Source: Mesobacillus persicus (GTDB lineage: Bacteria; Bacillota; Bacilli; Bacillales; Cytobacillaceae). From it: 64,000 nt of DNA. The stretch lies in the NCBI RefSeq assembly GCF_900109925.1, contig NZ_FOBW01000006.1:62001-126000 (forward strand), written 5' to 3'. A program made the translations under genes and the position numbers. Of this stretch, positions 1 through 64,000 are shown in pieces (position 1 is the first letter of the stretch; every line of letters starts with the position of its first letter). The notes beneath the pieces are model-generated. The model did no database searches, was not told the origin of the DNA, and was given only the letters and a program-made list of their open reading frames with translations.

Positions 1-1256
1 TAGGAAGGGAAATACCCAAAGCTTCCACCTGCCCAGTGTACATCCTGGAGTACTCCCTCGGAATCATTCTCTGGGCAAACTCCGAGATACTGCTCATATT
101 TCTCATTCCATATTTTCGGTAAATCCTTTACCTCAATCTCGTCATTGAAAAGCCCTTTTTCAATTTCATATCGAATCATGATGTGAAGAGCGTAGGTCAA
201 TTCATCGGCCTCAATCCTAATTAAAGAAGGCTTAGACTCATTTATGGCCCGGCAATAGTCCTCAAGCGCTACGTCTGAGAATTGACCATCGGAATATTGC
301 TTTAAAAGATCGTAATTTTTCTTCCAAAAGAAAGGATTACGTCCAACGAAATTTTCATAGAACAAGGACTGAGATTCATGGATCCCCATTGATGTCCCCG
401 TACAAAGTGGCGTCCCAATTAGTTCTTTAGAGAGATTTTGTTCATACAGAGCATGACCGCCCTCATGAATCGTACCAAAAACAGCCGTGCGGAAATCTTG
501 TTCATCGTACTTTGTCGTGACGCGGACATCTCCCGGATTCATCCCAATGGCAAATGGATGGACTGTCTGATCTAGCCGACCTGCATTGAAGTTATATCCC
601 ATTTGTTCTAATACCTTCAGGCTGAAATCGCGTTGCTTCTCTTTCGGAAAGTGTTCAAACAGAAATTGTGTTTCAGGCTTATTTGGAGAATCCGCAATTT
701 GTTTTACCAATGGAACAATTCTCTCCCTTAGCTGTCCAAATACATGATCAAGTACATCCACCGTTACACCTGGTTCGTACATATCGAGCAGAGTATTATA
801 TTTATTTTCTTTATAACCCCAATAGCCAATAAATTTCTTCGTTGTTTCTACAAGCTTTTCAAGATAAGGCCGGAACATTTCAAAATCTGAATTTGCCTTA
901 GCCTCTTCCCAAACGCTTTCTGCCTTCGATTGGAGAATCACATAGTCACGATACTCTTGTGCAGGGATTTTTTTGTTTCGTTCATATTCTTTTTTACACT
1001 CTTCAACTGTCTTTTTAACGAGTTCTGAAAGGTTTTCATTTGAAGATAAGGTGGTTATGTATGAAGCCATTTCTTCAGATGTTGACATATTAAAAATCTC
1101 AGTTGATAAGACTCCAATCACCTCTGAGCGTTGTTCCACCCCGTCTTTTGGTGCACCCGTACGTAAATCCCAATATAAAACGGATAGTGCTTCTTGATAA
1201 GCTGTCATCTTTTTTACATAATCGAGAAATTCTTTCTCTGTATTTTGAGAATTCAT
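1..1256 (-). CDS. ypwA: M32 (Taq-type) metallocarboxypeptidase, 3' end cut by window
   Basis: Zinc-dependent carboxypeptidase of family M32, which trims C-terminal residues from peptides in the cytoplasm. The frame is open from an ATG at 1256 to the window edge, giving about 418 of roughly 500 residues; the C-terminus is missing. The zinc site HEGGH is at residues 264-268 and the second M32 motif HESQS at 293-297. Gene position next to ypvA and ypsC matches ypwA of B. subtilis. The track-style search misses it because the stop lies outside the window. Family assignment is very secure; the physiological substrate is unknown. Confidence 0.95.
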   Translation of the reverse strand, partial: MNSQNTEKEFLDYVKKMTAYQEALSVLYWDLRTGAPKDGVEQRSEVIGVLSTEIFNMSTSEEMASYITTLSSNENLSELVKKTVEECKKEYERNKKIPAQEYRDYVILQSKAESVWEEAKANSDFEMFRPYLEKLVETTKKFIGYWGYKENKYNTLLDMYEPGVTVDVLDHVFGQLRERIVPLVKQIADSPNKPETQFLFEHFPKEKQRDFSLKVLEQMGYNFNAGRLDQTVHPFAIGMNPGDVRVTTKYDEQDFRTAVFGTIHEGGHALYEQNLSKELIGTPLCTGTSMGIHESQSLFYENFVGRNPFFWKKNYDLLKQYSDGQFSDVALEDYCRAINESKPSLIRIEADELTYALHIMIRYEIEKGLFNDEIEVKDLPKIWNEKYEQYLGVCPENDSEGVLQDVHWAGGSFGYFPS

Positions 1257-1449
1257 TATCTTCCCTCCATTTTCTATATCTCACCCATATTATCACATTT
1301 TCCAAGGAACTGTTATCAATCTAGCCTAACCCCTATACATGTCTACGCCATTTTTAACGTATCTGAACTAGTATCAAGAAGATTAACAAATCTGCAGCAA
1401 GGAAACATGTTACGATAAGAATACATAACGACTTTAGAGGAGGAAAGCT

Positions 1450-1602
1450 ATGAAAGAACTTGTGGGATACTGCCATAAATGCGGGAAAGAAATTTTTTGT
1501 CTGGATGGCTTCTTCAATGGAATCCAGCTTGATGGGAAACAAATCCATTGTTTTCCTTGTGCCGAAAAAGAAAGTGATACGAGTGGAGGACAATCCCAAT
1601 AG
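1450..1602 (+). CDS. small CxxC/CxxC zinc-ribbon-like protein (50 aa)
   Basis: A 50-residue ORF with a strong ribosome binding site (AGAGGAGG, 7-8 bases before the ATG). It has two CxxC pairs, at residues 8-11 and 34-37, arranged as in a one-zinc ribbon, and a polar Ser/Gly/Gln tail. I do not recognise a named family. It runs divergently from the carboxypeptidase gene and is followed about 100 bp later by the DUF2249 gene on the same strand. The Cys spacing and the ribosome binding site are the reasons to call it real; function is unknown. Confidence 0.65.
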   Translation: MKELVGYCHKCGKEIFCLDGFFNGIQLDGKQIHCFPCAEKESDTSGGQSQ

Positions 1603-1700
1603 ACAAAAATATTAATTGATGATAAAGGTCACTTTGTCGTTCAGCATTACCTGTTACACTTCAAATATAAAGAAAATTTACTTGATCAGGAGATGTTAGC

Positions 1701-1931
1701 ATGGAACCCAAAGTAATCGACTTAGATGTGCGAGAAGATATTAAAAATGGTCAAGATCCATTCGATAAAATCATGTCCACGGTTGCAGCTTATCAGACCG
1801 GGGATATCCTTATTCTTCAGGCTCCCTTTCAACCTGTCCCTTTATATGGTGTACTAACTTCAAAAGGATTTGCTTACAATACCGAAGAAATAAACGAGAA
1901 ACATTATAAAATTACATTCACAAAAGCGTAA
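1701..1931 (+). CDS. DUF2249 domain protein (76 aa)
   Basis: Small soluble protein spanning one DUF2249 domain (a TusA-like fold). The N-terminal VIDLDVRED segment and the central GDILILQAPFQPVPLYGVL segment are typical of the family. DUF2249 proteins are often found beside nitric-oxide, hemerythrin or anaerobic-respiration genes, but no such gene is adjacent, so the role is open. RBS AGGAGA lies 7 bases before the ATG. It ends at a strong terminator shared with the convergent helicase gene ypvA. Confidence 0.75.
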   Translation: MEPKVIDLDVREDIKNGQDPFDKIMSTVAAYQTGDILILQAPFQPVPLYGVLTSKGFAYNTEEINEKHYKITFTKA

Positions 1932-1940
1932 AACATACAA

Positions 1941-1972
1941 AACAGCCCTACCTAGTGACAGGTAGGGCTGTT
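1941..1972. terminator. bidirectional intrinsic terminator
   Basis: Perfect 13-bp inverted repeat (AACAGCCCTACCT and its complement) around a 6-base loop, with T-rich sequence on the plus side and A-rich on the other. It sits between the convergent DUF2249 gene and ypvA and should serve both. Confidence 0.85.
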
Positions 1973-1988
1973 ACTTTATTTATAAAAA

Positions 1989-3971
1989 TTAAGATAAATC
2001 TGATTGGCTAATCGCCTTTTTGGGTTTAACCGGCAAGACAGATAAGATTCTTTCCAAAACAGAGGATTCTAGATTCTTGTCTAGCAAAAGATGGACAACT
2101 CCTCTATCTGCATGACTTCGAATCAATCTACCAATCCCTTGTCTAAGCCTTAAGATCATATAAGGCATATCCACTTCATTGAATGGGTCTTTCGCCTCTT
2201 CCCTTTTTGCCGCGAAAACTGGGTCATTTGGAGGGAATGGCAAATCGAATAGAATGACATTTTCTAGTGCTTTCCCAGGAACATCTAGCCCCTCCCAAAG
2301 ATTCGTAGAACAAAGAACCGTTTGCTCCTCATTTTGCAGACGTGAGACAAGTGTGGAAATCTCAGCATCCCCTTCAAAAAGGACCGGGAAGTCCGTTTGA
2401 TTATGTTCCATAAACTTCTTAAATGTAAACAAATCGGTTTTGTCCGTAAATAGAATAAGAGCTCTACCTTTAGTTAATTTAATTTGGTCCAATGTGTATT
2501 GAGCCTTTGACTGAAAATCCCCATCCTCAAATTCTGACAAGTAGATTTCCATCACTTCTTCGTATTCGAATGGAGAATTAACTGTAAAGGAAGCATAGTC
2601 ATCAATTCCAAGACTCTTTGCGAGATAATCAAATGAGTCATTATCTGATAAAGTGGCCGATGAGAAGATGAACGGCTTGTCTTGAGAAAACACTTCTTTG
2701 CGGAGAATTTCCTCAACCATTTTTGGCATAATCACTAGCGTTTTCTCGCCATTATGATCTTCAAGCCAGTTGATTCCCACCGAACGCCTAGCAAACAAAG
2801 TAAGGGAGAAACTAATTTGATCTAGATATTCTTCGACAATTTTTAAATTATAATCATTGATGATGAACATTTCACTTTCAAATACCAATTCTTCTTGAAG
2901 CGACTCTATAATCCACAACAGATTCTCAGCTAAACCAGTAATGGAAGGGGTTTTCTTCACAGTCATTTTCTCAGAGGCCTTACTTTCCATACTAAACTTT
3001 GTTAACTCATCAAAGAATTGTTCATTAACGGAAATAGCTTCTTCCATAAGGCCCAAGGTTTTGTCCCTGACATCATTGTCCATGATCCTTGTTAGAAGTG
3101 TTTCAATTGTCCGCTCAGTATATCGGTAGGTTAAAGCCTTCTGACTGGCAAACTCTAATAAATGCCCTTCATCAAACACGACACAGCTTCCTTCAGGTAA
3201 GAAGGGAAGCTCCCCCTCTCGTTTCCGAGATTCTTTCGTCCAGATATGTTCCATGTAAAAATCATGAGAACATACAATGATATCCGCTGCATTACGATAA
3301 TGCTCCCGTTGTAGTGTTAACCCACAACGGTGGCGACGGCTACAAGCTAGGCAATCCTGAAGCGGATCCCAGCCAATATCTGACCACTGTTCATCTGTCA
3401 GATCAGGATAATCCGTACGCTCTCCGTAGCGATGGAATTTCTGCAACGTTGAACTTTCATGAACAAATTTTGGAAGGCTCTCATGAACAGAGTTATATTC
3501 CTCGACATCATCGTTGACAACGGCATCAAGTTTATTTAAACATAAATATTGATCCCGGGATTTGGCTAATCGTACATCAATATTTAGGTTGAGCGCTTTT
3601 TCAAGTTTAGCGATGTCCCCTTCTTTTTTGACTAGCTGCTCAATTAAACGTTCATCGGCACAAGCGATAATAGCTGGTTGTTTCTTATATCTTGCATAGC
3701 AAATCGCATATAAAAGGTAAACAATCGTCTTTCCTGTTCCGACTCCTGCTTCAGCAAAAATGGCCTTTTTATCTTTAAAGGCCTTTTCAAGTTGAAACGC
3801 CATAAAAATTTGTTCATCACGTAAGTCAAAACCAGCTTCAGGTAAAATGTCATAAAAGACATCTCCTATCCACTCATTCAATTTTTCATAAAAAGAATCG
3901 GTCTTCGAAATAGTAAATGGCAGGCTGCCAGGCAAATAAATCCCTCCAGACAATAGTTTAGAGCGCCGCAT
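1989..3971 (-). CDS. ypvA: DinG/XPD-family ATP-dependent DNA helicase
   Basis: Superfamily 2 helicase of the DinG/XPD type, about 660 residues. Walker A (GVGTGKT) is near residue 76-82, the DEAH-like box reads FDEGH, and motif VI reads RQGIGRLIRS near the C-terminus. Cysteines in YLCLN and in CLACSRRHRC are placed as the four ligands of the XPD-type 4Fe-4S cluster. An in-frame GTG at 3992 exists, but the ATG at 3971 is preceded by GGGAG at 7 bases and is preferred. Unlike dinG at 25 kb it has no exonuclease domain. Orthologue of ypvA by family and position. Confidence 0.9.
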   Translation of the reverse strand: MRRSKLLSGGIYLPGSLPFTISKTDSFYEKLNEWIGDVFYDILPEAGFDLRDEQIFMAFQLEKAFKDKKAIFAEAGVGTGKTIVYLLYAICYARYKKQPAIIACADERLIEQLVKKEGDIAKLEKALNLNIDVRLAKSRDQYLCLNKLDAVVNDDVEEYNSVHESLPKFVHESSTLQKFHRYGERTDYPDLTDEQWSDIGWDPLQDCLACSRRHRCGLTLQREHYRNAADIIVCSHDFYMEHIWTKESRKREGELPFLPEGSCVVFDEGHLLEFASQKALTYRYTERTIETLLTRIMDNDVRDKTLGLMEEAISVNEQFFDELTKFSMESKASEKMTVKKTPSITGLAENLLWIIESLQEELVFESEMFIINDYNLKIVEEYLDQISFSLTLFARRSVGINWLEDHNGEKTLVIMPKMVEEILRKEVFSQDKPFIFSSATLSDNDSFDYLAKSLGIDDYASFTVNSPFEYEEVMEIYLSEFEDGDFQSKAQYTLDQIKLTKGRALILFTDKTDLFTFKKFMEHNQTDFPVLFEGDAEISTLVSRLQNEEQTVLCSTNLWEGLDVPGKALENVILFDLPFPPNDPVFAAKREEAKDPFNEVDMPYMILRLRQGIGRLIRSHADRGVVHLLLDKNLESSVLERILSVLPVKPKKAISQSDLS

Positions 3972-4032
3972 ACCGGCGCTCCCAGTTATCACACAAGCAT
4001 AATTTTATTAATTATATAGGAGTTTTGACTCT

Positions 4033-5169
4033 CTATATTTCCCTAGGGGGTCTTTTCCCCCAGTACTGATAATAATCTGTACGAATAAAGCCATTGAACA
4101 GCTTCCGTTTCTTTGTAGCAGGCTTGCCATAAAGTTTTTCAAAGTTTTCATTTGAAGTCATTATATAAACGGACCAAGTATCAAGTGGGATTAAAGCCTT
4201 TCCCATTTCTTTATACATCTGTTCGACTGCGCTCTTTTCTCCAAGTCGTTCACCATACGGAGGATTGCTGACGATTACTCCATAGTCTCGTTTCGTGGTA
4301 AAATCCTGTACACGCATTTGTTTAAACGTAACTAAATCACCTAATCCTGCTTCAAATGCGTTTTCTTCCGCAATTTTCACCATTCGGTGGTCAATATCAG
4401 AACCAATGATTTCTAGTGGCTGATCATATTTTGCTAAGTCCTCTGCTTCGGTTCTAACCTGGTCCCAAACCGAGTCTGAAATCCAATCCCATCCTTCGGA
4501 AACGAACTCACGATTAAACCCTGGGGCAATATTTTGACCAATTAATGCAGCCTCAATGGCAATCGTACCTGACCCACAAAATGGATCAGCAAAAGGACGG
4601 TCTGCTGTCCAGTTTGTAAGCATGACAAGTGAAGCAGCCAAAGTTTCTTTTAATGGTGCTTCCCCTTGGTTGACTCTATAACCTCTTTTATGAAGTCCGC
4701 TTCCACTCGTATCGATGGTTAAAGTGGCAACATCCTTTACAAGAGAAACTTCAATTTTGAATAAAGGACCATTCTCTTCAAACCAGCTTGTCTTTTTATA
4801 GTGCGTCCTCAACCTTTCAACAATTGCTTTCTTAACAATAGCCTGGCAATCAGACACGCTAAACAGCTTTGACTTTTGAGACTTCCCGCTTACTGGAAAC
4901 TCAGCATTTTCTGGTAAAAATTGTTCCCAAGGAATCGCCTTTGTTTTTTCAAACAATTCATCAAAAGTATAGGCTTTAAATTCTCCAGCTTTAATTTTCA
5001 CACGATCCGCGGTACGCAACCACATATTACTTCTTGCAATTGCTAGCTCGTCCCCCTTGAATGTGATCCGGCTGTTTTCAACCTCACATTCATAACCTAG
5101 CTCCCGCACTTCCTTTGCAACGAGAGCTTCAAGTCCCATTGCCGATGTAGCGATCAATTCATATTTCAT
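4033..5169 (-). CDS. ypsC: THUMP-domain class I rRNA methyltransferase (RlmL/YpsC type)
   Basis: SAM-dependent RNA N2-guanine methyltransferase of the RlmL N-terminal type, 378 residues against about 385 in B. subtilis YpsC. A THUMP RNA-binding domain occupies roughly residues 45-155. The Rossmann methylase follows, with the SAM motif DPFCGSGT at 195-202 and the catalytic NPPYG at 302-306. Probable target is 23S rRNA, inferred from the family. It lies directly downstream of rnpB, as in B. subtilis, with an rnpB terminator between them. Confidence 0.92.
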   Translation of the reverse strand: MKYELIATSAMGLEALVAKEVRELGYECEVENSRITFKGDELAIARSNMWLRTADRVKIKAGEFKAYTFDELFEKTKAIPWEQFLPENAEFPVSGKSQKSKLFSVSDCQAIVKKAIVERLRTHYKKTSWFEENGPLFKIEVSLVKDVATLTIDTSGSGLHKRGYRVNQGEAPLKETLAASLVMLTNWTADRPFADPFCGSGTIAIEAALIGQNIAPGFNREFVSEGWDWISDSVWDQVRTEAEDLAKYDQPLEIIGSDIDHRMVKIAEENAFEAGLGDLVTFKQMRVQDFTTKRDYGVIVSNPPYGERLGEKSAVEQMYKEMGKALIPLDTWSVYIMTSNENFEKLYGKPATKKRKLFNGFIRTDYYQYWGKRPPREI

Positions 5170-5263
5170 CTATTTCACCCTTATAATAAAAGTCAAATTC
5201 CTTCCATCATCATAACAGTTTTGCTTATTAGATACCAACTTAGGTCCATTATGTAAAAAACAA

Positions 5264-5290
5264 AAGCTCCCCCTGAATAAAGGAGAGCTT
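5264..5290 (-). terminator. rnpB terminator
   Basis: On the minus strand AAGCTCTCC, a short loop and GGGGGAGCTT form a hairpin followed by a T-rich run (5251-5263). It lies about 20 nt past the 3' end of RNase P RNA. Confidence 0.8.
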
Positions 5291-5310
5291 AAAACACTCA
5301 TACAAAAATC

Positions 5311-5720
5311 GGTTAATAACGTTCTGTAAGCCATGTTTTGTTCCATAGTGCTACAAGCGACAACGTCTCGCACACCGGTGGTAATCATCTATCTACAGAT
5401 GTAAGAACACCTGTCCTTCTCTTCGTTCATTTCCTCCAAGAAAGTGCCCCTACCATAGTTTGGGTTTCTCACTCGCGGGGTTTACCTCGTTCCACCCTTC
5501 CCATTTCTGAGAAGGCTACGTCACTGTGGCACTTTTATAGGTATTCATGCCTTATCGGTTAAACGACTTAGGCATTTTCCCTGCCGTCAGCCGCTATGAA
5601 TAGCGACTGCCCTGGCTTATGAATTGACCAGGCACGAACACTACGAGCATCTCAGCCCGTGCGAGCATGGACTTTCCTCTGCAGTAGCTGCAGCGATTAC
5701 CCGAACGCTATTAACGATTA
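5311..5720 (-). ncRNA. rnpB: RNase P RNA, type B
   Basis: Catalytic RNA of RNase P, which matures tRNA 5' ends. Conserved blocks are readable on the minus strand: GTTCGGGTAATCGCTGC at the 5' end, GAGGAAAGTCCATGCTCGC, the CTGACGGCAGGGAAAA-like stretch, AGTGCCACAGTGACG, GAGAAACCCAAA and, at the 3' end, AACAAAACATGGCTTACAG. P1 is 12 bp, pairing GTTAATAGCGTT at the 5' end with AACGTTATTAAC at the 3' end. The architecture is Bacillus type B. Exact ends are estimated from P1 and the promoter to within a few bases. Confidence 0.97.
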
Positions 5721-5728
5721 CAAAACCT

Positions 5729-5757
5729 ATTATATGTAATTATTGTTGAGATAGCAA
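5729..5757 (-). promoter_or_regulatory. sigma-A promoter of rnpB
   Basis: On the minus strand TTGCTA, a 17-base spacer and a perfect TATAAT precede rnpB. The predicted start near 5720-5722 agrees with the 5' strand of P1. Confidence 0.8.
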
Positions 5758-5794
5758 TGGTAACAAACTTGAAATTATGGAATTTAGTGGTCAA

Positions 5795-6100
5795 TCAATC
5801 GTATAACTTATTGCCGAAAACATGCTTTTCAAGGTTAGATAGTCTCTTCAAAATATCAAAATTTGTTGTACCAGCCGGTGCTGGTTGGGCACTTGGACGT
5901 CTTGAAACATCCTCTAACTGTTTCCTAAGCCTCATATTTTCTTGTTTTAGCTCTTCAATTTCCTGATAAAAGATTTCATAATCTTTTATCACTGTATCAA
6001 GATACTTATCGACTTCCTCAGGTTTGTAGCCTCTCATGGCTGTTTTAAATTCTTTTTCCAATATTTCTTTTGCGGTAAGTTTTATTTTATCAGACATCAT
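5795..6100 (-). CDS. gpsB: cell-cycle protein GpsB
   Basis: DivIVA-like adaptor of 101 residues that guides PBP1 (ponA product) between sidewall and septum. The N-terminal membrane-binding segment reads [20 protein letters not shown], followed by a coiled coil (about 35-70) and a short C-terminal helix. A Pro/Ala linker (about residues 69-77) separates the two. RBS GAGGTG lies 7 bases before the first of two ATGs. It lies between rnpB and ypsA as in B. subtilis; its partner gene ponA is 10 kb away in this window. Confidence 0.95.
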
Positions 6101-6178
6101 TTTTAATCACCTCATCATACCCCAATCATCCAATTATATTCTTTCAAAAACATTGTAATTTGTCAATTTTCAATTCAC

Positions 6179-6739
6179 CTAAAAATCTTGCTGATTGAAT
6201 TGCTCTTCTTCAATAATTAGTTGCAAATCGTTAAAACTTATCAAACGAATCTCATACGTTTCCTTAGCTTCCCGCTTTTTAGCAGCTTCTAAGAGAAATC
6301 GGGGACTACCTTCTTTTTCGTCATCATAAAGCAAAATAAGCACATCGCTTTTATGAATAATAAATTGGTTGGCTGTTTTTAACTGCCAAGGCTTTTCGTA
6401 GGGCCTTTTCGAAATTGAGTCCACATGATCAGCCTGAGCAAGAACCGACCCATACCATTCTTGGTTCGTTTCACTCCATTTATCTTCCTGATTCAAGAAG
6501 GGTGTAAGTACAGATAACTTTAGGTCTGGAAGAAATTGCTGTAGCTCAAATACAACCTCCGCAGCCCACAGTTCCACACCTGGCTGCCCGCTAATCAGCA
6601 CCCATTCAAGTCCTTCTTCAACTAAAGGAGTCAATTCTTTCAAGATCGCTTTTTTAATGTATTCAATTGCTGGATGGCTCTGTTTATATATCCCAAGCTC
6701 ATAGGCCTTATAGCCAGAAACGACTGCAACCTTCGCCAT
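6179..6739 (-). CDS. ypsA: SLOG-family protein YpsA (DUF1273)
   Basis: Protein of the DUF1273/SLOG Rossmann family, 186 residues. The N-terminal [11 protein letters not shown] and the nucleotide-site motif [14 protein letters not shown] (about residues 49-62) mark the family. YpsA has been linked to cell-division control in Firmicutes, and its place directly upstream of gpsB supports a shared role. The ligand is not known for certain. Start is the ATG of [11 protein letters not shown]; the hydrophobic strand right after it fits a Rossmann fold start. Confidence 0.92.
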
Positions 6740-6820
6740 TATGTACTCCTTTTTAACCGAAAATATATCCTCTCATGAAAACCCACTCAGTTTTTCCGCG
6801 ATGCTTCATTGTATTGAAAA

Positions 6821-6848
6821 AACAAGGGCTTAGTTAGTAGCCCTTGTT
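6821..6848. terminator. terminator downstream of cotD
   Basis: AACAAGGGCT, an 8-base loop and AGCCCTTGTT form a perfect 10-bp stem just past the cotD stop. The T-run is strong on the plus side and short (TTTTC) on the minus side. Confidence 0.65.
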
Positions 6849-6857
6849 TTTTTTATC

Positions 6858-7193
6858 TTATCTTCCAAAGAAAGGACCTGGTCCAAATCCAGGAGCTGCC
6901 CCAGGTGCTGGGCCAAAACCTGGGCCTGCACCGAATCCTGGTCCCGCTCCAAAGCCTGGTCCTGGCGTTCCCATTGGTGGTCTAGGACCTCCATAATAAT
7001 GCTGGTGAGTCACTTCATTCACATTCGACTGAGTGTGTGTGTTGTAGTGAATATGGTCAAAATTCTCATGGTGAACATTTGTTGTGTGTGATGGATGAAT
7101 ATGAGGGACCACGTTATTAGCAAAAGTATGATTTACACAGCATTTTGTTGGATGAACAACTGCTGGCAACACCTTATTTGGTCTACAATGCAT
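6858..7193 (-). CDS. cotD: inner spore coat protein CotD
   Basis: His- and Asn-rich spore coat protein of 111 residues, assembled in the mother cell. The N-terminal MHCRPNKVLPAVVHPTKCC and the middle HIHPSHTTNVHHENFDHIHY are CotD hallmarks. The C-terminal third is a Gly/Pro/Phe repeat built on GPGFGA units, longer than in B. subtilis. The RBS (GAGAGAGGAG) is strong, and a sigma-K type promoter lies about 45 bp upstream, consistent with late mother-cell expression. Confidence 0.93.
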   Translation of the reverse strand: MHCRPNKVLPAVVHPTKCCVNHTFANNVVPHIHPSHTTNVHHENFDHIHYNTHTQSNVNEVTHQHYYGGPRPPMGTPGPGFGAGPGFGAGPGFGPAPGAAPGFGPGPFFGR

Positions 7194-7233
7194 AAAAATT
7201 CTCCTCTCTCAATTTTTTTAGTTATTACACTAA

Positions 7234-7262
7234 TACCCTATGAGAGAAGGGAGTATCTTGTA
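7234..7262 (-). promoter_or_regulatory. sigma-K promoter of cotD
   Basis: On the minus strand a TACA -35 element (7259-7262) and the -10 CATAGGGTA (7234-7242) are 16 bases apart. This matches the sigma-K consensus mACm-N16-CATAnnnTA. Confidence 0.7.
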
Positions 7263-7315
7263 CTAATGCAAACACCTAATTTTAGATACATGCACCAGAA
7301 AAAAAATTTCCAGTC

Positions 7316-7411
7316 CTATAAAAACGCATAAAAATTGTCTTTTAAATTGGTGAAAATGATAGCTGTCAAACAAACAACGACAAAAAACATCACTAAAACT
7401 GCTTTATACAT
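7316..7411 (-). CDS. possible 31-residue membrane peptide
   Basis: ORF of 31 codons with a good ribosome binding site (GCGAGGA, 7 bases before ATG). The product is a single hydrophobic helix (VLVMFFVVVCLTAIIF) followed by a polar end. Nothing else explains this gap between cotD and mrfB; the rest of 7194-7608 shows only the cotD promoter. The hydrophobic pattern favours a real small membrane protein, but no homologue is known to me. Confidence 0.4.
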   Translation of the reverse strand: MYKAVLVMFFVVVCLTAIIFTNLKDNFYAFL

Positions 7412-7608
7412 TATAACATCCTCGCATTGTTAATATTATTGCCATACAAAAATACATTTTAACGCCGAATACGGGGATATACAATATAAAATCCACTTTT
7501 TTTTCACTAAATGTATTAAGTTTTTGTGACATGTTGTTAGGAAAAGTCGAAAAAAGGAAAATAGGCTTCTACAATGCGAATTTTGCGCTTCCCTGGGAAA
7601 TGGACCTG

Positions 7609-8883
7609 TTACTTTTTTCTTTCCATTTTTGATACAAGTCTGTTCACTCGTTGATGTAACTCTTTCATCCATCTGTCCCGTTTATTTTCACTATCTAACG
7701 GTTCAAGCTCAGCGATTGCTTTTTGACTATAGTGTAACGCTGCCTGCCAGTTTTTGCTCTTATGCTCATGAAATTTAGCCAGTTCAATACAAGCTTCTAT
7801 CCTTACTTTTAGGCTCCCTGCCTCTGATGTTTCTTCCCATAAGCAGATAGCTTCTGTGAAATTTTGTCCACGCTTATGCTCAAAAGCCAACGCATGCTTG
7901 GCATTGATTGCATCTACTTCGTTTCCTTTCGCTATAGAAGCATACGTCTCCTCAGCCTTTTCACCATTCCCTAAATAGGAAAACCACCTACCCACCTCAA
8001 ACGCTTCCCTTACACTTCTGTTTTTATCCTCTCCTAGTAGTTGGTAGGACAAGTGGGTATAAAGAGAAATCAATGAAAGAATATCCAGTTCATTATGCTT
8101 GATCACTCCGAGAAGGCCTTCAGGATTTTTCCGTTCGAGAAAGTCGAAGTAAATCATCGGGGCGAGAAAACCCGGAATATCATCCTTTCGCTCAAAGCCA
8201 AGAATGTCTTTCTCCACAAATGAAAGTTTCATTCTCTCAATTTTATGTTTCCACATTCTCCTGGAAGCGTGATAAAGGTCAAAATGTCCAAAGGAAGGAA
8301 GCTTGGGAACATGGTTTCGAACGAGTGTATGCCTTGTCTTGACTTGCGGCCAATCAAATGCTTTGCCATTATAAGTAACGAGCGTCGAATAATCAATCGT
8401 TTCTAGAAAGCTTTGGTATAGTGCCACCTCCGCCCCAGGATGTGGCAAAATATGCTGCTTCAGAGTCACCGAATCAACTCCTAGTCTTGCATGCCCTAGT
8501 AGGAAGATTGTATTCCCTGCTCCTCCACCTAGACCCGTTGTCTCAGTGTCAAAAAAGAACATATCCCCCGGGGAATGTCCGGCAGTAGATAACGGGTGAT
8601 GGACCCCCTTTTCGTTCCATAACTTCACAGCCTTTGCTGCATCTTCAAAACGATAATTCCCGTGCTTGTACGTTAACGGGTAAACCACTTCTCTTACTAG
8701 ACAGTAGTCGTTGTCAAAGAAATAAGGCCTAACATTTTCTTTCTCCCATACTTCCATAAATGGAATCTCCTGGTTAATGAAATCAGATGAAACTTTGACC
8801 TGGGTAGCCTCTTGCTTTTCACCAGAAGGAACACCTATGGATAGATGGGGTTTTAAACGGTTCAACTTATTCTTCAAGGACAT
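7609..8883 (-). CDS. mrfB: RNase H-like exonuclease MrfB (YprB)
   Basis: DEDD-type exonuclease of 424 residues. The catalytic start motif DTETTG is at residues 112-117 and is followed by conserved blocks of the YprB nuclease domain to about residue 290. The C-terminal 130 residues are helical and TPR-like. In B. subtilis MrfB works with helicase MrfA in a repair route for mitomycin C adducts. Here it lies directly downstream of mrfA (42-bp gap), so the two are probably co-transcribed. Confidence 0.92.
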   Translation of the reverse strand: MSLKNKLNRLKPHLSIGVPSGEKQEATQVKVSSDFINQEIPFMEVWEKENVRPYFFDNDYCLVREVVYPLTYKHGNYRFEDAAKAVKLWNEKGVHHPLSTAGHSPGDMFFFDTETTGLGGGAGNTIFLLGHARLGVDSVTLKQHILPHPGAEVALYQSFLETIDYSTLVTYNGKAFDWPQVKTRHTLVRNHVPKLPSFGHFDLYHASRRMWKHKIERMKLSFVEKDILGFERKDDIPGFLAPMIYFDFLERKNPEGLLGVIKHNELDILSLISLYTHLSYQLLGEDKNRSVREAFEVGRWFSYLGNGEKAEETYASIAKGNEVDAINAKHALAFEHKRGQNFTEAICLWEETSEAGSLKVRIEACIELAKFHEHKSKNWQAALHYSQKAIAELEPLDSENKRDRWMKELHQRVNRLVSKMERKK

Positions 8884-8925
8884 CCTATCTTCTCCTCTTC
8901 CTTCTATACCTACTCTAGAAACCTT

Positions 8926-11202
8926 CTATTTAGCTTGTAAAAGAAATAAGTTTATCATATTTATAACATCTGCTTTGGCTGTCTCCGCGGATGTATCGCT
9001 CCCTATACAAGAAGGACAACCTGATTGACAACGGCAGTTCTCAACCATCTGAAGCGTCTCTTTTAAAATCACTTCCATCCCTTGATAAACCTTTTCACTT
9101 AGACCCACTCCCCCAGGGTATCGGTCATAAAAAAAGATGGTTGATTTTTCATTGTGAGATGCTTTTACCTGAGGTACTACATGAACATCCTGTGGGTCAC
9201 ACATAACAAATAATGGGACGATATGCTTTAATGCTTGGGCCATACCGATCAATCCCTGTTCAAATCTGTCCTTACTAAGGCTTGCAAACTCCTTATCTAG
9301 TGAAATCCAGGATGAGCTCGTATGGAGTTCAACTTCAGGAAGGTGAATCGGTCCAGAGCCAATATTCTCGTGGGTGTCAAATTTAATCTTCTTGAAAATC
9401 GTCGCCATTGCCCGGACGCTAACATCTCCATAGCCAATTTCTACTTGTTCACGATTGCGTAGCCGGTCCTCTTCAAGAACGTTCAGCTGAACGGCTAGGT
9501 TTGCATCAGTGAAGTAATCCACCGCTACTTCCCTAACAAACGCTTTTTTCTCTTCCCAATCGAGTTTCTCAACCTGGTATTGTACCCCTTGGTGAAGATA
9601 GATTGCTTCATCATGTAAAAGCGTAAGCGCAGAGAAGGTGTCCATCTCACCAATTACCCGCACCTTTGCCACATCCGATTGGTCGATGATAACCACGTTT
9701 TCCTGTGATGCCGATCTTAGAGAAATATTATGGGCTGGGAATGCATCATTCATCCAATACCATTTATCCTTATTATGGTGTAGTACCCGTTCTTCTGTTA
9801 AATATTCAAGGATTTCCTCTACTTCTATGTTTCCAAACCGATCCCCTTTAGTAAACGGCAATTCATAGGCAGCGCATTTAAGATGATCAATTAGAATAAT
9901 AAGATTATCGGGATTAATTCTAGCAGTTTCTGGGCTACGGTTAAAAAAATAATCTGGGTTCTGAATAATATATTGATCTAACGGGCTAGAACTAGCTACC
10001 ATTATTACAACAGATTCCCCTCGCCTTCTACCGGCCCGCCCTGCCTGCTGCCAAGCACTTGCGATTGTACCCGGATACCCATTCATAATACAAACTTGGA
10101 GTTGGCCAATATCCACTCCTAATTCAAGCGCATTAGTACTTACAACTCCGTAAATGTCCCCATTTCGTAACCCTTTTTCAATTTCACGCCGTTCCGTTGG
10201 TAAATAGCCTCCTCGATAGCCTCTAATGGCTTTGGGCCCAAGCTTGTGTTTTACTAGCTCTTGTAGGTAGGTTAGTAAGATTTCAACACGCACCCTACTT
10301 CGAGCAAACACAATGGTTTGAATTTTGTTTTTAAGAAATTCACCCGCAATCCAACGTGTTTCGAGTGTAGCGCTTCTCCGGATATTTAGGGGTTTATTGA
10401 TGATTGGTGGATTATAAAAGAGAAAATGTTTCCTACCAGTAGGGGCCCCGTTATTATCAACCAATACCATCTTCTTTTCTGTTAGGTGTTCAGCAAGTTC
10501 AAGTGGGTTCGCAATCGTTGCCGATGTACAGATAAAAACGGGATCACTTCCATAATACTGGCAGAGCCTCCTCAGCCTCCGGATGACATTTGCCACATGG
10601 CTCCCAAATACACCGCGGTAAATATGCAGTTCATCGATCACTACGTACTTTAGATTTTCAAAGAGCGATACCCATTTCGTATGGTGCGGCAAAATGGCAG
10701 AGTGAAGCATATCCGGGTTTGTGATGACAATATGTCCTGCCTTTCGAACCTTTTGGCGAATATTTGCCGGAGTGTCTCCATCATATGTAAAGCTATTGAT
10801 GTTCAATCCCGCTTCTTGAATAAACTCATTGATTTCACTTTTTTGATCCTGAGCTAGAGCTTTAGTCGGAAATAAATAAAGTGCTCTTGAAGTTTCGTCC
10901 TCCACAATCCCTTGAAGTACCGGCAAATTATAGCAAAGAGTCTTCCCAGATGCAGTAGGAGTAACTGCAACAAAACTTCGACCCTTACTAGCAGTTTCAT
11001 ATGCGGTCCTTTGGTGGGTATATAGTTGACTGATTCCCCGTTTTTCCATTGACTGTTTCAATAACGGATGAATCTCTTCCGGCATATCAAAGTTTTTTGC
11101 TGGTTTTTCATCGATTGTTTGCCAATGTATGATATTTTCTTTAATTGAATCATCTAGTTTTAACTCTTGTATAATATCTTGCAAATCTCTACGTAACTTC
11201 AT
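8926..11202 (-). CDS. mrfA: DEAD/DEAH-box helicase MrfA (YprA) with MZB domain
   Basis: Superfamily 2 helicase of about 758 residues for mitomycin-type DNA damage. Walker A TPTASGKT is near 81-88, Walker B reads VIDELH, and motif VI lies in QQAGRAGRRRGES. The C-terminal MZB (DUF1998) domain ends in the four-cysteine cluster CRCQSGCPSC. The ATG at 11202 follows GAGGTG by 6 bases; a GTG at 11211 overlaps that ribosome binding site and is rejected. A LexA-like box lies 29 bp upstream. Confidence 0.93.
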   Translation of the reverse strand: MKLRRDLQDIIQELKLDDSIKENIIHWQTIDEKPAKNFDMPEEIHPLLKQSMEKRGISQLYTHQRTAYETASKGRSFVAVTPTASGKTLCYNLPVLQGIVEDETSRALYLFPTKALAQDQKSEINEFIQEAGLNINSFTYDGDTPANIRQKVRKAGHIVITNPDMLHSAILPHHTKWVSLFENLKYVVIDELHIYRGVFGSHVANVIRRLRRLCQYYGSDPVFICTSATIANPLELAEHLTEKKMVLVDNNGAPTGRKHFLFYNPPIINKPLNIRRSATLETRWIAGEFLKNKIQTIVFARSRVRVEILLTYLQELVKHKLGPKAIRGYRGGYLPTERREIEKGLRNGDIYGVVSTNALELGVDIGQLQVCIMNGYPGTIASAWQQAGRAGRRRGESVVIMVASSSPLDQYIIQNPDYFFNRSPETARINPDNLIILIDHLKCAAYELPFTKGDRFGNIEVEEILEYLTEERVLHHNKDKWYWMNDAFPAHNISLRSASQENVVIIDQSDVAKVRVIGEMDTFSALTLLHDEAIYLHQGVQYQVEKLDWEEKKAFVREVAVDYFTDANLAVQLNVLEEDRLRNREQVEIGYGDVSVRAMATIFKKIKFDTHENIGSGPIHLPEVELHTSSSWISLDKEFASLSKDRFEQGLIGMAQALKHIVPLFVMCDPQDVHVVPQVKASHNEKSTIFFYDRYPGGVGLSEKVYQGMEVILKETLQMVENCRCQSGCPSCIGSDTSAETAKADVINMINLFLLQAK

Positions 11203-11230
11203 ATGCCTCACCTCAATACTCTTATTTTAA

Positions 11231-11244
11231 CGAATAAACGTTCG
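11231..11244. promoter_or_regulatory. LexA/DinR-like operator
   Basis: CGAATAAACGTTCG matches the Bacillus LexA box (CGAAC-N4-GTTCG) at all but one position. It lies between mrfA, starting 29 bp away on the minus strand, and the plus-strand regulator gene. Confidence 0.45.
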
Positions 11245-11401
11245 TTCAAAAAGAGTAAATATCATTTTTTCATAGCTAGATTTTCCCATTTTGATTCTCT
11301 TCCTAGAAATGCCTTTACAAGTTCCCCTTAAAAAGAAACACATCCTACTCTTTTTTTGCTACAATAGGCTTATTGATTGTTGGCAAAATGAGGTGAACTA
11401 T

Positions 11402-12094
11402 TTGAACAGAGCAGAGTTAAAAACATTTCTTTCCCATTATTCTCTTTTTCGTGATTTAGATGATCTAGAAATAGAAAAAATTGCAGATATTGCAATTACA
11501 CGAGAATGGAATAAAAATAGCCATGTCTTCATGCAGGGAGAACCGATTGAAAATGTCTATTTTATTCACCAAGGAAAAATTAAGATCTATAAAAGTGATG
11601 TTAATGGCAGAGAGCAAATCGTAAATATTTTGAAGAATGGTGAAATGTTCCCACACGTTGGATTTTTTCGAAAAGGTGGTTATCCAGCATTCGCCGAGGT
11701 ACTCGAACCCTCTATCTTAGCGGTTGTCCCTATTTCTCACTTTGAAAGGGTTTTAGTGGAAAACCCAGAGCTGAGTATAAAAGTTTTTAAAGTTCTAGGA
11801 GAAAAGATTGTCGACCTTCAGGAGCGGCTTGAAGCACAAGTCCTTAATAATACGTACGAACAAATTATTAAACTCCTGATACGCCTTGCCAATCTTTACG
11901 GAGAAAAACAAGAGGATGAAACCGTTTTATTAAAAGCTGAGTTTACCAATAAAGATTTAGCAAATATGATTGGTACCACTCGCGAAACCGTTAGTCGGAC
12001 TCTTACCAAAATGAAAAAGGATGAACTCATTGAAACAGACGAGCATGGCAATATGATCATTGATATGGATGTTTTATTGGATGAGTTGTTATAA
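11402..12094 (+). CDS. Crp/Fnr-family transcriptional regulator
   Basis: Regulator of 230 residues: an N-terminal cNMP-binding-type beta barrel (about 20-140) and a C-terminal winged helix with recognition helix TTRETVSRTLTKM, the Fnr-like E..SR pattern. There is no cysteine in the protein, so it cannot carry an Fnr-type Fe-S cluster and its signal is unknown. I take the TTG at 11402 because GAGGTG lies 5 bases before it; an upstream ATG at 11291 has no ribosome binding site and adds an unrelated N-terminus. A TACAAT -10 lies at 11360. In B. subtilis this slot holds ypqA/ypqE instead. Confidence 0.88.
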   Translation: MNRAELKTFLSHYSLFRDLDDLEIEKIADIAITREWNKNSHVFMQGEPIENVYFIHQGKIKIYKSDVNGREQIVNILKNGEMFPHVGFFRKGGYPAFAEVLEPSILAVVPISHFERVLVENPELSIKVFKVLGEKIVDLQERLEAQVLNNTYEQIIKLLIRLANLYGEKQEDETVLLKAEFTNKDLANMIGTTRETVSRTLTKMKKDELIETDEHGNMIIDMDVLLDELL

Positions 12095-12213
12095 AGAAAG
12101 CCCGCTGTGATTACCTTAATGGGTGTTGTCCTGAAGTACAAATACGGAGGCTTTTCGTATAGTAGTTCGCACTAAAATTAAAAAGCAATTTGGGAAGTAA
12201 ATCAGAAAAGATA

Positions 12214-12243
12214 AATGCTTGGAGACCATGAGCTCCAAGCATT
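12214..12243 (+). terminator. terminator of the Crp/Fnr regulator gene
   Basis: AATGCTTGGAG, an 8-base loop and the complementary CTCCAAGCATT, followed by a T-run (12243-12247). It is about 120 bp past the stop codon; the sequence between shows no gene. Confidence 0.8.
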
Positions 12244-12284
12244 TTTTATTCCAGACAAGGACCGGTTAGCAAATAAGATACTAA

Positions 12285-12474
12285 AATAAGGGGAGAAATT
12301 CCTCTTATTGAGGAAATAGCACGAAGAATAGAGTAAATAGAGGGAAAGATTCCCCCTATTTACTCAAAAAACATGAAATGAACCATTTTGGTTCTCCTTA
12401 ACGGGAAAAACTCCCCTTATATCCCCCGAACCGAGCCCTATTCTGCAGGCTAAAGGGAAATACTCCCCTTATTC
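12285..12474. repeat. ~190-bp element with four palindromes (copy A)
   Basis: Four imperfect palindromes at 12285-12309, 12331-12365, 12399-12421 and 12451-12473. Each has a purine arm (GGGAGAAA or GGGAAA-like), a short centre and a pyrimidine arm (TCCTC or TCCCC), with AATA/TATT outside. Unit starts and the DNA between units align with the copy at 37257-37444. With the terminator at 12214 this accounts for most of the 517-bp gap between the regulator and yppG. Confidence 0.8.
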
Positions 12475-12611
12475 AAACAATCAGATGTAACTCATTTAAC
12501 CTCCGATGAAATCAGGTGGTTCAGATCAGAATAACAGGACTTTTAAATGTACCAGTGAGATTAACATCAGATGTTTTAGTGCTGTCAAAGGTATGTTCAT
12601 AAATGTAACTT

Positions 12612-13187
12612 CTATGTCTTAAAGATTCCTCCTAACCCTTTTACCATCGATGAAACCTGTGTCACAGCACTCATCATTTGACCTGCAGTATCAACCATCT
12701 TATTTAAATCCAGATTTCCATCCTGGCTTTTAAAAGAGTTCATAACCGCTTGAAAGCCACCCGGCTGTTTCGGAAGAAATGCCTGTTGTGGATAGGGATT
12801 CATATTCTGATAGGGCATTTCCTGCTGCTGCTGATAGTAGCCTCCGTACGGATTCTCAGTTTGCGGCTGAAGGGGGTTTTCAAACAATAGTTGGGAAACA
12901 TTTTGCTGTTGCCCATAACTGTTCGACCCTCCATGTCCTTGCCAACCGCCACCCATTTGGGTTGGATTATAGGGCTGCTGAAAGTTCATATAAGGACCTG
13001 AGGGATTCATCTGCTGCATTTGACCCCAATAGTGTTGGTTATAAGATGGTGGGTAAGCTAGATTCTGCTGTGGCATATTTCGATTATTAAAGTTACTTCC
13101 GTTGGGACCGTACACAGGAAGATTATAGTAACTTGAATACGCTGGATATGGGGATTGCCTTGCCAAATTTTTTCTTCGACCAAACAT
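12612..13187 (-). CDS. yppG: YppG-family protein, probable spore component
   Basis: Low-complexity protein of 191 residues, rich in Gln, Asn, Tyr, Pro and Gly, with a basic start (MFGRRKNLARQ) and a conserved C-terminal YppG block (FQAVMNSFKSQDGNLDLNKM and onward). It is longer than B. subtilis YppG (about 125). The composition resembles coat proteins. A near-perfect sigma-K promoter upstream (13221-13249) supports late mother-cell expression. RBS AAGGAGGA precedes the ATG. Exact role unknown. Confidence 0.82.
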   Translation of the reverse strand: MFGRRKNLARQSPYPAYSSYYNLPVYGPNGSNFNNRNMPQQNLAYPPSYNQHYWGQMQQMNPSGPYMNFQQPYNPTQMGGGWQGHGGSNSYGQQQNVSQLLFENPLQPQTENPYGGYYQQQQEMPYQNMNPYPQQAFLPKQPGGFQAVMNSFKSQDGNLDLNKMVDTAGQMMSAVTQVSSMVKGLGGIFKT

Positions 13188-13220
13188 AGCTGAACATCCT
13201 CCTTACTTGCTTCGCTACAA

Positions 13221-13249
13221 TAGATTATGTACTTTCAGCCCAGAAGGTG
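13221..13249 (-). promoter_or_regulatory. sigma-K promoter of yppG
   Basis: On the minus strand CACC (13246-13249), a 16-base spacer and CATAATCTA (13221-13229) match mACm-N16-CATAnnnTA exactly. Confidence 0.75.
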
Positions 13250-13378
13250 AAATGGATGGAAGAGTTTTCTCGTTTTGTCTAATCGTGAAGAATATTGTCT
13301 GAAATTTCATTTTTGAAAAAATAATAACGAGATGGAAATTCATGTTAAAATTAGGTAAAAGCTGAAGGGGGAAAAATC

Positions 13379-13573
13379 ATGAATGTGCAGAAGTTAAAAG
13401 GGATGTTTACTGAAGTTAAGCAATATACACCCGAGAATGCAAACGAGTTGCTGGATTTTGCCAAAAGGGCGTATGTACAGAATGAAATTTCCTTCCATGA
13501 TTACCGGGTTTTGGTAAGAGAACTTGAACTGCAGGGAGCCGTTACCCCTGAAGATCTCAAGCAATATTCCTAA
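13379..13573 (+). CDS. yppF: YppF family protein (64 aa)
   Basis: Small soluble helical protein of the YppF family, with the conserved core LLDFAKRAYVQNEISFHDYR. RBS GAAGGGGG lies about 8 bases before the ATG. Function is unknown. Position between yppG and yppE agrees with B. subtilis. It is followed by a weak hairpin (13588-13606) with a T-rich tail. Confidence 0.85.
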   Translation: MNVQKLKGMFTEVKQYTPENANELLDFAKRAYVQNEISFHDYRVLVRELELQGAVTPEDLKQYS

Positions 13574-13587
13574 AACACTCCTTTTGA

Positions 13588-13606
13588 GTACCCTTAACCT
13601 GGGTGC
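13588..13606 (+). terminator. probable yppF terminator
   Basis: GTACCC and GGGTGC pair (one G:T) around a 7-base loop, followed by TTTATTTTT. Modest strength. Confidence 0.5.
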
Positions 13607-13626
13607 TTTATTTTTGGTTTCAAATG

Positions 13627-14004
13627 TTAACGGCTGCTTTCGATGTCCTTTATCGCCTTCGCAAGTCCATTGAGCACAAACTCAATTGATTGAACATGGT
13701 CTAAAAACCTTTTCCGACTTGTTTCTGGGAAAAAGGCAGATATAGACACCATCTCAAGGTTTTCCGCGGTGGATTCGATTTGACGGGCGTGTATATGTCG
13801 TTGCGGATAGTTCTTAAGCCATAATAATGCCTCTGTACGCCATTCATCTGTTTTTTGTTTTACTTCGTTAGCAAAAGGTTTTACTTCTTGATAGAAATCC
13901 CCTTTTATCCCTGAAGCCTTTGCTTCTTCAAAACGATTTACAATAAACTTTCTATATTCTAATAATTTTTCTGTCCTTTTAAATAACTCTTCGTTCGGAA
14001 CCAT
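13627..14004 (-). CDS. yppE: YppE family protein (DUF1798)
   Basis: All-helical protein of 125 residues of the DUF1798 family, which folds as a four-helix bundle. The core TEKLLEYRKFIVNRFEEAK and the C-terminal FVLNGLAKAIKDIESSR are amphipathic helices. It has no signal peptide or membrane segment. Function is unknown. RBS AGGGGGGC lies before the ATG. It lies downstream of a coiled-coil gene, separated by a terminator. Confidence 0.85.
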   Translation of the reverse strand: MVPNEELFKRTEKLLEYRKFIVNRFEEAKASGIKGDFYQEVKPFANEVKQKTDEWRTEALLWLKNYPQRHIHARQIESTAENLEMVSISAFFPETSRKRFLDHVQSIEFVLNGLAKAIKDIESSR

Positions 14005-14028
14005 TTTTTGCCCCCCTAAAAAAATAAA

Positions 14029-14053
14029 AGCAGCCTTTATGATAAAAGCTACT
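14029..14053 (-). terminator. intrinsic terminator upstream of yppE
   Basis: On the minus strand AGTAGCTTTTAT and ATAAAGGCTGCT pair with G:T wobbles, followed by TTTTATTTTTTT. It ends the coiled-coil gene before yppE. Confidence 0.7.
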
Positions 14054-14075
14054 TTCTTACACTATTGTATTTTTT

Positions 14076-14342
14076 TTAATACCCGAGTTCAAGTTTAACA
14101 ACTCTTTTTCCGGGATAACTCTTTCGGTTACCTCGAGTTCCTTGTTCCATATCTATCAAATCACCCTCTAATTTTTCAAGCTTTTGGTCGCAGCGACTGA
14201 GCCGTTCATCCTGGGAATCATACCAAACTTTGCTAACCTCTTCAGTTGAGGAGTGCAATTCCACTTCTAGCTCATCAAGCTGATTATTCAATTCCGTTAG
14301 CATCATAATAATCTTTTCCTTTTCAATTCCTGTCGTGTTCAT
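14076..14342 (-). CDS. small coiled-coil protein at the yppD position (88 aa)
   Basis: Predicted coiled coil: heptad-like LTELNNQLDELEVELHSSTE and LSRCDQKLEKLEGDLIDMEQ, then a basic tail (GKRVVKLELGY). The ATG at 14342 follows AAGGAGG by 7 bases; an upstream TTG (14348) is too close to that ribosome binding site. The position fits yppD, but I cannot confirm homology from sequence, so no symbol is given. No enzymatic motif is visible. Confidence 0.7.
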   Translation of the reverse strand: MNTTGIEKEKIIMMLTELNNQLDELEVELHSSTEEVSKVWYDSQDERLSRCDQKLEKLEGDLIDMEQGTRGNRKSYPGKRVVKLELGY

Positions 14343-14478
14343 TTGCAAACCTCCTTGGATTCTTTAGGTACTTAATTCGGCCTTCCATTTGTTATGTCCT
14401 TTAGGGTTGACAAAACTAGAAGGGATTCGTCAAAGAAAGTGCAATTTCTTTAAACTGTACAAGATTCGACAGTCCCTT

Positions 14479-14509
14479 CGAATGAAAAAATTTCAACTTG
14501 AACAAACTA
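14479..14509 (+). promoter_or_regulatory. possible sigma-G promoter of sspM
   Basis: CGAATG, an 18-base spacer and CAAACTA resemble the sigma-G consensus TGAATA / CATACTA. The implied start is only about 12 nt before the ATG, unusually short, so the call is tentative. Confidence 0.35.
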
Positions 14510-14527
14510 TGAACCGGAGGTGTTATA

Positions 14528-14635
14528 ATGAAAAATCAAGAAAAAGAAAACAAACAAGAGCAAAAGCATCTAGAAGAAAAAAAGGCAGGCTATGGTGATA
14601 AAAAGCTTGAAGGCCCAGATAGACCATCAACTTAA
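14528..14635 (+). CDS. sspM: small acid-soluble spore protein M
   Basis: Minor forespore SASP of 35 residues. Very polar Lys/Glu/Gln-rich body ending in DKKLEGPDRPST, close to the KKLGGPNRPST end I recall for SspM. The locus beside yppC is also that of sspM. Strong RBS GGAGGTG lies 5 bases before the ATG, and a strong terminator follows. Too short for ordinary ORF finding. The function of SspM in the spore is not established. Confidence 0.78.
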   Translation: MKNQEKENKQEQKHLEEKKAGYGDKKLEGPDRPST

Positions 14636-14654
14636 TAACCACATGAAAAACAAG

Positions 14655-14676
14655 AAGCAAGGGACTTCCCTTGCTT
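14655..14676 (+). terminator. sspM terminator
   Basis: AAGCAAGGGA and its exact complement with a 2-base centre, followed by TTTTT. It overlaps the 3' end of the convergent yppC gene. Confidence 0.75.
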
Positions 14677-14677
14677 T

Positions 14678-15679
14678 TTACATTTTAGTTTTATTCGCTA
14701 TCAATTCGGTTATAGAAACAAAGGTATGAAATTGTCTTTGTTTATCTAAGAACCAGTTGGTTAAATGGATCGGGTGTCGATGAGTGATTGCTGGATTCAT
14801 CCAGTTTTTATGAAATCTTCTTTCTCTGAACCAATCGGGTTGTCTTCGGTAATGGTGATTCATGACCGGAAATGTCCATCTTAAGAAAGGTGTATCCCTT
14901 TTTTTTCCAGCAAAGAGATACTGTTCATAATCGTACCTCGAGCCCGTGTGTTCTGTCGTTAGGGCAAAATCTAGAAAGAGCGGATAAAGCTCTGGATCAA
15001 ATAAGATGGACGCTATTCTTTTTCCAAGATTAATTCGCTTATTCACCGATTTAAAACCATTCACACTAGCTCCGTAAAGCTCTCCTCTTCTAGTTGGCAG
15101 TAGGACAGCACTAAAATGAAAGAAGTCCTGAAAAAGAAACCTAAAGCTATTAAATACTTTTCTTTGAAAAACAGGATGTTCGATGACCGTGCTGTGAATC
15201 ACATTTTGTTCATTTACGATTAAAGCATCCATGAGCCGCTTCTTGTCCCTTTCCTTCCAATAGGATTCCCATTCCCCCTTCATAAAAGTAGATATATTTA
15301 AATGGACTAATAAATGAAACAAAGGCATGCCCATTTTCGTCGAATAATGGTAAAGGAGTAACTGGGGGAAGGCATCTCGAAATATTGTCCAATTTGCACG
15401 TTCATATGTTTGGAAAAGGGTCCTCCTTACGGGAGGTTCGAGAATGAGGGGGAACCAATCACCTTCTAAATCGCACATATTATAGCCGCCATTACGAGAT
15501 ACCATACTGGCTAAAAAAGCCCAGATGATATCAGGGTGTTTTAGGTAAAAGTCAAAATAGGCGGAGGTTCTGGAAACATTATCAACATTGAATCGCTCAG
15601 TCTCTAACCGAATCTTAAAAATAAGATTCTCCTCAAGTTGAGATAAGTTCGGTTGGGTTCCTTTATCCTTATGTATCAC
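14678..15679 (-). CDS. yppC: DUF2515 family protein YppC
   Basis: Protein of 333 residues matching YppC (DUF2515). It is rich in aromatic and basic residues, with conserved-looking blocks NVDNVSRTSAYFDFYLKHPD, SRNGGYNMCDLEGDWFPLI and FHKNWMNPAITHRHPIHLTN. It looks soluble; no signal peptide is seen and no catalytic motif is recognised. The start is GTG with a GGGGGGAG ribosome binding site. It is divergent from recU-ponA, as in B. subtilis. Function unknown. Confidence 0.85.
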   Translation of the reverse strand: MIHKDKGTQPNLSQLEENLIFKIRLETERFNVDNVSRTSAYFDFYLKHPDIIWAFLASMVSRNGGYNMCDLEGDWFPLILEPPVRRTLFQTYERANWTIFRDAFPQLLLYHYSTKMGMPLFHLLVHLNISTFMKGEWESYWKERDKKRLMDALIVNEQNVIHSTVIEHPVFQRKVFNSFRFLFQDFFHFSAVLLPTRRGELYGASVNGFKSVNKRINLGKRIASILFDPELYPLFLDFALTTEHTGSRYDYEQYLFAGKKRDTPFLRWTFPVMNHHYRRQPDWFRERRFHKNWMNPAITHRHPIHLTNWFLDKQRQFHTFVSITELIANKTKM

Positions 15680-15787
15680 GATCTCCCCCCTTTATCTTAT
15701 TAGGTTAAGATGAAATGAGGCTTTTTATTCAGCCATAAACGAAGAAGATTTGGTATGATAGGTAGTAGTTTGTGAGGTGTGTCATTA

Positions 15788-16402
15788 ATGAACTTTCATT
15801 ACCCTAACGGAAAACCGTATATTCCAAAGGCCAAATCGGAAGGATTCAAAAAGGATAAAGTCAAAAACAGTACCTATAGCAACCGTGGAATGACGCTCGA
15901 AGAAGACTTAAATGAAACCAATTCGTATTATTTAGAACGTCAAATTGCTATAATACACAAAAAGCCAACCCCTGTTCAAATTGTTCAGGTTGATTACCCG
16001 AAGAGAAGTGCTGCAGTCATTAAAGAAGCGTATTTCAAACAAGCATCAACAACGGATTACAATGGAGTTTATAAAGGGAAATACCTTGACTTCGAGGCTA
16101 AAGAAACAAAGTTCACTAGTTCCTTTCCACTTAAAAATTTCCACCCACATCAAATCCAACATATGAGTGGGGTATTAAGACAAGATGGGATTTGTTTCGT
16201 CATCTTACGATTTTCTACATTGGAGGAAGTCTACCTACTTCAAGCGCATCATCTTCTTGAGTTTTGGAAAAGGATGGAGGAAGGTGGTCGTAAGTCGGTT
16301 ACAAAGGGCGAAATCGAAAAGTTAGGACATCGCATCCCTTTAGGACTTCAGCCAAGGATTGACTATATTAAAGTAATCAATTATCTTTATAACCTTAGTT
16401 AA
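15788..16402 (+). CDS. recU: Holliday junction resolvase RecU
   Basis: Mg-dependent nuclease of 204 residues that cuts four-way DNA junctions in recombination. Conserved blocks are [37 protein letters not shown] and the catalytic region [20 protein letters not shown]. The ATG at 15788 follows GAGGTG by 8 bases and matches the B. subtilis N-terminus; an in-frame GTG at 15779 would overlap that ribosome binding site. It is 40 bp upstream of ponA on the same strand and probably co-transcribed. Confidence 0.95.
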
Positions 16403-16442
16403 ATTTATTTAATGTTCTTTTTTTAGAAAGGATGGAATCCCT

Positions 16443-19013
16443 ATGGCAGATAAACCTCAAACTCGCGAGGAACGCCGTAAACAAATTGCCGCTAAGAGCC
16501 AAAAGCCTAAAAGAAAAAAAACGTCTAAAGGCTTAGTAAAAAAAATATTTCTTGGATTAGTCATCCTAGGAATCGTTGGCCTTCTTATTGGCGCCGGAAC
16601 ATTTGCTTTCATGGTACAAGATGCACCAAAACTAGATGAAACAATGCTGAAAGACCCAATATCATCAGAAATATATGATAAGGATAATGAATTAATTACG
16701 GTGCTAGGTTCCGAAAATCGTGATTATATAGAATATGAGGATATACCAGAAATAGTTGAAAATGCAGTTATTGCAACAGAGGATGTGCGATTTTACCAGC
16801 ACAATGGTCTTGATCCAATCCGTCTTGTAGGGGCCGTCATCGCTAACTTTACTGAAGGATTTGGCGCTGAAGGTGCTAGTACCATCACCCAACAGGTCGT
16901 TAAAAACTATTTCCTCACATTTGATAAAACGATTGATCGTAAAGCCGAAGAGGCTTGGCTATCATTCCAGCTTGAACAAAAGTATACAAAAGAAGATATT
17001 TTTGAAATGTATTTTAACAAAATTTTTATGTCGGAGAATAGTCATGGAATTGGGACTGCAGCAAAGATTTACTTTGGAAAGGAATTGCATGAGATAGAAT
17101 TGCATGAAGCAGCCTTACTAGCAGGAATTCCGCAAAGCCCGAATAATTATAATCCTTTTACCAACCCTGACAGAGCGGAACAACGTCGTAATATTGTCTT
17201 GACGCTCATGCACCAACATGGGTTTATTTCTGAGAGCGAAATGAAGGAAGCGATAGCAACACCTGTTACGGATTCTCTAGTACCAGAGGAAGAACGTGCA
17301 AAGCGAAAAGAAAAACCTTTTGACGCCTTTATTGACAGAGTCATCGACGAAGTAGAAAAACAAGGAGACTTTGATATCTTCTCCGATGGTCTTAAAATTT
17401 ATACGACATTAGACCAAGATGCTCAAACTTATGTAGAGTCTGCATTAAATACAAACGATGTCGTTGACTACCCAAATGATGTACAAGCCGGAATTGTTCT
17501 TCTTGATACCCAAACGGGTGAAATTCGTGCCATTGGTGGTGGCCGTAACCGAACAGGAGAGAGAGGTTGGAATTATGCGACCGACCTTGAACGTCAGACG
17601 GGTTCAACCATCAAGCCAGTACTGGATTATGGCCCGGCCATTGAACATTTAAATTGGGGCACCTACCATATGCTTGAGGATAAACCCTACAAATATTCTA
17701 ACGGCGAATCAATTTCAAACTGGAACGATAAATATGAAGGTCCTATGACCATGCGGACGGCCTTAGCGAAGTCTAGGAATATTCCTGCACTTCAAGCCCT
17801 TCAAGAAGTAGGGCTCGAAAAATCTAGAGACTTCGCTGAGAATCTGGGTCTGGGAGAATCTCTACCTGAACAACTCACCGAATCTGCAGCATTAGGGTCC
17901 TATGAGCTATCGCCACTAGAAATGGTTGGGGCTTATGCAGCATTTGGAAATAACGGTTATTATACTGAACCACATGCAATTAAAAAAATTGTTCTTCGAG
18001 ATAATACTGAAATTGACATGTCTCCTGAAACAGAAGTAGCGATGAAGGATTATACCGCTTTCATGATTACAGATATGTTGAAAACTGCCGTTCGCAATGG
18101 TACTGGAACTGCGGCAAATATAGCAAACCTTTCAGTTGCTGGAAAGACAGGTACAACTAATTATACTCAAGACGAAATCAACAAATGGAAAATCCCAAAT
18201 GGCGGAGTTCCAGATTCTTGGTTTGTCGGCTATACCAGCAGATATACAGCAGCTGTCTGGACCGGATACGAATTTAGGGATAACGCTCTTCTTGCTGACG
18301 GCTATCAACAAAAAATACCGCAGCATTTGTTCAAAAATATCGTTTCTAAGGTTTCAGAAAATATCGATACACCAGACTTCACTAAGCCCGATAGTGTCGT
18401 TCAGGTTGCGGTTGAAAGAGGAACCATCCCTGCCAAACTTGCAAGTGAATATACTCCTAAAGATCAAATCCTTTACGAGTATGCTGTAAAGGGAAATATA
18501 CCAAACGAAATTTCCAAGAAATTTGAAAAACTTGCAACACCGAGAGAACTCGTGGCAACATTCGATGAATTAACTAATGAAATTGTTGTATCATGGGGCT
18601 CAAATGAAGAGGATGGAGTTACCTTTGAAGTAAGTGCATCGATTGACGGGGGACAAGATCAGCTCCTAAAATCAACACAGGACACCTCACTGAAAATAGC
18701 TAATCCTGACCTTGGTAGAAGTTACACGTTTAAAGTAACCGCCGTTCGTGGTGAGCAGAGAAGTGAAGCAGCAAGTACAACCATAACGATTCCTAAACCG
18801 GAAGAAGCTGAACCTCCAGTAGAAGAAGAAAACGGAAACGACGAAGAGAATGATGGCGGTGGCGAAGGGAATGGGAACGGTAACGAGAATGGCAATGGCA
18901 ACGGTAACGGAAGTGGCAATGGCAATGGCAATGGCAATGGCAATGATAACGGAACTGGAAACGGTAACGACGACCAAGTAGAAACAGAAGATAAAGATGA
19001 AGATGATTCTTAA
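16443..19013 (+). CDS. ponA: bifunctional class A penicillin-binding protein 1
   Basis: Peptidoglycan glycosyltransferase/transpeptidase of 856 residues. A basic cytoplasmic start is followed by a membrane helix (about 35-58), a GT51 domain with TEDVRFYQH at 112-120, and a transpeptidase domain with S388xxK (STIK), S444RN and K568TG. A fibronectin type III domain lies at about 695-780. The C-terminal ~65 residues are acidic and built of Asn-Gly pairs, encoded by 6-bp repeats (18880-18965). GpsB, encoded at 6 kb, is its localisation partner. Confidence 0.96.
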   Translation: MADKPQTREERRKQIAAKSQKPKRKKTSKGLVKKIFLGLVILGIVGLLIGAGTFAFMVQDAPKLDETMLKDPISSEIYDKDNELITVLGSENRDYIEYEDIPEIVENAVIATEDVRFYQHNGLDPIRLVGAVIANFTEGFGAEGASTITQQVVKNYFLTFDKTIDRKAEEAWLSFQLEQKYTKEDIFEMYFNKIFMSENSHGIGTAAKIYFGKELHEIELHEAALLAGIPQSPNNYNPFTNPDRAEQRRNIVLTLMHQHGFISESEMKEAIATPVTDSLVPEEERAKRKEKPFDAFIDRVIDEVEKQGDFDIFSDGLKIYTTLDQDAQTYVESALNTNDVVDYPNDVQAGIVLLDTQTGEIRAIGGGRNRTGERGWNYATDLERQTGSTIKPVLDYGPAIEHLNWGTYHMLEDKPYKYSNGESISNWNDKYEGPMTMRTALAKSRNIPALQALQEVGLEKSRDFAENLGLGESLPEQLTESAALGSYELSPLEMVGAYAAFGNNGYYTEPHAIKKIVLRDNTEIDMSPETEVAMKDYTAFMITDMLKTAVRNGTGTAANIANLSVAGKTGTTNYTQDEINKWKIPNGGVPDSWFVGYTSRYTAAVWTGYEFRDNALLADGYQQKIPQHLFKNIVSKVSENIDTPDFTKPDSVVQVAVERGTIPAKLASEYTPKDQILYEYAVKGNIPNEISKKFEKLATPRELVATFDELTNEIVVSWGSNEEDGVTFEVSASIDGGQDQLLKSTQDTSLKIANPDLGRSYTFKVTAVRGEQRSEAASTTITIPKPEEAEPPVEEENGNDEENDGGGEGNGNGNENGNGNGNGSGNGNGNGNGNDNGTGNGNDDQVETEDKDEDDS

Positions 19014-19018
19014 GCATA

Positions 19019-19054
19019 AAAAAAACGTCCAGGAACTATTCTTGGACGTTTTTT
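19019..19054. terminator. bidirectional terminator between ponA and ypoC
   Basis: AAAAAACGTCCA... and ...TGGACGTTTTTT form a long stem with A and T runs on the two sides. It lies between the convergent ponA and ypoC genes and overlaps the last codons of ypoC. Confidence 0.85.
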
Positions 19055-19557
19055 GAATTCATTTTTAATAACCGCTCTTTTATAAAATGTTTTTCCTGCT
19101 CTATCAATAATTCTGAAAGCTGAATATAGGAATGATAAAGCTGAGGTTTTGCGATGATAAATTCAAGCCTTTCTATAACATTAACAGGTTTTATTTTTAA
19201 CTCTTCAATATGCATCAATGGAAATCGAACGGGGCCTTTATTAGTCCAAAACAAGATTTCAACAAATAAAGCGATTGATTGCTTCATTGGTTCAATTGCC
19301 GCTCCAGTCTTTCTAGTAGCAAACAGCTCTTCAAGTTGCCCTTTAATCTTTTTCCATTCCTTAAGTAATAACGGGATTCCCTCTTCTGGCGTTTCCCAAG
19401 GCCTTAGACCTTCCATTCCGGCGTAGTAACCTAATTCGTATTGGAAGGGATGGTTAGGGTTAAACGTTGTAACTAAATTGTCCTCCCACTCAATTAAACA
19501 CTCGGGAAAGAAAAAAGAATTTTGTAATTCGATTGGAACCTCGAAGTATTTTCCCAT
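19036..19557 (-). CDS. ypoC: YpoC family protein
   Basis: Protein of 173 residues matching YpoC by position (ponA-ypoC-nth) and character: helical, with the conserved-looking GLRPWETPEEGIPLLLKEW block. It starts two bases after the nth stop codon and is clearly translated as part of the dnaD-nth-ypoC unit. No known enzyme motif, signal peptide or membrane segment is seen. Function unknown. Confidence 0.82.
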   Translation of the reverse strand: MGKYFEVPIELQNSFFFPECLIEWEDNLVTTFNPNHPFQYELGYYAGMEGLRPWETPEEGIPLLLKEWKKIKGQLEELFATRKTGAAIEPMKQSIALFVEILFWTNKGPVRFPLMHIEELKIKPVNVIERLEFIIAKPQLYHSYIQLSELLIEQEKHFIKERLLKMNSKNVQE

Positions 19558-19559
19558 TA

Positions 19560-20216
19560 TTATGCCCGCTCTTTCGTTTTCATCCGTTTTTTTCCTTCCC
19601 TACATAAATCTAACAAAGGACAAACTTCGCACTGAGGATTTTGTGCTTTACAATGATATCGACCAAAGAAAATCATTCGATGATGCGTGACCGACCACTC
19701 TTCATCTGGTACTTTTCTCATTAAGGTTTTTTCAACTTCAAGGACAGAGTCTTTCCACCGGCAAAACCCTAGGCGTTTACTAACACGCTCTACATGTGTA
19801 TCTACAGCAATTGCCGGTACACCAAAAGCTACTGAAACTACTACATTGGCTGTCTTTCTTCCAACACCAGGCAACTTGGTCAACTCATCCCGATCATTAG
19901 GGACTTGTCCATCGTAATCTTCAATAATCATTTTAGAAAGCTTTTGAATATTTTTCGCTTTATTACGAAATAGTCCAATCGATCGAATATCGTTCTGTAG
20001 CTCTTCTAGTGTGACATTGAGATAGTCTTCTGGCTTCGTATATTTCTGAAAGAGATTTTTCGTTACTTTATTAACTAATGCATCTGTACATTGAGCTGAC
20101 AATGCAACCGCAACAACTAGTTCAAATGGATTAGAATGATTCAATTCGCAATGCGCTTCAGGAAACATTCTTCCCATTTCATCGAGACAATATCTAATTT
20201 GAGTTTTATTTAGCAT
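19560..20216 (-). CDS. nth: endonuclease III (DNA glycosylase/AP lyase)
   Basis: Base-excision repair enzyme for oxidised pyrimidines, 218 residues. The helix-hairpin-helix LPGVGRKTANVVV contains catalytic K121, and D139 lies in VDTHVERV. The 4Fe-4S cluster ligands are C189, C196, C199 and C205 with the standard C-x6-C-x2-C-x5-C spacing. It lies between dnaD and ypoC. A terminator-like hairpin (20250-20271) separates it from dnaD. Confidence 0.96.
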   Translation of the reverse strand: MLNKTQIRYCLDEMGRMFPEAHCELNHSNPFELVVAVALSAQCTDALVNKVTKNLFQKYTKPEDYLNVTLEELQNDIRSIGLFRNKAKNIQKLSKMIIEDYDGQVPNDRDELTKLPGVGRKTANVVVSVAFGVPAIAVDTHVERVSKRLGFCRWKDSVLEVEKTLMRKVPDEEWSVTHHRMIFFGRYHCKAQNPQCEVCPLLDLCREGKKRMKTKERA

Positions 20217-20249
20217 ATACCTTCACCTATTTTTTTTATATGAATAAAA

Positions 20250-20271
20250 AACGAGAGATTCTTCTCTCGTT
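20250..20271 (-). terminator. hairpin between dnaD and nth
   Basis: AACGAGAGA and TCTCTCGTT pair around a 4-base loop and are followed on the minus strand by TTTTTATTC. It is probably a partial terminator after dnaD. Confidence 0.7.
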
Positions 20272-20286
20272 TCACTGCTACTATGT

Positions 20287-20994
20287 TTATTGTTCTAACC
20301 AATTATAAAATGGTACCGGCCTTGTTTGTGGTTTTACTTCTTTCTGGACACTTTTTTGTTGTCCCTGATGCTGCCTGAATTTTCTACCATAGCTTTTTGC
20401 CTGTTCAATCGTCTTTATGCCATTTTTCTTCCATTCAAACAAAATCCGATCTATATAGCGGAAATTTAACTTACCTGAAATGACTGATTCTCTCAGTGCA
20501 GCCTTTATGATAATAGGATCATGATGATCATCATCCATCCACATTGCAAGTGTTTCACATTCAAATGGCGATAATGGTCGACCAAATTCCTTTTCAAAAC
20601 AAGTATATAAATCGGATTCTTCAACTTGCCTTGCGTTGACCTTTTCTTGCTTCCTATTCTGCATAAATCGGTCAATAAGCTTATCCCAAAGCGGATCTAA
20701 AGAATACTTTTCAAAACGAATACCATCTGTAGAATCGCCATCAATAATTTCAATAAACCCTTTTTGAATCAAAGATCTAAGAATTTCCGTACAATCAAAT
20801 GCTGACATTGCCATACGGCCGGAGAGCTCAGTTGGAGTCGGAAAATCATTCCCTTTTTCCGAAAAGTGAAGAACCTGGAGAAGCAGGACAAGTTCTTGTT
20901 CTGATAAGTGCATATTTTTATATTCAGTTAATAAAGCTGCTGGAATTGATATTGTTCCCTCACGCAGCCATTCGACGAAATCAGCTTTTTGCAT
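20287..20994 (-). CDS. dnaD: replication initiation protein DnaD
   Basis: Primosomal protein of 235 residues that helps load the replicative helicase with DnaB and DnaI. An N-terminal winged-helix DDBH1 domain (about 1-110) is followed by a C-terminal DDBH2 domain around YTCFEKEFGRPLSPFECETL and ending with the YIDRILFEWKKNGIKT motif, then a polar tail. The ATG at 20994 has GAGGTG 6 bases upstream; the in-frame GTG at 21003 lies within that ribosome binding site. Confidence 0.95.
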   Translation of the reverse strand: MQKADFVEWLREGTISIPAALLTEYKNMHLSEQELVLLLQVLHFSEKGNDFPTPTELSGRMAMSAFDCTEILRSLIQKGFIEIIDGDSTDGIRFEKYSLDPLWDKLIDRFMQNRKQEKVNARQVEESDLYTCFEKEFGRPLSPFECETLAMWMDDDHHDPIIIKAALRESVISGKLNFRYIDRILFEWKKNGIKTIEQAKSYGRKFRQHQGQQKSVQKEVKPQTRPVPFYNWLEQ

Positions 20995-21085
20995 ACCGAA
21001 CACCTCATTTCTAAGTATAACATGAACATCTGTGACAAGTAACTGGATACAAAAAGATTAACGTTGGAAATAAAGTGAAAAAGAA

Positions 21086-21122
21086 AACGCCCTTGGCTAG
21101 CTAAAGCTAGAAAGGACGTTTT
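21086..21122 (-). terminator. asnS terminator
   Basis: On the minus strand AACGTCCTT and AAGGGCGTT pair (with a G:T) around an inner TAGCT palindrome, followed by TTTTC. It lies 10 bp past the asnS stop. Confidence 0.7.
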
Positions 21123-21132
21123 TCTCTTACCT

Positions 21133-22428
21133 TTAAGGGTACAGTCTATTAAGTAGCCGTGGGAACGGAATGGTTTCTCTGACATGTTCCACCCCACTAA
21201 TCCAAGCAACAGTACGCTCAAGACCCAGGCCAAACCCGGAATGAGGCACGGAGCCGTACTGACGTAATTCCAAGTACCATTTATAGGTTTCCATTGGCAA
21301 ATCATGCTGCTCATAACGCTGTTTCAGAAGGTCATAATCATGAATTCGTTCTGAACCACCAATGATTTCCCCGTACCCCTCAGGTGCAATCAAATCGGCA
21401 CACAATACAACCTCAGGACGATCCGGTGCTGGTTGCATATAAAACGCTTTTAACTCCGTTGGATAATGCGTTATAAATACAGGCTTATCATAGTTCTCTG
21501 CAATAGCTGTTTCATGAGGAGCACCGAAATCATCTCCCCATTGAACATCTGTAAACCCTTTTTCATGCAATAGCTTCAAGGCGTCATCATATGTGATTCT
21601 AGGGAATGGAGCTTGGATTTTTTCAAGTTTAGATACATCCCTACCAAGAACTTTGAGTTCTACCTGACAATTTTTCAGGACAGATTGAACAATATAAGCA
21701 ACATACTCTTCTTGCACCTTCAAACTATCTTCATGATCATAAAATGCCATTTCAGGTTCAATCATCCAAAACTCAATCAAGTGACGACGTGTTTTAGATT
21801 TCTCAGCCCTAAAGGTTGGTCCGAATGAAAATACCTTACCAAGAGCCATTGCAGCTGCCTCTAAATGAAGCTGACCGCTCTGTGAGAGGTAAGCGTCCTC
21901 TTCAAAGTATTTTGTATGGAACAGTTCACTTCCACCCTCAGGAGAACTTCCTGTTAAAATTGGTGGATCTACTTTTGTAAATCCCTCTTCATTGAAGAAT
22001 TGGTAAGTAGAACGGATGATTTCATTTCTTACTTTCATGACAGCATGTTGACGCTTTGAACGAAGCCAGAGATGGCGGTGGTCCATTAAAAATTCAGTTC
22101 CATGTTCTTTAGGTGTAATGGGATAATCTACAGCTTGATGAATCAGCTCTACACCTGTGACTAACAATTCATAGCCTAATGGGGAGCGTTCGTCTTTTTG
22201 TACTTTCCCAGTTACATATAGAGAAGATTCTTGAGTAATTGATTTCGCTTCCTGAAAAACTTCTTCGCCCACATCACTCTTGGCGACAACTCCTTGGATG
22301 AAGCCTGTCCCGTCACGAAGTTGCAAAAAGGCAATTTTCCCGCTCGAACGCTTATTTGCTAACCAAGCGCCGATTTTAACCTCTTGGTCTACATATTTAT
22401 GTACTTCTGAAATCGTTGTTTTATTCAA
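21133..22428 (-). CDS. asnS: asparaginyl-tRNA synthetase
   Basis: Class IIb aminoacyl-tRNA synthetase of 431 residues that charges tRNA-Asn. An N-terminal OB-fold anticodon-binding domain (about 1-110) carries [18 protein letters not shown]. The catalytic domain has motif 2 around [20 protein letters not shown] and motif 3 [13 protein letters not shown] near the C-terminus. It has its own sigma-A promoter (22483-22511) close upstream; no T-box leader is seen. Confidence 0.96.
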
Positions 22429-22482
22429 TGTATGTTTCCCTCCAAAACTAAGTAAAACTAAATGATGCTATGTACGTGTACT

Positions 22483-22511
22483 ATTATAACTTTCGATAAA
22501 AATAAGAGCAA
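22483..22511 (-). promoter_or_regulatory. sigma-A promoter of asnS
   Basis: On the minus strand TTGCTC, 17 bases, TATAAT. It lies between the hairpin repeats and asnS, so asnS can be expressed independently of aspB. Confidence 0.75.
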
Positions 22512-22513
22512 CT

Positions 22514-22837
22514 CCGAAAAGCGGAAGCGCCTTGTTCAGGCCCGACAGGCATAAGACGAACCCTATATGAAGGCGGTTTTTGCCTTCCTATAGGGGGCGG
22601 CTTATGACCCGAGGGCCTAGGCGCTGGAGCTAGACAACCGAAAAGCGGAAGCGCCTTGCACAGGCCCGACAGGCATAAGACGAACCCTATTAGAAGGCGG
22701 GCTTTGCCTTCCTATAGGGGGCGGCTTATGACCCGAGGGCCTAGGCGCTGCAGCTAGACAACCGAAAAGCGGAAGCGCCTTGTTCAAGCCCGACAGGCAT
22801 AAGACGAACCCTTGGGGGTTATTTCCTTCCCAAGGAG
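22514..22837. repeat. tandem long-hairpin repeats, two full copies and one truncated
   Basis: Copies at 22514-22637 and 22638-22761 (124 bp each, nearly identical) and a third, 22762 to about 22837, that diverges in its loop. Each full copy folds as nested stems: GCGCC/GGCGC, GGCCC/GGGCC, CATAAG/CTTATG, CCCTATA/TATAGGG and GAAGGC/GCCTTC. A related copy is at 42941-43062. The DNA from 22838 to 22911 is GC-rich with no gene seen. Confidence 0.9.
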
Positions 22838-22911
22838 CATCCAATGACACTATAAGCACCTGTTACCATAAAAAGGCGGAGGCCCGAACCGATGGCCACC
22901 CGCGCTAAAAT

Positions 22912-24102
22912 TTATCTTTGATTAGATTTAACAAAATTCATAATGCGCTCAACAGCATTTTCAAGTAATTCTAAAGAAGTTGCATACGATAATCTGATAT
23001 TGTCTGGGGAACCGAAACCTGAACCTGGGACAACTGCTACCTGTTCTTCAGTTAGTAGTCTTTCAACAAATTGATCTACATCTTTGCAGCCAGTTATCTT
23101 AGCAGCTTCCTTAACATTAGGGAATAAATAGAAAGCGCCTTGAGGTTTGATGCAAGTAACACCAGGAATTTCAATTAACTTAGCATGGATAATATCCAAA
23201 CGGCTTTCAAAAGCTCTTCGCATAACTTCAACCGGCTCCTGACTACCAGAATACGCAGCAATTGTTGCATACTGAGCATTTGACGTCGGATTAGAAGTAC
23301 TGTGGCTGGCCAAATCGGTCATTGCCTTAATGATCTCACTGTCTCCTGCTGCATAACCTATTCTCCAGCCTGTCATGGAATGCGATTTTGATACCCCGTT
23401 AATTAAAATTGTTTGTGCTTTTAACTCAGGGGATATTTCTGCAATGGATATATGTTTGTTTTCCCCATACATTAATTTTTCATAAATTTCATCTGAAACA
23501 ATAAGAACTCCCCGTGCAATACAAATTTCCCCTAATGCTTTTAATTCATCCTTAGAATAGACCATGCCTGTAGGGTTGCTTGGTGAATTAATAATGACAG
23601 CTTTTGTTTTATCCGAAATAGATTCCTCAAGCTGCTCAGGGGTAATTTTAAAGTCATTGGTTTCTGAACCTTCAATATAAACCGGAGTTCCACCAGCCAG
23701 CTTAACTTGCTCCGGATAACTCACCCAGTATGGAATCGGGATAATGACTTCGTCCCCTTCATCAAGAAGCACTTGAAACAATGTATATAAAGCATGTTTT
23801 GCCCCACTTGTTACAATGATTTCCTTTTGTTCGTAATCCAGGCCCTGATCCTTTTTTAGCTTAGCAGCAACCTCTTTTTTTAATGCTGGTAACCCACCTG
23901 CAGGTGTATATTTTGTGTGTCCTGCTTCCATGGATTGGATGGCAGCATCGATAATATGCTGAGGAGTATTAAAGTCAGGCTCACCTGCACCTAATCCAAT
24001 TACGTCGTACCCTTCCGCTTTCATCTCCTTAGCTTTTGCTGTAATCGCTAAAGTTGTTGAAGGTGTTAATGTTTTCACTCTTTTCGCAAGTTCAATTTTC
24101 AT
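22912..24102 (-). CDS. aspB: aspartate aminotransferase (PLP, class I)
   Basis: PLP-dependent aminotransferase of 396 residues converting oxaloacetate and glutamate to aspartate. The cofactor lysine is in GVSKSHSMTGWRIGYAAG; SPSNPTGMVYSK carries the conserved substrate-pocket Asn. The ATG at 24102 follows GGGAGG by 7 bases. It feeds aspartate to asparagine, lysine and pantothenate synthesis, whose genes lie nearby. In B. subtilis aspB and asnS are adjacent; here the hairpin repeats separate them. Confidence 0.95.
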   Translation of the reverse strand: MKIELAKRVKTLTPSTTLAITAKAKEMKAEGYDVIGLGAGEPDFNTPQHIIDAAIQSMEAGHTKYTPAGGLPALKKEVAAKLKKDQGLDYEQKEIIVTSGAKHALYTLFQVLLDEGDEVIIPIPYWVSYPEQVKLAGGTPVYIEGSETNDFKITPEQLEESISDKTKAVIINSPSNPTGMVYSKDELKALGEICIARGVLIVSDEIYEKLMYGENKHISIAEISPELKAQTILINGVSKSHSMTGWRIGYAAGDSEIIKAMTDLASHSTSNPTSNAQYATIAAYSGSQEPVEVMRRAFESRLDIIHAKLIEIPGVTCIKPQGAFYLFPNVKEAAKITGCKDVDQFVERLLTEEQVAVVPGSGFGSPDNIRLSYATSLELLENAVERIMNFVKSNQR

Positions 24103-24128
24103 CCTAGTACCTCCCATGTTTTCTATAT

Positions 24129-24623
24129 CTAAAAATTATCAATTGCTCGCAACTTTTCGCCTGTTTCAAAATCAACGTAATAATAATTTAAAAGGCCATT
24201 TTCAGTCCGATAGTAAATTTCCCAAGCTGGACGTTTCGTCTTCTGTATTTCGGTTATCCCTAACCGGACAGTAATAATTTCCTTAGGAGCTCTATTTGCA
24301 TAAACAGTGTTGACAGCTTCTTCTTTATTCAGACCACTATCCATCTGTTTTGTAATAATTTCATTCCCATTTTCCGAAACCCATACATAAACTTGCTCGT
24401 CATTTTGATTTTCAGCTGTCATAACATAGTAGGTACTTTCACCATTGTATACATTAAAATCACTGAAATTGGACAAATCCAATTTTTCCTTAACCAATTC
24501 AATTGATTTGTCTTCAGCAACCCTGAGTGGCTTCGTGGCATTTAAATAAACTGAGACTAGACCTACTCCGAGTGCGAAAAGCACTACAATGCTTATGATT
24601 ATCCATTTTTTCACTTTACTCAC
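24129..24623 (-). CDS. ypmB: membrane-anchored DUF5590 protein YpmB
   Basis: Protein of 164 residues with one N-terminal membrane helix (WIIISIVVLFALGVGLVSVYL, shown here in part of its length) and an extracytoplasmic domain with two PepSY-like repeats ending in YYYVDFETGEKLRAIDNF. It is 26 bp upstream of aspB. Function unknown. Position between aspB and dinG fits B. subtilis ypmB. Confidence 0.88.
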   Translation of the reverse strand: MSKVKKWIIISIVVLFALGVGLVSVYLNATKPLRVAEDKSIELVKEKLDLSNFSDFNVYNGESTYYVMTAENQNDEQVYVWVSENGNEIITKQMDSGLNKEEAVNTVYANRAPKEIITVRLGITEIQKTKRPAWEIYYRTENGLLNYYYVDFETGEKLRAIDNF

Positions 24624-24649
24624 TCACTATGTACAATATTTAGTTAAGA

Positions 24650-24755
24650 CTATCTCTTCTTGAATAAGCCCGGAATATCAAAATCATTATGTTTTAATGG
24701 ACGATTTAGCACATCGACAATTATAAGAAGGTAAACCTTCTATCTTACTTTCCAT
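24650..24755 (-). pseudogene. ypmA: possible frameshifted remnant of ypmA
   Basis: In B. subtilis a ~56-residue gene, ypmA, lies here. On the minus strand one frame begins MESKIEGLPSY at 24755, and the +1 frame then gives IVDVLNRPLKHND up to a stop at 24650. Both pieces resemble, from memory, the start and middle of YpmA (DUF4264), but no single frame joins them and the whole is too short. A competing reading is an intact 43-residue Cys-rich ORF in the first frame (TTG at 24818 to 24687). Not certain. Confidence 0.3.
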
Positions 24756-24768
24756 CACTATTCCACAT

Positions 24769-24796
24769 TTGACACAACAAAATTTGTTACTAATAT
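24769..24796 (+). promoter_or_regulatory. sigma-A-like promoter on the plus strand
   Basis: Perfect TTGACA, 16 bases, TAATAT. Its direction opposes all surrounding genes, and a strong terminator lies 140-170 bp downstream. Confidence 0.5.
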
Positions 24797-24819
24797 AAAA
24801 CCGACCTCGAGAGAACAAT

Positions 24820-24939
24820 ATGAATACAATTCTTTACTTTCATTACACACCAATTATATCAGGTGTTTCCTGTTGTAGATATGTCAGTTTGCAGAAAAAT
24901 CAACCAAAATTTCTTCTGGTTCACACACATCTCTTTTGA
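24820..24939 (+). CDS. possible 39-residue peptide in a short plus-strand transcript
   Basis: ATG at 24820 to TGA at 24937-24939, beginning 24 bp after a TTGACA-N16-TAATAT promoter and stopping at the first base of a terminator hairpin. The ribosome binding site is weak (GAGAGAAC). The product (MNTILYFHYTPIISG... with a CC pair) has no recognised features. The transcript could equally be a non-coding RNA, or antisense to the ypmA remnant. Confidence 0.3.
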   Translation: MNTILYFHYTPIISGVSCCRYVSLQKNQPKFLLVHTHLF

Positions 24940-24968
24940 CTGCGCAAGCAATTGCGCAGTTTTTTTTG
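24939..24968 (+). terminator. strong plus-strand terminator
   Basis: ACTGCGCAA and TTGCGCAGT pair, followed by nine T. On the minus strand the hairpin is not followed by T residues, so it points to plus-strand transcription although no annotated plus-strand gene lies upstream. Confidence 0.8.
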
Positions 24969-24980
24969 ATCCTAGGCTTA

Positions 24981-27797
24981 TCATTCATTTGGCAGCCAAT
25001 TGTGGATAAATTCAATAATCTCACCTATACCAGCCCTCTTAATTGGTACAGCCGGGATTGAATTTAAAAATGCTTGACCGTATGAGGTTGTAATGATCCT
25101 TTTATCAAACACAAAGATAATTCCCTTGTCAGTAGAAGTTCTGATTAATCTTCCAAACCCTTGCTTAAACCGCAAAACGGCCTCTGGCAATATTTGTTCT
25201 GTAAATGGGTTTCCTCCGCTTTCTAGGGTTAGTTCTCTCTTAGCTTCCGCTAGTGGCTCACCCGGCGGTGAAAATGGAAGACGAACAATTATTAAACAGG
25301 ATAAATCTTCACCTGGAATATCTACACCTTCCCAAAAACTGCTGGTCCCAAAAAGAATAGCTTTATCAAAACGCTGAAAATTTCTTATTAGTCGACTTCG
25401 GCTACCTGATGTAATCCCCTGTGCTAAAAGCGCGAAATCATCTAGAAGGGCACTTTCTTTTATTAGTTCATAGGTTTTTTTTAGCATTTCATGAGAGGTA
25501 AATAAAGTTAACATTCTACCCCTAGTAGCTTCGGCTATTGATATAATGTGTTCAGTTATTGCTGAGATGTATTCTGACTCAGGAACCCTCTTAATATCGG
25601 GCAGATCGGTTGGAACAATGAGTTCAACTTGTTCTCGATAATGGAAAGGAGAAGCTATTTGTTTTTCAATAATTGGATATGAGCCAATGCCCAACTCCTT
25701 TTTTAGATAATCGAACGAATGGTTTACCGTTAATGATGCAGAGGTAAGGATGACACTTTTTTTCGCTCCGAAAAATTCGTTCTTCAATCGTTCTGAAACA
25801 TTAGCCGGCCTTCCATACACTGTGGTCATGTTTTGCGTTGCACGTAAATCTGTCTCAATCCATCTTACAACCTGCTCACAAGGTTTAAGGAATAAATCAC
25901 GAGTTTTTACTCGCACATTGGTCATCTCTTTTATGAGACTGTTTATTTCCTCAAGAAAACTTTTATCCTCGACGGTTAATAAATGTCGATGTTTTTCTAC
26001 TAATGCCAATCTGTCCTCGATGGCTAAGATTAAGTCCCTAAGCAGGAATGAAAAACGTTCGGCAACGACAAATAAAGATTTCCATTCAGTTCCTTCCTCG
26101 GACTTTAAAAGCAAAGCTTGTAACCGGTGCCCAGCCTGGTTAGGTCCTTTTTTCTTTTTCGCAAAGTTCATTACGACTCTAAAAAGCTCATCAGTTTCAA
26201 ACTGGACATTGCTAACAAGCTCGTTCAACTTGGTTTTGGAGTGAGTTAACACCTTGCCTCCAACTAACTTTTCCACCAACCGTTCTAGTCTGTTAAATAG
26301 TTGTCCTTGCTCATAGTGTCCAAACTTGTTAAGCATTAGTCTAACGGACAAATAATCCAGGGTTTGGCCAAAATGTTTTCCAGCTGCTTTTTCAAACTGG
26401 TGCGCCTCATCAAGAACAACATAATCATATGGGGGAATAAAAGGTTCTTCCGATACAAAGTCTGTCAATAAAATCGAGTGATTAGTGATTATTAAATCGG
26501 CATCTTCAGCCTCTCTTCGAGCCCTTAAATAGAAATCACGTGATTCCCATTGTCTTGATTTCAAAAATTGGATGGGAACATTTTTTATTTTATTCCAATA
26601 AATTAAACCACCACTTGAGAGATTTAATTCATCAAAGTCACCAGTACTCGTTTCCATAAGCCAAACAAGGATTTGCATTTTAGTCAGAGTTGTGTCGTAA
26701 TTATCATCCTCTTCTCGAAGCGAGTGTTCAAACCTGACTAAATTTATGTAATGACTACGCCCCTTTAGCAAAACGGCTTTAATCGGAAAATCACATATCT
26801 TCCTCAACTTTGGAAGGTCGTTAACCAGTAACTGTTGCTGAAGCTGCGTCGTAAATGTTGAAATAACCACCTTATTTCGACTATTTTTCGAATAATAGAC
26901 AGCTGGGATCAAATACGCAAGAGATTTCCCAATCCCTGTCCCCGCTTCTATTAAGGCATGAGAGTGATTCATGAACGCGTCATGAATGGTGTCCATCATC
27001 TCTAATTGCCCAGGTCTAGATTCAAAAGAAGACATTGCTTTTTTTAATAATTCTTGCTTCTCTTCATCCTCTTTAGGAAAGGCGCAAACAGAATGCTGGG
27101 TTGTGTCAAACTGGTTGATTTCTCTCTTTAGTGCAATTCCTCGGTAAACTTCTACGTCATTCGGGAGATATTCGTTTACCTTTCGTTCCTTTTCCTGAAG
27201 AATATCTTCAAGTAGCAGATAGACATCACTTTTTAGACCAGCAGATATCCTTGTGAGATTTTTGATTGTAATATTGGGAAAGGACTCAGTTTTAGATAGT
27301 AAAATTAATAACAACTCAGCCGTCACATAAGCATCACTGTCCGCCTGATGAGGGCGATCATGGTGAATCCCTTCCTTAGCTGCCAAATCTGAAAGTTTAT
27401 AACCATCAGCTGTTGGAAACAAGATTCTAGCGAGTTCAACGGTGTCTATAATGGGCCCATAAAATCCTTCATGACCTGCAATTTGTAACTCTTCTTGCAA
27501 AAAACCAAGATCAAAAAAAACATTATGTGCCACAAAAAAGGCATCGTCAAGAAGCTCGACGATATCACTCGCAATTTCCTCAAAGGTTGGTGCATTTGCG
27601 ACCATTTCATCATTAATCCCTGTTAACTCCTCAATAAATGCTGGAATCGGCTTTCCTGGATTTACGAGTGAGGAATATTGTCCCGTAATCTTATCATCTT
27701 CAATGATAACCGCGCCAACTTGAATAATGCGGTCCCCTTTTTTAGGTGAGTTCCCAGTAGTTTCTAAGTCAACGACAACAAATTTATTGCCCATCAT
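24981..27797 (-). CDS. dinG: DinG with fused 3'-5' exonuclease domain
   Basis: Protein of about 938 residues. An N-terminal DnaQ-like 3'-5' exonuclease (VVDLETTGNSPKKGDRIIQV, AHNVFFDLGFL, HQADSDAYVTAELL) precedes an XPD-like helicase core with Walker A GTGIGKS, the DEAH motif VLDEAH and C-terminal QGFGRLIRTS. I do not see the four-cysteine Fe-S cluster present in YpvA, as is typical of Gram-positive DinG. Two ATGs (27797, 27794) follow GAGGTG by 4 and 7 bases; the second has the better spacing. Confidence 0.94.
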   Translation of the reverse strand: MMGNKFVVVDLETTGNSPKKGDRIIQVGAVIIEDDKITGQYSSLVNPGKPIPAFIEELTGINDEMVANAPTFEEIASDIVELLDDAFFVAHNVFFDLGFLQEELQIAGHEGFYGPIIDTVELARILFPTADGYKLSDLAAKEGIHHDRPHQADSDAYVTAELLLILLSKTESFPNITIKNLTRISAGLKSDVYLLLEDILQEKERKVNEYLPNDVEVYRGIALKREINQFDTTQHSVCAFPKEDEEKQELLKKAMSSFESRPGQLEMMDTIHDAFMNHSHALIEAGTGIGKSLAYLIPAVYYSKNSRNKVVISTFTTQLQQQLLVNDLPKLRKICDFPIKAVLLKGRSHYINLVRFEHSLREEDDNYDTTLTKMQILVWLMETSTGDFDELNLSSGGLIYWNKIKNVPIQFLKSRQWESRDFYLRARREAEDADLIITNHSILLTDFVSEEPFIPPYDYVVLDEAHQFEKAAGKHFGQTLDYLSVRLMLNKFGHYEQGQLFNRLERLVEKLVGGKVLTHSKTKLNELVSNVQFETDELFRVVMNFAKKKKGPNQAGHRLQALLLKSEEGTEWKSLFVVAERFSFLLRDLILAIEDRLALVEKHRHLLTVEDKSFLEEINSLIKEMTNVRVKTRDLFLKPCEQVVRWIETDLRATQNMTTVYGRPANVSERLKNEFFGAKKSVILTSASLTVNHSFDYLKKELGIGSYPIIEKQIASPFHYREQVELIVPTDLPDIKRVPESEYISAITEHIISIAEATRGRMLTLFTSHEMLKKTYELIKESALLDDFALLAQGITSGSRSRLIRNFQRFDKAILFGTSSFWEGVDIPGEDLSCLIIVRLPFSPPGEPLAEAKRELTLESGGNPFTEQILPEAVLRFKQGFGRLIRTSTDKGIIFVFDKRIITTSYGQAFLNSIPAVPIKRAGIGEIIEFIHNWLPNE

Positions 27798-27940
27798 GTA
27801 ACACCTCTATATTCAGTCATTCAACGGTATCATAAAAGCGGAAAATAAAAAAGCCTTTAAACAGCTAGTCAGCGCCTTTTACGAAGATTACAATCTGTTC
27901 AGCGTGAGTTACGAATAATTCTAAACTTTCATAAAAAGAA

Positions 27941-27964
27941 AAGCTCCCGCTAAAGCGGAAGCTT
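27941..27964 (-). terminator. panD terminator
   Basis: AAGCTTCCGC, a 4-base loop and GCGGGAGCTT, followed on the minus strand by TTTTCTTTTT. It ends the panBCD unit and overlaps the panD stop. Confidence 0.85.
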
Positions 27965-28346
27965 AAAGGACTGTCTTCTCTGGCTCTGCGTAGAGCATCT
28001 CTACAATCCGATTATTTTCATCCATTATCGCCACTTTTGGTTGGTGATACCGGACCTTGTCTTCCGCAACGAGCGCATAAGATATGATGATGACCACATC
28101 TCCCTCTTGTACAAGACGAGCTGCAGCACCATTTAAACAGACAACTCCACTGCCGCGTTGGCCAGGGATAATATATGTTTCGAATCGAGCACCATTATTA
28201 TTATTAACAATTTGTACTTTTTCATTTGCAACTAAACCGACAGCATCGAGTATATCTGTGTCGATTGTAATGCTCCCAACATAGTTAAGATTCGCCTCCG
28301 TCACACGAGCACGGTGAATTTTCGCGTTCATCATCGTCCGAAACAT
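27963..28346 (-). CDS. panD: aspartate 1-decarboxylase
   Basis: Pyruvoyl enzyme of 127 residues making beta-alanine from aspartate for pantothenate synthesis. The self-cleavage site YVGS has G24-S25; the S25 residue becomes the pyruvoyl group. The block [18 protein letters not shown] is highly conserved. Last gene of panB-panC-panD, 16 bp after panC, with a strong terminator behind it. Confidence 0.97.
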
Positions 28347-28362
28347 AAATACTATTCCTCCA

Positions 28363-29211
28363 TTATACGATTTCTAAGATTAAATTATCAATTAAACGTG
28401 CTTTTGAAAACTTTACAGCTAAAGCTAAAATCACTTTTCCGGCGATGATATTTAATGGTTTTAATTCTGGATAAGAATAGATTTCCACATAATCAATCTT
28501 GGCATCACAACGCATCTCTATAAAGGCTTTGACCATGTCAATAACCTTCTCAGGGTCTCTTTCTCCCTGTTCAATCTCTTCTTTTGCATAAAGTAAGCTT
28601 TGATATAGTTCCTTTGCCTGATCCCTTTCAATGGATAGCAAGTTCACGTTTCGAGAACTTTTTGCCAACCCGTCTAATTCCCTAACAGTCGGAACTGGGA
28701 CTAGCTCAATCGGAAAATTAAAATCCTTAATTAAACCATCTACAACAGCAACTTGTTGGGCATCCTTTAACCCTAAGTAAACCCTGTCTGGCATAATCAA
28801 ATGAAATAATTTCGTTAACACAGTTGCCACCCCATCAAAATGGCCCGGTCGTGATTTGCCGCATAACACATCTGTCCGATCCTCGACCGACACCTTAACA
28901 GATGAGTGCTTTGGATACATCTCTTGAACCGTAGGATAGAAGATAAAGTCTGCTCCTTCTTCTTTGGCAACCATTCGGTCATGTTCAAAATCACGAGGAT
29001 AAGCCTCGAGATCTTCTCCTGGGCCAAACTGAAGTGGATTCACAAAAATGCTAAGCACAAGAACATCATTCTCTTTTCTTGCTTGTTTCATTAAAGCCTT
29101 GTGTCCTTCATGAAGATAGCCCATTGTCGGGACGAAGCCGATTTTGTTTCCGCTAGATTTTAATCTAAGGATTTTTTTTTGCATCTCTTCAATCGAATGG
29201 ATTACGTTCAT
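28363..29211 (-). CDS. panC: pantothenate synthetase
   Basis: ATP-dependent ligase of 282 residues joining pantoate and beta-alanine. The nucleotidyltransferase motif [10 protein letters not shown] is at 28-37, and [19 protein letters not shown] is the conserved central block. Its ATG overlaps the end of panB by 4 bases, indicating translational coupling. Confidence 0.97.
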
Positions 29212-30044
29212 ACTTTTCCTCCGTACAGACTTAGCAGCTCTTCTTCCTTCATCGTAAAGCTATGTTTATCGTCTGGAAATTGACGATTTCTCACATCACA
29301 AGCATAAGCGTCTAAAGCTCTAGCTATCTGTTCATTTACATTTGTATATGTTTTTACGAACTTTGGCACCCGTCCTACTCCATAAGTAAGGATGTCATGA
29401 TATACAAGGACTTGCCCATCTGTATCGACACCCGCGCCAATTCCGATTGTTGGAATGGATAGTATATTAGAAATTTCCTCAGCAAGCTGCTTAGGAACAC
29501 ATTCGAGTACAAGAGCAAACGCACCGGCTTCTTGGCACTTCTTAGCGTCCTCAATCAATTTTCTTGCTGACTCTGCATTCTTCCCTTGAACTTTGTACCC
29601 ACCCAAAACAGCAGCCGATTGCGGTGTTAAACCTAAGTGACCTACGACAGGAATTCCAGCTGTCACAAGCGCTTTAATATGATTGATTACGTCGCCTCCA
29701 CCTTCAACCTTTACGGCATGAGCACCCGTTTCCTGGATGAGTCTAGCACCATTAATAAGCGAGTCCTTTACGGAGAGGTGATAGGTCATAAAAGGCATAT
29801 CTACCACTATAAAAGTATTAACTGCCCCTCTTTTTACTGCTTTAGCATGATGGATCATATCCTCCATTGTAACGGGAACAGTAGAATCATAGCCTAGCAC
29901 AACCATTCCAAGAGAATCACCGACAAGAATCATGTCAACTTCAGCAGCTTCTGCCTGCTTTGCTGCAGGGTAATCATAAGCCGTAACCATCACAATTTTA
30001 CTTTTACTTTCTTTCATTTTCAAAAAATCAGTTGTTTGTTTCAT
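29208..30044 (-). CDS. panB: ketopantoate hydroxymethyltransferase
   Basis: First committed enzyme of pantothenate synthesis, 278 residues, TIM-barrel fold: [43 protein letters not shown] and [14 protein letters not shown] are family blocks. The ATG at 30044 is 7 bases after AAAGGAGG; an ATG six bases earlier is too close. It is preceded by a ~150-nt leader ending in an intrinsic terminator, so expression is probably controlled by attenuation. Confidence 0.96.
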
Positions 30045-30099
30045 TTCCATTCCTCCTTTTTTACAGGAGAGGTGATAAAACAATTCATCATGATGGTAA

Positions 30100-30134
30100 C
30101 AAAAAAGGATCCCTCTTAAACGTCAGAAGGATCC
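30100..30134 (-). terminator. leader terminator upstream of panB
   Basis: GGATCCTTCT and AGAGGGATCC pair around an 8-base loop, followed by TTTTTTG. It precedes the panB start by about 60 bases. Confidence 0.85.
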
Positions 30135-30246
30135 CGTTACATTCATTCATGTTTCATCCCTCTGTCCCGGTCCGGTTTCGGATCTAGGCAGAACCATTTT
30201 ATATTCACCATTTTTTACACTAGGTGCAGTTCTATCGATACCGCCC
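30135..30246 (-). promoter_or_regulatory. candidate regulatory RNA leader of panB (possible pan motif)
   Basis: Transcribed leader between the TATAAT at 30253-30258 and the leader terminator. On the minus strand a hairpin pairs AGAAC-GCACC with GGTG-GTTCT across an A-rich internal loop, enclosed by CGGT/ACCG, then GGACCGGGACAGAGGGATGA, which could compete with the terminator stem (GGGATCC). The placement before panB fits the described pan motif RNA; I cannot confirm the consensus by eye. No T-box sequence is present. Confidence 0.5.
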
Positions 30247-30252
30247 AAAAGA

Positions 30253-30258
30253 ATTATA
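30253..30258 (-). promoter_or_regulatory. -10 element of the panB promoter
   Basis: Perfect TATAAT on the minus strand just past the birA stop. No good -35 is seen at 16-18 bases. Confidence 0.45.
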
Positions 30259-30292
30259 ACAAAATTCTAAAATTTATGCTACTATCCATTTC

Positions 30293-31276
30293 TTACTCAT
30301 TAATAATAATATCTGCCGAATAGACATGACGAATTTCCCCATCTTCTTGCTGTATTTTCAAGACGCCATCCTCTGTAATCCCTAAAGCTTTGCCCGCAAT
30401 GTCTCCCGTTACTGTTCTTGCGATGATTTCTTTTCCAATACTAAGGGCATAACCTTCCCAAAGTAATTTAATTGGATAAAAACCGTCTTTTAAGTAGGTT
30501 AAATAGAGCTTCTCTAATCTTGCAAAAACAGCTTGCATAAGTCCTGCTCTCGAAATAACTTGTCCTGTTTCTACGGACAAAGAAGTAGCCGTATGTAAGA
30601 TATCTTCTGGGAAATCTTCTAGTTTCTGATTCACATTAATGCCTATCCCGATGATAATAGCATTGATTCGATCTGCATCTGCTTGCAACTCTGTCAAAAT
30701 TCCTGTTACTTTTTTGCCGTCAATTAAGATATCATTTGGCCATTTGATTTGCGGGAGTAAACCTGTAACATCCTCGATTGCTTGTACGACAGCAACAGCG
30801 GTCACCAATGTGAGCTGGGGAGCTTTATGCATCGGCAGATTCGGCTTTAGAATGATGCTCATCCAAATCCCCGTGTATTTAGGAGAATGCCATCTTCTAT
30901 CTAATCTCCCTCTTCCAAGCGTTTGCTCTTCAGCAACGACGACCGTTCCCTCCACTGCGCCATCAGTTGCTAAGCGATGCGCAATTTTTTGAGTCGAATC
31001 TACCTTTTCTTCATAATGAATGGACCGGCCCATAAACTCCGTTTTTAATCCAAAGCTAATTTCATCCGCTGTTACATTCTCAGGTGCATGGACAATCTTA
31101 TAACCCTTTTTTTTGACGGCTTCAAACAAAAACCCTTCTTTTCGAAGTTCCTCTATATGTTTCCATATGGCTGTCCTTGAGCAGCCCGCTGTCTCAGCAA
31201 GATATTGACCTGAGAGATATTCTTGACCCGCATTTGTAAATGCTTCTATCAATCTTTTTCTAATTTCCGATTGCAA
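30293..31276 (-). CDS. birA: biotin operon repressor / biotin-protein ligase
   Basis: Bifunctional BirA of about 327 residues: N-terminal winged helix (LAETAGCSRTAIWKHIEELR), then the ligase with GRGRLDRRWHS and KWPNDILIDGKK and a C-terminal SH3-like cap. It biotinylates acetyl-CoA carboxylase and pyruvate carboxylase and represses biotin genes. I use the TTG at 31276 because the following residues align with the B. subtilis start; a GTG at 31288 is possible. Either start overlaps the end of cca. Confidence 0.93.
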   Translation of the reverse strand: MQSEIRKRLIEAFTNAGQEYLSGQYLAETAGCSRTAIWKHIEELRKEGFLFEAVKKKGYKIVHAPENVTADEISFGLKTEFMGRSIHYEEKVDSTQKIAHRLATDGAVEGTVVVAEEQTLGRGRLDRRWHSPKYTGIWMSIILKPNLPMHKAPQLTLVTAVAVVQAIEDVTGLLPQIKWPNDILIDGKKVTGILTELQADADRINAIIIGIGINVNQKLEDFPEDILHTATSLSVETGQVISRAGLMQAVFARLEKLYLTYLKDGFYPIKLLWEGYALSIGKEIIARTVTGDIAGKALGITEDGVLKIQQEDGEIRHVYSADIIINE

Positions 31277-32457
31277 TTGACTAGCCACTCCCTTATGTTC
31301 GCTCTCTCATTAACTAACTCTCCTTTAATGACCTTTTCCTCAATCAATTGGAGGTAGTCCTTAACCCATGGCCCCGGTTTCCGATTAAACCATGATAACA
31401 AATCGGTTCCAGTCATATCTAATTCTGTTCGATTTTTAATCGGTAAACACTCAAACAGCTTAACTAAATCTGCGTTCAAGACTGGCTCAATTCCTAAACT
31501 ACTTTGAATAAGCTTTTCTGCTGACAGCATAACTTCTTTGCCGGCTCTATAAACGTCCATAGCCGTCCATTGGTTATGTAAACGAAACCGAAACCAATGT
31601 AATGTTTTCAACACTTCCTTGATTTGTTTAACAGGTAGCTTCCAATCCCTTAGAAACCGACCTGATTCTTGTTCATTCAAATGCAATTGGTAGACTAGAA
31701 GGGTCCACATTTCAACCCTTGAAAGAGTCGAAAGACTGCAATGAATCATTCTATGTAGGCTCGTTCCACTACCTTTAAGACCTGGTAGGAATTTATAAAG
31801 ACTTGTTTGCACCAAGATAGATAAAGCTTCCGTTCGAGATGGACCTTCTAGGAGTTTTTCAAATTCAGCTAGCTTTCTCTCGACAGCTATTTTCTCAAGC
31901 AAATGGGGCATTGTCGATAATGCTGACAACGTATTCGTTTCAATGGTGAACCCAAGTTGACTAACAAATCGTACGGCCCTCATCATCCGCAAAGCATCCT
32001 CCCCAAATCGCTCCGCTGCCTCGCCAACTGTCACAATTTGCTTTGTTCGGATTGCTTCTTGACCATTAAACGGGTCAATCAATCCTCCAGCTCGGTCCAT
32101 AGCTATCGCATTCATTGTAAAGTCGCGGCGTTTCAAGTCCTCTGTTAATGATCGAATAAATTCTACTTTGTCAGGCCTTCGAAAATCGCTATATTCAGAT
32201 TCAGCTCGAAATGTCGTAATTTCGTAAGGAATCCCTTTGTAGATAACAAGAATCGTTCCATGCTCAATTCCGATGTCTGCCGTCTGTGGAAAAATTGTTT
32301 TTAATTCTTCGGGTAATGCGGACGTTGCAATATCTACGTCTGAAATTTCACGTCCAAGCAATGAATCACGAACAGAGCCTCCAACAAAATACGCTTCATA
32401 ACCCGAATTCTCTATCCTTTCTAGTAAAGGGATTGCTTTCTTGAATGGAGGTAACAT
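31249..32457 (-). CDS. cca: CCA-adding tRNA nucleotidyltransferase
   Basis: Adds or repairs the 3' CCA of tRNAs; 402 residues, class II (Bacillus papS). Catalytic GGSVRDSLLG at 26-35 and the metal-binding DVD at 40-42, then RRDFTMNAIAM and the nucleotide-selecting RFGEDALRMMRAVRF. Its start overlaps the bshA stop (TAATG) and its end overlaps birA, part of a compact operon. Confidence 0.96.
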   Translation of the reverse strand: MLPPFKKAIPLLERIENSGYEAYFVGGSVRDSLLGREISDVDIATSALPEELKTIFPQTADIGIEHGTILVIYKGIPYEITTFRAESEYSDFRRPDKVEFIRSLTEDLKRRDFTMNAIAMDRAGGLIDPFNGQEAIRTKQIVTVGEAAERFGEDALRMMRAVRFVSQLGFTIETNTLSALSTMPHLLEKIAVERKLAEFEKLLEGPSRTEALSILVQTSLYKFLPGLKGSGTSLHRMIHCSLSTLSRVEMWTLLVYQLHLNEQESGRFLRDWKLPVKQIKEVLKTLHWFRFRLHNQWTAMDVYRAGKEVMLSAEKLIQSSLGIEPVLNADLVKLFECLPIKNRTELDMTGTDLLSWFNRKPGPWVKDYLQLIEEKVIKGELVNERANIREWLVNCNRKLEKD

Positions 32458-33593
32458 TAGCTTTTCACCTGACTTAGTACCTGCTTATACAGATTTTCGT
32501 ATTCGCCAACTATCTTCTCTGCACTAAATTTCTCTCTAGCCGTCCTTACTGCGTTTCTAACAAAAGCCTCATATAGAGCAGGATCACCTAAAAGATCTAT
32601 AGCCTTTCTCGCAACTGACTGAATATCCCCTAAGTCACAAATATAGCCATTCTCCCCATCCATTATCACCTCTGGAATACCACCCGTATCGGTTCCAATA
32701 CATGGAACACCACAGGCCATCGCTTCAAGCGCAACCAAACCGAAGCTTTCTTTCTCTGAGAGAAGGAGCATGACATCACTAATTGCATAAAGTTCTTCCA
32801 AATTTTCCTGTTTACCAAGAAATAGGACCTTATCGCGGATTCCTAATTGATTAACGAGATTTGAAACGACTTTCATTTCAGGGCCATCTCCTACAAGAAG
32901 TAGCTTTGCTGGTATTTCAGAAGCAATTCGAGCAAAAGATTTAACGACATCGGGAACGCGTTTAACAGGACGGAAATTGGACACATGGATGATTACCTTT
33001 TCGGATGGCTCTATTCGATAATCTCTTCTCAAATCACTAGACCCATATTGGTAAACACGGTCATCGACAAAATTATAAATGCATTGTATTGCTTTCTCTG
33101 GTTTGATCAAATCGTACGTCTGAGCAACTAAAGAGTTGGAAACAGCGGTGACTGCGTCTGACTTTTCAATCCCAAAACGAATAGCATCACTTAATGAAGA
33201 ATCATACCCAAGTACAGTGATATCTGTCCCATGGAGGGTTGTGACAATTTTCAAGTCACGTCCGCTCATTTCCCTAGCAAGAATCGCACAAACGGCATGG
33301 GGGATGGCGTAGTGAACATGAAGCAAATCAAGATTCTCGCGAACCGCCACTTCAGCTATTTTGCTCGCAAGCGCTATGTCATATGGAGCGTACTGAAAGA
33401 CAGAGTATTGATTCACTTCTACCTGATGATAGTAGATGTTATGGTACATTTTATTTAAACGGAAAGGCAGACTTGAGGTGATGAAATGGATTTCATGTCC
33501 CCTTTCTGCTAAAAGCTTTCCTAATTCGGTTGCAACAATCCCTGAACCACCTACGGTTGGATAGCAGGTGATACCAATTTTTAATTTTTCCAT
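32457..33593 (-). CDS. bshA: N-acetyl-glucosaminyl L-malate synthase
   Basis: GT4 glycosyltransferase of 378 residues, the first step of bacillithiol synthesis (UDP-GlcNAc plus L-malate). The N-terminal [19 protein letters not shown] and the C-terminal [20 protein letters not shown] with the EX7E motif are diagnostic. It follows bshB1, overlapping its end by 13 bases. Confidence 0.95.
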
Positions 33594-34303
33594 GAGCTTT
33601 CTCCTAACAAATCGCGTATAACTAGTGGGGATTTAGACATAAATCCTTCTGCATAAGTTACACCTGCGTCCTTCCCAAACAATCTTTCCCTTGCCTCGAC
33701 ACTTTCAATGTAACCATTAACAAGCGGAGTTTCATAACTGGTGTGTGTTTTTATAAACTGACTTTCATATGCTTGCAGAGAACGCTTCTTTGCCTCCATA
33801 TACGAACTAATATCAATAACAAAATCAGGCTTGTGAAAACCGTTGATCATATAAAAGTAAAGAGACTGTACTCGGTGTGGCATAAGCCCGTCTCCAGTAT
33901 CATAATTTTTAATCCCTGCCGAAAAAGCCGCCTCTTCGACAAGACGAGCACAATTCCCATGATCCGGATGACGGTCTTCATGGTAAGGCGCAAACAGTAG
34001 TCTCGGGCGATATTTACGAATCGCCCTTACTATTTTTTTTATGTATTCTTCCTTCATGTATAAACCTCTATCTGGTAGATCCAACGTCTCCCTAACAACC
34101 ACGCCTAATATTTCCGCAGCCTTCTCAGCTTCCTGAAGACGAAGCTCTACCGTTCCATTTGAGGACAATTCTGCTTTTGTTAAATCGCAAATACCAATTT
34201 TCTTTCCTTCTGAAGCATATTTTGCAATTGTCCCACCCATACCGATTTCAACATCATCAGAATGAGCACCTATTGCAAGAATATCTAGGTTAGTTATTTC
34301 CAT
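33581..34303 (-). CDS. bshB1: bacillithiol biosynthesis deacetylase BshB1
   Basis: Zinc deacetylase of the PIG-L/LmbE family, about 240 residues, acting on GlcNAc-malate in bacillithiol synthesis. The metal motif is [13 protein letters not shown], with H(P)DH in [13 protein letters not shown]. The ATG at 34303 is chosen because [12 protein letters not shown] follows at the usual distance; an upstream GTG (34315) is possible. Either start overlaps the mgsA end. Confidence 0.93.
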
Positions 34304-34715
34304 TCTCTTGGTCACTGCTCTCTTTCACAATATATCTCCAGTCTAAATCACCACGCTCTAATCCTCTTACTAAGATCTCTGCTGTCCCCATATTGGTTGC
34401 CAGTGGGATGGCGTAGACATCACATAACCTCACGAGGGCCGTAACATCGGGTTCATGGGGTTGCGCAGTTAGCGGATCTCTAAAGAAGAAAATCGCATCC
34501 ATTTCATTTTTGGCAATCTTAGCACCGATTTCTTGGTCTCCACCTAGGGGACCAGATTGAAAGCGGTGAACAGGAAGCTCAGTCGCTTCCATGATTCTCA
34601 AACCGGTTGTACCCGTAGCAAAAAGTGTATGCTTTTCAAAAATTGGCTTATAGGCGACTGCAAATCGCACAAGGTCATCTTTTTTCTTATCATGAGCTAT
34701 CAATGCAATATTCAT
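34290..34715 (-). CDS. mgsA: methylglyoxal synthase
   Basis: Converts dihydroxyacetone phosphate to methylglyoxal, 141 residues. Family blocks: [38 protein letters not shown] and [15 protein letters not shown]. It is next to the bacillithiol genes, which fits since bacillithiol helps detoxify methylglyoxal. 12 bp downstream of dapB. Confidence 0.96.
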
Positions 34716-34727
34716 CGTTATAGGCTC

Positions 34728-35528
34728 CTATCCAATTATATTTTCCAAACCATACACAAAATGGTCATTTTCCATCACCGTATCAACTGCGAGTTTCACT
34801 CCAGACATAAACGAAGCCCGATTATACGAATCATGACGGATGGATAAAGTTTGACCATCAGAACCAAACATCACTTGTTGATGAGCAATGAGACCTGGTA
34901 ATCTTACAGAGTGAATATGCATTCCATCAAAATTAGCCCCTCTAGCTCCAGGAATCGTCTCTTTCTCATTTTTATGTCCTTGTTGTTTCGCTTCACGTAC
35001 AGTAGAAATCATCTCAGCCGTTTTTACCGCTGTACCTGATGGAGCATCCAACTTCTGGTCATGATGTAGTTCAATGATTTCAACATCATTAAAATACTTT
35101 GCCGCCATTTGTGAAAATTTCATCATAAGTACCGCTCCCACAGCAAAGTTTGGTGCGATGATACAACCGCGCCCAGTTTGTTCACAAAGGGCATCTAATT
35201 TTCTTAAATCGCCACTAGAAAACCCTGTCGTTCCTACAACTGGTCGAACACCGTATTCTAACGCGGTGACAGTATGTTCCATTCCAACCTCAGGTGTAGT
35301 CAGGTCAATCAAAACATCCGGTTGCTGCTCTTTAAAGCATTGATGAATATCTGTATAAACCAGGGCATCCCCTTTCGTAAAGCCTTCTAATTCAACCAGT
35401 TTCATGCCTTCATGCTTATAATCTAACACGCCGACTAGTTCATAGTTTTCTGTTTCTAAAACAAGGTTTACGGCTTCTTTCCCCATGCGACCTCTTGGAC
35501 CAGCTACGACAATTTTCACTTTTTCCAT
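34728..35528 (-). CDS. dapB: 4-hydroxy-tetrahydrodipicolinate reductase
   Basis: NAD(P)H reductase of the lysine/diaminopimelate pathway, 266 residues. N-terminal nucleotide site [14 protein letters not shown], catalytic region [20 protein letters not shown]. The ATG at 35528 follows GAGGAG by 7 bases; the GTG at 35543 would overlap that ribosome binding site. The pathway also yields dipicolinate for spores. Confidence 0.96.
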
Positions 35529-35539
35529 ACTAATTCTCC

Positions 35540-35875
35540 TCACTCTTCATTAAGTCTTGTCCATCTATCTTTATCCCTAGTATTAAACTTGAGCATCACT
35601 GAATCATGTGCTTCTTGTAAATCAATATTTAAGGAATTAGCAAAGCAAATTAGGACGAAAAGCATATCACCCAGTTCTTCTTCAACAGTCTTTTCTTCCT
35701 CACTTGCCTTTTTAGGCTTCTCTCCGTAATAATGGTTTACTTCCCTAGCCAGTTCACCTAATTCTTCAGTCATTCTCGCCACCAACGCAAGAGGACTAAA
35801 ATAACCTTCTTTAAATTGACCTATGTATGTATCGACTTCCATTTGTAAATCTTTGATTGACTTTTGCTCACTCAA
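35540..35875 (-). CDS. ypjD: MazG-like nucleotide pyrophosphohydrolase
   Basis: All-alpha NTP-PPase of 111 residues, likely to remove abnormal nucleoside triphosphates. The metal-binding [12 protein letters not shown] (ExxE) and the [15 protein letters not shown] (ExxD) motifs are present. It heads the dapB-mgsA-bsh-cca operon, 11 bases before dapB. Confidence 0.92.
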
Positions 35876-35900
35876 TTACTTCTCCTCCCTTCTTGTTTTT

Positions 35901-35971
35901 GCCTCTGTACTAGTTGTTAATTCCCGTTCCAATCAACGGTATACGCACTCAACAACTTCCTATATCATAGC
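35901..35971. repeat. degenerate short copy of the GGCTNTGTTAAA MITE-like family
   Basis: Aligns over its length with the element at 49631-49704: GTTGTTAATT..., the shared core GTTCCAATCAAC, CAACAACTT and decayed ends (GCCTCTGT, ATCATAGC). Confidence 0.55.
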
Positions 35972-36066
35972 TTATTACTTCGAGGATCTTCTATCTCTAC
36001 TTGATGTTAGCCTACAAGGTAAGGTTTGACAAATATTTTAGCTAAATAAGGCGATACTGTAAAAGA

Positions 36067-36095
36067 TTGCCCTTATGATAGATATTTTATATAAT
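36067..36095 (+). promoter_or_regulatory. sigma-A promoter of ypjC
   Basis: TTGCCC, 17 bases, TATAAT, about 48 bp before the ypjC start codon. Confidence 0.65.
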
Positions 36096-36142
36096 TAGTA
36101 ACGCTTCACGCAAACTTCATAATTAGGCGGTGAGAAACCAGT

Positions 36143-37015
36143 TTGTTTTCAGAATTAAAATTAAAGAATATATTTTTTATTTTACTTGGATCAGCCATCT
36201 TTTCTTTTGGTATTGTTCACTTTAATATGCAAAATAATTTAGCAGAAGGGGGCTTTACAGGGATTACCCTTCTCCTTTACTTCGTTTTCAGTTGGGATCC
36301 CGCAATCACAAATTTAATTCTTAATATCCCACTGTTTTTTATTGGTTGGAAGTTATTAGGTCGTAGTGTTTTTTTATATACGATTATCGGTACATTTGCC
36401 GTGTCCCTCTTTTTAGCCATCTTTCAAAGATACCAGATTGAGATGCCTTTATATGAGGATCTTTTTCTAGCTGCGTTGTTCGCTGGTGTTTTTATTGGGA
36501 TTGGTCTTGGAATTATCTTTCGCTTTGGAGGCACAACCGGAGGAGTCGATATTATTGCCAGGCTAGCGCAAAAGTATGTTGGATGGTCGATGGGGCGAAC
36601 CATGTTCATGTTCGATTTCTGTGTTATTACGATTTCACTCATTACATACTTGAATTATCGAGAAGCCATGTATACACTTGTTGTCGTTTTTATAGGGGCA
36701 AGAGTTATTGACTTTATGCAAGAAGGGGCTTATTCGGCTAGAGGCGCGATGATAATTTCTGATAAAAATGAAGAAATTGCCGATCGAATCTTAAAAGAAA
36801 TGGATAGAGGGGCCACACTATTAAAGGCGGTAGGCTCTTACACAAAACAAGAACGCGATGTCCTATACTGTGTCGTTGGAAAAAATGAGATCGTCCGGTT
36901 AAAGGGGGTTATTAACTCCGTTGACCCTCATGCGTTTGTTTCAGTTACAATTGTTCATGATGTTTTAGGAGAAGGATTTACACTTGATGAAAATAAAATC
37001 CCCATCCAAAGATAG
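36143..37015 (+). CDS. ypjC: YitT family membrane protein
   Basis: Protein of 290 residues: about five or six membrane helices in the first 180 residues (e.g. IFFILLGSAIFSFGIVHF, LFLAALFAGVFIGIGLGIIF), then a cytoplasmic DUF2179 ligand-binding-like domain (RGATLLKAVGSYTKQERDVL to the end). The conserved GG(T)TGG-type motif RFGGTTGGVDIIA is present. The start is TTG after a GGTGAG ribosome binding site. Transport role is suspected but not proven for the family. Confidence 0.9.
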   Translation: MFSELKLKNIFFILLGSAIFSFGIVHFNMQNNLAEGGFTGITLLLYFVFSWDPAITNLILNIPLFFIGWKLLGRSVFLYTIIGTFAVSLFLAIFQRYQIEMPLYEDLFLAALFAGVFIGIGLGIIFRFGGTTGGVDIIARLAQKYVGWSMGRTMFMFDFCVITISLITYLNYREAMYTLVVVFIGARVIDFMQEGAYSARGAMIISDKNEEIADRILKEMDRGATLLKAVGSYTKQERDVLYCVVGKNEIVRLKGVINSVDPHAFVSVTIVHDVLGEGFTLDENKIPIQR

Positions 37016-37128
37016 AAAAAAGAGCTGCGAATTTGCATAACGGGTTCCGTTTCCTGTCTAAACCTGAAAATGCAATCGAAAATGTAGCCCAATTTGTCCT
37101 GCCTTTTGTATCTGTTTTTTTACTAAAA

Positions 37129-37164
37129 AATAAAATGGCTCAGTTCATTAACTGAGCCATTTTA
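37129..37164. terminator. long hairpin, terminator-like on both strands
   Basis: AAAATGGCTCAGTT and AACTGAGCCATTTT form a perfect 14-bp stem with A/T outside. About 115 bp past ypjC. Confidence 0.65.
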
Positions 37165-37256
37165 AATATCCATGTTTAGCTGCCTGAATTACTCGATAAT
37201 AGAGGATGGTTCCGTGATTATCCGCTCTTATTGATTGGGGACAGTTTTGTTTGATA

Positions 37257-37444
37257 AATAAGCGGAGAAATTCCGGTTATTTTGGAAAAAGCACTAAAAT
37301 TAGCTTAAATAGACGGAGAAATTCCGACTATTTACTCGAAAAAAGTGAAAACGGGTAATTTTTCTTTACTTAAGCGGAAAAACTCCGCTTATTTACCCCA
37401 TAATGTAGTTATTTTGCAAAATAACCGGAAAAACTCCGCTTATT
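37257..37444. repeat. ~190-bp element with four palindromes (copy B)
   Basis: Palindromes at 37257-37281, 37306-37334, 37371-37391 and 37420-37444, all of the form ...CGGARAAA..TCCG.... Unit starts are 50, 64 and 49 bp apart, against 50, 64 and 52 in copy A at 12285, and the sequence between units also aligns. Confidence 0.8.
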
Positions 37445-37556
37445 TTTTATAAGATAAATTATATATCAATTTGCGGATGAAATTGTAGAGGTACAACAGC
37501 CCTTGTATACGAATTTTTTAGTAATTTCATCAAACATGTACTTTATACCTATAAAA

Positions 37557-37597
37557 AATGAGTGTCAATTTCATATACAAATTGGCACTCATTTTAA
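37557..37597. terminator. hairpin upstream of the right inverted repeat
   Basis: AAATGAGTGTCAATTT and AAATTGGCACTCATTT pair around a short loop (one G:T). Terminator-like on either strand. Confidence 0.6.
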
Positions 37598-37661
37598 ATT
37601 ATATTTTTATTGTTTGTGATAGGAAACGGAACCCGTTAGGATTTGCAGCTCTTTCTCTAAC

Positions 37662-38345
37662 TTAGTCATCATTATTCATCCCAGTATAAATTAAAACGAG
37701 ACGCACTAGTTCCATTACCGCAACCGCTGCAGCAGCAACATAGGTAAGAGCAGCAGCGTCGAGAACCTTCTTCGTTTCACGTTCTTCATCATTTCTGATA
37801 ATCCCCGCACTTACTACTTGTTCCATCGCACGGTTTGAAGCATTAAACTCGACAGGTAGAGTAACCAGCTGGAAAACAACACCCGCTGCCATAAAAATAA
37901 TCCCTAATAAAAGCATATTGCTCATTTGAGCAAAAATCCCTATTAGGATGAAAATCCAAGAAAAATTGGATCCTAGGTTTGCTACTGGTACTAAGGCATG
38001 ACGGAATCGTAAAAACGAATAGTCTTCCTGATCTTGAATCGCATGACCAACCTCGTGGGATGCAATCGCAGCAGCAGCTACAGAATGACCGTGATAATTG
38101 TCAGAGGATAGACGGACTGTCTTTGAACGTGGGTCATAATGGTCACTTAAAACCCCTCTCGTTTCTTCAACCCCTACATGGTAGAGTCCGTTATCATCCA
38201 AAATCTTTCTTGCAACTTCTGCCCCGCGCATACGAGAGGAAGAAGGAACCTGAGAGTATTTCTTGAATGCGCTTTTCACCCGCATCTGCGCCCAAATCGG
38301 AACTAAAATAAGAATCGCAAAATAAATTAATATGCTCAACCGCAA
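37662..38345 (-). CDS. membrane zinc metallopeptidase (YugP type)
   Basis: Protein of 227 residues of the neutral zinc metallopeptidase family (YugP-like). HEVGH (zinc site HExxH, about residues 97-101) lies between an N-terminal membrane helix and a cluster of hydrophobic helices (WIFILIGIFAQM, MLLLGIIFMAAGVVFQLVTL, ALTYVAAAAVAVMELVRLVL). The conserved SRMRGAEVARKIL and LSSDNYHGHSVAAAAIASHE blocks are present. The start is TTG after AGGAGG; a second TTG two codons later has better spacing. Substrates unknown. Confidence 0.88.
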   Translation of the reverse strand: MRLSILIYFAILILVPIWAQMRVKSAFKKYSQVPSSSRMRGAEVARKILDDNGLYHVGVEETRGVLSDHYDPRSKTVRLSSDNYHGHSVAAAAIASHEVGHAIQDQEDYSFLRFRHALVPVANLGSNFSWIFILIGIFAQMSNMLLLGIIFMAAGVVFQLVTLPVEFNASNRAMEQVVSAGIIRNDEERETKKVLDAAALTYVAAAAVAVMELVRLVLIYTGMNNDD

Positions 38346-38402
38346 AGCCCTCCTAAAAAAATCTAGCTGTTACTACTATTTTATTCATGAATAGAAAGGG
38401 TG

Positions 38403-39203
38403 TCAATTTTTTCTCTCTTTTAAACGATTTTTACGCCTTTCGAGATCCGCTCGATACTTTTGCCAGCCAACATAGGATAATGTCAGAATTATAATGCTCC
38501 CTGTAGAAATAATAACCCACCAAAGGGAGGGGTCTGCCTCATCTTCAGACATATCGTCAAAAATCTTCCTTAAATCGGCTTCAAGGGCATCCAATTCCAC
38601 CTGGCTTGCTGTTTTCGATAAAACCTCAGGGCGATAATGATCAATATAGTTTACTCGAGCATTAATTTGTTGAATCGTTTCAGGAGTGACATCAATCTTA
38701 AGACTTGGATAAATGACATGGTAAAGGGACAAAAAAGAATCTAGATTCGAATGAAAATCCTCATTGTCCCCATTATAGACTGCGTCTTTCATGCCATTGA
38801 ACACAGTCATGATTGGCTCCTCCATTTCTGTCCAAAGTGGTTGATGGATTGACTGAAGAGCATCAATTACAAGCCGAAATCTTGTAACCTTATGCAACCG
38901 TTCCTCATGTCCCATAGTTGAACTACCGGTGGCTTCAAGCGCTTCATCATGAGCAGTAGTTACAATCCTAAGCTCGTCCATTGAGAAAAAATATGCCTCT
39001 CCGGTAACTTTAATAAACTCCCCCTCAAAATGTTCAAGCATTTTTCTAGCGTCTTCATAACGATAAATCTTTACCATCTGAAGGGCTTCATCAGAAATGT
39101 TATCGAGCCTTTTTATGGAAGGTTCTATATCAGCGTATGCAACCACTGGTGTTAAAAGCAGTAGCAAAGAAAGGAGTAATGCGATAATTTTACTTGGTTT
39201 CAT
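38403..39203 (-). CDS. ypjB: sporulation protein YpjB
   Basis: Protein of 266 residues with a signal peptide (IIALLLSLLLLLTPVVAYA), a helical extracytoplasmic domain and a C-terminal membrane helix (WWVIISTGSIIILTLSYVGW) followed by a very basic tail. It matches the sporulation protein YpjB by architecture and position. The sigma-E type promoter at 39227-39256 agrees with mother-cell expression. Molecular role unknown. Confidence 0.85.
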   Translation of the reverse strand: MKPSKIIALLLSLLLLLTPVVAYADIEPSIKRLDNISDEALQMVKIYRYEDARKMLEHFEGEFIKVTGEAYFFSMDELRIVTTAHDEALEATGSSTMGHEERLHKVTRFRLVIDALQSIHQPLWTEMEEPIMTVFNGMKDAVYNGDNEDFHSNLDSFLSLYHVIYPSLKIDVTPETIQQINARVNYIDHYRPEVLSKTASQVELDALEADLRKIFDDMSEDEADPSLWWVIISTGSIIILTLSYVGWQKYRADLERRKNRLKERKN

Positions 39204-39226
39204 TCCTGTCCCCCCTTAAATACTAA

Positions 39227-39256
39227 AATGTATGAGAGAGTGGACAAGGATAGACC
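39227..39256 (-). promoter_or_regulatory. sigma-E-like promoter of ypjB
   Basis: On the minus strand GGTCTAT, a 15-base spacer and CATACATT; the -10 matches the sigma-E consensus CATACAMT exactly, the -35 only in part. Confidence 0.5.
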
Positions 39257-39427
39257 TTTTATTTATACTCTTTCTTCAACTTATTGCTTTCGAACATTAA
39301 ATAGAAAATGATGCTATGTTTTTCGATAAATAGCTATAGAGTTAAGCGAAATAGCTACAGACTGAATATAAACGCATCTGATAGCTTTTCTCCGCTAAAA
39401 TCGAGTTTAACAATAAAACTTACTCCT

Positions 39428-40048
39428 TTATTTATGTAAATTGCTACTCCTAGGATTGATTTCTAATATATAGCGGTTTTTACGCAAGCCAAAGTAATAG
39501 GCTATTCCGATGGATAGTAAGCTTAGCCAGAAAGTGAAATACCCAATCTCATTTTGGTATAGATGTAACTGTTGATACCATGGCATCATCATAAAAACAT
39601 AATCTATGATTTCGTTATGTAAAGCCACAATCGCAGCTACAACCAAATGCCAAACCTTAAAGCGATAAAATGGTGCATATAACAGACCTTGGACCGCCAT
39701 GGCCAAATGGGATCCCATCAACATATATCCGCTCCAGTGTAGGTCTCCTGTTACAATGAGGACAAGGAGATTCATAATAACCGCCCAGATTCCGTATTTA
39801 AACAAGGTCACAATCGCCAGCGCTTCCATTAGCGGCCAGTTTTTTTTAAGCAAGAAAGCCATTAAGACAAACACAAAAAATAGACTCGCAGTAGGACTGT
39901 CTGGAACAAAAGGTAAGAATATTGCAGGAGTTTCAACTAGTTGAGGACCGTACCACATATATCCGTAAATCGTTCCAAAAAGATTGATAATGAACAACAT
40001 CCATATAAATTGCTTGTTTTGTAACATAGAATAAAGCCATGTAATCAT
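39428..40048 (-). CDS. ypjA: DUF1405 membrane protein YpjA
   Basis: Integral membrane protein of about 206 residues with six or seven helices (e.g. FIWMLFIINLFGTIYGYMWY, SLLSIGIAYYFGL) and a short basic C-terminus. It matches YpjA (DUF1405). The ATG at 40048 is taken; a GTG three codons earlier is possible. It lies between ypjB and qcrC as in B. subtilis. Function unknown. Confidence 0.85.
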   Translation of the reverse strand: MITWLYSMLQNKQFIWMLFIINLFGTIYGYMWYGPQLVETPAIFLPFVPDSPTASLFFVFVLMAFLLKKNWPLMEALAIVTLFKYGIWAVIMNLLVLIVTGDLHWSGYMLMGSHLAMAVQGLLYAPFYRFKVWHLVVAAIVALHNEIIDYVFMMMPWYQQLHLYQNEIGYFTFWLSLLSIGIAYYFGLRKNRYILEINPRSSNLHK

Positions 40049-40128
40049 TAAACACACTTCTTTCTTCTTTTAATACGTAATCTTCTAAAAAGAGGGAATT
40101 CACCCTTTTCTATTATACTTTATTAAAA

Positions 40129-40181
40129 GGCTAGGTTAAACAGGTTGGTTTTCTCTTTAAGTACGGCGTTATTTAACAAGC
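40129..40181. repeat. degenerate copy of the GGCTNTGTTAAA MITE-like family
   Basis: Left end GGCTAGGTTAAACAGGTTGG resembles the left end of the copy at 49631, and the right end TTTAACAAGC is a one-base-shorter inverted end. The core is mostly lost. Confidence 0.4.
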
Positions 40182-40214
40182 AAAAAAAAGCTAACGGGAA
40201 TTTCCCGTCAGCCT
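40182..40214 (-). terminator. qcrABC terminator
   Basis: On the minus strand GGCTGACGGGAA and TTCCCGTTAGCT pair, followed by TTTTTTT. Ends the qcr operon 9 bp past qcrC. Confidence 0.85.
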
Positions 40215-40222
40215 ATGTTTTA

Positions 40223-40978
40223 CTATTCCAATTCAGCAATAAATTCAGACATGATTTGCAATTCTTCGTCAGTACCCTTGAAGATACCAGCTGGCATATC
40301 TCCTTGACCATTTACAGCAATATCAGAGATTTCTTCAGCCGTAAGTCCCGTACCCACTAAACTTGGGCCACTCGCGCCACCAAGCTCTCCTCCATGACAG
40401 CTAAGACAAGTGTTTGCTTCAGCAATTTGGTAACCATCAGATGCTTTATCAATCTCAACATCCGAAATTGCCCCCATCTTTTCCTTAGCTTCCCAATCCG
40501 TTTGAACAACAGATTCCCATGTTAGGTAAAAAACAGAAGCTATAGCTAGAAGCATAAAGCCAGTAGCTAACGGACGCTTAGATGGACGGCGTTCAGGTCC
40601 ACGATCGATGAATGGAGCAAGCATTAAAGCTCCAAACGCTAATCCCGGTATAACTAGAGCACCTACAACAGTATACGGACCCGCTGCAAAAGAATACTTC
40701 AGTAATTGGTATAAGAATAAGAAATACCAGTCAGGCAGCGGAATATATGCTGTATCCGTTGGATCCGCAACCCTCTCAAGCGGCGGTTGATGTGCTGCAG
40801 TCAGAACTAGGAACCCTACGAGGAAAACGGCACCAACAAGCCATTCTTTTAAAAGAAAGTTAGGCCAGAATGCTTCTGTTTTGCCTGGGTATTCCGAATA
40901 ATCTTTAGGAATAAAAGGCTTCCTTTCGGCAGACACACGCGAGTCGCCTACAAACTTCATCCCTTTACCACGATGCAT
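40223..40978 (-). CDS. qcrC: menaquinol-cytochrome c reductase cytochrome b/c subunit
   Basis: Subunit of the b6c complex, 251 residues: three or four membrane helices equivalent to cytochrome b subunit IV (LVGAVFLVGFLVLTAAHQPP, PLPDWYFLFLYQLLKY) fused to a cytochrome c domain with heme motif C191-LSC-H195. It passes electrons from menaquinol to cytochrome c. Third gene of qcrA-qcrB-qcrC. Confidence 0.97.
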   Translation of the reverse strand: MHRGKGMKFVGDSRVSAERKPFIPKDYSEYPGKTEAFWPNFLLKEWLVGAVFLVGFLVLTAAHQPPLERVADPTDTAYIPLPDWYFLFLYQLLKYSFAAGPYTVVGALVIPGLAFGALMLAPFIDRGPERRPSKRPLATGFMLLAIASVFYLTWESVVQTDWEAKEKMGAISDVEIDKASDGYQIAEANTCLSCHGGELGGASGPSLVGTGLTAEEISDIAVNGQGDMPAGIFKGTDEELQIMSEFIAELE

Positions 40979-41058
40979 CGAGCAATCCCCTCCTTTTTCC
41001 GTGAAGTTGAACAGACCTTACATATAATCCGTACAACATTTTTTTCTTTCTGATGAAC

Positions 41059-41733
41059 TTACAACGGTCCTGAAATACCTTGTTTTCGTAACATAATGAA
41101 GTGTGCTGCCATTAGGCCAAACAATGCAGCAGGTAAGAAGAATACATGAATCGCAAAGAAGCGAGTCAGAGTCTGAGCACCGACAATATCAGCACTACCA
41201 GCCATTAGCGTCTTTAAGTATGGTCCTAATAATGGCACTGCTTCAACAATCTGCAAGGTAACCTTTGTAGCAAATAGGGCTTTCATATCCCATGGTAATA
41301 GATATCCTGTAAGACCAAGACCTAGCATTACGAAGAAAATCAATACCCCTACAACCCAATTCAATTCACGAGGCTTTTTATAAGCTCCCTGGAAGAATAC
41401 ACGCAATGTATGTAAGAACATCATGACGATTACTAAGCTTGCTCCCCAGTGATGCATGCCACGGACTATTTGTCCAAAAGCCACTTCATTTTGAAGATAA
41501 TAAACAGATTCCCATGCATTTTTAATATCCGGAACGTAATACATCGTTAAAAACATTCCTGATAAAATCTGAATGACAGTGATAAAGAAAGTCAAACCGC
41601 CAAAACAGTAAACAAATGCGGAAAAGTGATGCGCCGGATTAACATGCTCCGGAACTTCATGGTCAGCAATATCACGCCAAAGCGGCGTAATATCTAAACG
41701 TTCATCTACCCAATCGTAAATCTTGTTTAACAA
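41059..41733 (-). CDS. qcrB: menaquinol-cytochrome c reductase cytochrome b subunit
   Basis: Cytochrome b6-type protein of 224 residues with four membrane helices and the heme-binding histidines in RGMHHWGASLVIVMMFLHTLR and in the helix starting FFAIHVFFLPAALFG. It contains the menaquinol site together with QcrC. Two bases after the qcrA stop region; 80 bp before qcrC. Confidence 0.97.
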   Translation of the reverse strand: MLNKIYDWVDERLDITPLWRDIADHEVPEHVNPAHHFSAFVYCFGGLTFFITVIQILSGMFLTMYYVPDIKNAWESVYYLQNEVAFGQIVRGMHHWGASLVIVMMFLHTLRVFFQGAYKKPRELNWVVGVLIFFVMLGLGLTGYLLPWDMKALFATKVTLQIVEAVPLLGPYLKTLMAGSADIVGAQTLTRFFAIHVFFLPAALFGLMAAHFIMLRKQGISGPL

Positions 41734-41736
41734 TTA

Positions 41737-42240
41737 TTACGCCCCCTTCGGTTGTGCTTTCCCTAAATAAAGGATGCCGTCCTTTTCCTCATAAGGATAG
41801 ACATCAAGCGGTGCCAACGGCGGTGTGCCTGGAACGTTTGTACCATCCTTTTCATAGAGACCATAATGGCATGGACAGAAGAACATATTTTGATTCTTCT
41901 CGTCTGCATTCCAGTCTACTGTACAGCCTAAATGCTTACACACTGGTGAAAGGGCTACAATCTCTCCGTCTTCTGTCTTGTATACCCATGCCGTTCCAGT
42001 AACCTCAGACTCATACCATCCATCTTTTTGATCGAATTTAAAATCAATCCTTTGCGGCTCGGTTGTAATATCCGCCACCTTTAGCTTTGTGGCAATGAAA
42101 TCTCCACCTGCATTGGCTTTTAGGACAGGATCAATCGCAAAACGCGCCATTGGCATCACCATTCCAGCAGCCATGAAACCGCCTACACCTAACAGTGTAT
42201 AGTTTAAGAATTGTCGTCTTGAAACGCGATTCTCACTCAT
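41737..42240 (-). CDS. qcrA: Rieske iron-sulfur subunit of menaquinol-cytochrome c reductase
   Basis: Rieske 2Fe-2S protein of 167 residues. Cluster boxes are C101-KHLGC-106 and C122-PCH-125, with the disulfide expected between C106 and C124. The twin-arginine start SRRQFLNYTLLG precedes the membrane anchor. The 161-bp gap upstream is AT-rich; I see no confident promoter, though expression must start there or further up at ypiF. Confidence 0.96.
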   Translation of the reverse strand: MSENRVSRRQFLNYTLLGVGGFMAAGMVMPMARFAIDPVLKANAGGDFIATKLKVADITTEPQRIDFKFDQKDGWYESEVTGTAWVYKTEDGEIVALSPVCKHLGCTVDWNADEKNQNMFFCPCHYGLYEKDGTNVPGTPPLAPLDVYPYEEKDGILYLGKAQPKGA

Positions 42241-42401
42241 GCTTTTCCCCCCTCTGTTTCCCCAATTTTACGTACTTCGAACATAATTTGTACACACAAT
42301 TAAGACTAGGACATAATCATGATATATCAATCTCTTTATAAAATCAATATAATACTATGGTAAAAACATTTTTATCAGTGATAAATATTACAGGCTGTCC
42401 A

Positions 42402-42863
42402 TTATTCATCCTCGCGCCATTTTTGAATGAACAAATTCATTAACTGACGTACTTGATCCTCCATTACAGATTGCTTTGTTTTTTCATCCATTTGCTGAAG
42501 TGGAAGTGTCGGTAACCATAAGAGGGTCCCTTTTAAATGTCCCTCATCCTGTTTCCAATCAAAATCGGAAGTAACAGCAAATACATGCTTGAATTGCTTG
42601 TCCAACAATTCTGTTTCCCACCTCTTCAATTGTTCCAATGATTCAGACCGGGACTCTTTCAAATAAGAAAGTCCGGGAATCAGGAGGATTCTGCCCTGCA
42701 GCTGTCTTTCAAGCTGACTTGTTAAAAGCGTCGTAAATTCCGTCATTGCCGCAGAATCCTTCATCCCCTCCTTGAAGGAAACCGGTAGCAACGGAATGAC
42801 AGCCGTGTCCACATACTCTGGTGTTTTTTCAAAAACTCCAATATCAGTAGGTACCCATTTCAT
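42402..42863 (-). CDS. ypiF: DUF2487 protein YpiF
   Basis: Protein of about 153 residues of the DUF2487 family (B. subtilis YpiF), starting MKWVPTDIGVFEKTPEYVDT. The ATG at 42863 fits the family start; GGAG lies 9 bases before it, and a TTG at 42872 is too close. No catalytic motif. It lies between ypiB and qcrA. Function unknown. Confidence 0.85.
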   Translation of the reverse strand: MKWVPTDIGVFEKTPEYVDTAVIPLLPVSFKEGMKDSAAMTEFTTLLTSQLERQLQGRILLIPGLSYLKESRSESLEQLKRWETELLDKQFKHVFAVTSDFDWKQDEGHLKGTLLWLPTLPLQQMDEKTKQSVMEDQVRQLMNLFIQKWREDE

Positions 42864-42940
42864 TTCATTCAACTCCGTCTAGTTGTATTCCTATTTATTC
42901 TACCATTTCATGGAGTGTATGCCCAGAAAAAGCCAAAGAA

Positions 42941-43062
42941 CAAAAGCGCAAGCGCCTTGATCAGCCCCGACAGGCATAAGACGAGCCGTCAATAAGGTTG
43001 TTTTTTAACCTTCTTGACGGCTTGGCTTATGACCCGAGGGGCTAGGCGCTGGAGCTGGATAC
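42941..43062. repeat. long-hairpin repeat, fourth copy
   Basis: Same element as at 22514-22837. The nested stems are kept with different bases: GCCCC/GGGGC and GCCGTCAA/TTGACGGC replace GGCCC/GGGCC and CCCTATA/TATAGGG, while GACAGGCATAAGACG and CTTATGACCCGAGG are unchanged. Confidence 0.88.
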
Positions 43063-43113
43063 AGAAAACGAACACAATTATCCACACCCTTAAACTTTTA
43101 TAAATTCCTTAAC

Positions 43114-43144
43114 AAACAAAAAGCTTGCTTTTAATAAGCAAGCC
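43114..43144 (-). terminator. ypiB terminator
   Basis: GGCTTGCTT and AAGCAAGCT pair around a 5-base loop, followed on the minus strand by TTTTTGTTTG; directly past the ypiB stop. Confidence 0.8.
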
Positions 43145-43146
43145 GT

Positions 43147-43695
43147 TCATTGACCAGTTCCTAGTTGCTTTAATTTTTCTGTTAGACGCACGAAGGCTTC
43201 CTTGTCCTGCCTATCTAAGGCTTCATCGATTAATTTTGTAAGTTTATCTTTTTGAAACCGATAAAGACTATCGACAAGAAAGCGTTCAGCAATCAACCGA
43301 TCCTTTTCACTGATTTGTAATCGTTTAGGCATAAATGGATTTTCCTCAAGAACCGCGGCAAATTGAGGAGCCTTATTGGCTGAGTGAAAATTTAATTGGA
43401 TATAAATTTCCTCATCACGATTTAAGCGAATATCATGAAACGACTTTTCAGCATCGGTGGTCATGATATTTTCTTTATAGAATCGAAATGGAACCTCATC
43501 AATGCAATGGGTGGACATTACAAGTCCTCGAGGACAGAACTGGGCATTTTCAACAAAATGGACTTTCTCCATCAATTGGTCATGACTCATTAAATAATTG
43601 AGAATCCATACGCATTCCCGCCTCTTTAACTGGTAATGATTCAAGAACCAACGGATAAAGTCTTTCTTCTCGTTGACAGAAACAGGGGTTGTCAT
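43147..43695 (-). CDS. ypiB: UPF0302 protein YpiB
   Basis: Protein of 182 residues, UPF0302/YpiB, with the very conserved HEKKDF-like start [20 protein letters not shown] and the block [20 protein letters not shown]. Its C-terminal 40 residues form the separate IDEAL-type helix ([21 protein letters not shown]). In B. subtilis it lies between ypiA and ypiF, as here. Function unknown. Confidence 0.92.
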
Positions 43696-43773
43696 TTGTG
43701 AATCCCTCCTCTGTATACATGGTCAGTTTTTTTGTGATTAATACTCTTCGGTTAACCGCTCAAGAAGCTCCTG

Positions 43774-44997
43774 TTACTCTTCGTTCATCGGATCAATCTT
43801 AATGAGTATAGTTAAAATTTCGGCGGCCTCGGCTATTTTTCCTTCTTCAATTAAAAAATAACCATAATCTGAAAGAAATTCTTTGTTGTCTTTAAAGAAA
43901 GTATATGCATGCTGATATTTGTTTAATGCCTGTGAATATTGCTCAAGATGCTGTGAGGCTACTGCAGCATCCCATAAAAGTTGAGGCTCTTCTTCATCCT
44001 TCATGTCCGTGTTTGAAATTAAATCTAAAACATCTTCATATCGCTCCAGTTTTAGAAGTAATTTGTTTAGAACAAGCGCTCCTTCTGTAAAGCCAGGGTC
44101 AAGCGCTAACGCCTCACGCAATAAGCTCTCTGCCTCTTCGACAAGGTCAAGTTTTAAGGCAATCTTTCCACCATAGAAAAATAAGTCCTTATTGAAGTCA
44201 TCTTGCTTAATCCCCTGTTTAATCGTTTCATAAGCCTCTTCCAACATCTCTTCATGTTCATATGCATGGGAAAGGTGTAAGTATAAAGAATGATATTCAG
44301 GGTCAAGAACTTTTAACTCTTCAAATTTATCAATAGCCGTTTTATTTTTACCAGCCTGCAAAGCTGTAAAAGCATAACCGAATAAGGTGTTGATCTCTAG
44401 ACGCTCCCCTAGCGCTTTCTCATAGTAAAGAAGCGCTTCCTCAAAGGATCCCCCTGCACTATAAGCTTCAGCTAGTCGCTGATTCAAGCTTACTCCTCCC
44501 ACTTCATTTCTTTCATGAGCAACCCTTTCATAGTATTGAATCGCATCTGTAAAGCGTCCCTGATGAGCATATAATTCTCCTAGTGCAAAGTCGATGATTG
44601 ACTCATTAGGAAGCAATTGTTTTGCTCGAAGAAGCTTTTGCTCACTTACTTCGAATAAGCCATTCATCTGGTATAAATCGGCCATCAATAGCAAAGCCTG
44701 AGGGTATTGAGGGTCATTCTCCCCTACTTTTTCAAGGATAAGCGTCGCTTTCTCCTCTTCCCCTAACTCAAGCTCTGTTTCCGCCAGGAGAACAAGAAGC
44801 TCTCCCTCAGTAGGGTAATTGAGTAAGAGAGATTCTAGAAGATTCTTTGTCTCTTCAAGGAAACCAAAGCGGAAAAGCTCTTCTGCTAGTAAAAACTTTT
44901 CTTCATCACTGCCATTGGTTAAAATCTGCGCATAACCAGACATCGCTTCATTTACTTCTCCGTTTTCTAATAAACCACTAATTGCCTCAATATTCAT
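43774..44997 (-). CDS. ypiA: TPR-repeat protein YpiA
   Basis: Soluble protein of about 407 residues built almost entirely of tetratricopeptide repeats (units such as LLMADLYQMNGLFEVSEQKL and SIIDFALGELYAHQGRFTDA). It is expected to be a protein-binding scaffold. The second of two near ATGs (44997) has the better distance to GGAAGG. Orthologue of ypiA by length and position. Partner unknown. Confidence 0.9.
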   Translation of the reverse strand: MNIEAISGLLENGEVNEAMSGYAQILTNGSDEEKFLLAEELFRFGFLEETKNLLESLLLNYPTEGELLVLLAETELELGEEEKATLILEKVGENDPQYPQALLLMADLYQMNGLFEVSEQKLLRAKQLLPNESIIDFALGELYAHQGRFTDAIQYYERVAHERNEVGGVSLNQRLAEAYSAGGSFEEALLYYEKALGERLEINTLFGYAFTALQAGKNKTAIDKFEELKVLDPEYHSLYLHLSHAYEHEEMLEEAYETIKQGIKQDDFNKDLFFYGGKIALKLDLVEEAESLLREALALDPGFTEGALVLNKLLLKLERYEDVLDLISNTDMKDEEEPQLLWDAAVASQHLEQYSQALNKYQHAYTFFKDNKEFLSDYGYFLIEEGKIAEAAEILTILIKIDPMNEE

Positions 44998-45012
44998 GTT
45001 CATCCTTCCAAT

Positions 45013-45906
45013 CTATGTCGGGGATTGATAGAAAGAGGGCGTTTTTATTTCCACATATTCCCCAAACCCAGGCCGATAAATCATCTTCTTCCCGGCACGA
45101 ATCACTTTTCCTTTATGCATTGTGATTAACAGTTTTGAGTCATGCTGCATAAATAACTCGCTTTCTATCATTTTAACAGTTCCACTGTCTTTTAAATAGA
45201 AATTGTAACTTACTTCCCCTCCATCATGCAAATTTGATTTCATTGGAAAGATGCCTATTTTCTCTACTTGATTCCTACTTAGTGGGGTTAACTCCTGAAC
45301 TGGGTCTATTAGGCTGGGTAAATTCGTGTTTTTCATTATATTTGTCCATGTCTTTCTAACTTTTTTCTCTGTTGATTGAAATATCGGGATGAGCGGACTA
45401 TTATATGGGAACATCGCTTGTTTTACCCAACCCCAAGGAACTTCGTTAAGCTCAGAAATGCTATTGACTTCAACAAAGATGGCAGGGATTTTCGCCCTTT
45501 TACACTGCATTAAGAAACTCTGGTTTAATAGTTTAACTGGTATTCTGACCCCAAGGACGTAGTCAAGCGGACAATCAAGCAATTGAGAATGGACTTTTTT
45601 TAGTTGGTGAGGAAATTCTCTTTCTCTATTAACGCGGATACTAGTTATAACCGTTGTACTGCCCTTCTCTATGAATTTCTCCAAATAGTAAGCCTTCCGT
45701 TTCTCAAATGGTTGAGATAAGGGTAGATCAAAATCCAAGAGAACATGAGTAGGAGTCATAATGTAATCGTCCGCATCCATTCGGAGATGCTTGTACATAT
45801 TTAAGGTTGCCCTCGTTGACTTAACTCGATCACCCTCAATTAAAAGACTTAAATCTTTTAGCCTTTCTCCTTTGAGAATATGAGCATTGTCAATAATATA
45901 AGCCAT
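45013..45906 (-). CDS. amidohydrolase-like protein lacking the metal site
   Basis: Protein of 297 residues. The start (YIIDNAHILKGERLKDLSLL, LIEGDRVKS) and YIMTPTHVLLDFDLP follow the amidohydrolase superfamily pattern of an N-terminal beta sandwich leading into the barrel, but the usual HxH metal ligands after TPG are replaced (LLDFDL). The C-terminus returns to a sandwich-like GKVIRAGKKMIYRPGFGEYV. It is therefore probably non-catalytic. It lies between ypiA and aroA; I know no named equivalent. Fold assignment is inference. Confidence 0.7.
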   Translation of the reverse strand: MAYIIDNAHILKGERLKDLSLLIEGDRVKSTRATLNMYKHLRMDADDYIMTPTHVLLDFDLPLSQPFEKRKAYYLEKFIEKGSTTVITSIRVNREREFPHQLKKVHSQLLDCPLDYVLGVRIPVKLLNQSFLMQCKRAKIPAIFVEVNSISELNEVPWGWVKQAMFPYNSPLIPIFQSTEKKVRKTWTNIMKNTNLPSLIDPVQELTPLSRNQVEKIGIFPMKSNLHDGGEVSYNFYLKDSGTVKMIESELFMQHDSKLLITMHKGKVIRAGKKMIYRPGFGEYVEIKTPSFYQSPT

Positions 45907-45986
45907 AAAACCACTCCTTAACGGTCTTATGACAAGCTATGAAAAAGGAGAAGGAATTATGCATAAGGAGTAATGTAGGAATTAAA

Positions 45987-46018
45987 AGAACCTCTCCTTT
46001 AGTATTAGGGGAGGTTCT
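45987..46018 (-). terminator. aroA terminator
   Basis: AGAACCTCCCCT and AAGGAGAGGTTCT pair with one mismatch around a short loop, followed by TTTTAATT. It ends the aroC-aroA supra-operon. Confidence 0.8.
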
Positions 46019-46036
46019 TTGACAATTTTAATTTTT

Positions 46037-47326
46037 TTAAAACAAGGAATGTAAATCATTAAAGAAGTCAGGGTATGAAACAGCCACTGCCTCACTGTCC
46101 TCAAGATATACTTCATCACTGCATATCAAGGCCGCGACAGCTAACATCATACCAATTCGATGGTCACCGTGGCTGGCTACGGTCCCGCCACTCAACCTAC
46201 TAGAATTCCCATAGATGATCATTCCATCGTCGGTCGCCTCTATGTTGGCTCCTAGCTTTTTTAACTCATTCACTACAGTATCAATTCGATTGGTTTCTTT
46301 CACCTTTAATTCTGCCGCATCCTTGATGACTGTCTTTCCTTCTGCTTGGGTAGCTAGGAGGGCAATGATTGGTATTTCATCAATGAGCCTAGGAATTAGA
46401 TCACCCGAAATAACCGTTCCCTTTAAGGATGAAGTTCCAATAGTAATGTTACCAGCAGGCTCATTTCCCGCGGAGTCGTATGCCTCAATCGTAACATCAG
46501 CGCCCATCTTTTTGAGCACATCTAATATCCCTGTTCGTGTAGGGTTCAATCCGACATTTTTCAACGTAATCTGACTTCCAGCAACAATTGCGCCTGCAAC
46601 GAGGAAGAAGGCTGCCGAGGAGATATCTCCAGGAACATCCACATGAGTACCCTTCAGCTCTTGTCCACCGTTAACGGAGATTGCCATCCCTTCTGAATGA
46701 ACCTCTCCACCAAACATTCGAATCATTCGTTCTGTATGGTCCCTGGTCTTTTCAGGTTCAATAACTGTCGTTACTCCGTTCGCCTGTAAACCTGCTAATA
46801 GGATTGCTGACTTCACCTGAGCACTTGCGACAGGGAGCTCATATTCTATTCCCGTAAGCTCTCCTCCTGATAAAGATAAAGGAGTATATTCGCCATTCTT
46901 TCTACCTGATATTTTAGCTCCCATCTTAGCAAGCGGAGAAGTAACCCGTGTCATCGGTCGCTTGCCTATTGATTGGTCTCCTATCAATACAGTATGGAAT
47001 GGTCTTCCAGACAGGATACCCATTAAGAGTCGTATTGTGGTACCCGAGTTCCCCACATCAAGAACATCCTTAGGCTCTTGAAGTCCGTCAAGCCCCTTGC
47101 CTTCTACCTTAACTCGACTTCCTTCCTGCTCAATGTCCACTCCTAATTTACGAAAACAGGCAATGGTACTCAAGCAGTCTTCACCAGGAAGAAAATTTTC
47201 CACTGTCGTTACTCCAGAAGCGATGGAGCCAAACATCACTGCTCGGTGGGAAATCGACTTATCTCCCGGTACTTTTACCGTCCCAACAAGGGATGATTTA
47301 TTGGATATCAGCTTTTTGGCTTCCAT
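46037..47326 (-). CDS. aroA: 3-phosphoshikimate 1-carboxyvinyltransferase (EPSP synthase)
   Basis: Shikimate-pathway enzyme of 429 residues joining PEP to shikimate 3-phosphate. N-terminal [18 protein letters not shown] and [11 protein letters not shown] are the active-site blocks; the sequence resembles the class II, Gram-positive type. The ATG at 47326 follows AAAGGAG by 6 bases; the longer ORF to 47389 only extends into tyrA. Called aroE in B. subtilis. Confidence 0.96.
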
Positions 47327-47369
47327 ATCTAACTCCTTTATTTTAATAAATGATAAAGCGGCTCCCTTT

Positions 47370-48473
47370 TTAACCCATAGAGGTCTCAAAGTTAGTATTT
47401 ACTTGAATACATACCTCTGCCCGTGCTCGATCTTCCTCGCTTTGAAAACTAATAACAAGGACGCCATATACATCTTCCCTAGTTTCAAGAATACGGATAT
47501 TCGTAATATTAATTTCATCTTTAGCAAGATGACCCGTGATTTCCGAAATGCTACCTGGATAATCGGGGACATCTACAAATAAATCATAAAAGGCCGGAAT
47601 TGCCCCCTTCTCTTTACTTGGAAGTCCATCACGATAATTTTTCGCCTCATCAAAATAACGATAGATTTCGCTAGCATCACTTGATTCTAGGAGCGTTATG
47701 ACCTTTTGCATCTCATTTTCCCAACCTAGTAATAACTCTAGAATCACCGTTCGATTATGAAGTAAAATATCCCGCCACATCGCAGGGCTACTTGATGCAA
47801 TTCTTGTAATATCTCTAAATCCACCGGCAGCAAGTCTACTAACAAGGGCTGAGTGATCTTCTGCTGCAGCCGCTTGATGGACAAGCGAAGCGGCAATCAA
47901 ATGGGGAAAATGACTAATGACTCCAGTCAGGTAATCATGTTCTTCCGGGGATACTATCAAAAATTTTGCTTTTGTTCCCACAAGCCAGGCTTTTAATGTT
48001 TCAATCTCTTTCGGGTTTGTTTCTTGCCTAGGGGTAAATAAATAAAAGGCATTTTCAAAGAGTATCTTTTTAGCAGCTGTTACTCCACTTTTATGAGAAC
48101 CAGCCATTGGATGACCGCCAATGAAGCAAGTACCCTTCTCTATTAGGCTTCTCGCCTTGTCTGTAATGGTGGTTTTTGTGCTACCTGTATCTGTTACAAT
48201 CACGTTGTCCTTTAAAGGTAATTCAGCCAGCTGCTCCAATATTTGCTCTGTCACCGTAACGGGAGTAGAAATAATAATAAGGTCTGCATCCCTTGCTCCT
48301 GCCTCAAGACTTCGAACGCTTTCATCAATGACACCCATCATCTTCGCTAATTTTGCCTGCTCTTCATTTATGTCATACCCACATACAATAACCTCTTTAT
48401 GCTCCTCTTTAATGCATAAAGCCAGAGATCCACCAATCAACCCTAAACCAATGACAAACACGCGGCCTTCCAC
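47370..48473 (-). CDS. tyrA: prephenate dehydrogenase with ACT domain
   Basis: Tyrosine-pathway dehydrogenase of 367 residues: N-terminal NAD site [13 protein letters not shown], catalytic block [13 protein letters not shown] and [15 protein letters not shown], and a C-terminal ACT domain (about 295-367) for feedback control. The start is GTG with GAGGTG upstream. 15 bp after hisC. Confidence 0.95.
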
Positions 48474-48488
48474 AGTATCACCTCACTT

Positions 48489-49589
48489 TTACGCTAAAGT
48501 TGCTTTCGCAGCGAGAAACTCTTTCATCTTGCTAATCACACCTTCATTTTGTTCCCTAGAACCAACTGTGACCCTGACAAAAGTAGGGAATCCGAGTGGA
48601 ACACCGGAACGGACAATGTAGCCTCTTTCCATTAAGAATTGGAAGACCTCATTTCCATCACAAGCAAAGTCAATAAGAATAAAATTCCCTTGGGAACGAT
48701 AATAGCTTAATTGATGCTCTTCACAAAATTGGTAGAATTGCTCTAATCCTTTTATATTTGCTTCCCTGCAGCGGGTAACAAAGTCCTGATCCTTTATCGC
48801 TTCTATTGCGGCCGCTTGCGCTAAAGCATTTACGTTGAAAGGCGGTCTTGCAGGATCAAGTACATTAATAATAGCTTCATTCGCTATTCCGTATCCGACC
48901 CTCAGGCTCGCTAGACCATATATTTTAGAAAATGTCCGTAGGACAATCATATTCTCATATTCTCTCACAAGAGCTAGCGCATCATAGTAATCCTCTGCAT
49001 ATACATATTCAAAATAGGCCTCGTCCAAAACTACTAGTATATCCTTCGGAACCTTTGATATAAAAGCAACGATTTCATCACGGTTTATGTAAACCCCTGT
49101 CGGATTATTAGGGGAACAGAGCCAAACCACGCTCGTATTCTCGTCAATGGCAGCTAGCATAGCTGGTAGGTTATGCGCCCCATCTACTAGTGGAATTTCC
49201 CTGATTTCACTACCTTCAATTACCGCATTATGCTTGTATTGTGAGAAGGTACCCTCAGCCATTACAGTGTTTGTTCCACTATGAAGGAGTGCTCTTGAGA
49301 TGATTTGAATTAACTCATCCGATCCATCCCCAAAGATTAACTGCTCTACTCTGACTTGTAAATGAGAGGCGACAGCTTCCCGCAATTTTGTTGCATAACC
49401 GTCAGGGTATAAGGATAATAAACTAGAAAAATCCCGTATGGCCCCCGCGGCTTTTGGAGAACAGCCAAAAGGATTTTCATTCGAAGCCAGTTTAACAATT
49501 TCCTCTAGATTATACTGTTTTTTTACTTCTTCAATTGTCCTTCCTGGCTGATATGGTTTTAGTGATAATAATGGTTGTTTCCATTTCAT
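48489..49589 (-). CDS. hisC: histidinol-phosphate / aromatic aminotransferase
   Basis: PLP aminotransferase of about 366 residues that in B. subtilis serves both histidine and tyrosine/phenylalanine synthesis. ASNENPFG, CSPNNPTGVYI and the PLP lysine in RTFSKIYGLASLRVGYG are clear. The ATG at 49589 follows GAGGTG by 9 bases; the upstream in-frame GTG is inside that site. Between hisC and aroH lies a short MITE-like element instead of the trp genes. Confidence 0.94.
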   Translation of the reverse strand: MKWKQPLLSLKPYQPGRTIEEVKKQYNLEEIVKLASNENPFGCSPKAAGAIRDFSSLLSLYPDGYATKLREAVASHLQVRVEQLIFGDGSDELIQIISRALLHSGTNTVMAEGTFSQYKHNAVIEGSEIREIPLVDGAHNLPAMLAAIDENTSVVWLCSPNNPTGVYINRDEIVAFISKVPKDILVVLDEAYFEYVYAEDYYDALALVREYENMIVLRTFSKIYGLASLRVGYGIANEAIINVLDPARPPFNVNALAQAAAIEAIKDQDFVTRCREANIKGLEQFYQFCEEHQLSYYRSQGNFILIDFACDGNEVFQFLMERGYIVRSGVPLGFPTFVRVTVGSREQNEGVISKMKEFLAAKATLA

Positions 49590-49630
49590 AAATTTTTTCA
49601 CCTCAATTAAACTCTTGTTCCATTTTTTAA

Positions 49631-49704
49631 GGCTATGTTAAACAAGGTTGTTGATTTTTGTTCCAATCAACAAAGTAAAATCAACAACTTACTTTAACAC
49701 AGCC
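49631..49704. mobile_element. 74-bp MITE-like element at the site of the missing trp operon
   Basis: 28-bp terminal inverted repeats (GGCTATGTTAAA... and the complement of ...TTTAACACAGCC, 24 of 28 matching) around GTTCCAATCAACAAAG. It is the core-deleted form of the longer element at 60132-60315. Confidence 0.7.
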
Positions 49705-49717
49705 ATTTTTAACAATC

Positions 49718-50083
49718 CTAGGATTTGAAAAGATCTGGACGAAGCACCTTGGCTCCTTCTAGATAAATATGTTTGATACCCTCTTGCCGTACGTCTGTAT
49801 TTACATGAAACATAAGTCTTATACACTTTTGAAGTGATCCTGGCACAGGGATTTCTTGCATACACATAACCGGAACAAATGTCCAACCATCGATTTGACG
49901 AAGAGCCTTGGCAGGAAATCCAGAGGTTAGATCATGAGTAACTGAAATAAATACGGAAGACACGGACTCAGCAGTTATTCCATTTTCTCGGATAACCTCC
50001 CTGGCTAATCTTTCAGTTGCCGAAATAATCTCTTCTTCATTATCTATTTGAACGGTAATCGCTCCTCTTATCCCTCTTATCAC
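49718..50083 (-). CDS. aroH: chorismate mutase, AroH type
   Basis: Monofunctional chorismate mutase of 121 residues converting chorismate to prephenate. Active-site blocks MIRGIRGAITVQIDNEEEII (R7-like Arg), VSSVFISVTHDLTSGFPAKA and the C-terminal RPDL are as in the B. subtilis enzyme. It starts right after the aroB stop. Prephenate passes to TyrA, encoded two genes on. Confidence 0.95.
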   Translation of the reverse strand: MIRGIRGAITVQIDNEEEIISATERLAREVIRENGITAESVSSVFISVTHDLTSGFPAKALRQIDGWTFVPVMCMQEIPVPGSLQKCIRLMFHVNTDVRQEGIKHIYLEGAKVLRPDLFKS

Positions 50084-51172
50084 TTATAGCCCCCCTGTTT
50101 TTATGAAAATTCCCAGGTTTTCTAACAGAAAATCATCGCCCAGTTCCCTAACATATGGCTGACCAACTTCACTTAATAAAACATAGTGAATTGTCTGTCC
50201 AAATGATTTTTTATCCTGTTTCATTCTTTCAAGCAGTTTTGAAACAGATAGCCCCTTAGGTAGATTTGTTTGGTACCCTAGATGTTTGACCCACTGAATA
50301 AATTCCCTACGATTAAAATCAAACTTATGGAATCTCTCACTCAGTTGTAGCGCAAACACCATTCCGATTGTTACAGCTTCTCCATGGGTAATTGCTCCAT
50401 AGCCCATTTCAGCTTCGATGGCATGACCTAATGTATGACCAAAGTTGAGATGCGCGCGGATACCAGATTCTTTTTCATCTACTTCAACAACTCCAGCCTT
50501 CACTTGAATACCCTTAGTCAAAAATTCTACCATCGATGGTGCTGGAATATCTTCAAGTCTCGTGATGTTTTCGACCAACCAATTATAAAAACTTGAATCA
50601 CTTATGAGTGCATGTTTTATAACCTCGGCAAAACCCGATCTTAATTCAGCTGGAGGAAGAGACGTTAAAAAATGCAAGTCATAAAATACGGCAACTGGCT
50701 GATAAAAAGCCCCAATCATGTTCTTCCCAAGTGGGTGATTGATTGCCACCTTTCCACCTACCGCACTATCGTGTGCAAGGATGGTTGTCGGAATTTGGAT
50801 AAATGGAATTCCCCTCATAAAGCTTGCAGCGACAAATCCTGCTAAGTCTCCGACAGCGCCGCCACCAAAAGACAAAATAATTGATTTTCTGTCAAGTCTC
50901 TTTTCAAGCGCATAGCTTAAGCAATCGTAATAGACGTCAAAGGTCTTCGCTTTCTCTCCAGCTGGAACGATTTTCGTGTGGACAGTATCCAACCCAAGTT
51001 CCTGGATTAAATCTTTTAAATACAAAGCACCGACAGTTTCATCAGTTATAATCAAAACCGATGTCAGCTTAGGGAACTGACTTTGTAGAAATGATTGTAA
51101 TTTTCCAATTACACCAAAGCCAACATGTACCGGGTACACTTGTTCTCCTGCTTTAATCGAGATGGTTTCCAT
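50084..51172 (-). CDS. aroB: 3-dehydroquinate synthase
   Basis: NAD- and metal-dependent shikimate-pathway enzyme of 362 residues. Blocks GGGAVGDLAGFVAASFMRG, PTTILAHDSAVGGKVAINHP and the metal histidines in LNFGHTLGHAIE and HGEAVTIGM are present. It abuts aroC upstream and aroH downstream with essentially no gap. Confidence 0.96.
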   Translation of the reverse strand: METISIKAGEQVYPVHVGFGVIGKLQSFLQSQFPKLTSVLIITDETVGALYLKDLIQELGLDTVHTKIVPAGEKAKTFDVYYDCLSYALEKRLDRKSIILSFGGGAVGDLAGFVAASFMRGIPFIQIPTTILAHDSAVGGKVAINHPLGKNMIGAFYQPVAVFYDLHFLTSLPPAELRSGFAEVIKHALISDSSFYNWLVENITRLEDIPAPSMVEFLTKGIQVKAGVVEVDEKESGIRAHLNFGHTLGHAIEAEMGYGAITHGEAVTIGMVFALQLSERFHKFDFNRREFIQWVKHLGYQTNLPKGLSVSKLLERMKQDKKSFGQTIHYVLLSEVGQPYVRELGDDFLLENLGIFIKTGGL

Positions 51173-52345
51173 TTAGAATTCCCTCGCATAACGACGCTGT
51201 TCATCAATTGCCATTTGCAGACTGTCAAGGCGATCCGCAGAGAATTGGTCAACAATGGCAGCCGCAAGCTCCCATGCAATTACACTTTCTGCTACTACAG
51301 CGGCAGCTGGAACAGCACAGCTGTCTGACCTCTCAATACTTGCAGCGAATGCTTCTTTTGTTTCAATATCGACACTCTGTAACGGCTTATAGAGTGTTGG
51401 GATTGGTTTCATCACACCTCTAACTACAATTGGCATACCAGTTGTCATTCCACCTTCAAACCCACCAAGGCGGTTTGATTTTCGGTAATAACCTTTTTCT
51501 GGATCCCAGCCAATTTCATCATGAACTTCACTACCAGGTTTCCTTGCTGCTTCAAAGCCGATACCAAATTCAACCCCTTTGAAGGCATTAATACTGACCA
51601 TTGCCCCTGCAAGTTTTGAATCAAGTTTACGGTCATAATGTACGTAGCTGCCAACACCAGCTGGCATTCCTTCGACAATCACTTCGACAATTCCACCAAT
51701 AGAATCGCCATTTTTCTTTGCTTGATCGATGGCATCCATCATTTTCTGCTCTGCATTTGAGTCAAAGCAGCGGACTGGGGAGGCTTCGGTTTTTTCTTTC
51801 AACTCCGCCAATGAGGTGTATGGTAGCTTTTCAGCTTGTACGCCACCAATTTCTAACACATGACAAGCAATCTCAATCCCCAAGAGCGATAAAAGCTTTT
51901 TGGCCGCCGCTCCAGCCGCAACTCTAACAGTTGTTTCTCGTGCAGATGATCTCTCAAGAACGTTTCTCATGTCACGATGCCCATATTTTAATGCGCCATT
52001 TAGGTCCGCATGTCCAGGTCGTGCTCGGGTAATTTTTCTCTTTACGTCTTCTGATGCTTCTGAATCCAAAGGCGCCTGCCCCATAATCTTAGTCCAATGT
52101 GTCCAGTCCTTATTTTCAACCACAAGAGCAACTGGAGAACCAAGAGTATAACCATGACGGATTCCTCCCATGATTTGAACGGCATCTTTTTCAATTTGCA
52201 TCCTTCTACCACGCCCATATCCTTTTTGGCGTCTAGCAAGCTCTGTATTAATATCTTCTTCTGTTAATGGGACCCCAGCTGGTAAGCCTTCGATAATCGT
52301 TGTTAGCTGTGGACCGTGGGATTCCCCGGCTGTCAAATATCTCAT
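51173..52345 (-). CDS. aroC: chorismate synthase
   Basis: FMN-dependent enzyme of 390 residues making chorismate from EPSP (aroF in B. subtilis). Signature blocks: [44 protein letters not shown] and [16 protein letters not shown]. First gene of the aromatic supra-operon here. cheR, which lies upstream in B. subtilis, is absent. Confidence 0.96.
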
Positions 52346-52447
52346 ATTCTTTCCCCCTTCAACTCATTAAAGGATTATGTACCAATATAACATACACGTT
52401 TAAATAAAAATAGCAAAAATTTAAAAAATAAGATAGCAAAAAGAAAA

Positions 52448-52472
52448 AGACATCTGCTGACAGCAGATGTCT
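52448..52472 (-). terminator. ndk terminator
   Basis: Perfect 12-bp stem AGACATCTGCTG / CAGCAGATGTCT with a one-base centre (so a slightly shorter stem in practice), followed by TTTTTC. It separates ndk from aroC. Confidence 0.85.
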
Positions 52473-52481
52473 ACTTCCTTT

Positions 52482-52928
52482 TTAATAAATCCATTCATTC
52501 ATGAGTTTATTGTATTCTACTAATTCTTCCTCTTTAAAGAACAAACCGATTTCTCGGACAGCGCTTTCAGGAGAGTCAGATCCGTGAATGATGTTTTTAC
52601 CCACAGTTAGACCGAAGTCACCCCGGATTGTCCCTGCTACAGCATCCTTTGGATTTGTTGAACCCATCATTTGGCGTGCAGTTGCAATTACATTTTCTCC
52701 CTGCCATACCATAGCAAACACTGGGCTAGAAGTAATGAAACCAACAAGTTCACCAAAGAATGGACGTTCTTTATGCTCACCATAGTGCTCTTCAGCCAGT
52801 TCTGTTGGGATATTCATAAGCTTTGCCCCAACAAGTTGGAACCCCTTTTTTTCAAAACGGGAAACGATTTCACCGATTACATTCCGTTGTACCCCGTCAG
52901 GTTTAACCATAAGAAACGTTTTTTCCAT
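52482..52928 (-). CDS. ndk: nucleoside diphosphate kinase
   Basis: Balances NTP pools; 148 residues. The phosphohistidine lies in [20 protein letters not shown] (H115-like), and [15 protein letters not shown] is the conserved start. A terminator follows. It lies between hepT and aroC, as in B. subtilis apart from the absence of cheR. Confidence 0.97.
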
Positions 52929-53019
52929 GAAACTCCACTCCTAAAAGATCATATGTATAGTAGGTTGATATCAACAACCATCTAAAATAGTAACATTTTT
53001 TTGAAAAATTAGCAACTTG

Positions 53020-53982
53020 CTAATATTTACGTTTGCCAATAAACTTAGCAATATCTCGCAATGTTTTCTTGGCTTTGTTTGGAGGGAGGTCATCAAGGAT
53101 GGTTAACGCTTTTTTTAAGTATTGATCACTTAAAGCAAGAGACTGTTCAATCGCCCCTGATTGTTTGATCAACGAGATAATTTCATTCATTTCATCTCTA
53201 GAGATGTCTTCATGGACAGTTATTACTTTCTCGTATACCTCTTTATTTTGCATGGCATATAGGACAGGAAGGGTTATGTTTCCTTGTATGAGGTCATCAC
53301 CTGCAGGTTTACCTAACTCTTGTTCCGTTGCAGTAAAGTCAAGAACATCATCGGTAATTTGGAAGCTCATCCCTACATAATAGCCAAAACGGAATAACTT
53401 CTTATGTAAATTCTCTTCTACTCCTGATGCTACAGCTCCAAGCTGACAACTAGCAGCAATAAGTAGAGCAGTTTTACGCTTAATCCTCCTTAAGTAATTC
53501 CTAAGGTTTTGGTCAAAATTATATTTATCTTTAATCTGTTCAATCTCGCCTACAGAAAGTTCAACAATCGTATTTGCAAGGATTTGATGTGCTAAAGGGT
53601 CTTTAATCTCGCCGATTAATTCAAGGGCCCTAGCAAAGATATAATCACCTGTATACATAGCAATTCGATTATCCCACTTAGCTTTAATTGTTGGTTGACC
53701 TCTACGTAATTCAGCATCATCAATCACATCATCATGGACAAGCGAAGCCATATGAATGAGCTCAAGGGGGACAGCCACATTCTTTATTACATTAATGTCA
53801 TATGCCCCAAACTTCCCTCCGAGTAGCACGAACACGGGACGAATTCTCTTACCGCCTGCCCGTAATGTATGCAAGGATGCTTGACGAAGCAACGGAGATT
53901 GAGCTTCAATCGTCGATTCAAGCTCTTTCTCAATTGCATTTATATCTGAATTTAAATATGAATACATCATCTTTAATTTCAT
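53020..53982 (-). CDS. hepT: heptaprenyl diphosphate synthase component II
   Basis: Catalytic subunit making the C35 side chain of menaquinone-7, 320 residues. The two Asp-rich motifs are DDVIDD (first) and DDVLD (second), with GGKRIRPVFVLL before them. The ATG at 53982 (MKLKMMYSYLN) follows GGGTGGA by 5 bases and matches the family start. Its partner HepS is encoded two genes upstream. Confidence 0.95.
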   Translation of the reverse strand: MKLKMMYSYLNSDINAIEKELESTIEAQSPLLRQASLHTLRAGGKRIRPVFVLLGGKFGAYDINVIKNVAVPLELIHMASLVHDDVIDDAELRRGQPTIKAKWDNRIAMYTGDYIFARALELIGEIKDPLAHQILANTIVELSVGEIEQIKDKYNFDQNLRNYLRRIKRKTALLIAASCQLGAVASGVEENLHKKLFRFGYYVGMSFQITDDVLDFTATEQELGKPAGDDLIQGNITLPVLYAMQNKEVYEKVITVHEDISRDEMNEIISLIKQSGAIEQSLALSDQYLKKALTILDDLPPNKAKKTLRDIAKFIGKRKY

Positions 53983-53998
53983 CGAAATCCACCCAGCA

Positions 53999-54703
53999 CT
54001 ATTTTTTATGTCCAATATGGACAGCAGCTACTCCACCGGTGTAAGGCTTGTAATGAACATCGACAAATCCGGCTTTTTCAAACATTTTGGCAAGATCTTT
54101 CATGCCAGGGAAACTACGTGCCGATTCCTGTAGCCAGGAATATTCTTTATAACTTTTAGCAAAAAGCTTTCCAAAGATCGGCATAATAAAACGAAAATAA
54201 AAATAATAAACCTGTTTGAATCCAAACATTTCCGGTTGAGACGTTTCTAAGCAAACTCCAATACCACCTGGCTTAAGTACACGATTCATCTCTTTTAATA
54301 CCTGCAGATAATCAGGGACATTTCGCAACCCAAAACCAATCGTCACATAATCAAAACTATTATCCTCAAACGGTAAATCCATTGCATTTCCATGGACAAG
54401 CGTAATTTGCTTCAAATCTCGCTCTTTAACTTTTTCTTCTCCAATTTTCAGCATATTTTGACTGAAATCGAGGCCGACGACTTTTCCTTCAGAACCTACT
54501 GCTTCCGCAAGGGCGATCGTCCAATCAGCTGTTCCACAGCATAGATCTAGTGCACTCTGGCCAGGTTGGACATCCATCTTCTTCATTGTGTCCTTTCGCC
54601 ATCTGATATGCTGTTTAAAGCTAATGACGGAATTCATCTGATCGTAATTTTTATAAATACTCTCAAAGACGCCGTGAACGCGTTCCTCTTTTGACTGCTC
54701 CAT
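53999..54703 (-). CDS. menG: demethylmenaquinone methyltransferase
   Basis: SAM methyltransferase of the UbiE/MenG family, 234 residues, last step of menaquinone synthesis. [18 protein letters not shown] is the SAM motif, and [20 protein letters not shown] and RVLKPGG are family blocks. It is flanked by the two subunits of heptaprenyl diphosphate synthase, so the three genes form a menaquinone unit that feeds the qcr complex. Confidence 0.96.
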
Positions 54704-54705
54704 TT

Positions 54706-55530
54706 TTACCCTTCTTCCAACGTAAATTTTGTTATGGACCGATGTTGGCCAAGAATATCATCTAGACGTTCTTTCATGAGGTTATTTATGGCTGGCAGCT
54801 TTTTTATGGATGATTCAATCATGGTGATGGAAAATTCAATATATCGCTCACAAATGGAAAGGAGGTATTTTTGTTGTTCAGTTGAAATTTTAGGTAATTC
54901 CTGAGTATTCTTTGGGAATGATAGTTTTTTCAGTCCATCAAACACAACTGAAGTGCCAGTTCGTAAAAAATGGTCTTTTTCCTGAATCATCCGCTTAATA
55001 AACAAAAGATTTGAAGCCAGCTCTTTCCATGCAGCAGACTCAAATCGGTCAGTAATTCGGATGAAGAGAGATGATTCAACCATTTTCACACTTTCCATCA
55101 ATTTATCTATTGCATCTGCATCCTTACGGTATACGGAGATTTTATGTTCATTAACCTCTTTCACGCCTGCCGCAAGAGTTGTAATCATCCTAATATCTTT
55201 AACATGTGCAAGCTGTTGATAAAATAAGCCACTATAATAGGTCCCCGCCAAAACCGTTAGTTGCCGATGTTTTAGTCCAAGCTCTTCACCTGGCTTTGAA
55301 TTCTGGACATTTTCATGAGTATCAAGGGCTATTTGCAAAAGCATCGTAGTGACACTGTAATTATCTATTTCATCCTTTGTTAGACCTATTTGGTCAAAAA
55401 AGGACACAAGTAACAGGAGCCTGTCCTCATCTATAACTGGTGTCCCTATATTTTGAAGTAAATAGGGATGAAATAAGCTTGCTGATAATTGATCCCTTAC
55501 GCTCTCTAATTTCATATGAAAATTTTGCAA
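54706..55530 (-). CDS. hepS: heptaprenyl diphosphate synthase component I
   Basis: Small, non-catalytic subunit that sets product length with HepT; 274 residues. Blocks: [29 protein letters not shown] and [21 protein letters not shown] choose the TTG at 55530 because the distance to the HPYL motif then equals that in B. subtilis (residues 21-24) and AGGGTG lies upstream; the ORF stays open to an ATG at 55581. Confidence 0.9.
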
Positions 55531-55754
55531 ATGAATCACCCTTGTCCTGAAGTTGGATTGTTTAGCATCATGCTCGCGCATCCAATATCGCGCATCTATT
55601 ATTTGGCACCTAATTAAATAAATTTACTATTCAAAGCAGTGACCATTATATCATAATTTATAGTGACCATGGACATGAAATAAAAATAAAAGGCCATTAC
55701 CAAATAATCTCAGTCTAAAATTGTAACAAAATTGATTTAATTAGCTAGTGGTCT

Positions 55755-55991
55755 TCACTGCTTTTTCTCACTACTAACCTCACCGTAAGCGGTCAAGATT
55801 TCAGCTTTCCCTCGGATTTTAATCGCCGAGGTGTGTTCAGTGAATTGAGCAATCATCACTTCACCCTGATCAAGTTTTTCGGAATGATGGAATCTCGTGT
55901 CAGTACCTCTCGTTAGACCAATAACATTTACCCCGTCCTCAATTGCTTTTATAACTACATAGTCCGTATTCTGGACTGGCTTCTTTTCCAT
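55755..55991 (-). CDS. mtrB: trp RNA-binding attenuation protein (TRAP)
   Basis: Forms the 11-mer ring that, with tryptophan bound, wraps GAG/UAG-repeat RNA and stops trp expression. 78 residues. The RNA-contacting Lys/Arg are present in HHSEKLD and [10 protein letters not shown], and tryptophan-pocket residues in GLTRGTDT. It is 12 bp downstream of folE (mtrAB arrangement). Its classical target, the trp operon, is missing from its usual site in this window; no GAG/TAG repeat run was seen here. Confidence 0.95.
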
Positions 55992-56003
55992 TCTTTTTCA
56001 CCT

Positions 56004-56570
56004 CTACTCTTTAATTAGTGCAAGAATCTCTGCACGTGCGCTAACGTCTTCCGCCAGAGTCCCCCTAACAGCGGAGGTTACCGTTTTTGAACCCGGTTTC
56101 TTAACCCCTCGCATTGTCATGCACATATGCTCAGCTTCAACCACGACCATAACTCCATGTGGCTCAAGCTTCTCCATTATCGCATTAGCAATCGTTGAGG
56201 TGATTCTTTCCTGGAGCTGCGGCCTCTGTGCAACGGCTTCAACTGCTCTAGCCAATTTACTTAATCCAGTCACTTTCCCACCTCGTGGAATATAGGCAAC
56301 ATGTGCCTTCCCATAAAAAGGGACAAGATGGTGTTCACAAATTGAATAAAAAGGGATATCCTTTACTAGAACAAGCTCCTCATGTTCTTCGCCAAAGATG
56401 GTTTCAAAATATTCCTTTGGATCTTTATTCAATCCTGCAAAAACCTCTTCATACATCCTAGCCACTCGCTTTGGTGTATCTAAAAGCCCTTCCCTATCAG
56501 GGTCTTCACCTACTGCTTCTAATATTAAACGCACCGCTTCCTCAATCTGGGCGTGGTTTACCTTGGTCAT
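56004..56570 (-). CDS. folE: GTP cyclohydrolase I
   Basis: First enzyme of folate synthesis (mtrA), 188 residues. The zinc and active-site blocks [21 protein letters not shown] and [12 protein letters not shown] are intact. The ATG at 56570 follows AGGAGG by 7 bases; the ORF start at 56609 has no such site. Co-transcribed with mtrB. Confidence 0.96.
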
Positions 56571-56707
56571 TCTTTTTCCTCCTAAGAACTCCACATAATT
56601 GTCTTCCAATATGTTTATAACATTTCCATATTAGCATAATTTTTTGTATACAGGCAAAATTATAGAACGAAACAGTAACTTGTATGGAACTTCCATGCAA
56701 GAAAAAA

Positions 56708-56729
56708 AAGACCGCTTAGTAGCGGCCTT
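56708..56729 (-). terminator. hbs terminator
   Basis: AAGGCCGCT and AGCGGTCTT pair around a short loop, followed by TTTTTTTC on the minus strand, about 30 bp past the hbs stop. Confidence 0.8.
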
Positions 56730-56760
56730 TTCTCAAGTATGCATTAGCTAATTTATGTAA

Positions 56761-57033
56761 TTACTTTACTGCATCTTTAAGTGCTTTACCTGGTTTAAAA
56801 GCAGGCACTTTGCTCGCAGAGATTTCGATTTCATCACCTGTTTGTGGGTTACGTCCTTTACGAGCAGCACGCTCACGAACTTCAAAGTTACCAAAACCAA
56901 TTAATTGTACCTTATCACCACTAGCTAAAGCATTTAAGATTGAATCAAAAACAGCGTCAACTGCTTTTGTTGCGTCCTTCTTAGAAAGTTCTCCAGCTTC
57001 TGCAACTGCATTGATTAGTTCTGTCTTGTTCAT
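56761..57033 (-). CDS. hbs: DNA-binding protein HU
   Basis: Nucleoid protein of 90 residues, nearly identical to Bacillus HBsu. The DNA-binding arm reads [18 protein letters not shown], followed by [24 protein letters not shown] is strong; the ATG at 57033 is used, since the GTG at 57042 overlaps it. The upstream gap (57034-57398) is AT-rich with one 22-bp hairpin (57198-57220, AAACCTTGT/ACAAGGGTTT) and no gene. Confidence 0.97.
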
Positions 57034-57359
57034 GCCATTCACCTCCTCCCAAAAAATCCTGAATTATTGCTCAGAAACAACTCTTTTATTACATTTCTAA
57101 ACAAAACGAAGGAATTCTATACGTTGCAATGACATATTTCTAACAATCTTTGTGCTTTTGGCCTAGTCTTATTAGAAATAAGTGTTAATCACTTGCTAAA
57201 CCTTGTAGTCACAAGGGTTTGCAGGCCACAACGTTAATTCTGTTAAAAGATTATCATAATCATATAGGCTTATCAAGATATATTCAAGAAATAATGGTAA
57301 TCTTTTCATCAATCAAGCAAAATAGCATGAAATCAGGCTTCGAAATGCTTTTTATTCAA

Positions 57360-57387
57360 AAAAAACAAAAGACTCCAAAAATGGAGT
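57360..57387 (-). terminator. spoIVA terminator
   Basis: GACTCCA and TGGAGTC pair around a 4-base loop, followed on the minus strand by TTTTGTTTTT; 12 bp past spoIVA. Confidence 0.8.
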
Positions 57388-57398
57388 CTATAAAAAAA

Positions 57399-58877
57399 TT
57401 ACAATATAATAGCAATTAAACCGCCTGAGCCCTCATTGATAATGCGTTCTAATGTCTCTTTCAGCTTATAACGAGCATTTTCTGGCATCAGTGATAGCTT
57501 TGCCGAAATTCCTTCTCTTACAATCGAGCTTAAGCTGCGACCGAAAATATCTGAGTTCCAGATAGAAAGCGGATCGTCTTCAAAATCCTGCATCAAGTAG
57601 CGAACAAGCTCTTCACTTTGCTTTTCCGTCCCAATAATCGGTGAAAATTCTGATTCAACATCCACTTTAATCATGTGGATGGACGGCGCTACTGCTTTAA
57701 GTCTGACACCAAACCTCGATCCCTGACGAATAATCTCAGGTTCCTCGAGACTCATATCCGTTAATGATGGTGAGGCAATTCCATAACCCGTTTGCTTTAC
57801 CATTTTTAATGCGTCTGCAACCTGATCGTATTCGGCCTTTGCATAAGCGAAGTCCTGCATCAGTTCAAGCAAGTGATCCTTACCTCGAATTTCTACCCCT
57901 ACAATCTCTTTAAGGATATCATCATATAGATCATCCGGGGCGAACAAATCGATTTCTGCTACCCCTTGGCCCATCTCAATCCCGGCAAGTCCAGCACGGT
58001 CAATAAACTCAAAATCACTAAATTGATGGACGACCCTATCGACATCTCTTAATCTCTTAATATCCTTTACTGTCTCTTTGACAGCTTCCTGATAGCTCTC
58101 ACGAAGCCAGTGATCTTCCCTTAGAACCATCACCCAACTTGGCAAGTTTACATTTACCTCTAGCACAGGAAACTCGTATAGTGCTTCACGAAGTACAGAT
58201 AATACATCTGTCTCCCTCATGCTCTCAACGCTCATTGACACGACAGGAATATCATACTTTTCAGCCAATTCAGCTCTCAGCGTTTCTGTATTTGGATGAT
58301 GAGGCTGAGCGCTATTAACCACCATAATAAACGGTTTTCCTACTTCTTTTAGCTCTTCAATGACCCTTTCTTCCGCCTCCAAATAATCCATTCTAGGAAT
58401 ATCTCCAATTGTTCCGTCAGAAGTAATAACCACTCCGATGGTTGAATGTTCCTGGATTACTTTTCTCGTTCCAATTTCTGCAGCCTCATTGAATGGAATT
58501 GGTTCTTCGTACCACGGTGTGTTAATCATCCTTGGTCCGTTTTCATCCTCATATCCCTTGGCGCCAGGTACCGTATAGCCTACACAATCTACGAGTCTAA
58601 TGTTCACATCCAGCCCTTCATCTACATGAATGGATGCGGCCTGATTTGGCACAAATTTCGGTTCAGTAGTCATAATTGTTTTACCAGCAGCGCTTTGTGG
58701 CAGCTCATCTTGACAGCGGGCCCTATCCGCTTCATTGTCTATATTTGGTAAAACAACAAGCTCCATGAATTTCTTGATGAAAGTGGACTTGCCCGTTCGT
58801 ACTGCACCGACAACTCCCAAATATATATCGCCGCCTGTTCTCTCGGCAATATCTTTAAAAATATCTACCTTTTCCAA
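57399..58877 (-). CDS. spoIVA: stage IV sporulation protein A
   Basis: ATPase of 492 residues that polymerises on the forespore surface to build the coat basement layer; usual length 492. Walker A GAVRTGKS at 24-31, an N-terminal TRAFAC-like fold, a middle domain and the conserved C-terminal end (NEGSGGLIAIIL). RBS GGGAGGGGA precedes the ATG. The upstream sequence carries sigma-E-like boxes. Confidence 0.98.
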   Translation of the reverse strand: MEKVDIFKDIAERTGGDIYLGVVGAVRTGKSTFIKKFMELVVLPNIDNEADRARCQDELPQSAAGKTIMTTEPKFVPNQAASIHVDEGLDVNIRLVDCVGYTVPGAKGYEDENGPRMINTPWYEEPIPFNEAAEIGTRKVIQEHSTIGVVITSDGTIGDIPRMDYLEAEERVIEELKEVGKPFIMVVNSAQPHHPNTETLRAELAEKYDIPVVSMSVESMRETDVLSVLREALYEFPVLEVNVNLPSWVMVLREDHWLRESYQEAVKETVKDIKRLRDVDRVVHQFSDFEFIDRAGLAGIEMGQGVAEIDLFAPDDLYDDILKEIVGVEIRGKDHLLELMQDFAYAKAEYDQVADALKMVKQTGYGIASPSLTDMSLEEPEIIRQGSRFGVRLKAVAPSIHMIKVDVESEFSPIIGTEKQSEELVRYLMQDFEDDPLSIWNSDIFGRSLSSIVREGISAKLSLMPENARYKLKETLERIINEGSGGLIAIIL

Positions 58878-58928
58878 GTGATCCCCTCCCGATCATAGAG
58901 TTAGTGGGAAAAAAATATCATCCTTTTG

Positions 58929-58956
58929 GTATTATGGGACAATATATATTTATGAT
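58929..58956 (-). promoter_or_regulatory. possible sigma-E promoter of spoIVA
   Basis: On the minus strand ATCATAAAT, about 12-13 bases, then CATAATAC resemble the sigma-E -35 and -10 (ATA... and CATACA-T). A second possible -10 (CATAAATA) overlaps the first -35. Confidence 0.45.
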
Positions 58957-59055
58957 GTTGTCCTATACCTCTATGACATTTTTTTAAATTTTTTTAGCTT
59001 TTATGCTATCCCACGCTGTATGTGGGGAATTCCCACAACCACTCCCTGAAGGAAA

Positions 59056-59096
59056 AAAAACCCTTCTTCCACAATATATTTTGTAGAAGAAGGGTT
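59056..59096 (-). terminator. yphF terminator
   Basis: AACCCTTCTTC... and ...GAAGAAGGGTT pair over more than 11 bp (stem continues with weak pairs), followed by TTTTTTCC; 5 bp past the yphF stop. Confidence 0.85.
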
Positions 59097-59100
59097 ATGC

Positions 59101-59811
59101 CTAATTATCTAAAAAGATTGGTTCATTAAGATCTGGATCAATTGTATAAGGAAGCGAATAACCAGGCACAAACATCGTATTGACTGTTAGAATATGACGG
59201 ATATCCTCACCAGGAGTAAGATTAAGGTCGTTCTCTCTCATAAGTTGGTACATGTCATTTCTGTAATCAACATAAATTTCTCCATCACCTGTAATTATAT
59301 ATGGAAGATTAGCTCCTGTATAAGGGCTAATAGCCACAGGATCTTCGGAGTATCCAAGCTTGCTAAAATCAAGCGTAAAGACATTTTTAGAAAGCTGTTC
59401 CTTAAACGGCGGATATTTATTTGTATTTATTCGCATTTTTATATCTCTAATTGTTTCAGCTACTCTTAAATCCAAGAGTTTAACGGTAGGATCTGTTTCT
59501 ACATCGATTAAAACATATTGAAAGATGCCTCCACTTTCAAATGCATTACCCGGAATTTCAGGTATGTATACCGGGATTATTTTTTGAAAATCAATCAGAT
59601 ACTTTTGATAGATTGGTGTTGTTGCATCCTTTGTTTTTATGGGAAGGATTCCACTGTTTGCCTCTTGATATTTATCTACTGCCGTTTGTACCGCATCAAT
59701 TTGAGTTTCATAGGGAATCTTGTTTTTTGCAAGATTCTCGTCAGGATACATGCATCCAGTTAAAATGAAAATCAGCAAAAAACCTGGTACTATTCTTCTA
59801 AGTTTATTCAT
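59101..59811 (-). CDS. yphF: lipoprotein YphF
   Basis: Lipoprotein of 236 residues: basic start, hydrophobic core and lipobox LTGC (Cys about residue 20). The mature part has no recognised enzyme motif but includes GILPIKTKDATTPIYQKYLI and PYTGANLPYIITGDGEIYVD. Located between spoIVA and yphE, as yphF in B. subtilis. Role unknown, probably extracytoplasmic. Confidence 0.87.
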   Translation of the reverse strand: MNKLRRIVPGFLLIFILTGCMYPDENLAKNKIPYETQIDAVQTAVDKYQEANSGILPIKTKDATTPIYQKYLIDFQKIIPVYIPEIPGNAFESGGIFQYVLIDVETDPTVKLLDLRVAETIRDIKMRINTNKYPPFKEQLSKNVFTLDFSKLGYSEDPVAISPYTGANLPYIITGDGEIYVDYRNDMYQLMRENDLNLTPGEDIRHILTVNTMFVPGYSLPYTIDPDLNEPIFLDN

Positions 59812-59844
59812 AGGTCATTTCCTACTCCCATTACCAAATTTACC

Positions 59845-60045
59845 CTAACCGCTAGTCGGTCCACTAAACACGACCAGAAAGATAATTAAGCCAGCAGTAG
59901 CCATTAAGAAATAAGCAATAAAAGCTGCAACAAATTTTAGGATCCCCTTTAATTTATAACGACTGAAATAAATGATAACGAGCGACAAAAACATAAAAGC
60001 CATCCCAGCAAAAGAAACATACATTTTTAATAAAGCCGGTGACAA
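59845..60045 (-). CDS. yphE: DUF2768 membrane protein YphE
   Basis: Protein of 66 residues with two membrane helices (MYVSFAGMAFMFLSLVIIYF and FVAAFIAYFLMATAGLIIFL) joined by a basic loop (SRYKLKG). It matches DUF2768/YphE. RBS GGGGAG lies before the ATG. Function unknown. It is followed by yphF 33 bp on, and preceded by a MITE-like element. Confidence 0.85.
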   Translation of the reverse strand: MSPALLKMYVSFAGMAFMFLSLVIIYFSRYKLKGILKFVAAFIAYFLMATAGLIIFLVVFSGPTSG

Positions 60046-60131
60046 GGTAAACCACTCCCCTTTTCCGAGATGTATTATAACATAAAACCAATAAGCTTGG
60101 ACAATCGGTAACTTTTTTTAATTAAAAGATT

Positions 60132-60315
60132 AGCTTTGTTAAAGGACATTGTTGTTTTTACTAAATGTTGATTGGAGCGGAAGGCACGAAGACTCCTGCG
60201 GGAGTACGGGGCTGGGGAGACCCCACAGGCGCTAAAGCGCCGAGGAGGCTCCCCGCAACGCCCGCGGAAAGCGAAGTGCCTGGAGCGTAAATCAACAGCT
60301 ACCTTTAACAGAGCC
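60132..60315. mobile_element. 184-bp MITE-like element, full form
   Basis: Terminal inverted repeats of about 28 bp (AGCTTTGTTAAAGG... and the complement of ...CCTTTAACAGAGCC) flank a GC-rich core with internal hairpins (GGGGCTGGGGAGACCCC, GGCGCTAAAGCGCC, AGGCAC/GTGCCT). The core is of a kind widespread in Bacillaceae intergenic regions. No transposase is encoded. Short ORFs crossing it are not credible. It occupies most of the 494-bp gap between yphE and gpsA. Confidence 0.75.
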
Positions 60316-60384
60316 AAAAGATTAGATAACTCTACAGTCTTTCGCTCCAAACTACTGAACTTTAACACAAAAATTCACAAAAAA

Positions 60385-60422
60385 ACTGAGATAAAGGAAG
60401 GGGCATATTCCTCTATCTCAGT
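60385..60422 (-). terminator. gpsA terminator
   Basis: ACTGAGATA..GGAA and TTCC..TATCTCAGT pair, followed by TTTTTTTG on the minus strand. About 120 bp past the gpsA stop. Confidence 0.8.
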
Positions 60423-60539
60423 ACAATGGTGACTAAATTACCCATACACCCAGTTCAAACCACCAGTTGCTTCGTTGCATTGTATGCAATGCCTAAAGTA
60501 CTCGCATCCTCGAATGCCTATATTTAGAAAAATAATTAT

Positions 60540-61601
60540 TTAATTGGCAGAATTTAAGCTAAGAATATCTGCTAAGTCCTCCATTTCATGGGTCTTTCTT
60601 CTTTTCATCAACCCATCTACCGCATCTTTAGGTTCGATTCCAGAGAAGAGGATTCCATATAGAGCAGTAGTGATTGGCATTTTAACATCATACTTCTCAG
60701 CTAGTTGGTACGCTGCCTTGGTGGTCCTTACCCCTTCAACGACCATACCCATTTTATCAAGCACTTCCTCAAGGTTATGGCCTTTCCCTAACATATTACC
60801 AGCGCGCCAATTTCGTGAATGGACACTTGTACATGTAACAATTAGATCACCGATTCCCGTTAGACCAGAAAAGGTTAATGGCCGAGCCCCCATTTTCGCT
60901 CCTAGGCGGGCAATTTCTGCTAACCCCCTAGTAATTAAGGCTGCTTTCGCATTATCACCGTACCCAAGTCCATCCGAAATCCCTGCTGCAAGGGCAATAA
61001 TATTTTTCAAAGCACCACCAATTTCTACACCAACCAAATCTGGATTTGTATAAACACGGAAATTCTGATTGATAAATAAATCTTGAATTTGTTCCGCCGC
61101 CTCCATATTTTTGGCTGACACAGTAACAGTCGTTGGATGACGGAGACTGACCTCTTCAGCATGGCTAGGACCTGATAGTACGACAATATCTTTCAACAAA
61201 CCGAGAGGCATCTCCTCTTCAATCATTTCGGAAATCCTTAATAAGGTATCCGGTTCAATTCCCTTACTAACATGAACAATTGTTAGTGGTTCCTTCCGAA
61301 ATTGAACGATTTTTTTCAATACCTCTCTAATGGCTTTTGTCGGTACCGCAAGGATAATGGTTTCAACCTCATTTATCGCTTCGGATAAATCAGAATAACC
61401 TATAACTAATTTTGGCAAGGAAATATTAGGTAGATATTTCTGATTTGTTTGAGAGCGATTGATTTCTTCGATTTGGACAGGATTATGACCCCAAAGTCTT
61501 GTATGATGGCCATTGTCTGCCAATACCATTGCTAAAGCCGTTCCCCAACTCCCAGCACCAAGCACTGCCACATCTTTTGGTTTCCGCTCCACCTTCAACA
61601 C
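60540..61601 (-). CDS. gpsA: glycerol-3-phosphate dehydrogenase [NAD(P)+]
   Basis: Makes sn-glycerol 3-phosphate for phospholipids, 353 residues. Nucleotide site [19 protein letters not shown], then [11 protein letters not shown], the catalytic Lys in [14 protein letters not shown] and [13 protein letters not shown]. The N-terminus is about 8 residues longer than usual; the GTG at 61601 is used but a start closer to the [10 protein letters not shown] stretch is possible. 21 bp after der. Confidence 0.95.
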
Positions 61602-61622
61602 AACCTTTTTTTAGAAGTAGTA

Positions 61623-62933
61623 TTAATTACGTTCCCGAGCAAAAATCTTAATTGGTGTCCCCTCAAACCCAAACGCCTCTCGAATCCGATTTTCAAGAAA
61701 TCTCTGATAAGAGAAATGCATAAGCTCAGGATCGTTGACAAAAACAACAAATACAGGCGGTTTAACTGCAACCTGAGTTGTGTAGTAAACTTTTAATCGC
61801 TTTCCTTTATCTGTAGGCGCTGGATTCCTAGCAACTGCATCCATGATTACTTCATTCAGAATCGTCGTCTGAACCCTTCTTGAATGATTTTCACTTGCCA
61901 AGTCAATCATCGGCACCAAGGTGTGAATTCGTTTTTTTGTTTTCGCTGATAAAAAGACAATTGGCGCATAACTAAGAAATAGAAAATGCTCTCGGATATT
62001 TTGCTCAAATTCTTTCATCGTCTTTTCATCTTTCTCGACTGCATCCCATTTGTTCACCACGATGATAACCGCACGTCCTGCTTCATGAGCATAACCAGCT
62101 ATATGCTTGTCCTGCTCAATGATTCCTTCTTCACCATCAATTACGACAAGAACTACATCAGAACGTTCAATCGCTCTTAGGGCACGAAGGACACTGTACT
62201 TTTCAGTACTCTCATAGACCTTCCCTTTTTTTCTCATCCCCGCAGTGTCAATAATGACGTACTCTTGCCCATTATATTTAAAGTTGGAGTCAATCGCATC
62301 TCTCGTTGTTCCTGCAATATCACTAACAATAACTCTGTCTTCACCGAGAATGGCATTTGTTAAGGAGGATTTCCCTACATTCGGACGACCAATTAGCGAG
62401 AACTTAATGATGTCTTCATCATAATCCTTTCCGCCCGTTTTAGGAAAGTGTTTTGCAGCCTCATCGAGTAAATCACCAATTCCTAACCCGTGGGATCCCG
62501 AAATTGGAACCGGCTCCCCGAAACCTAAAGCATAAAAATCATAAATCTCACTGCGCATTTCTGGATTGTCTATTTTGTTAACACCAAGGACGACAGGCTT
62601 TTTTGTTTTATATAAAATTTTTGCTACCTCTTCGTCTGCTGCCGTGACTCCCTCTCTGCCATTCACTAGGAAGATAATTACATCTGCTTCCTCAATCGCT
62701 ATTTCCGCTTGTAGTCGAATTTGCTCAAGAAACGGCTCATCACCAATCTCAATACCCCCGGTATCAATGATGTTAAAGTCGTATGCCAGCCATTCAGCCG
62801 AACTATAGATACGATCTCTCGTTACTCCAGGAATGTCCTCTACTATAGAAATGCGTTCACCAACAATTCGGTTAAAGATTGTCGACTTCCCAACATTAGG
62901 TCGACCGACAATCGCTACCACTGGTTTCGCCAT
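61623..62933 (-). CDS. der: ribosome-assembly GTPase Der (EngA)
   Basis: Essential GTPase of 436 residues with two G domains: GRPNVGKST (about 9-17) and GRPNVGKSS (about 182-190), each followed by DTGG or DTAG and NKxD motifs (GVNKID, VNKWD), and a C-terminal KH-like domain. It acts in 50S subunit assembly. The ATG at 62933 follows AAAGGGTG by 6 bases; the longer ORF to 62987 lacks a site. Confidence 0.97.
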
Positions 62934-63022
62934 GAATTTCACCCTTTCAAATGCACTAATTAATAGTTCATTATTTACTTTTTTCATATAGTTTTCCCCA
63001 AAAAAACATACGCTAAAAGAAA

Positions 63023-63044
63023 ACCCTTCTTGAAATAGAAGGGT
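63023..63044 (-). terminator. terminator of the YIEGIA gene pair
   Basis: ACCCTTCT and AGAAGGGT pair around a 6-base loop, followed by TTTTCTTTT on the minus strand. Confidence 0.75.
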
Positions 63045-63097
63045 CTAGCTTACTAAGTTTATCAAATATGTTCCAATATAGGCAATGAAAACCTTTA

Positions 63098-63283
63098 TTA
63101 ATGCTTGACAATTACATAAAGGTCTTCAGTTAGAGAATGAGCAATTCCATCAAGAATAGCCTCAAGATTTGCTGTAATGGTCTCCATTTCTTCCTTTGAA
63201 TCACAGTAAAAGACACCATGCCCAGCCGGTACTTTATTTTTATTTGTGGTAATAACAGCTAGTATATATTTTTCAAGATCCAT
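63098..63283 (-). CDS. small capping-complex subunit for YIEGIA protein
   Basis: Protein of 61 residues starting MDLEKYILAVITTNKNKVPAGHG, of the type annotated as the capping-complex subunit for YIEGIA. It overlaps the end of the YIEGIA gene by 11 bases, so the two are translationally coupled and probably form a complex. Role in the spore envelope is inferred from the partner. Confidence 0.8.
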   Translation of the reverse strand: MDLEKYILAVITTNKNKVPAGHGVFYCDSKEEMETITANLEAILDGIAHSLTEDLYVIVKH

Positions 63284-64000
63284 TCTTCATCCCAACTTTC
63301 TCGGTGGACATTCTGATGGCATTTTCGAGAGTCGGCACGTCCCCTATCACTTTAATGGCTTTTTCAGCATCCCGTTCTTGAGGAAGAACAAACACACCCA
63401 CACGCCCGTCGTCAAGGTCTCGTTTTGCCAGGGGAACTAATGCTGGAGTACCCGAATCTCGATAGACTCCTAGGGCCGTTGATACATCATGGAGGATCGC
63501 CTGACGCTGTCCTAGGTTTGCAATAGTAGCTCTTGCATTAAAGGTTTTCGGTTTTAAAATAAAGCCCATGCCATAACGCAAAACCTCTTTTTGTCTCTCT
63601 GGCAATCCGATATTCATAATATAAATATTATCTACATATAATCCCGCACCATCAAAGCGAGGTTCAACATACTCAATATCAACAATTTCTTTTAGTTTTC
63701 CACCTGACATCAGGAAATGCGAGAGAATCATTGATGCAATCGCAGCTATGATTCCTATCCATAAATTGAAAATAAGATAAGCTAAAGTACTAATAAGGGC
63801 TGTTAAAATGACCAAATAGTTACGACTCTCAAAAGCGATTGCAATTCCTTCGATATAGGTTTTCCCTCTTGTGACTAGTTCATAATGGTCAAGCTCGGTA
63901 AGTGTATTCCTTTCCATATTTCTTACTTCACGAAACTGAGAAGCAGCAACAGTTAGAAAGGTTATTGCTGTAAACTCCTCTTTTAAAATAGCAGGTCCGA
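63273..64000 (-). CDS. yphB: YIEGIA family membrane protein, 5' end cut by window
   Basis: The motif that names the family, YIEGIA, follows RGKT; after it come two membrane helices (YLVILTALISTLAYLIFNLW and IIAAIASMILSHFLM) and a C-terminal domain ending with VGMKNGS. The ATG at 63917 is internal: the frame stays open to the window edge and the upstream residues (KEEFTAITFLTVAASQFREV) fit the family, so about 50 N-terminal residues are outside. Linked to sporulation in B. subtilis (yphB). Confidence 0.88.
   Translation of the reverse strand, partial: GPAILKEEFTAITFLTVAASQFREVRNMERNTLTELDHYELVTRGKTYIEGIAIAFESRNYLVILTALISTLAYLIFNLWIGIIAAIASMILSHFLMSGGKLKEIVDIEYVEPRFDGAGLYVDNIYIMNIGLPERQKEVLRYGMGFILKPKTFNARATIANLGQRQAILHDVSTALGVYRDSGTPALVPLAKRDLDDGRVGVFVLPQERDAEKAIKVIGDVPTLENAIRMSTEKVGMKNGS

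Follow-up and report, generated by a model that had tools for sequence, protein, structure and literature searches.

What keeps two palindromic elements alike across 25 kb of a bacterial chromosome, when the arms of their palindromes have changed together? The original prediction for the 64,000-nucleotide stretch of Mesobacillus persicus DNA analysed here (hereafter, the window) was that two copies of a four-palindrome element are held in shape as hairpins. Both copies lie where they had been placed (Table 1) and align over their entire length. The spacings first given, 50/64/52 and 50/64/49, stand as start-to-start values, but the palindromes are unequal, and measured from centre to centre the dyads are 51/61/52 bp apart in copy A and 51/61/51 bp apart in copy B. 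The unit pattern matched 16 times in the window, always within these two copies, against 1.98 matches expected from shuffles (maximum 6).

Searches of the whole genome and of its relatives, as proposed at the outset, returned about 40 near-full copies of the ~188-bp array in the same genome, A and B among them, as well as arrays in 4 of 6 genus relatives and in 77 of 151 family genomes. Single units matched 413 times genome-wide, compared to 11 times for a reversed control pattern, and only one of the genome's own copies overlaps an open reading frame of ≥100 aa. These other copies displayed neither random spacing nor loss of arm covariation, the outcomes that had been named as reducing the parallel changes to coincidence or gene conversion. 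A phage or plasmid origin of the array was dropped after 50,697 phage and 72,556 plasmid records gave no array match, and the array was rejected as a known RNA family after no Rfam family reached its curated threshold (best sub-threshold E 0.024); one of the Rfam searches returned no match of any kind.

Table 1 Features of the two array copies, their surroundings and other annotated RNAs in the window
Feature	Position	Strand	Basis or remark
Subfamily-A element remnant holding copy A	12116-12504	+	Alignment with paralogues, some retaining terminal inverted repeats (TIRs); ends approximate
Degenerate left end of this remnant, TTAATGGGTGTTGTCCTGAAGTAC	12116-12139
Copy A four-palindrome array	12285-12474	+	G-type half-sites; alignment, dyad pattern
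Copy A dyad 1	12286-12308	undefined
Copy A dyad 2	12337-12359	undefined
Copy A dyad 3	12398-12420	undefined
Copy A dyad 4	12450-12472	undefined
MITE-like element carrying copy B	37037-37638	+	602 bp; TIRs, empty site in relatives
TIRs of copy B element, TAACGGGTTCCGTTTCC...	37038-37058 and 37618-37638		21 bp each
Left target duplication of copy B element, GAATTTGC	37029-37036	+
Right target duplication of copy B element, GGATTTGC	37639-37646	+	7/8 identical to left
Left arm of interrupted bidirectional terminator hairpin, AAAGAGCTGC	37019-37028	undefined
Right arm of interrupted bidirectional terminator hairpin, GCAGCTCTTT	37645-37654	undefined
Copy B four-palindrome array	37257-37444	+	C-type half-sites; alignment, dyad pattern
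Copy B dyad 1	37258-37280	undefined
Copy B dyad 2	37309-37331	undefined
Copy B dyad 3	37370-37392	undefined
Copy B dyad 4	37421-37443	undefined
RNase P class B RNA, bacterial	5322-5708	-
pan motif RNA (Rfam RF01749)	30158-30247	-	Annotated cis-regulatory RNA

The gene in front of the array

The array starts about 5 bp past the stop codon of a conserved gene of ~220 aa. Of 145 loci, 126 have the array no more than 50 nt from the stop and 138 no more than 260 nt from it, and in the named collection the array lies within 80 nt of the stop in 67 of 80 loci. Twenty of the 21 intact close family genes are followed by the array in the same orientation, L119 being the exception, and a second array upstream of the gene is frequent. 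The genome studied here has one intact gene of this kind (G000:C33:49392-50051, locus L117), which lies outside the window. A promoter-like sequence, TTGACA ... TTAAACT, recurs upstream of the start codon (L117 1201-1300 and other upstream regions), and four loci (L186, L189, L195 and L201) contain whole arrays in tandem beside the gene, with a period of ~210-270 bp.

Judging from structural models, the product is predicted to combine an N-terminal catalytic domain of Vsr/DUF559 type (PD-(D/E)XK-like) with a C-terminal winged helix. For the N-terminal part (model pLDDT 89), Foldseek returned 3hrl, the homing endonuclease I-Bth0305I and R2 endonuclease domains; these matches are modest, with E values of only 0.004-0.03, and the Foldseek probability was 1.00 for I-Bth0305I and 3hrl. 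Weak Pfam matches to DUF559 and MTES_1575 agree with this fold, and a sequence-profile search of the PDB with the nuclease domain gave no match. All 51 sequences compared share residues D69, E82 and H89, which belong to a D...ExDG...H-like motif that resembles a catalytic motif. The structural matches of the whole-protein model were MarR-type winged helices, with the recognition helix predicted at residues 182-194. We rejected assignment to a defence system, as PADLOC returned just weak winged-helix matches.

The nuclease gene was found in 58 of 193 family genomes, 52 of which carry a single copy, and in 23 of 397 genomes order-wide. With a median dN/dS of ~0.11 it is under purifying selection. 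It is free-standing, with flanking genes common to both sides within some locus groups and not across most loci, and among the phage and plasmid records searched for the array it was present only in one 2.7-Mb Paenibacillus replicon. Genes and arrays co-occur: in the 151-genome set, arrays were present in all 41 carriers of the gene versus 36 of 110 non-carriers, a presence in carriers that is partly trivial because every nuclease gene brings its own array.

Homologues of 33-40% identity (four from Bacillaceae, one from Paenibacillus) have palindrome arrays of their own at the same position relative to the gene; in L124, L125, L126 and L131 (~32-36% identical) differing palindromes occupy this place. 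Where measured, the spacing of these arrays is 50-51 bp. L126 has four units ordered ++--, at computed spacings of 51/57/51 bp downstream of the gene and 50/57/51 bp upstream; L131 has two units at a computed distance of 51 bp and two inverted units recognised by eye; and the Paenibacillus homologue, 40% identical, has tandem palindromes each 51 bp, behind as well as before the gene. On the large replicon of Paenibacillus cellulosilyticus, the nuclease of 40% identity is flanked by long palindrome tandems of 51-bp period (L232, 1790-2220 and 3160-3700). Some of the distant arrays have extra copies within their own genomes. Units 1-2 and 3-4 of the close family resemble one another pairwise; an inversion of 3-4 relative to 1-2 was considered there and rejected as unsupported, direct similarity being equal or higher.

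Arm changes and the recognition helix

The arm changes themselves are as first described, namely double changes from G in copy A to C in copy B, with the partner base following, in units 2-4, and a G:T pair replaced by C:G in unit 1. Across 197 non-redundant copies, covariation within units was confined to the base beside GGA, and the pair next to it is mostly mismatched (A.C, C.C). Moreover, the G/C letter changes in concert across all eight half-sites, the correlation being phi 0.60 between units and 0.54 within them; shared ancestry inflates both values, and pairing in hairpins adds nothing visible to them. Because the correlation between units is at least as strong as that within units, the paired G/C change gives hairpins no specific support; it is the pattern to be expected if one trans-acting factor read all eight half-sites. 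Secondary structure of the arrays is possible, yet it is not the best account of the parallel changes, and the view that these reflect maintained hairpins is not specifically supported, given the phi values, the adjacent mismatch and a letter that tracks the helix of the neighbouring protein.

This tracking emerged from a scan of all 220 protein residues against the G/C letter, in which residue 186 came first and residue 182 second, both within the predicted recognition helix; the two were the best in the discovery set and were still the top two in a larger set. A changed helix accompanies 14 of 14 G-majority arrays as opposed to 9 of 81 C-majority arrays (Fisher 4e-11, a value that ignores ancestry). 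When ancestry is considered, the best tree, itself weakly supported, provides ~10 independent pairs, with 9.2 in the same direction and 0 in the opposite one (p = 0.004); restriction to well-supported branches leaves an underpowered comparison with one independent pair, the proteins being short and the tree poorly resolved. For loci outside the discovery set, the association between residue and letter had p = 0.028, in a set that included just two G-type arrays. From these sequence comparisons, we strongly infer that the palindromes are the predicted binding sites of the nuclease. Of the roles originally entertained for a conserved element, those of protein-binding site or mobile repeat are supported. 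What the comparisons show is the association of nuclease and arrays, their spacing, their conservation and their coevolution.

The resident nuclease (L117) carries D182 and K186, the predicted C-type helix. The first half-site has a G in 23 of 37 arrays of the same genome, including copy A, and many of the genome's own copies are therefore mismatched to its present enzyme. Such G-type arrays may date from an earlier enzyme or may have been multiplied by the TIR-bearing vehicles described below.

Elements that carry the arrays

Several of the genome's own copies, including copy B, sit in elements bounded by the TIR TAACGGGTTCYGTTT and by 7-8-bp duplications, and larger TIR-bearing elements of this kind with target duplications were found for subfamilies A and B. 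Copy A belongs, in degraded form, to an element that is sister to that of copy B; its remnant is truncated on the right ~30 bp beyond the core, and its closest relatives in the genome are 88-89% identical. A second element family around the array has a different TIR, GGCTCTRTTATTATTCATTGTTGATT (L064, L068, L071 and L072), and other copies bring, in place of TIRs, ~75-105 bp from the 3' end of the nuclease gene. For the array core itself and for the class C solos, we identified no TIR or target duplication; in one set of genomes the TIR-less solos have a recurrent left limit ~75-107 nt ahead of the stop, and elsewhere their limits vary. Since the core travels in such differing vehicles, we regard it as the shared part.

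Comparison with relatives shows that the element enclosing copy B was inserted. In the window, the element interrupts a terminator hairpin located between two convergent genes, and in L299-L303 and L307 the same gap is 31-267 bp long, lacks the element and contains an uninterrupted terminator-like hairpin. The corresponding gap of L305 and L306 holds a different array copy, with ~90 bp of the nuclease gene end and without the TIRs of copy B. The terminator region (37019-37654) has been hit by two distinct array-bearing insertions: the genome analysed here received the TIR element, L305/L306 an array copy with the nuclease end.

Proposed mechanism, rival explanations and known systems

We consider it probable that the array is the DNA partner of the chromosomal winged-helix nuclease, that its dyads are bound by this protein and that the pair operates like REPIN/RAYT. 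Each dyad would be bound, through half-sites of the form TARNSGGA, by the winged helix, which probably acts as a dimer; with the sites phased at 51 bp, two pairs of them would face much the same side of the DNA helix, allowing a multi-site complex to form. The gene resides in chromosomes rather than in phages or plasmids, is usually present in single copy and is often flanked by arrays, and solo arrays have spread to dozens of mainly extragenic sites. The resident enzyme would thus recognise short palindromic elements and, one inferential step further, may copy or rearrange them; some arrays, both window copies included, have also been carried inside TIR elements with target duplications of their own.

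Three other explanations have to be weighed against this one. The arrays could be operators for autoregulation or for a host regulon, with the nuclease fold retained in what is a regulator and not a spreading enzyme. The MarR-like winged helix, the phased multi-site layout and the position of arrays beside the gene would all suit such a role, which we nevertheless deem unlikely: among the 37 own copies with genes on both sides, 1 lies in a divergent (promoter) gap and 17 in convergent ones, and the three residues of the catalytic-like motif are invariant. Quite improbable, in our judgement, is a structured RNA, be it transcribed separately or as the 3' UTR of the nuclease message, with hairpins acting as stabiliser, terminator or protein-bound guide or antitoxin RNA. 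Its layout directly 3' of a stop codon recalls type III antitoxins and TnpB-linked RNAs, and both window copies greatly exceed their shuffles in folding (z -5.6 for copy A and -9.6 for copy B); however, folding is no more than moderate for arrays next to the nuclease gene (mean z -2.8), covariation is neither unit-specific nor found beyond one position next to a conserved mismatch, arrays occur upstream of the gene as well, no Rfam family reached threshold, and the inverted (++--) or tandem units of distant homologues, both at 51 bp, fit phasing on DNA. The array is not a free RNA motif.

It is likewise conceivable, though very improbable, that TIR transposons (MITEs) spread all array copies as passive cargo and that the nuclease is an unrelated neighbour. 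The TIR-bearing elements of the genome, copy B's among them, and the second TIR of another subfamily are what this explanation would predict; yet the core is common to subfamilies whose TIRs differ, other copies hold the nuclease 3' end instead, the L305/L306 copy, which is of this latter type, lies at the same terminator region without the TIRs, and neither the array's place after the gene nor its coevolution with the recognition helix is accounted for.

Returning to the array as DNA partner of the nuclease, the putative spread of arrays by the enzyme is the least tested step; both window copies are within a TIR element or its remnant, and movement by TIRs need not involve the nuclease. The 36 genomes that have arrays but lack the gene likewise count against this reading. 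We see the chances as evenly balanced that the system represents a hitherto undescribed Bacillales class of chromosomal enzyme plus repeat, in which a winged-helix Vsr-like nuclease recognises 51-bp-phased arrays and uses cutting and copying to spread them, an equivalent of REPIN/RAYT derived from a homing-endonuclease-type enzyme. Many bacterial interspersed repeats are known without a partner; here, a Bacillaceae-wide repeat family is linked to one enzyme gene, and coevolution singles out two residues and one base that are expected to touch. If the nuclease also spreads the arrays, it would be a second, independent enzyme class behind a REPIN/RAYT-like life in bacterial chromosomes.

Among known repeats, Bhal-1 of Bacillus halodurans is likewise a stem-loop family in a related genus, with 36 copies of 74 bp (PMC2267715); it differs from the array in this length, and no partner gene is mentioned for it. 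Like bcr1 and other bacterial MITEs, the array is short, non-coding, intergenic and partly mobile, copy B residing in an element bounded by TIRs and a target duplication, but its conserved part is internal, common to elements with differing or no identified TIRs, and it has a dedicated partner gene. The nuclease shares its predicted catalytic-domain fold and D...ExDG...H-like motif with Vsr-like/EDxHD homing endonucleases (I-Bth0305I) and DUF559, from which it differs as a free-standing chromosomal gene with a winged helix and phased arrays, absent from the phages searched. Titles and abstracts of the open-access papers in which DUF559 occurs contained nothing tying it to repeats.

The closest parallel is REPIN/RAYT, in which short palindromes flank a single-copy, largely vertically kept enzyme gene and are scattered through extragenic DNA, and enzymes that diverged have palindromes that diverged (PMC3116915, PMC8049555). 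Our system resembles it in its dispersed, extragenic, high-copy units and in a mostly single-copy gene with arrays behind and often before it. A classical RAYT was rejected, as neither of the genome's two Y1 genes has an array unit in the neighbourhood examined. We do not file the system under REPIN/RAYT because two defining features fail: the RAYT enzyme is a Y1 HUH tyrosine transposase and not a predicted Vsr/DUF559-like nuclease with a winged helix, and its unit is a doublet of two inverted REPs in place of four dyads at 51/61/51 bp. The enzyme class, the arrangement of four sites phased at 51 bp and the combination of both were absent from the libraries and open-access literature searched, whereas a resident enzyme with dispersed palindromes is, as a way of life, already known.
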